Source: a virus
IMG/VR virus record: IMGVR_UViG_3300044684_000147
Location: 1 to 20,485 of that record
Length of the DNA stretch: 20,485 nucleotides
Direction: 5' to 3' (one strand)
Positions 1 through 20,485 of this stretch are shown here, piece after piece. A model generated the notes under the pieces. It made no database searches, was not told the origin of the DNA, and saw only the letters and a list, made by a program, of their open reading frames with translations. The stretch's first letter is position 1, and each line of letters opens with the position of its first letter. Made by a program: the position numbers and the translations under genes.

Positions 1-258
1 CGCACCATAGCCGTAACGCTGGCAATCCCGCAAAGCGACTTCACGACTAGCCTAGTAGACAGCAATAACAACGCGATCGTAACGGCTCCCAATTACCCAA
101 TCATCATGGGTTTGCAATGGATGGCTCGTGAGGAGCGCGGCGAGGAGCTCGGGCCTACCTCAGCGTTCAGCGAGGAGAAGTACCGGGAAGTTCTAGACGA
201 TGCTGTCGGAATCGAGAACGCAGAGCAGGGTAACACTGAAGACTTGATGCTTATCTAG
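1..258 (+). CDS. C-terminal end of a phage virion protein (5' partial)
   Basis: The frame is open from the first base to a TAG at 256-258, giving 85 residues, so the gene starts outside the window. The visible part begins with a hydrophobic strand-like stretch (TIAVTLAIP), has a central PNYPIIMGLQWMARE helix and ends in an acidic tail. I do not recognise a named domain. Its place just before the nozzle gene, with the stop codon overlapping that gene's GTG start (TAGTG), suggests a head-tail adaptor or other connector-region protein, because podoviral late operons often run capsid, adaptor, nozzle. That role is inferred from position only. Confidence 0.75.
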   Translation, partial: RTIAVTLAIPQSDFTTSLVDSNNNAIVTAPNYPIIMGLQWMAREERGEELGPTSAFSEEKYREVLDDAVGIENAEQGNTEDLMLI

Positions 259-1832
259 TGCCAAGAAACGTCACACAAGCCGGCCTTCCCAATCATCAGC
301 TAGCACCGCTGTCTATTGCGACTCCGGGAGCTCTCGGCCTGAATCTTCAGGCTCAGAATCTGGTGCTTGATCCGTCTTGGGCAATTGAAGCATACAACAT
401 GGTCATTGATGCTAATGGCCGGCCTGCCGCTCGAGGCGGGCTAACGTCAGTGACTGCAACACCAGCTGCCGGCAAGATCAGGAGCATATTCGAGCAGCGT
501 ACCGGGCCTGGTACGTCCACGATGATCATTGCATGGGATGGTGGAATTACTAGCAACGTGTCTGCTCCTGGCACGGATCTTGTGGGGACTATATCCAGCA
601 CGAGTAGCGGTCGCTGGTACTTCGTCAACTTTTTCGATAAGGCCATAGGCTTCCAGGCTGGACAGAAGCCCATTGTTCGATCTACTGGCACGTTCTCCAA
701 TATTGTTGAGTCTTCTGGTTCAGCGCCTACTGGCGGGGTAGGCACGGCGGCATATGGCCGTGTGTGGGGAATGAATGCAGACGGTCATACGCTGCAGTTC
801 TGCGCATTAGGTGACGAAACAAACTGGGGTGCTGGAGACAGTGGTTCAATCGATCTGCGCAAGGTTTGGCCGCAGGGTAACGACACAGTAACAGCCATTC
901 AGGCGTTTAACGGAACCCTAGCTATCTTTGGTACCCGTCAGATTCTGTTCTATGGGTCTACTAACCCATCAGTACTAGGGCTGGATGTCACTCAGCTGAA
1001 GATTGTAGACGCAATTGAAGGGGTCGGCTGCATCAGCCAGTGGACACTAGCCCCTATTGGCGGAGAGAAGGAGCAGTCCGATCTGTTGTTCTGCAGTCTC
1101 ATTGGCATTCAGTCACTACAGCGCTTGCTAGTTAACCAGAGCCGGCCTATCTCACAGCTCAGTAAGCACGTTCGAGATGCGTTGATTCAAATGCTGCAGG
1201 CTGAGACGCCAAACAACATTACTGGTTTTTATTCTCCTACCAATGGCTTCTACGCCCTGTCGCTCCCCACTAGCGGCTACACGTGGGTTGCTGACATGCG
1301 CCACAGGTTCGAGGATGAAGACGGAGACGATGTAGCGCGCATGACGCGGTGGGCAATTGCCCCTCTCACTATGGTTGAGTTCTTTAACCGCACTGTCTAC
1401 ATGTCTAATGTGACCGGCACGGTTGCGACCTATGGAGTGGGCACGGACTACGGAAGCACGTTCCAAGTTCAGCTGCGCCTACCATGGATGGACTTCGGAC
1501 AAGAGCTTGGTTCGCGTCTGAAAGCGCTTAAGCGTATAGGAGCTCTGCTCTACGCTCGCGTGTCTATCAACGTCACGTTTACCTGGTACGTCGATTTCGG
1601 TGTCTCGTCTACGGGCACGGCTGTCCGTAGCACTCCTACCGGTACGCTAGCTGAATGGGGTACGGGGCAATGGGGATTGTCAGAGTGGAGCGGCGGCTTA
1701 CTGCTTACTCTACTGAACGCTGATGCGTCAGGCACCGGCCAGTATTTCTCTCTGGCAATTACAACTACATCAGATAGCAGTTTCGCGATCCAGCAAGCTA
1801 GCTTGTTGGCAAAGGTTTTGAGGCAAGCTTGA
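258..1832 (+). CDS. Tail nozzle/stabilisation protein, P22 gp10-like
   Basis: This 524-residue protein is beta-rich with many Gly, Thr, Ser and Trp residues, few charges and no signal peptide. Early motifs such as YNMVIDANGRPAARGG, followed by repeated blade-like segments (AYGRVWGMNADGH, IQAFNGTLAIFGTRQILFYG), match the style of P22 gp10-type packaged-DNA stabilisation or nozzle proteins that plug the portal. The length is close to that family (about 470 to 530 residues). The GTG start overlaps the upstream stop, and I see no strong Shine-Dalgarno sequence. It sits directly before the tail fibre, as expected for a tail-tube component. The family assignment rests on motif style and position; a T7 gp12-like nozzle is the main alternative. 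Confidence 0.7.
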   Translation: MPRNVTQAGLPNHQLAPLSIATPGALGLNLQAQNLVLDPSWAIEAYNMVIDANGRPAARGGLTSVTATPAAGKIRSIFEQRTGPGTSTMIIAWDGGITSNVSAPGTDLVGTISSTSSGRWYFVNFFDKAIGFQAGQKPIVRSTGTFSNIVESSGSAPTGGVGTAAYGRVWGMNADGHTLQFCALGDETNWGAGDSGSIDLRKVWPQGNDTVTAIQAFNGTLAIFGTRQILFYGSTNPSVLGLDVTQLKIVDAIEGVGCISQWTLAPIGGEKEQSDLLFCSLIGIQSLQRLLVNQSRPISQLSKHVRDALIQMLQAETPNNITGFYSPTNGFYALSLPTSGYTWVADMRHRFEDEDGDDVARMTRWAIAPLTMVEFFNRTVYMSNVTGTVATYGVGTDYGSTFQVQLRLPWMDFGQELGSRLKALKRIGALLYARVSINVTFTWYVDFGVSSTGTAVRSTPTGTLAEWGTGQWGLSEWSGGLLLTLLNADASGTGQYFSLAITTTSDSSFAIQQASLLAKVLRQA

Positions 1833-3505
1833 GCAATTACACACAGGTAACGTTCTTCGCGCCGAAAGACGCGCTGCTTTCCGGTAATCCTGCAAAGCTC
1901 ATCAAGGGAGCAGACGTAGATCCAGAGTTGGCGGCAATTGCTGCTGCTATCGCAAGCAAGTACGACGCTACTAACTTCACGTTTGCTAACCCTACCGCTA
2001 CCATTGGATTGAGTGCTGTTAATGGCACATCTACTAATCCAATGCGATCAGACGCGGCCCCTGCTCTGTCTCAAGCCATCAGCCCTACGTGGTCTGGCAA
2101 TCACACGTTCTCCAACGCTATTACAGTTAATGGCGCAGGAAGCTCGTTAAAAGGCGCAGTAACACTCACTGCGCCTGCCAGTGGCCCCACACTGACTGTC
2201 ACCGGTATTCAGGGTACTCATTCTCTGTTTGCTGGCCCTAATACCGGAGCTGGCTGGAATATTCAGTTTAATGACACTACCAATAGTGTCGCTAGAGGGT
2301 TCATCGGTATCGGTACAAACACGGTTGTAGGTGCAGCTGTTACCGATTTCGGAATAAGTCCCGGAGTTTCTGGCAGTGTTGTTATCGGGAACGCAAATGG
2401 CGGCGCCATTGCCACCCGTTTCGGCCCGAATGGCAACGTAACTATTGCTGCTCCAAGTAGCGGCACCGCATTAACTGTCACCGGCATTAACAACGGTCGT
2501 ACCGCTGATTTTACCGATGGCACTGAGACACTCAGCCTACAATCCGACTCGTCTCATAATATGTTGGCTGGAGTGGTGGGTGCTCATTCTTTGGAGCTAT
2601 TTACTAGTAACTCCATTCGCTTGATTGTCAATAGTGCTGGCAACGTCACAATCAATGCACCAAGTAGTGGCCAAGCCCTAACAGTAAATACCGCTAGCAG
2701 CGGAGCTGCTGGTATTCTAGTCAACAGTCCATCAACTAGTTTCCCGTCATATCTGCAGCTCAATGAGGGAGGTACTGCATATGGGTATGTTGGAGCGGAT
2801 GCGGGCGGAAATCTAGTTACCGGCTCCTCAGCTGGTGATATGGTTGTTAGGGCCGCTGTTGGAGCTGCTGCGGGTACCCTGCGCTTTGTTACTTCTGCCA
2901 CCGGCTCAAGTACACAGATGAGCATAGGTACAGCCGGAAACGTTACGATCAATGCGCCGAGCAGCGGCATTGCTCTTAGCGCGACCGGAGCAGCCAACTC
3001 CAACACAGCCGTGTTTACGGGAAGCGGAATTACTGGTCAATCTTTCGGCCCTCTAGTAGCTGCTGGCACTAACTCTTCTGATTATTCATTCCAAGTACGT
3101 AATGTATCTGGAACACAGACAGCTCTCAATATAAGAGGGGATGGCCTTACGCAGGCCGTTGACCAGGGTGGCTCGCTGCAGGATGTGGGGTGGCGAGGAA
3201 CGCCGTTAAACCAGCAGTCCGGCAACTATACACTAGTCCTGGCTGATCGCGGCAAGACGATCAATTCTGCTGGAGCGTCCGCGACCATCACTATTCCTGC
3301 TAACGTGTTTTCCGGCGGTGATGTCGTCTCAATCCGCGTGGCTTCGGGCAATACGAACACGATCGCACAAGGGACCAGCCTCACGTTGTCCTGGGCCGGA
3401 AATGGTTCCTCGACAGGCAACCGCACGCTGACTGGCGAAGGGCTTGCAACGATCCTCTTCAGCAGTGCCACGGCAGCCACGATAAGCGGAGCCGGTCTGT
3501 CGTGA
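1829..3505 (+). CDS. Tail fibre protein with repeated beta motifs
   Basis: This 558-residue protein is very rich in Ser, Thr, Gly, Ala and Asn. The TTG start overlaps the previous stop (TTGA) and has a GAGG Shine-Dalgarno five bases upstream. The first 45 residues (VTFFAPKDALLSGNPAKLIKG, then an Ala/Ile helix) resemble virion-attachment ends of podoviral fibres. The body carries four copies of a unit like GNVTINAPSSGQALTV, as expected of a trimeric beta-helical shaft. The last 100 residues (from about 3190) look like a separate domain and use ATC, ACG and TCC codons more than the shaft does, hinting at an exchanged tip. It probably binds the host surface; no enzymatic motif is visible. Confidence 0.78.
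   Translation: MSNYTQVTFFAPKDALLSGNPAKLIKGADVDPELAAIAAAIASKYDATNFTFANPTATIGLSAVNGTSTNPMRSDAAPALSQAISPTWSGNHTFSNAITVNGAGSSLKGAVTLTAPASGPTLTVTGIQGTHSLFAGPNTGAGWNIQFNDTTNSVARGFIGIGTNTVVGAAVTDFGISPGVSGSVVIGNANGGAIATRFGPNGNVTIAAPSSGTALTVTGINNGRTADFTDGTETLSLQSDSSHNMLAGVVGAHSLELFTSNSIRLIVNSAGNVTINAPSSGQALTVNTASSGAAGILVNSPSTSFPSYLQLNEGGTAYGYVGADAGGNLVTGSSAGDMVVRAAVGAAAGTLRFVTSATGSSTQMSIGTAGNVTINAPSSGIALSATGAANSNTAVFTGSGITGQSFGPLVAAGTNSSDYSFQVRNVSGTQTALNIRGDGLTQAVDQGGSLQDVGWRGTPLNQQSGNYTLVLADRGKTINSAGASATITIPANVFSGGDVVSIRVASGNTNTIAQGTSLTLSWAGNGSSTGNRTLTGEGLATILFSSATAATISGAGLS
2156..2989 (+). repeat. Four degenerate repeats in the tail-fibre shaft
   Basis: Four units of roughly 54 to 57 bases begin near 2156, 2429, 2636 and 2933. 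Each encodes a variant of (G/A)NVTI(N/A)APSSG-x-ALTVTG; the first copy is divergent (TLTAPASGPTLTVTG). The units lie about 210 to 300 bases apart. The peptide is better conserved than the DNA, so they are old protein repeats kept for structure rather than a recent DNA duplication. Confidence 0.75.
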
Positions 3506-3924
3506 CTGGCATTCTCAATATGCTGCTTGGCAGTGCAGGAATATCCACCAGCACATTCAACATTACCGCTGCCAGTATCACCGGGGCCGCACCCTCCGGC
3601 GCGGGATATAACGATGGCACTGCGGGAACCACCGGCAGCGCGGCAGGTTCAGTGTCCGCCTCCGGACTCGGGAGGGGGCATATTGCAGAAATTTACACGA
3701 CAAGTGTTCCGGACGACCGCCTCATCGTAAAGGGATTCACGTCTGACCCAGGTATCAACTTCATCGTATCCGCCAAGGTGAATGGCACTTCGCGAACCGG
3801 TTCGGCGGCTACCTACTCGTATGACAGCACAAACGGTGCGGGGAAATGGGTGTGGAGTGGTAATGGTTGGGGCATGGTCACCGGCAATACCTACAACAAC
3901 AATACGATCACGCATAATACCTAA
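3502..3924 (+). CDS. Small tail-tip or fibre-associated protein, unknown
   Basis: This 140-residue Gly/Ser/Thr/Asn-rich protein has a GTG start that overlaps the fibre stop (GTGA), with GGAG about 10 bases upstream. The first half is low complexity (GYNDGTAGTTGSAAGS). The second half has alternating strand-like segments (DDRLIVKGF, INFIVSAKVNG, YSYDSTNGAGKWVWSG) suggesting a small beta domain. I recognise no family. Its position right after the fibre, and a codon use shared with the fibre's distal end rather than with the rest of the late genes, suggest the two were acquired together and that this is a receptor-binding accessory protein or fibre chaperone. That is an inference. Confidence 0.65.
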   Translation: MTGILNMLLGSAGISTSTFNITAASITGAAPSGAGYNDGTAGTTGSAAGSVSASGLGRGHIAEIYTTSVPDDRLIVKGFTSDPGINFIVSAKVNGTSRTGSAATYSYDSTNGAGKWVWSGNGWGMVTGNTYNNNTITHNT

Positions 3925-4442
3925 TGGCTGATCAGCAGCCGGTAGCTAAGGTCTCTCCGGACACACAAGGTGTAGACAATTTAGACACGTGTGCAAATGG
4001 TGTGTTGGGAAGCCTCGAGAAGTATAACGGCGAAGCTGCCGGCGTCATCATGCAGGGACCAGATGGCAAGTACTACAACACTGATCCAATAGACACGCCT
4101 CATGATCACTTCGGCATGCGGGTTCAGCTTCAAAAGGGATGGAAGATAGCCGGTATCTACCATACCCATCCTGGACAAGATGAATTAGGACAGTACTTTT
4201 CTACCAACGATCTGGCTGTTTCTGAGTCCCTGAAAGTCCCTAGCTACATTCGATTCCAGAAGGACGGTAGCGTTCGACGCTACACACCGGGCCAAACCAA
4301 AACACAAAACATGGCCCATGCAGGCGATAGGTTCGGTATGCGCGTTGCGCGCGGCGATGATCTATCCCCTCCTCCATCTACGCAGCAATCCGCTGCTACT
4401 CCCACCTCTCCAGCTGATCCAACGCAACCAAAAGGCTCCTAG
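3924..4442 (+). CDS. JAMM/MPN-motif metalloprotease-like protein
   Basis: The 172-residue product contains the zinc signature of JAMM (Mov34/MPN+) proteases in the right order and spacing: a candidate Glu37 in NGEAAGVIM, His80-x-His82 in IYHTHPG, then ten residues, then Ser93-x-x-Asp96 in STND. It resembles DUF4329-type phage and bacterial JAB-like domains. The last 40 residues are Pro/Ser/Thr/Gln-rich and probably disordered. The ATG overlaps the previous stop (TAATG), and no Shine-Dalgarno is visible in the AT-rich upstream bases. JAMM proteins elsewhere cleave isopeptide bonds, and in lambdoid phages a related domain lies in tail-tip protein gpK. Here it sits between fibre and ejection-protein genes, so a role in virion maturation or peptidoglycan contact is possible but unproven. 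Confidence 0.75.
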   Translation: MADQQPVAKVSPDTQGVDNLDTCANGVLGSLEKYNGEAAGVIMQGPDGKYYNTDPIDTPHDHFGMRVQLQKGWKIAGIYHTHPGQDELGQYFSTNDLAVSESLKVPSYIRFQKDGSVRRYTPGQTKTQNMAHAGDRFGMRVARGDDLSPPPSTQQSAATPTSPADPTQPKGS

Positions 4443-4446
4443 CTGA

Positions 4447-6159
4447 ATGGCCGATCCCACGGCTACCCCTACGGGTATCGATTTCTCTAATCTGATCGGT
4501 TCTGGACTTAGCCTAGGTGGGTTGGGTCTCGGAGCCTACAATCAGCAGCAGCAGTACAACTTACTGCAGGGTGCTCTTAAGACTATCGGGCCTACTAGCC
4601 TAAACGGCTACTCTCTGGCCGGGCCTGGTGGACTGTCTTCTGGCTACAACCCTAATGGTTCCGGTTCGATCTCACTCGGCTCGCTGAATCCGTCTTACGG
4701 TAACCTGGCTAGCGCAGCGGGAGGGAGCTCGGCTGCTTACAATCCTGGTCTACTCGCCGGGCTGACGGGCAATGCTGCTGGTACCTTGGGGCTGTCTACC
4801 GGAGCTCTGACCGGTGCCTACAGTAATTACAACGCTGGTATGGGCGCTGCGAATGCACAGTTAGGCAATCTCGGCGACTTTGGCACTAACTATAACAACC
4901 TGCTAAGCGCTTTCAGAGCGCAGTCTGCTCCAGGAGTGCAGCAGGCAGCCTACGGGCTGCAAAACACACTGTTTGGCAATGGAGTAGCTGATAGCACAGG
5001 GGCTGCATCTGGCAGTCTGGCCGCTCAGAACTTCGGCAGGGGTGTCGCGCAAGCTGACTCCACCAATCAGCTTAACGCGTTTCAGGCTGCTCTGGGCCAG
5101 CAGCAGGCAGCTGCTAGCAACTATGGCACGCTTACGAGCAGTGCTAACGGTCTGCTGACCAGTGCCCTGAACAACTTCGGCAACACAAACCAGCTGATCT
5201 CCGGGCTAAATACAGCGTCGCTGAACAACAGTCTAAGCGCTATTCAGGGAGCTGGAGCGCTGAACACTCTTGGACTGAACAACTACAACGCTGCCCTGCA
5301 AACTGGAGCTGCACAAGCAACGGCTCGCAATCAATCGCTGTTCCCGTATGCCTCTGTCGCTACCTCCCTGGCTGGTACACCGAACGCGAACAGTATTTTC
5401 GCAAACGGGCTGTCTACAGCCGGTAGCTCACTGAGTGGTAACAATAGTGGATTGTCTGGGCTGTTTAGCCAGCTGCTCAATAAGGGCGGTAACAGCCTGA
5501 TCAATTCAGGACTCAATAGCCTATTTGGCGGAACTGGCTTTGCCTTAGACAGTGGCCTACAAAGCGGGGCTCTGAACGGCATCAGTGATACGGTCGGCTC
5601 TACCGTCGCTAGCGACAGCGCTGGTATCGCTGCCGGCAATGACGCCTGGCTAGGATCTCTCGGCGATAGCTCAGCGGGTTTTAGTGCCGCTGGCGGGGGA
5701 GCCGCTGCAGCTGGCACGGCTGGTGCTGGTGATGCCGCTCTAAGTACTGTCGGAACTGGTGCTGTAGACTCTGCCGCTGATTCCATGGCTGCGTCAGCTG
5801 CTAGCGAGCTCGGCGCCGAGGGCGGCTCTGATGCTGGAGCAAGCACGGTTGGTCTAGGTGTTGGCTTAGGGGGTGCTGCAGCGCTAGCAGGCGTTCTGGC
5901 TCCCGCCATTATCGGTATGTCTACGCCGGCCTTCTCTCTCAAAGCTAGTTGGTGGAACAATCTGCAGAACAATCTTAATAGTTCTGATCCGAATACTGCA
6001 GCGGTTGCTCGAGCTACTCTCGCTCAGCAAGCAGTCACTGATCCACAAGCACAGGCTTTGGCAGCTCAGTACGGTATCACTCCATTAATTCCGTATGCCT
6101 CTGGCACTAACTACGGCGGTACTGGATCGGGTCCTAATCGCAACAGAATGAAGGCATAA
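4447..6159 (+). CDS. Internal virion/DNA-ejection-type protein
   Basis: The product has 570 residues and an extreme composition: Gly, Ala, Ser, Asn, Leu and Gln dominate, and Lys and Cys are almost absent. After a short N-terminus comes a long low-complexity part with Asn/Gln-rich helices (NQLNAFQAALGQQQAAASNYG). It ends with a Gly/Ala-rich hydrophobic stretch around residues 465-495 (VGLGVGLGGAAALAGVLAP) that could insert in or cross a membrane. It is the first of three large genes in a row, the layout of P22-like ejection proteins (gp7, gp16, gp20) that leave the head and line the route through the cell envelope. No enzymatic domain is visible. The function is inferred from order and composition. 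Confidence 0.6.
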   Translation: MADPTATPTGIDFSNLIGSGLSLGGLGLGAYNQQQQYNLLQGALKTIGPTSLNGYSLAGPGGLSSGYNPNGSGSISLGSLNPSYGNLASAAGGSSAAYNPGLLAGLTGNAAGTLGLSTGALTGAYSNYNAGMGAANAQLGNLGDFGTNYNNLLSAFRAQSAPGVQQAAYGLQNTLFGNGVADSTGAASGSLAAQNFGRGVAQADSTNQLNAFQAALGQQQAAASNYGTLTSSANGLLTSALNNFGNTNQLISGLNTASLNNSLSAIQGAGALNTLGLNNYNAALQTGAAQATARNQSLFPYASVATSLAGTPNANSIFANGLSTAGSSLSGNNSGLSGLFSQLLNKGGNSLINSGLNSLFGGTGFALDSGLQSGALNGISDTVGSTVASDSAGIAAGNDAWLGSLGDSSAGFSAAGGGAAAAGTAGAGDAALSTVGTGAVDSAADSMAASAASELGAEGGSDAGASTVGLGVGLGGAAALAGVLAPAIIGMSTPAFSLKASWWNNLQNNLNSSDPNTAAVARATLAQQAVTDPQAQALAAQYGITPLIPYASGTNYGGTGSGPNRNRMKA

Positions 6160-6165
6160 GCACAG

Positions 6166-7587
6166 ATGGCGCAAGATCCTAACGGCGGACTTCCGATTGA
6201 TCCTACTGTTCTGCAGGGTATGCAGCAGCAACAGCTGTTCGGCGATATGACGCAGGGATTTGGCGGGAATGCCGCTACTAGAGCTAACATGGGAGCTGCT
6301 GCTTCGGCTCTGTCGAGCCTTTTCCCATCTCCTCAGGTACAGCAAGCCCGGCAGACACAGGCAGCCCTGCGCGGTGCTCAGGTATCCCAAAATCCAGGGG
6401 AATCTGACGTAGACTATAGTATTCGACAGCTACAGGCGCAGAGAGACGCTGTTGCTCCGTTCGATCCACAGGCAGCTGCCCAGATGAATACTCAGCTACT
6501 CAAGCTCGGGCAGATGAAGATAGAACAGAGCCATTTGATCGCACAGGATCAGCGGGAGCAGGCTGAGTTCCAGGAAGGAGAGCCTGGTAGACAGGCGGCA
6601 GCTAGCCAGGCTAAGGCTACTGGCACGCTCGCATACGTGGTCAATCAAGATCCCAACAGTGACTTTGGATTCTCGGCTAAGGCGTATGACACGTCTAATC
6701 CCGATGATGTAGAGCAGCTCCGCGCTGCTGCTCGCAAGGGTGGACAGATCATGTCTGCTTCGCAGGCAGCTCAGTTGTTCGGCAAAACAGACGTAGCGTC
6801 TATGCGTGTCCAGCAGGCTTTGGTAAAGGCGCAAGTAGATGCTAACTCGCTCACTCCGGAGGGTATTAACCTCCTGGCTGGCAATTACGCTATTGACCCT
6901 AATGCGATGGCAAGACAGCCTCCCTCTGTACGGGCTCAGGTTCTCAATCGTCTCGCAAACGTTGGTGTTACTCCTACAGACATGGCGGCTGCTCGTTCGC
7001 AGCTGCGATTCCTGAATTCTGATGCGTCTACTGTCGGTAGACGGGCCGGTAACATCGATATCCTGCAAAATGAAATGCAGGGAATGGGAGACCAGGTACT
7101 AAAGACGCTTGGCGGTGTTACCCGCACCAGCTGGACGACCCTTAATTCCATGATAGCCACAGGCAAGGGAGCTCTCTCCGATCCAGGCGAGAAGGCATAC
7201 GCTGGAGCGATTCAATCGTTTGTAAATACCTATGCTCGAGTAATCTCTGGTGGCACCGGTCAGAGCACTGACAGTGCGCGTTCGGAGGCTTGGGCTCTGT
7301 TGAACAAGGCGGATGGTCCGGCAGCTGTGAAAGCTGCGGTCAATCAGCTGGCCGTCAACGAGCTCGGGATTGTTAGACAGGCTTCGTCTACAGCCGTCGA
7401 GGCGCTGGCCCATCCTGAGAAGTACGGAGCAATCCTCAAGATCCAAGAGAAGCTCGGTTTCAAGGCCCTGGACGGAGATGACTCGAGGTTTACCGCTACG
7501 CAAGGCCAAGCCACTCCACAGCTACCTCCATCGCAGACACAAGGCCAGGGAGGTTTACCGGCTGGCTGGTCAGTGGTACAGCACTAA
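6166..7587 (+). CDS. Internal virion/DNA-ejection-type protein
   Basis: This 473-residue, mainly helical protein is rich in Gln, Ala and Met. The ATG follows six bases after the previous stop. Residues 1-60 are Gly/Gln-rich. A long helical run (about 80-150, with QREQAEFQEGEPGRQAAAS) follows, then a folded-looking middle, and the last 30 residues are Gln/Pro/Gly-rich. I recognise no catalytic motif. As the second gene of a three-gene block between tail genes and lysis genes it fits the ejection proteins of podoviruses. A structural scaffold role inside the head is the alternative. Confidence 0.58.
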   Translation: MAQDPNGGLPIDPTVLQGMQQQQLFGDMTQGFGGNAATRANMGAAASALSSLFPSPQVQQARQTQAALRGAQVSQNPGESDVDYSIRQLQAQRDAVAPFDPQAAAQMNTQLLKLGQMKIEQSHLIAQDQREQAEFQEGEPGRQAAASQAKATGTLAYVVNQDPNSDFGFSAKAYDTSNPDDVEQLRAAARKGGQIMSASQAAQLFGKTDVASMRVQQALVKAQVDANSLTPEGINLLAGNYAIDPNAMARQPPSVRAQVLNRLANVGVTPTDMAAARSQLRFLNSDASTVGRRAGNIDILQNEMQGMGDQVLKTLGGVTRTSWTTLNSMIATGKGALSDPGEKAYAGAIQSFVNTYARVISGGTGQSTDSARSEAWALLNKADGPAAVKAAVNQLAVNELGIVRQASSTAVEALAHPEKYGAILKIQEKLGFKALDGDDSRFTATQGQATPQLPPSQTQGQGGLPAGWSVVQH

Positions 7588-9153
7588 ATGCCGTCCTTCA
7601 CGTTTACATCTCCTGAAGGCAAGCAATACACCGTTAACGGGCCGGATGGAGCTACACAGGATCAGGCTTGGGCTATCCTGCAGCAGCAGTTGTCTGCGAG
7701 TGGTACTCAATCTACCCCGACTGGGCCTGTAGATGGGACTGGCAGACCTTGGCAGGACGATCCTGTTCAGAAGGCTGGTAGGTTCGTCAAAGAGTCTCTA
7801 CAGTCTGGCGGCAGGATGCTGGTGCATGCCGCTACCGGTATTCCTGGGATCTTCGCCAACGGTGCAGCCGCCCTGGTCAATGAGGGGGCTAATGCTCTCG
7901 GCTATGACGCCCCCATCAAGAAGCTACCTACTCAAGACCTGGACGAGCGGCTAGAACCGGCTTTAGGCAAGGCCCCTCCCCTGGCTTCCGTAGGAGGCGT
8001 AGCAGAGGCGATTGGTTCCGGGGTACTCACGCCTGGGGCGCCAGCTACGGCAGCTACAGAAGCTGCAGAATCAGCTATAGCCCCTACTGTGACCCGTGGC
8101 CAGCAGCTTGCTACCCTGGCTAGGGAAGGGGTGCGGCTGGATAACGCCCAAGCCATGCCTAGCAGGCTGGCTACTACCGCTAAATTGGTAGCGAATGATG
8201 GGCCTTTTGGGGATGCGGCAGCCTTTAGACAGGCTCAGGCAGGGGACTTTACGGCCGCTGCCCTACGCCAGATGGGCATTAGCGATGCCAGAGAGGCTAC
8301 GCCCGCAGTCATGCAGGCTGGTAAGCAGGCCCTGAAGGACACATATAACGCCGTAGCCGCTCGAAACGGGGTTGGGCTGGACGATCAGCTGGCCAGAGAC
8401 TGGGATCGGATACGGGCTGATGCGACGAGCTCGCTCACTCCAGAGAATGCCAGGGTAATCACGAACAAGCTCGATGACATGCTCACCATGATGGAGCGCG
8501 GCGGGAGCCGGTTAACCGGTGAGGCATACCAGAAGCTGCAAAGCTCCTTGGGGCAGATCGCGAAGGACGGAGGGAAAGCCCCTTTCGTTACCGAGCTCCG
8601 TCAGGCTCTGACCAATGCCATGCAGCGCCAGGCGCAGGAAGGAGACGCACAGCTGCTTGCTCGTACCAATCAGCGCTACGCCGCTATGAAAGCCATTGAG
8701 AAGGCTGTGGACGACAATAACCAGGTGTCGCCGGCCAAGCTGTTCAATGCTCTGGATACCGTCAAAAACGCTAACCAGTCGGTCTATGGGCAGGGTCCTA
8801 ATCAGCCTCTTATTCAGCTCGCCCAAGCTGGTAAGGCAATCCTGAGTAAGGATGTAGCGAACTCAGGGACTCCGCAGCGTGTGGCTGCTCTCACCGCTGC
8901 TACCAGTGCTGGAGCTGCGATCATGGGGCTAGCCACAGGACATTTCGATACTGCCGCGGAACTAACAAGCGCAGCGGTCGCCGCTGGATTTAGCCAGAAA
9001 GCCGCACAGGCTCTTGCATATACACAGGGCGGTAGACAGTGGCTGCAGAGATGGGCGCAAGCTCAGGCAGCGGCTGGCAGAGCAGGAAATATAGTCGCAC
9101 CTGTTGCTCGGGGCGGCGCACTCGGGGCTGCTGAGACAGCAAACAATCAGTGA
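7588..9153 (+). CDS. Internal virion/DNA-ejection-type protein
   Basis: The 521-residue protein starts with a 35-residue module, F-T-SPEGK-YTV-GP-GAT-DQAW-ILQQQL. I have met this module at the N-terminus of many phage ejection and virion-associated proteins, where it may be a packaging or attachment tag. The rest is helical (Ala, Gln, Leu). A hydrophobic Gly/Ala stretch near residues 440-465 (TSAGAAIMGLATGHF) may contact membrane. No lytic transglycosylase or peptidase signature is seen. The ATG directly follows the previous stop. The gene ends at 9151-9153, where it runs into a small gene on the opposite strand (overlap of 7 bases). Confidence 0.62.
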   Translation: MPSFTFTSPEGKQYTVNGPDGATQDQAWAILQQQLSASGTQSTPTGPVDGTGRPWQDDPVQKAGRFVKESLQSGGRMLVHAATGIPGIFANGAAALVNEGANALGYDAPIKKLPTQDLDERLEPALGKAPPLASVGGVAEAIGSGVLTPGAPATAATEAAESAIAPTVTRGQQLATLAREGVRLDNAQAMPSRLATTAKLVANDGPFGDAAAFRQAQAGDFTAAALRQMGISDAREATPAVMQAGKQALKDTYNAVAARNGVGLDDQLARDWDRIRADATSSLTPENARVITNKLDDMLTMMERGGSRLTGEAYQKLQSSLGQIAKDGGKAPFVTELRQALTNAMQRQAQEGDAQLLARTNQRYAAMKAIEKAVDDNNQVSPAKLFNALDTVKNANQSVYGQGPNQPLIQLAQAGKAILSKDVANSGTPQRVAALTAATSAGAAIMGLATGHFDTAAELTSAAVAAGFSQKAAQALAYTQGGRQWLQRWAQAQAAAGRAGNIVAPVARGGALGAAETANNQ

Positions 9154-9266
9154 CGGATAACGTCGAGTAGTGCTTTAACTAGCACTATCACCCCGACCAG
9201 CAGTAGCGGGAATGCTGTATGTGTCAGCACTCCGACAGCTAACAGCAACAGAGCTACCCAAAGCAT
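9147..9266 (-). CDS. Tiny hydrophobic membrane protein, 39 aa
   Basis: ATG at 9264-9266, TGA at 9147-9149. The product is almost wholly hydrophobic: one segment of about 14 residues (WVALLLLAVGVLTH), a Pro turn and a second segment (LLLVGVIVLVKALL), ending in a basic IRH. This looks like a membrane hairpin. It lies two bases after the stop of another 39-residue ORF on the same strand. CTA and GTA codons match the phage's habits. The + strand holds no convincing gene here. Its ribosome-binding site is weak, so translation may be coupled to the upstream ORF. A holin, antiholin or moron membrane protein are all possible; I recognise no family. Confidence 0.5.
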   Translation of the reverse strand: MLWVALLLLAVGVLTHTAFPLLLVGVIVLVKALLDVIRH

Positions 9267-9268
9267 TC

Positions 9269-9388
9269 TCAGTGCCCGGTTAGCGTCTTGTCTACGGCTG
9301 GCCAGAGGCGCGTAACAGCCTCTAGCGCTCCAAAAACAATAGCTAGCGCTACCCAAAACCGTACTCGTTTCTTTGTCTTCTCTTCCAT
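9269..9388 (-). CDS. Tiny single-span membrane protein, 39 aa
   Basis: ATG at 9386-9388, TGA at 9269-9271. A charged N-terminus (MEEKTKKRVR) is followed by one hydrophobic segment (FWVALAIVFGALEAV) and a short polar tail (WPAVDKTLTGH), the plan of a small inner-membrane protein with its N-terminus in the cytoplasm. GGAG lies ten bases upstream of the start. It stands on the strand opposite to the late genes, 19 bases from the likely endolysin start, and is followed at once by a second 39-residue membrane ORF. No clear promoter is visible. If real, the pair may modulate lysis or exclude other phages; this is inference. Confidence 0.52.
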   Translation of the reverse strand: MEEKTKKRVRFWVALAIVFGALEAVTRLWPAVDKTLTGH

Positions 9389-9391
9389 TCC

Positions 9392-9402
9392 GGGAGCACT
9401 CC
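9392..9402. promoter_or_regulatory. Divergent Shine-Dalgarno pair
   Basis: The bases GGGAGCACTCC read GGGAG on the + strand, 11 bases before the TTG proposed for the endolysin. They read GGAGTGCTCC on the - strand, with GGAG 10 bases before the ATG of the small membrane ORF. One near-palindrome may therefore serve as ribosome-binding site for two divergent genes. Confidence 0.4.
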
Positions 9403-9407
9403 ATACA

Positions 9408-9836
9408 TTGGACAGAGCGCGTCTTACCACACGTCTAAAGCTAAAGGAAGGGCTTAGACTGAATGCGTACAAAGATAGCCTAGGCTTTTGGACAATCTGC
9501 TACGGGCATCTACTCGGGCCGGCTCCTGTCCCTGCTACTGCAACCTGCGATCAGTGCAGCAAATACCTCGAGAAGGACTTAGACGAGGCTATACGGCTGG
9601 CCGGCCAGTTCGACTTCTACGCTGATCTCGATAGCCCACGACAAAACGTAGTTGTGGAGCTCACTTTTAATCTGGGTAGGAAACTTCTCAAGTTCGGAAG
9701 GTTCCTGCATTTCATGCAGATCGGCAGCTATGAGGCTGCAGGCCAGGAGCTGAAAGACTCCTTGGCATACAAAGAAGAACCGAAACGCTTCGACGAATTG
9801 ATAGATGCACTCACCACGGGAGAGTATCCGGTCTAA
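9408..9836 (+). CDS. Endolysin, GH24 lysozyme (T4/P22 type)
   Basis: The product hydrolyses peptidoglycan glycan strands at the end of infection. The GH24 catalytic triad is present with T4 spacing: Glu in KLKEGLRL, Asp nine residues later in YKDSLG, and Thr six residues further in FWTICYGH. The usual Gly of TIGYGH is Cys here. Further on, ELTFNLG matches the conserved Asn-Leu-Gly helix of the family. I chose the TTG at 9408, which gives 142 residues, the usual size, with GGGAG upstream. The same frame is open back to a TTG at 9288, but that extension looks non-coding and overlaps an opposite-strand ORF. No signal or SAR segment is seen, so a holin must release it; holin-like genes follow directly. 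Confidence 0.85.
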   Translation: MDRARLTTRLKLKEGLRLNAYKDSLGFWTICYGHLLGPAPVPATATCDQCSKYLEKDLDEAIRLAGQFDFYADLDSPRQNVVVELTFNLGRKLLKFGRFLHFMQIGSYEAAGQELKDSLAYKEEPKRFDELIDALTTGEYPV

Positions 9837-9838
9837 CT

Positions 9839-10270
9839 ATGGGATTCCTCAGCACAGTAGCAAGCGCTCTTGGCGCTGGTGCCAGCAAGACGGTAACTGA
9901 CACTGTTACCGGTGTGGCCAATGTCGTAGAGAAATGGGCACCTACGGAGAAAGACCGAGCAGATATGACTGTAGAGCTCAATAAGCTCGTAGAGTCAGCT
10001 CGGGCCTATAACCCCACCTCTCCAGGAACAGGAAAGGCCGCTGAGTTTATCAACGTCTTTGTAGACTCAGTTACCAGGCTCATCAGGCCGGCCGTGACAA
10101 TCATCATCTTCGGCGGGCTGTTTGGCTTCTGGCATATCGGCGTGAAGTCTACCGATCCGTGGATTGTCTCCTGGGGTGAGGATCTTATGGCGTTCTGGTT
10201 CGGCGCTCGCACTGTCCTTAAGGACTTGCCGTCCTTCGTGAAGACGATGCGGGACGTGATGAAGGCATAG
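9839..10270 (+). CDS. Holin-like protein (3-TM holin family)
   Basis: The 143-residue protein has a polar first half with an amphipathic helix (EKDRADMTVELNKLVESAR). It then has a hydrophobic segment near residues 82-103 (IRPAVTIIIFGGLFGFWHIG) and a second around 112-128 (WGEDLMAFWFGARTVL). The arrangement, including the Arg-Pro before the first membrane segment and the W-FG-R motif, resembles the GTA-type 3-TM holin family. It starts two bases after the endolysin stop, which supports a lysis role: the protein would permeabilise the inner membrane so that the GH24 lysozyme can reach the wall. The family match is from memory of its motif pattern. Confidence 0.7.
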   Translation: MGFLSTVASALGAGASKTVTDTVTGVANVVEKWAPTEKDRADMTVELNKLVESARAYNPTSPGTGKAAEFINVFVDSVTRLIRPAVTIIIFGGLFGFWHIGVKSTDPWIVSWGEDLMAFWFGARTVLKDLPSFVKTMRDVMKA

Positions 10271-10272
10271 CT

Positions 10273-10449
10273 ATGGACCACGTAAAAGCCGTAGCCGGTA
10301 CTGGTCTAGCCTGGGGAGGGGTAGCCTTGTCTTTTGTTGAGAAGCTGACGCCTATCCTACAGGTTATTGCCCTGTGCCTGGCGATCACGGCAAGCATAAC
10401 AACTATTCGGCTGAATCGACGCAGGTCTAAGCAGATTGGCAAAGAATGA
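10273..10449 (+). CDS. Small membrane protein, holin/antiholin candidate, 58 aa
   Basis: ATG at 10273-10275, TGA at 10447-10449. The 58 residues hold a weakly hydrophobic N-terminal stretch (AVAGTGLAWGGVALSFV), a clear membrane segment (LTPILQVIALCLAITASI) and a strongly basic tail (RLNRRRSKQIGKE). Two spans with a basic C-terminus is the plan of class II holins and of some small lysis regulators. It follows the 3-TM holin-like gene by two bases and overlaps the next gene by 14 bases, so it is part of the lysis operon. It may act as a second holin or an antiholin. I recognise no exact family. Confidence 0.68.
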   Translation: MDHVKAVAGTGLAWGGVALSFVEKLTPILQVIALCLAITASITTIRLNRRRSKQIGKE

Positions 10450-10780
10450 TATCCGTGTTCCTGTCGCCTACACCTCCTACCGTCTAAAACCTCGAGATAA
10501 AATCAAGCCTCTAGGGCTAACCAAGTTCGGCAAAAAGACAATCAGTGTGTCTAAGGCCCTGTCTGACCATGGCCAGTGGTCTAATACCTTCTGGCACGAG
10601 TGGATACACGCCGTTACTTATGAGGGTGGGTATGACGGTCTCAATGATAACGAGGCTTTTGTAGAGTTCATGGCCGGGGCACTCATGCGAATGTTCACTG
10701 ATCCTGTGGGACGTGCTCTAATTGAAAGAATGCTCAAGCATCTAGACACACAGCCAAAAAAGAAAGGCCGGAAGCGCTAA
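10436..10780 (+). CDS. HExxH metalloprotease-like protein
   Basis: This 114-residue protein has a gluzincin signature: His54-Glu55-Trp-Ile-His58 in FWHEWIHAV, and an acidic third-ligand candidate 15 to 19 residues on (NEAFVEF, Glu73 or Glu77). The pattern resembles small ImmA/IrrE-like or SprT-like phage peptidases. The C-terminus is basic (PKKKGRKR). The only in-frame start is TTG at 10436, inside the previous gene. It is the last + strand gene before the convergent junction, and its final codons coincide with the T-tract and hairpin of the terminator of the opposite strand. Its position after lysis genes suggests a late role, but the substrate is unknown. Confidence 0.7.
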   Translation: MAKNDIRVPVAYTSYRLKPRDKIKPLGLTKFGKKTISVSKALSDHGQWSNTFWHEWIHAVTYEGGYDGLNDNEAFVEFMAGALMRMFTDPVGRALIERMLKHLDTQPKKKGRKR

Positions 10781-10795
10781 ACGCCTCCAGCCTTT
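10753..10795 (-). terminator. Rho-independent terminator for the leftward unit
   Basis: Read on the - strand, an imperfect hairpin (AAAGGC, GGA and GCG paired with CGC, TCC and GCCTTT, two internal mismatches, loop TTTAG) is followed by TTTCTTTTTTGG. It lies downstream of the last leftward gene and inside the 3' end of the rightward metalloprotease-like gene, whose stop codon is in the loop. Confidence 0.72.
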
Positions 10796-10812
10796 ACCAG
10801 TCTCTCCCGATT

Positions 10813-10838
10813 GCCCGGCCTTAGTGCCGGGCTTTTTT
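10813..10838 (+). terminator. Rho-independent terminator for the late unit
   Basis: A perfect 7-bp stem GCCCGGC/GCCGGGC with a six-base loop (CTTAGT) is followed at once by six T residues. It lies 33 bases after the stop of the last rightward gene. On the - strand it has no T-tract, so it works in one direction only. Confidence 0.88.
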
Positions 10839-10846
10839 ATGCCTGT

Positions 10847-11035
10847 CTACTTCGCCTTGACTTCGATCAGCACGCCGAGATAAGCAAAAGACGACAGATC
10901 ACGAGATTGTGTCTGGGTCGCTGTCGTCCTGGTCTGCGATTGCGTCTCGCGGGTCAGTAGATATGCGGAGCTCGAAATTAGGGCTACCAGAATTGCGGTT
11001 ACTGTTAGCGGAAATTTCAGAATTTTGTCTAACAT
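10847..11035 (-). CDS. Small single-span membrane protein
   Basis: The 62-residue ORF starts ATG at 11033-11035, with GGGAG three bases upstream, and stops TAG at 10847-10849. A short charged start (MLDKILK) is followed by a hydrophobic span (LTVTAILVALISSSAYLL) and a Thr/Gln/Ser-rich tail. This fits a single-span inner-membrane protein or uncleaved signal anchor; no lipobox Cys is present. It is the last gene of the leftward unit. It overlaps the 3' end of the upstream gene by 137 bases in another frame, and that gene's tail looks disordered there, which leaves freedom for dual coding. It could be a spanin-like or exclusion protein, but I recognise no family. Confidence 0.55.
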   Translation of the reverse strand: MLDKILKFPLTVTAILVALISSSAYLLTRETQSQTRTTATQTQSRDLSSFAYLGVLIEVKAK

Positions 11036-11573
11036 TGACTCCCATCGCTGTAAGAATGCCGAACCATTGAGATTCAGCCTTTTGTACCTGTTCCAGCTCG
11101 AACTTCAGTTGTTGAAGCTGCGCCGCTAGTTCCTCAGCCCGTCTATGTGCCGTGTCGTACTGCACACGGACATAGGCGCTAGGGTCTAGCGCACTAGACG
11201 TTGGGCTCTGGACTGATGAGACACTTGGGCGTGCAGAAGTCTCCATGGTCGGAATAGCCGGAACAGAAGAACTCAGGGCCTGCCCTGACGAGTCCACCAG
11301 GCGCGCAGGAGCTTTGGCACGTGTCTCCTGCAGGTTCCTCCGAGCTCTGGTAGCTGCCTGCGAGCTGTCCGCTACTATCTGCCCCCTGACTGCTTCCGCC
11401 CACTGAATGCCAGCTGTCGTCTTGTCGCTTTCCTGTATCCAATTGCTCTCGAGCTCCCTCCCACTCGGTAGCTTCGTCTTGAAACGAATCCGGCCAGAGC
11501 TGTCCTGTCTCTCGATTACAGTAGCTTCCATAATGGACCGATCGTTTACTTGGCTCTCTTCGATGGCTTCCAT
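10899..11573 (-). CDS. Coiled-coil protein, unknown
   Basis: The 224-residue product has a folded-looking N-terminal part (residues 15-65, VIERQDSSGRIRFKTKLPSG), a Ser/Pro/Ala-rich linker (95-130) and a coiled coil around 138-170 (RRAEELAAQLQQLKFELEQVQK). The C-terminal tail is Asn/Ser/Asp-rich and probably disordered. The ATG directly follows the stop of a 51-residue gene. A second ATG 14 codons in (11531) is an alternative start. Nothing identifies its function. Its place at the distal end of the early unit, among small accessory genes, suggests an interaction protein or scaffold. Confidence 0.65.
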   Translation of the reverse strand: MEAIEESQVNDRSIMEATVIERQDSSGRIRFKTKLPSGRELESNWIQESDKTTAGIQWAEAVRGQIVADSSQAATRARRNLQETRAKAPARLVDSSGQALSSSVPAIPTMETSARPSVSSVQSPTSSALDPSAYVRVQYDTAHRRAEELAAQLQQLKFELEQVQKAESQWFGILTAMGVNVRQNSEISANSNRNSGSPNFELRISTDPRDAIADQDDSDPDTIS

Positions 11574-11729
11574 TCACTTGTCCGGAGCGGCTCTGGATTG
11601 ATTCCATTCCTGCATGAACTCGAGAGCTCGTTTCACTGCCTGCTTGTCCAGCTGCTTAGACAGGACACTCTGTCTAATCTCCACCATCAGCTGTATATCA
11701 GGCTCGAGGAATTGTTCTTGGTTAGCCAT
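11574..11729 (-). CDS. Small helical protein, 51 aa
   Basis: ATG at 11727-11729 with a good AGAAGGA ribosome-binding site six bases upstream, inside the end of the phosphoesterase gene (overlap 8 bases). The stop TGA abuts the next gene's ATG. The product is helical and charged (LMVEIRQSVLSKQLDKQAVK, then RALEFMQEWNQSR). Tight packing and the ribosome-binding site make it a real gene, but I recognise no family. Confidence 0.7.
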   Translation of the reverse strand: MANQEQFLEPDIQLMVEIRQSVLSKQLDKQAVKRALEFMQEWNQSRAAPDK

Positions 11730-12486
11730 ATTTCCTTCTCAGGTAATCCATGCTCAGCGGCATAATGTCGTACATGCCGTTTTCAACTTCGTTCAGGACT
11801 ACAAGTCCTCTCCACTCCCCGTTTCCCTGGGCACCGCGATAACGTTCATCGTGAAGGTAGAAACTCCCTGCGACGAGTCCATGCCTGGTAAGTTTCCCGG
11901 GAAATTGCCGTATGCCGTAGAGCAAGCCCTGTTCGTGCCCCTGCACAAACGACTGGCCGATTTTGTTAAGTCTGTTATCAATGCTTCCGCCAATCGGTCG
12001 CCCGGAGTGTGTGTTAGCGAAATAGTGAGAGTAAGCAATTCCGTCTATCTCCACAATTTCTAGGAAAGAATGCCGCTCAAAAGTGTTCGTTTTGAGCTGA
12101 TCTAAAGAAATAACTCCGTCGAGCTTGGGTTCCTGTTGCAACCGTCTGGTAATCCTGTCTTCGTGATTACCGAATAGAAAATGTAACTCCGGTTCCCATC
12201 GCTTACGATGTCCGCTCCTTCTGCGGTCCATCTCAGTGAACATCGGATCAGTCAATACCATAAACTGATAATTGCCGAACTCGATATCTTCCTTGATACG
12301 CTTGCCTTCTGCTTCTGCACTTCCAGGAGCATTATGGCTAGACAAGCTAGGCATGTCCCACCAGTCACCGATTACGACAATCACATCAGGCATGTAGTCA
12401 ACGATTGCCTGTGCTGCCCATCCTATGTGCTCTGTTGGAACCCCTAGCCGTAGCTGTGTATCTGGAATGATTAGGTGCCGCCTCAC
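11722..12486 (-). CDS. Calcineurin-like metallophosphoesterase
   Basis: Di-metal phosphoesterase motifs appear in order: IIPDTQ (motif I, with Gln where DxH usually has His), IGDWWDMPS (GDxxD), LFGNHEDR (GNHE), YSHYF and QGHEQG (GH). The enzyme would hydrolyse phosphodiester or phosphomonoester bonds; substrates in phages range from DNA ends to cyclic nucleotides and are not evident here. I chose GTG at 12486 (254 residues). It overlaps the previous stop as GTGA, a junction type frequent in this phage, and has AAAGGA nine bases upstream. The frame is open to an ATG at 12546, which would overlap the upstream gene by 64 bases. Confidence 0.82.
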   Translation of the reverse strand: MRRHLIIPDTQLRLGVPTEHIGWAAQAIVDYMPDVIVVIGDWWDMPSLSSHNAPGSAEAEGKRIKEDIEFGNYQFMVLTDPMFTEMDRRRSGHRKRWEPELHFLFGNHEDRITRRLQQEPKLDGVISLDQLKTNTFERHSFLEIVEIDGIAYSHYFANTHSGRPIGGSIDNRLNKIGQSFVQGHEQGLLYGIRQFPGKLTRHGLVAGSFYLHDERYRGAQGNGEWRGLVVLNEVENGMYDIMPLSMDYLRRKYG

Positions 12487-12887
12487 TCCTGGCGTTCCTT
12501 TACGCCCGACCGCAAAAGTAGCTCGAGAGTAGCCATAGCGTTCCAAGCCCTATGAGCAGCATGGAGGAGACGGCTATCCTCAGCGTACAGCTCACCAGAA
12601 AGATGAGCGTCGGAGTGACGACCCAAAGCGTCTTCATAGCGGCCAGCCGCGCCTTCAACGCGCATCCAATTCTTATCGCTGTACTCAACTTTGTACTTCT
12701 CTTTCCCAAACCGGCTGACATTGGCAACGGCTGCCTTTGCCAGCGGAAAGTAGGCGTCAAAGCCCTGGGCTACTGGTGCTTTACCTGAATCGAACTTTTT
12801 TCCAGCCTCAGGCACATGCACTGAGCCGTTGGCTACCATCTGTAGGTTGCCCGGCTGTTGGGCTGCTTCTCTCAACACTTTCCCCAT
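12483..12887 (-). CDS. DUF5664 / dATP-dGTP diphosphohydrolase-like protein
   Basis: The product (134 residues from the chosen start) carries the signature KKFDSGKAPVAQGF, then AVANVSRFGKEKY, W-RVEGAAGRYEDALGRH and a helical LLHAAHRAWNAMATLELLLR. I know this as the dATP/dGTP diphosphohydrolase N-terminal-like family (DUF5664) of phages. Such proteins are thought to hydrolyse dNTPs to monophosphates and so shape nucleotide pools. The ATG at 12885-12887 has a strong GAGGAG ribosome-binding site. The frame is open to 12986, but that extension overlaps the zinc-finger gene deeply and looks non-coding. An HD phosphohydrolase in the same operon suggests a shared role in nucleotide metabolism. Activity is inferred. 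Confidence 0.72.
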   Translation of the reverse strand: MGKVLREAAQQPGNLQMVANGSVHVPEAGKKFDSGKAPVAQGFDAYFPLAKAAVANVSRFGKEKYKVEYSDKNWMRVEGAAGRYEDALGRHSDAHLSGELYAEDSRLLHAAHRAWNAMATLELLLRSGVKERQE

Positions 12888-13131
12888 CTGTCTCCTCTCT
12901 CGGAATCTTTCCCACTCCTCCGCATGTGTCGCAGCCAACGTTCTCACGAATGACTTGCTTACCTCTGCGGTGAATCCTATAGCCATAGCCCTTACAGCAC
13001 GGACACGTTACTGTGCTGGCGTTGTATGCTCGCTGTTCCGGAGTGCTCCACAGCTCCGGTAGCTTCCGTGGGTCGTAGCTGAATGCCTGATAGAACCCTG
13101 CTTCGTTTCTTGGACCGATTGGCTTGAACAT
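12808..13131 (-). CDS. DnaJ-like zinc-finger protein
   Basis: The 107-residue protein has two CxxCxGxG-type knuckles of the DnaJ zinc-finger kind: CPCCKGYG (from residue 43) and CDTCGGVG about 24 residues later, enough to bind one zinc. The N-terminus (PRNEAGFYQAFSYDPRKLPELW) looks folded. The C-terminal 25 residues are polar and overlap the next gene by 80 bases. It also overlaps the upstream basic protein's gene by 140 bases. Phages often carry such small zinc proteins without a J domain; a nucleic-acid-binding or chaperone-adaptor role is possible. ATG with a modest GAG ribosome-binding site. Confidence 0.68.
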   Translation of the reverse strand: MFKPIGPRNEAGFYQAFSYDPRKLPELWSTPEQRAYNASTVTCPCCKGYGYRIHRRGKQVIRENVGCDTCGGVGKIPREETDGESVERSSPTAGQPTDGSQRLSACA

Positions 13132-13345
13132 TTCGCTTTACTCGCAGATAGATACCCCTGAAGCTCTCGGGAGTCACCCGGTACTGAACAGCCTTTCCCT
13201 CCTGTAGCTCTCCATTCAGCGTACTGTCGTAGCGCTTGGAATCGACTAGACCGCGTATATAGGTAGTATCTAGAGCCGACGAGAATCGTTCACCTAGAGC
13301 TAGCCGGATATTCCGTCTAATGCGCTTCGCCTGCTTGTCGTTCAA
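12992..13345 (-). CDS. Basic small protein, unknown
   Basis: The 117-residue frame starts TTG at 13343-13345, overlapping the upstream stop as TTGA. The first 80 residues are basic and look folded (KQAKRIRRNIRLALGERF, then VTPESFRGIYLRVKRNVQANRS). The last 46 are read from DNA that also encodes the next protein's N-terminus and look like an out-of-frame tail. The gene may once have ended sooner. The charge suggests nucleic-acid binding, but no motif is recognised. Confidence 0.55.
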   Translation of the reverse strand: MNDKQAKRIRRNIRLALGERFSSALDTTYIRGLVDSKRYDSTLNGELQEGKAVQYRVTPESFRGIYLRVKRNVQANRSKKRSRVLSGIQLRPTEATGAVEHSGTASIQRQHSNVSVL

Positions 13346-13479
13346 AGCATCACCACAGCTGCTATATCCGCTATGGCATATCCGACAAATAGTCCCATTA
13401 GGGCATATTTACCGCTGCCATAGCCGTAGACAGCAAGCAGAATGTCTATGAGCGCTTTAACCCCTCCCGCCAGGATCAT
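13342..13479 (-). CDS. Small two-span membrane protein, 45 aa
   Basis: The ATG at 13477-13479 overlaps the resolvase stop as ATGA. TGA lies at 13342-13344, itself overlapped by the next TTG. Two hydrophobic segments (MILAGGVKALIDILLAVYGYG and ALMGLFVGYAIADIAAVVML) are joined by a Ser-Gly-Lys turn, a membrane hairpin. A longer frame to 13551 exists, but it runs into the resolvase gene and reads unlike protein. A membrane protein within replication genes could anchor the replisome or exclude other phages; this is a guess. Confidence 0.65.
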   Translation of the reverse strand: MILAGGVKALIDILLAVYGYGSGKYALMGLFVGYAIADIAAVVML

Positions 13480-14009
13480 CAGGCTACGTTCCAATCCGGC
13501 ACCCTCCCGGACCACACAACAGCCCTGACTCGTAGGTATTTCCTGGCCCATTCGGTGATGGTGAGCTTGGGAGTGACCCTGTAGTCGCGTTCAAAGATGA
13601 AGCGCAAATCAACATCCGGCCTGGCTTTTCGGAGACTACGGAGAAGCGAACGTTGCTCGGCCCGTAGATAGCCCTTAACCTCGACAAGATGACTTGCGGC
13701 TTGTAGTCCGCTGCGTTCCCTATCGTTTTCTGTACTAACAGAAAAGTCCGGGAGGTAGCTGTGTCTTTGAACCACTTCGCAAGAGTCGCATTTGGTGCAA
13801 GCACCGTTTCTAACGGCACTCGTATAAAATAGGCGATCTTGCTCTCCTGCTCGGCGGATGTTTTGTCCGCTCCGCTGGTACTCGAGGAAGACGGCATATT
13901 CAAGCTTGCTATCCCACTCTGTTCCGTCTGGCGCCAACCAGCGCATATCCCGTCGTTTTGTCCCAACCTTGCGGCCAGGAACGTCAAGCCTCTTACGTGC
14001 TTTCGGCAT
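13479..14009 (-). CDS. Endonuclease I-type Holliday junction resolvase
   Basis: The 176-residue protein matches the T7 gp3 (endonuclease I) plan: Glu37 in WDSKLEYAV, Asp88 in YLPDFSV, then Glu110-x-Lys112 in LVEVKGYL, followed by the helix LRSLRKARPDVDLRFIF and a TITEWARKYL segment. These are the metal-binding residues of this PD-(D/E)xK nuclease, which cleaves four-way and branched DNA and helps debranch replicating phage DNA. Between Glu37 and Asp88 there is an insertion with C71-x-x-C74-x-x-C77, absent from T7 endonuclease I as I remember it, which may bind metal. The ATG has AAGGAG two bases upstream, the AAG being part of the nested ORF's stop. Confidence 0.82.
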   Translation of the reverse strand: MPKARKRLDVPGRKVGTKRRDMRWLAPDGTEWDSKLEYAVFLEYQRSGQNIRRAGEQDRLFYTSAVRNGACTKCDSCEVVQRHSYLPDFSVSTENDRERSGLQAASHLVEVKGYLRAEQRSLLRSLRKARPDVDLRFIFERDYRVTPKLTITEWARKYLRVRAVVWSGRVPDWNVA

Positions 14010-14784
14010 AGCTCCTTATGAATTGCTCCGCGACTTGCGGGACGATTGCATTGCCGTAGCCCCTGAGCAGTCCCACGCGACCGGATACCCCATCAGCCAA
14101 CGGGAATGTGCCGGATTCAATTGGCCTATATTTCCCGTCTGTGCAGTAGATCCATTCGCAGATAGACGCGCCGCGTCTATCAATGTCAATCCGTCGTGAT
14201 GCTTGCTGTTCGGATTGTTTCGCTTTGCCGTGCGATTGGCCCCGGCCTTTGAGTCGTTTACCGTTGAAGTCGGCCAACCAGTAGAGCCGTTGCCGGATGT
14301 GCGGAGCACCGACGCCCGCCGCGCTAAGATCTGATGCCCCGAAGGAGTAGCCCTGTGCTTCCAAGTCAGCCTGAACAAGGTCGATCCAAGCGAGTCCAGC
14401 CTTGCTCGCAACCTGCTCTCCAAAAATGACTGTAGGCTTTTGCTGTTCGATGAGATGGAACCAGGCTGGCCACAGATGCCGCTCGTCAGCAAACCCTTTT
14501 CCTTTACCTGCCTGGCTGAAAGGTTGGCACGGGCAGCTACCTGTCCACACAGCCCTATCGTCTGGCCAGTCTGCAAGACGGAGTGCATAGCTCCATCCGC
14601 CGATACCGGCAAAGAAGTGATGCTGACTGAATCCATTCAGATCCGCGGGGTAGACATCTTCAATACTCCTCTCGTCAACTTCTCCGTAGGCAATCTGCTT
14701 GTCCTTAATCAGCTCGCGAAGCCAAGCAGCTGCTTTCGGATCATTCTCGTTGTAGTACGCCTTAGTGCGGCTTGAGCTGCCCAT
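13993..14784 (-). CDS. dcm: DNA cytosine-5 methyltransferase
   Basis: The enzyme transfers a methyl group from S-adenosylmethionine to C5 of cytosine in a short DNA site. Motifs in order (numbered from the chosen start): I FAGIGG (58-63), IV GSCPCQPFSQ with catalytic Cys86, VI GEQV (122-125, Gln where ENV is usual), VIII RQRLYW (164-169) and X GYGNAIVP (242-249). The target-recognition stretch between VIII and X is short (about 70 residues). I chose ATG at 14784, close before KAYYNENDP, which I recall as the usual N-terminus. A TTG at 14823 would add 13 residues. It probably protects phage DNA from host restriction. A 206-residue ORF is nested inside it in the +1 frame. Confidence 0.9.
   Translation of the reverse strand: MGSSSRTKAYYNENDPKAAAWLRELIKDKQIAYGEVDERSIEDVYPADLNGFSQHHFFAGIGGWSYALRLADWPDDRAVWTGSCPCQPFSQAGKGKGFADERHLWPAWFHLIEQQKPTVIFGEQVASKAGLAWIDLVQADLEAQGYSFGASDLSAAGVGAPHIRQRLYWLADFNGKRLKGRGQSHGKAKQSEQQASRRIDIDRRGASICEWIYCTDGKYRPIESGTFPLADGVSGRVGLLRGYGNAIVPQVAEQFIRSYAEST
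14016..14636 (-). CDS. Nested +1-frame gene inside the methyltransferase gene
   Basis: This 206-residue ORF lies wholly within the methyltransferase gene, from about its residue 50 to 256, shifted +1. Its motifs read like a real family I have met next to or over phage cytosine methyltransferases: FLESRLRARLDSLGSTLF (71-88), LTWKHRATPSG (90-100), GWPTSTVNDSKAG (120-132), LNPAHSRWLMGYP (173-185) and a basic SSRKSR end. The ATG has no good ribosome-binding site, so coupling or frameshifting may be needed. Its TAA forms part of the AAGGAG ribosome-binding site of the resolvase gene, a normal operon junction. The role is unknown; a methylation partner or an anti-restriction protein is conceivable. 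The alternative is a shadow ORF conserved only because the methyltransferase is. Confidence 0.5.
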   Translation of the reverse strand: MDSVSITSLPVSADGAMHSVLQTGQTIGLCGQVAARANLSARQVKEKGLLTSGICGQPGSISSNSKSLQSFLESRLRARLDSLGSTLFRLTWKHRATPSGHQILARRASVLRTSGNGSTGWPTSTVNDSKAGANRTAKRNNPNSKHHDGLTLIDAARLSANGSTAQTGNIGQLNPAHSRWLMGYPVAWDCSGATAMQSSRKSRSNS

Positions 14785-15418
14785 AGGCCCCCAACCAAAG
14801 CTCTTTGGCAGCTTTCCAATCAAGTCGAAGCAGCTTCCATCCTTTTTCCCGCAGCTCTAGAGCTTGCGGACGGATCTCGTAGGGGTCTACGAAGTCCATC
14901 CCCCTTTCCGGGATGAGCTCTGCAGCCTCGATGAACAGAGCTAGCCAGTCTGCCTTAGTAGCCTCTTGCGTCTTCTCGAGCGGCAGACCGAACGTCTGTC
15001 TAATGTCTTTGTCTAACTCCTTCTCGATGCGCCGCAGATCAGGCAAGAGTTGTTTGAATGGTGAGGAGACATCAGGTAGCACGCTTTCTGCAGCGTCATG
15101 CATAAGTCCCTCGAAGGGACTCCCCCCGGTGACATCCCGCATGAGGGAGGCAACAAGCACGGAGTGCTCTGCAACGGAGTAAAACGTATCCGCATGTCCT
15201 CGATAGCGCGCAGTCTGCGCCATGCTGTGAGCCATCCACCTAGGATTCCATGTAGGACGGTTGATATAAAATCTACCGCCCTGTGTGTGAATGTACGGAT
15301 CTTGAGGCGTCTCACTGCTGCTTCTTAGATTGGTGTAGTATTGGCTTTGCGAGGTAATATTCTTCTTGTCAAGTAGCACCCGTGAATTCCAGTGTCCTTC
15401 AACCGCCACGGAACACAT
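14762..15418 (-). CDS. HD-domain phosphohydrolase (YfbR-like)
   Basis: HD metal-binding residues are visible: the AHSMAQTARYRGH segment (63-75), His85 in YSVAEHSVLVA, His107-Asp108 in GLMHDAAES and Asp116 in LPDVSSP. The order and the GH-x(4)-YSVAEHS phrase match phage members of the YfbR 5'-deoxynucleotidase/dNTP hydrolase group, which dephosphorylate deoxynucleotides. The family core begins around residue 40 (GGRFYINRP), and the 40 residues before it are unlike other members, so the true start may be later; I see no better ribosome-binding site. It overlaps both neighbours (20 and 23 bases). Together with the DUF5664 gene it may control dNTP pools. Confidence 0.78.
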   Translation of the reverse strand: MCSVAVEGHWNSRVLLDKKNITSQSQYYTNLRSSSETPQDPYIHTQGGRFYINRPTWNPRWMAHSMAQTARYRGHADTFYSVAEHSVLVASLMRDVTGGSPFEGLMHDAAESVLPDVSSPFKQLLPDLRRIEKELDKDIRQTFGLPLEKTQEATKADWLALFIEAAELIPERGMDFVDPYEIRPQALELREKGWKLLRLDWKAAKELWLGAYGQLKPH

Positions 15419-15596
15419 CCCCGTTGAAGTATAGATTCATATCTGTCCTTGCGCGGTCCTGCAGCTCTCCGTTAATAGCAATCTCCAGCTGCGCGAGCTC
15501 AGTTGTGCTCATGTCCGGAATCGCTTCAATGATCACCTCGACAAGCGCATCATTCGCGAGCTCGTCAAGGTCAATAGTCACTTTCGCATTGCTCAA
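15399..15596 (-). CDS. Small acidic protein, unknown, 65 aa
   Basis: The TTG start at 15594-15596 lies in the 3' end of the exonuclease gene (overlap 26 bases) with a GAAGA just upstream. The product is acidic and helical in its first 50 residues (VTIDLDELANDALVEVIIE, then STTELAQLEIAINGELQDRAR), ending in NLYFNGDVFRGG. No family is recognised. Its position between exonuclease and HD genes, its size and its regular composition support a real gene. Confidence 0.62.
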   Translation of the reverse strand: MSNAKVTIDLDELANDALVEVIIEAIPDMSTTELAQLEIAINGELQDRARTDMNLYFNGDVFRGG

Positions 15597-16497
15597 TCTT
15601 CTTTCGCTCCACTCCTGCCGGCGCCCAAAGCACGCACGGCGTGTCTTGCATCCAAACTAGCTGTGCTGTCTCGAGAGCTACCTCTACAGACGGCTGCTCT
15701 CGATACGGACATGTCGAAAACTTCTTGCTCTTTTCGTACTCCTGGACCAGAGCCTGGAACATCTGAGTTTCCGAGAATCCCTGTCTAATCCACTCGTCTA
15801 CGATCTTTGGAGCTCTGTCCGGTCCTACCCTCCAACATCCTGGTATGTTGTCCGTAGGATCTCCTGCCAGGGCTTGAATCCAGAAAGCCCTATTGGCGTC
15901 ATCTTCTGACACGTCATAGGAAACCTTCTTTGCGTAGTCGTAGTGCCTGCCAGGTATCTGGTCTAAGTCCTTGTCTATCGTTGCAATGACGTAGGGAATC
16001 TTTTGGAATCTGTAACGATTAGCCCTGATGGCTATCTCGTCGTCCGCTTCCCTGGTCTCGACAATCACAGCCCCCCATCGGTCTACCATATAGTCGCGGA
16101 TGTTCTGGTAGTGGACTGGCCGTGGCATCTTGCGATTTCCCTTGTACGGAGCCTGCTTGGCTATCGCATGCCTGAAATTTCCCTTGCCCATGCTGTCAGA
16201 CAGAATGATGTGTAAATCATCGCTATGAGCTACTCGCCCAATCTCCTGCAGCAGGGCCTTCGTGCTGTGCAGAGCATTTTCTATCGGCTCTGGCGTGACT
16301 TCCTCGTCTTCAGCGACTATGACGCTACCGGGATGTTCTCGTAGAAAGTCGTTCCGCTCAGTCTTACTGGTAAAGCGGGTAGCCTCCATGGAGCCATCTG
16401 GCATTTCGATAACACAATGGAGAATCCGTGACTGTGATGCATACCCAATTCGGTAAACAATCGGATCTCCGTCAACCAATACTTGAGTCGCGCTCAA
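15571..16497 (-). CDS. 5'-3' exonuclease, FEN/T7 gp6-like
   Basis: This 308-residue enzyme would remove RNA primers or 5' flaps and degrade DNA during replication and recombination. Signature residues are Asp9 and Asp11 in VDGDP, the basic YKGNR (118-122), the acidic clusters EADDE (150-154) and DKDLDQ (175-180), and GDPTDNIPG (212-220) followed by an H3TH-like RVGPDRAPKIV. These are the metal ligands and helix-hairpin of the PIN-like FEN family as found in T7 gp6 and T4 RNase H. The start is TTG at 16497, with GGAG ten bases upstream, inside the previous gene (26-base overlap). It shares an operon with the polymerase. Confidence 0.87.
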   Translation of the reverse strand: MSATQVLVDGDPIVYRIGYASQSRILHCVIEMPDGSMEATRFTSKTERNDFLREHPGSVIVAEDEEVTPEPIENALHSTKALLQEIGRVAHSDDLHIILSDSMGKGNFRHAIAKQAPYKGNRKMPRPVHYQNIRDYMVDRWGAVIVETREADDEIAIRANRYRFQKIPYVIATIDKDLDQIPGRHYDYAKKVSYDVSEDDANRAFWIQALAGDPTDNIPGCWRVGPDRAPKIVDEWIRQGFSETQMFQALVQEYEKSKKFSTCPYREQPSVEVALETAQLVWMQDTPCVLWAPAGVERKKIEQCESDY

Positions 16498-16690
16498 GCT
16501 CTGCTTGCTCCAGTTCTTCCTCCAGTTCTTCCCGCTGTATCAAGTCTAGTTGGAGTAGATTCGTAGCCTGGTGTATAGCCTCTACTCCCAATTCCTGAGC
16601 CTTACGTTTCCGCGCGCCAGAGTCGGCAATCAAGGTGCCAACCATTGAAGCAAGCAGCATCGTCTGAACGCGTTCGAAGTCTGTTAGCAT
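16472..16690 (-). CDS. Small helical charged protein, 72 aa
   Basis: The ATG overlaps the previous stop (TAATG). The product has an Ala/Met/Leu-rich first part (RVQTMLLASMVGTLIADSG), a basic turn (ARKRKAQELG) and a strongly acidic C-terminal helix (REELEEELEQAELERD) likely to form a coiled coil. No family is recognised. It sits between the polymerase/SSB block and the exonuclease. Confidence 0.65.
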   Translation of the reverse strand: MLTDFERVQTMLLASMVGTLIADSGARKRKAQELGVEAIHQATNLLQLDLIQREELEEELEQAELERDSSIG

Positions 16691-17037
16691 TACTGAAACC
16701 TCGGGATACTCAATCCATTCCCTGTCTGTTCTTCCTGCTTCTTCTCTAGCTTGTAGCTACGGGCTGCATACTCCTGTGATGCATCCGTTGCGTTCTGCAG
16801 CTCTACTTGGGCCTGCACTGTGTGCGCAATGGCCTGTCCAAGTCCCGAAGCAGTACCGTAGATAATCCCGTGCTTCTTGTGCTGAATGATGTACCGCACC
16901 AGCAGCTCCGGCGCTGTCCCTTCAGGCCCAGACGATAGCCGGCCCAAAACGACTCGATAGTCTGGAGTTTCAAACACTACATTTAGCCGCTCTGCCTGAG
17001 CGGGAGCCTGCCCGAATCCTTCTTTCTTCTCAGCCAT
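16690..17037 (-). CDS. Unknown replication-region protein, 115 aa
   Basis: The ATG has a strong GGAGGT ribosome-binding site, itself folded in a small hairpin. Residues 18-60 form alternating strands (LNVVFETPDYRVVLGRLSSG, then LLVRYIIQHKKHGIIYG), followed by a helix (GLGQAIAHTVQAQVELQ) and a polar tail (KKQEEQTGNG). I recognise no family. It stands between the SSB-like gene (48-base gap, the largest in this unit) and the exonuclease module. The ribosome-binding site hairpin suggests translational control. Confidence 0.68.
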   Translation of the reverse strand: MAEKKEGFGQAPAQAERLNVVFETPDYRVVLGRLSSGPEGTAPELLVRYIIQHKKHGIIYGTASGLGQAIAHTVQAQVELQNATDASQEYAARSYKLEKKQEEQTGNGLSIPRFQ

Positions 17038-17038
17038 T

Positions 17039-17053
17039 GTTACCTCCGGTAAC
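17039..17053 (-). promoter_or_regulatory. Hairpin enclosing a Shine-Dalgarno sequence
   Basis: On the - strand GTTACC-GGA-GGTAAC is a perfect 6-bp stem with a three-base loop. The GGAGGT ribosome-binding site of the downstream ATG (17035-17037) is formed by the loop and the start of the 3' arm, and the stem ends two bases before the ATG. Folding would hide it from ribosomes, the layout of a translational operator. Confidence 0.5.
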
Positions 17054-17085
17054 TAGGTTGCTAACTACGACTATATTAGCTGCCA

Positions 17086-17724
17086 TCAATACTCACTCCC
17101 GTTGCTCGGCTGTTCCTGTTTCTTTCCATCTGCTGGAGGAATCCCGTCTGCTGCTGAGGTGTCTACAATGCCAGCATCCGCAACATGCTGAAGAACTCGG
17201 CCAGTCAACACATCGTTGTAGAACTTGACGGTTTCCTTATCGATTGACGCACTGATTTCTGCATAGCGCTGAGCCTGTCCGGCCTTTGTCTTCGCCGAGC
17301 TCATGGGCAATCCATCGTGCTGCAGGAGCAGCCCAATCTTCGCAATAGCCATTTCCTGGCTGTGCTGCCAAACGATCTGGCCCTGTCTATCAGTCGCTGA
17401 GCCTTGCTGCGCTCCGGTCGAGGTGGCAGCAGCTTGGCTAGCGCCAGACTGCGCCCCATTTGTCTGCTGATTTCCTTGGACCACAGACTTGGAATGAACA
17501 ATGCGTCCACTTCCTTCGACGTAGACAAGGAATCCGTTTTTGTCCTTGTCTGCTGAGACGTTGATTCTGTCTCCTTCTTCAAACGGAGGCTCCTTATCGA
17601 ATCCGAATGTAATCCAGGTCTCTTCTCCACTATCCTGGATCAGTAGGAAGCTGTAGACCGTGCCAGACTTACGCCCTTTGTAGGGCTTAGCCACCAGCTT
17701 TTTAACAACGCCTTCTAACTGCAT
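17086..17724 (-). CDS. OB-fold single-stranded DNA-binding-like protein
   Basis: The 212-residue protein begins with an OB-fold-like strand pattern (LEGVVKKLVAKPYKGRKSG, TVYSFLLIQ, WITFGF, EGDRINVSADKDKNGFLVYVEG; residues 3-73). It continues with a Gln/Ala/Ser/Gly-rich flexible linker (80-115) and a C-terminal helical region. This is the plan of many phage ssDNA-binding proteins, though the tail lacks the acidic DDDIPF-type end. It overlaps the polymerase stop (TAATG), and SSB next to polymerase is common. It would coat unwound DNA at the fork. No sequence signature proves it; a different OB-fold role is possible. Confidence 0.6.
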   Translation of the reverse strand: MQLEGVVKKLVAKPYKGRKSGTVYSFLLIQDSGEETWITFGFDKEPPFEEGDRINVSADKDKNGFLVYVEGSGRIVHSKSVVQGNQQTNGAQSGASQAAATSTGAQQGSATDRQGQIVWQHSQEMAIAKIGLLLQHDGLPMSSAKTKAGQAQRYAEISASIDKETVKFYNDVLTGRVLQHVADAGIVDTSAADGIPPADGKKQEQPSNGSEY

Positions 17725-19763
17725 TACTTTCGTTTCACCTCTCTACCGTCTCTGTAAATATCCCAACTTTCCTCAGGGCCTTCGCCCCAATGCTCTCCAA
17801 TCTTTAGACCGATCCCTAGCGGTACCTTGTCGAATTCAAATCCGTAGACTTTGCTCAGGTAGTTGTAGACATCGTGTGTGAACGCTTGCTTGCTGAGCCT
17901 CTTAAAGTCCTGTTGCGCTTCAGGATGGATCTCACTCGGCGCTGAGTCGTGGACAAGGTTGACAATCCGAATTCGTTCATCAAGTCCCTCAGCACCGATT
18001 CGATGCCATAGGTATACAACCGCAATTGGTACAATTTCGGCTGTAGCGAGCGCTTGAACCGGGTAGTTGTCAACTGCTGACTCGACGTTAACTCTACCTC
18101 TTGAATCGCGTCGCGCAGTAGGCCAGTAGTAAATAAGGCCCCAGGGAGTGACAAGTCGCTTTGTTTCGACTGCTTCATTTACCCATTGCTCCTGAGTCTT
18201 AGCAATGCCGTGATATCGGTTGCGGAAGTAAGCGTAATAACGCTCCTGCTCAGGCGTACCATACTTCCCTCCGTAGAGCGGTTTGTAAGTGTCAGGTTTG
18301 GCAAGCTGGCGCCAGTCGTCCCGGCCCATTGCTTGAGCCTCCTTCTTTTCTCGCTTAACATCGTCGATACTGCAGTTATGCAGCACGGAGGCTGTGAGTA
18401 GATGGGCGTCAAAAGTAGGATCTGTAATATCCGCAATGGCTTGCTCGTCATTCCCAAGGACGGCTGCCACTCTAAACTCAATCTGGCTACCATCAGGCTC
18501 TCCTATTAGCCATCCTGGACGCTTTGCTCGTAAGAGCTTCTTCAGCAGCCGGGGGAAGTTCTGGAACTGCACACGGCGCTCAATAGGCTTTCCAGAATCA
18601 TCCAGCTGATTGCGAAATACGAGAGGTACGCCAGAACTACTAGTGCGATGAGTCGCCGTTCTTGTCTGGTTGATTTCTCCGTAGAAGACTCCGCCATACT
18701 CCTCCGCTACTCCCCTGAAGAATTCAAGATTTTTAGACAGGATTGCCTGAGTCTTTCCAAGCTCTTTGCGGAGAGACAAGAAAGCTCGTTGTCTAGCTGT
18801 TGTTGCAGTGAGCTTATCGAGAGTCTTGTTATCTGTGAGAGGCTGACCGTCCGGAAACTGCTTGGACGGGGCGTTGCGCTTTGGCTCTCCTTGCTTGTTA
18901 GCGAGCTCCTTAAATCCAAGTCCTCCCTCCTTCGGGCTGGAGTAGAGAAACTTGGCCATCTGGGGTACAGAGCGCGGATTAATTCCTCCGGTGAGCTTGT
19001 CCATTTCTGCAAGCTGCTCAACCAATTTGGCGGAATATTTCTTATACTCGGCATTGACAGCCTCCGGATCTACCGCCATTCCTTCCTGCTCAATATCCGC
19101 AAGGACAGGCGTCAGCAGGCACCGCGTGAACTGAACAGGAAGCAGCCCACGCTTCTGCAGCTCTATCCGCTGAGATAAAAACACCTGCTCAGTAGTTTCT
19201 ACGTCCTGCTGGCACCTGCCCTGCAGCCATGGCCGAGGGATAGACACGGGATTGATCCCATTGTGTATCATGATATCTACGGCCGGATCTTTAACCGGTA
19301 GACCGCGACGTCTACAAACGGTGTCTAGGTTAACGCTTCGTGGAGGCATCCCTAGCTCGGCGCTTCCAGCAACTAGATTGCCTAGCAACACATACTCGCC
19401 AAGCATTGTGTCAAACACTAGTATCTGCCGTAGATCGGCCCCCATCCGTTTGAGCCATCCGAGCTCGTACTTGCAGCCGTGGCAGACGAGGAAATCAGCT
19501 AGGCTAATCGCATGCAGTAGATTGGACTGCTCGAGCTCATTACCCCACTCGCATTTGACAGAGGTGGAGCGATGTAGAAGGTTATTCCAAGGATGGCCCG
19601 GCCCTGCGTTCCAGCAAGCCAGTAGCAACTGATTGTCCTTGTGGACAGGGTGTCCATAGTCTCCGTGGCTTGTGTCTGTCTCGAAGTCCAAAACAACGTA
19701 GTTGTTACTGAGAAATATTTCCGGATTTAGATCCGTCAGAAACTTCGGCAACGATCTCTGCAT
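17724..19763 (-). CDS. polA: DNA polymerase, family A, with 3'-5' exonuclease domain
   Basis: This 679-residue replicative polymerase has an N-terminal proofreading domain and no 5'-3' exonuclease (supplied by the separate FEN gene). Exo I is VLDFETD (Asp26, Glu28), exo II HGCKYELGW (Glu100 where Asp is common) and exo III RCQQDVE (Asp187, with Arg at the usual Tyr position). Polymerase motif A is DGSQIEFR (Asp424, Glu429). Motif B is R485-x3-K489-x3-Y493-x3-Y497G. The PVQALATAEI helix has Gln570. Motif C is VHDS (His605, Asp606, Ser607 where Glu is canonical). The ATG has AAGGG six bases upstream and overlaps the previous gene by 59 bases. Confidence 0.93.
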   Translation of the reverse strand: MQRSLPKFLTDLNPEIFLSNNYVVLDFETDTSHGDYGHPVHKDNQLLLACWNAGPGHPWNNLLHRSTSVKCEWGNELEQSNLLHAISLADFLVCHGCKYELGWLKRMGADLRQILVFDTMLGEYVLLGNLVAGSAELGMPPRSVNLDTVCRRRGLPVKDPAVDIMIHNGINPVSIPRPWLQGRCQQDVETTEQVFLSQRIELQKRGLLPVQFTRCLLTPVLADIEQEGMAVDPEAVNAEYKKYSAKLVEQLAEMDKLTGGINPRSVPQMAKFLYSSPKEGGLGFKELANKQGEPKRNAPSKQFPDGQPLTDNKTLDKLTATTARQRAFLSLRKELGKTQAILSKNLEFFRGVAEEYGGVFYGEINQTRTATHRTSSSGVPLVFRNQLDDSGKPIERRVQFQNFPRLLKKLLRAKRPGWLIGEPDGSQIEFRVAAVLGNDEQAIADITDPTFDAHLLTASVLHNCSIDDVKREKKEAQAMGRDDWRQLAKPDTYKPLYGGKYGTPEQERYYAYFRNRYHGIAKTQEQWVNEAVETKRLVTPWGLIYYWPTARRDSRGRVNVESAVDNYPVQALATAEIVPIAVVYLWHRIGAEGLDERIRIVNLVHDSAPSEIHPEAQQDFKRLSKQAFTHDVYNYLSKVYGFEFDKVPLGIGLKIGEHWGEGPEESWDIYRDGREVKRK

Positions 19764-19947
19764 TCCATCCCTTGCTAGTGCAATAGGCTAGAATCTTCTG
19801 CATAGGCCATCTGGCCATGTATTGCACTATCGGAGCTGCGTGACTTCCTACTACCACGCCGGCCACGAAGTGAGGGGCTGAAACACGGATTAACATTTCA
19901 CGCCCCATATTAGTAGTATCGTCAGTTTTCCGAATTTCGTACACCAT
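19705..19947 (-). CDS. Small conserved phage protein, unknown function
   Basis: The ATG has GGAG four to five bases upstream. The 80-residue product contains APHFVAGVVVG, then AAPIVQYMARWPMQKILAYC and KGWNAEIV. I recall this combination (PHF-AG, AAPI-Y, YC--KGW) in many small phage proteins of unknown function. It is compact and mixed alpha/beta. It lies just before the polymerase gene, which starts inside its 3' end, so translation of the two may be coupled. No catalytic residues are evident. Confidence 0.7.
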   Translation of the reverse strand: MVYEIRKTDDTTNMGREMLIRVSAPHFVAGVVVGSHAAPIVQYMARWPMQKILAYCTSKGWNAEIVAEVSDGSKSGNISQ

Positions 19948-19962
19948 TAGGCTCCATCCAGT

Positions 19963-20485
19963 TCACTTGTGTTCGTCGTCCACCCATCCGCATTTCGTGC
20001 AGATACCTCCAGTTGGAGCGAGGTAGTTGCAGCTTGCATGCGCCACGCCCGGATCTGGACGTGTAGTGGCTTTCTCAGATGTGCTCGCGCCGAATTTGAT
20101 GACTCGCCTGCCGTTAGCTCCCTCTATCCGTAGCTCATCGGCGGGCATAGATGGCTCCAGCACGAATCGGATTGGGATGCCACAGAACACGCTGAGGAGC
20201 GCTCCCGTTTCCACTTGTCGCATGGGTCGGCAAGCTTCTGTCAACGCATGGCATCGTAGGCACTCAAACTCAGTGACTTTGAAGTAGGGTTGAGAGCACG
20301 ACACATCATGGACTGCCTTGCAGTGTGAGCACTCGAACCGCGCAGACCACACGTGCAGCGCGGGCGTCTCGTCAGAGACTGGGGCGAATCCCGCCCCTGT
20401 TGCGAACAGCGCTTCATTCGCGTTCTGGTATGCGTAGTCATTGTCGCGTTGAGTGTCTTCGTGACTTTTACGCCGCAATTGGAGT
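19963..20485 (-). CDS. Zinc-ribbon protein, unknown (possibly 5' partial)
   Basis: The frame is open to the window edge. A TTG at 20476-20478 gives 171 residues but has no visible ribosome-binding site, so the gene may begin outside. Two cysteine pairs (ECSHC near residue 50 and ECLRC 23 residues on) make a zinc ribbon, and a second set at the end (HASCNYLAPTGGICTKCGW) could bind another zinc. The middle is a plain alpha/beta stretch (FCGIPIRFVLEPSMPADELR). It is the first visible gene of the early unit, 15 bases before the next. DNA or protein binding is likely; no family is recognised. Confidence 0.62.
   Translation of the reverse strand, partial: LQLRRKSHEDTQRDNDYAYQNANEALFATGAGFAPVSDETPALHVWSARFECSHCKAVHDVSCSQPYFKVTEFECLRCHALTEACRPMRQVETGALLSVFCGIPIRFVLEPSMPADELRIEGANGRRVIKFGASTSEKATTRPDPGVAHASCNYLAPTGGICTKCGWVDDEHK

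Follow-up and report, generated by a model that had tools for sequence, protein, structure and literature searches.

The window analysed here is the complete stretch of 20,485 nucleotides of the IMG/VR virus record IMGVR_UViG_3300044684_000147. On its minus strand, replication and nucleotide genes (positions 11722-19763) surround a gene for a cytosine-C5 DNA methyltransferase, here called M; the neighbours encode a metallophosphoesterase, dATP/dGTP diphosphohydrolase-like and 5'-deoxynucleotidase-like proteins, a 5'-3' exonuclease and a family A DNA polymerase. An open reading frame of 206 codons, here called N, lies wholly within the M ORF in the +1 phase, as the initial annotation had described and the ORF coordinates confirm, and the four motif blocks named there were all found in N (Table 1). 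That annotation missed both the identity of the pair as a split C5-methyltransferase and a TGA codon ahead of the N start. The TAA of N (14016-14018) does overlap the AAGGAG (14012-14017) of the following gene, which starts at ATG 14009; the spacing between this AAGGAG and the ATG is just 2 bases. The following gene (13479-14009, minus strand) probably encodes an endonuclease (phrog_945, E=3e-10).

M matches PF00145 (E=8e-16) and phrog_363 (E=3e-79), and in the M comparison HhaI was matched over residues 90-187. Its predicted structure finds HaeIII/HhaI methyltransferases in Foldseek at E~4e-8, with a confident catalytic core and motif X (the motif X helix has a pLDDT of 92) and low confidence for residues ~195-257. 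M thus has the SAM-binding and catalytic motifs and the fold of the C5-methyltransferases (PF00145). Judged from relatives, its start is likely to be ATG 14784 (MGSSSRTKAYYNEND). M contains motifs I-VIII and X, and its own frame lacks motif IX. The PF00145 match stops at profile position 181 of 324, an observation that is weak alone (the match of the single-chain enzyme of phage Fancypants stops at 161). Among 154 nested loci, the motif IX pattern was found in the +1 frame in 127 and in the M frame in two.

N matches two PHROGs profiles labelled as DNA methyltransferase, phrog_1008 (E=1.5e-22; profile positions 22-158, plus 252-281) and phrog_31772 (E=6e-9). No match to N was found in Pfam and NCBIfam, nor in PDB sequence searches with N and with an N profile. 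The LTWKHRATPSG block contains W92, which is invariant or nearly so, and the block LNPAHSRWLMGYPVAW contains the near-invariant residues P175, W180, L181, M182, G183, P185 and W188 (61 sequences). The latter is assigned as motif IX by pattern and position, without a significant match to a solved structure. Modelled alone with AlphaFold, N gives a poor prediction (mean pLDDT 62, pTM 0.24), with a confident hairpin at residues 88-110 and short helices; no structural match to it was found, and the fold search was uninformative. An obligate subunit may fail to fold alone, but the poor model lends no support to a subunit role.

Table 1. Features of the overlapping M and N genes, in window coordinates
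Feature	Position	Strand	Basis
M (alpha), cytosine-C5 DNA methyltransferase catalytic chain, ORF from TTG 14823	13993..14823	(-)	PF00145, phrog_363
M motif I, FFAGIGG	14596..14616	(-)	relatives
M motif IV, PCQP, catalytic Cys	14521..14532	(-)	invariant in A2 and A4
M motif VIII, RQRLYW	14278..14295	(-)	relatives
M motif X (YGNAIVPQVAEQFI), immediately after the N motif IX codons	14017..14058	(-)	conserved in A2 and A4
N (beta), nested +1-frame ORF, 206 codons, ATG to TAA	14016..14636	(-)	sequence, homologues, PHROGs profiles
Conserved N start, ATG 14655-14657, reading ATG TCT ACC CCG CGG ATC TGA	14637..14657	(-)	sequence, relatives
Ribosome-binding-site-like GAGAGGAG before the conserved N start	14666..14673	(-)	sequence
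N LTWKHRATPSG block, residues 88-110, predicted beta-hairpin	14307..14375	(-)	pLDDT ~90
N motif IX-like block LNPAHSRWLMGYPVAW, residues 173-188	14073..14120	(-)	pattern and position
N core, residues 39-206, under amino-acid selection	14019..14522	(-)	synonymous-site ratio; conservative +1 replacements

Openness and constraint of the +1 frame

Shuffling of synonymous codons, preserving the M protein and its codon usage, left the +1 frame of the window open over 205 codons in about 5% of cases, and over a core of 177 codons in 26%. By length alone the case for N is weak; it is conservation that makes it compelling. Related loci were fetched with M alone, to avoid choosing them through N, which gave 84 usable diverged representatives (<75% identity) in which stops were counted between two M landmarks. 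The +1 frame is open in all 84, with 0 stops against 196 expected, whereas the +2 control frame of the same representatives contains more stops than expected (851 versus 760). Upstream of N, the +1 frame has 150 stops versus 120 expected; over N residues 1-38 it has 0 versus 24, and over two segments of the N core 0 versus 134 and 8 versus 124. Those 8 core stops are confined to three loci, each carrying an HNH insertion or an indel. As the representatives share ancestry, these stop counts are not independent trials. Stops in the N frame of relatives, which would have spoken against the gene, are essentially absent.

Selection was evaluated at M codons with an unchanged amino acid, as the ratio of third-base identity to the expectation from codon usage. 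This ratio rises from 1.07 before N to 1.66 across it and falls to 1.03 past the N stop, so that the excess constraint at M synonymous sites looked for in relatives is clear. On a finer scale, it is ~1.0-1.3 over N residues 1-38, reaches 2.2 at residue 39, remains mostly at 1.4-2.8 over the core with a peak of 2.5-2.8 at LNPAHSRWLMGYPVAW, and is 1.0 after the N stop. Changes that are synonymous in M are conservative in N within residues 39-205 only (+0.27 BLOSUM62 units, versus -0.01 to -0.03 elsewhere), and the constraint therefore falls on the N protein, not just on the DNA or RNA. Judged from these comparisons, N is a real gene with a protein product that is made and under selection. The dual-coding reading of the initial annotation is thus upheld, since relatives selected through M keep the +1 frame and M synonymous sites are over-conserved.

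Initiation of the nested gene

In relatives, a stop shortly before N usually closes its frame, which then opens at either of two alternative ATGs, both of which arise from Asp codons of M; the window has the second one (14657). An ATG at the conserved or neighbouring position is present in 74 of 85 representatives, and a Shine-Dalgarno-like 4-mer in 53. The ATG alone is just moderately enriched, because 42% of all Asp codons are GAT. While N was rightly recognized as a gene, the family start is not the ATG at 14636 proposed at first, but usually lies seven codons upstream, at ATG 14657.

In the window, this conserved start is followed after six codons by an in-frame TGA (14637-14639) that abuts ATG 14636. 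The TGA is there because the Leu-Asn codons of a DLNG sequence in M create it. Such a stop-restart layout is rare among relatives, with 0.004 stops per codon in that stretch. Since the TGA cuts the conserved start directly before ATG 14636, N probably needs re-initiation in this phage, for which the TGA-ATG junction would offer the simplest route. In gp58 of phage N15, a stop also lies within the upstream N frame and N opens later, an indication that N can do without its first ~40 residues. A TTG within N (at residue 49, present in 57 of the 85 representatives) was considered as the sole start, and was rejected since constraint begins at residue 39.

Related enzymes and the role of N

The C-terminal half of N is found as a separate gene in three phages (LHTSCC gp80, KingMidas gp70 and JaNo gp80). 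In LHTSCC and KingMidas, the catalytic gene and this second gene share only 26 bases or do not overlap; the second gene contains motif X as well as the motif IX block and LPTP repeats. Two further C5-methyltransferases, Fancypants gp73 (Mycobacterium phage) and SchottB gp4 (Gordonia phage), have a motif IX-like block (EWMMG.P.GWV) in frame between motifs VIII and X, in Fancypants together with LPTP repeats. These two enzymes are single chains with the N-like region in the catalytic frame, whereas the window has two ORFs. In the independently built PHROGs, a single family, phrog_1008, unites the nested (K1G ORF30, E=1e-55; Arcticfreeze gp57, 6e-72), free-standing (LHTSCC gp80, 6e-80) and fused (C-terminus of Fancypants gp73, 1e-48) versions. 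Homologues of N outside the overlap thus exist for its C-terminal half, as a separate gene or an in-frame fusion, but not for full-length N.

A close counterpart is found in Escherichia phage K1G, where ORF31/ORF30 (ADA82277/ADA82276) are nested in +1 in the same manner and are annotated as separate genes. They are labelled 'C-specific methylase' and 'Mte8-like protein', in a record without function, and in the literature we found 'Mte8' in one passing mention without function (PMC5582158). K1G N is 42% identical to window N and has the conserved ATG start without the TGA that interrupts N in the window.

The window fits the architecture of the methyltransferase M.EcoHK31I on every feature tested. 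Nesting of the small-chain gene in the +1 frame is observed in the window; in M.EcoHK31I, the gene for beta reportedly lies within that for alpha and is read in a different frame, and beta is reportedly 176 residues long. With 206 residues, window N is somewhat longer. The two pairs divide the motifs between their chains in the same way, when compared by described architecture. According to the passages on M.EcoHK31I (YGGCCR) in PMC3404938, citing Lee, Kam & Shaw 1995, the enzyme consists of two polypeptides, of which the large one carries motifs I-VIII and X and the small one motif IX. M.EcoHK31I belongs to a restriction-modification system, whereas M and N lie in a phage replication cluster. 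A search for its sequence via plasmids and E. coli genomes gave phage, prophage and phage-plasmid-like copies only, among those examined; the five E. coli relatives examined are prophage genes and not the M.EcoHK31I restriction-modification system. M.AquI (CYCGRG) is likewise a C5-methyltransferase split in two polypeptides, with motifs IX and X together in the second subunit (PMC3404938). LHTSCC gp81/gp80 and KingMidas gp69/gp70 resemble this type of split; the window, where motif X is in the M frame, does not.

We consider it very probable that M and N make up a two-polypeptide cytosine-C5 DNA methyltransferase of the M.EcoHK31I type, with N as its small (beta) subunit. M (alpha) would bind S-adenosylmethionine and catalyse the reaction with motifs I-VIII and X, while lacking, in its own frame, both motif IX and an ordered target-recognition domain. 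From a separate start within M, the +1 frame is translated into N (beta), which would provide motif IX and probably also a DNA-recognition segment, and may in this way set the specificity. The two chains would form a single active enzyme for methylation of the phage genome, presumably as protection against host restriction. What counts against this reading is the poor N model, the assignment of motif IX by pattern and position, the interruption of the N start in the window by TGA, and the statement in PMC3404938 that the predicted target-recognition domain of M.EcoHK31I is in the large subunit, not in the small one.

The WPTP/LTWK region of N is probably involved in target recognition. A stronger proposal is that N is the specificity subunit itself, and that a large share of phage C5-methyltransferases have their entire target-recognition domain encoded in the +1 frame of the catalytic gene, with M residues ~195-257 disordered and kept open mainly to encode N. 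We regard this as tentative, its chances falling slightly short of even. If true, this overlap would rank with the most widespread of the known long ones on a single strand, and actinophages would have retained the N domain in free-standing and single-chain states.

N could instead overlap M as a real gene whose product acts independently, such as a regulator or an anti-defence factor. It is always nested in M with a start of its own, and alone it has neither a Pfam nor a structural match. However, N has the motif IX block that is absent from M, its C-terminal relatives are fused to catalytic domains or follow them directly, and no N without M was found among the loci retrieved through N or M, which makes an independent role improbable. 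The initial annotation had also considered N as the C-terminus of a trans-frame product, reached from M by +1 ribosomal frameshifting. The +1 phase and the interrupted N start in the window would be in line with this, but the N frame is closed upstream (150 versus 120 expected stops) and opens at a common ATG (74/85), as a gene with its own ATG and Shine-Dalgarno-like sites. It is moreover open from residue 1 and constrained from residue ~39, well ahead of any point at which shifting could yield a sensible enzyme, and an earlier shift would lose the catalytic motifs VI-VIII; frameshifting is thus unsupported, and we consider it very improbable. That the +1 frame is a compositional by-product of high G+C and a conserved M, with no N protein, is barely conceivable, for although its openness in the window is weakly unlikely (P about 0.05 to 0.26), the lack of stops in the 84 M-selected representatives, the end of constraint at the N stop and the conservative replacements in N reject a chance ORF.

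Distribution and annotation

The nested arrangement is real and widespread in phages, and its precedent, M.EcoHK31I, has been known since 1995. By tblastn, the N frame was found in 228 phage records and 16 plasmid records; in IMG/VR, a simple search gave 57 loci, and a profile search at least 580 contigs. The 154-locus set, defined by N-profile matches on ORFs overlapping an M ORF and including broken or indel-bearing loci, contains 318 frame pairings, of which 310 are +1. This breadth is the point of interest: the architecture of the 1995 biochemical precedent proves to be a common one, with a selected nested gene in hundreds of phage and prophage methyltransferases. The nested gene is mostly omitted by annotation. 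Nested pairs are annotated in some public records (K1G ORF30/31, Arcticfreeze 56/57), but most list M alone, and in the five E. coli prophage loci examined N is open in all and annotated in none. M cloned without N would probably be inactive, leading to wrong conclusions on methylation. Single-chain, split and nested forms together offer a natural series for the origin of a long dual-coding gene.

Several loci deviate from the common arrangement. In a prophage of E. coli EC20 (L315:2511-3722), the RefSeq methyltransferase consists of two incomplete pseudogenes, while M is open over 404 codons and N over 343; the pseudogene call is possibly false. At two loci (L264:3291-3779 and L276:3657-4166), ORFs resembling HNH endonucleases (weak matches, E 0.006 and 0.0002, respectively) start directly past the N stop, between N motif IX and M motif X, with the M frame open throughout. 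Single-base shifts bring the C-terminal part of N into the M frame at two loci (L056 and L286), and the M C-terminus into the N frame at another (L034), by sequencing error or natural fusion. On a Klebsiella aerogenes plasmid (L060:4841-6019), M and N are broken over several frames, in either a decayed copy or an error-rich assembly. Finally, among Mycobacterium cheoctoviruses (L148 and L149), the enzyme is a single chain in Fancypants and nested in Bubbles123. Its place in the two genomes is similar, with a helicase, another methylase and two small ORFs upstream.
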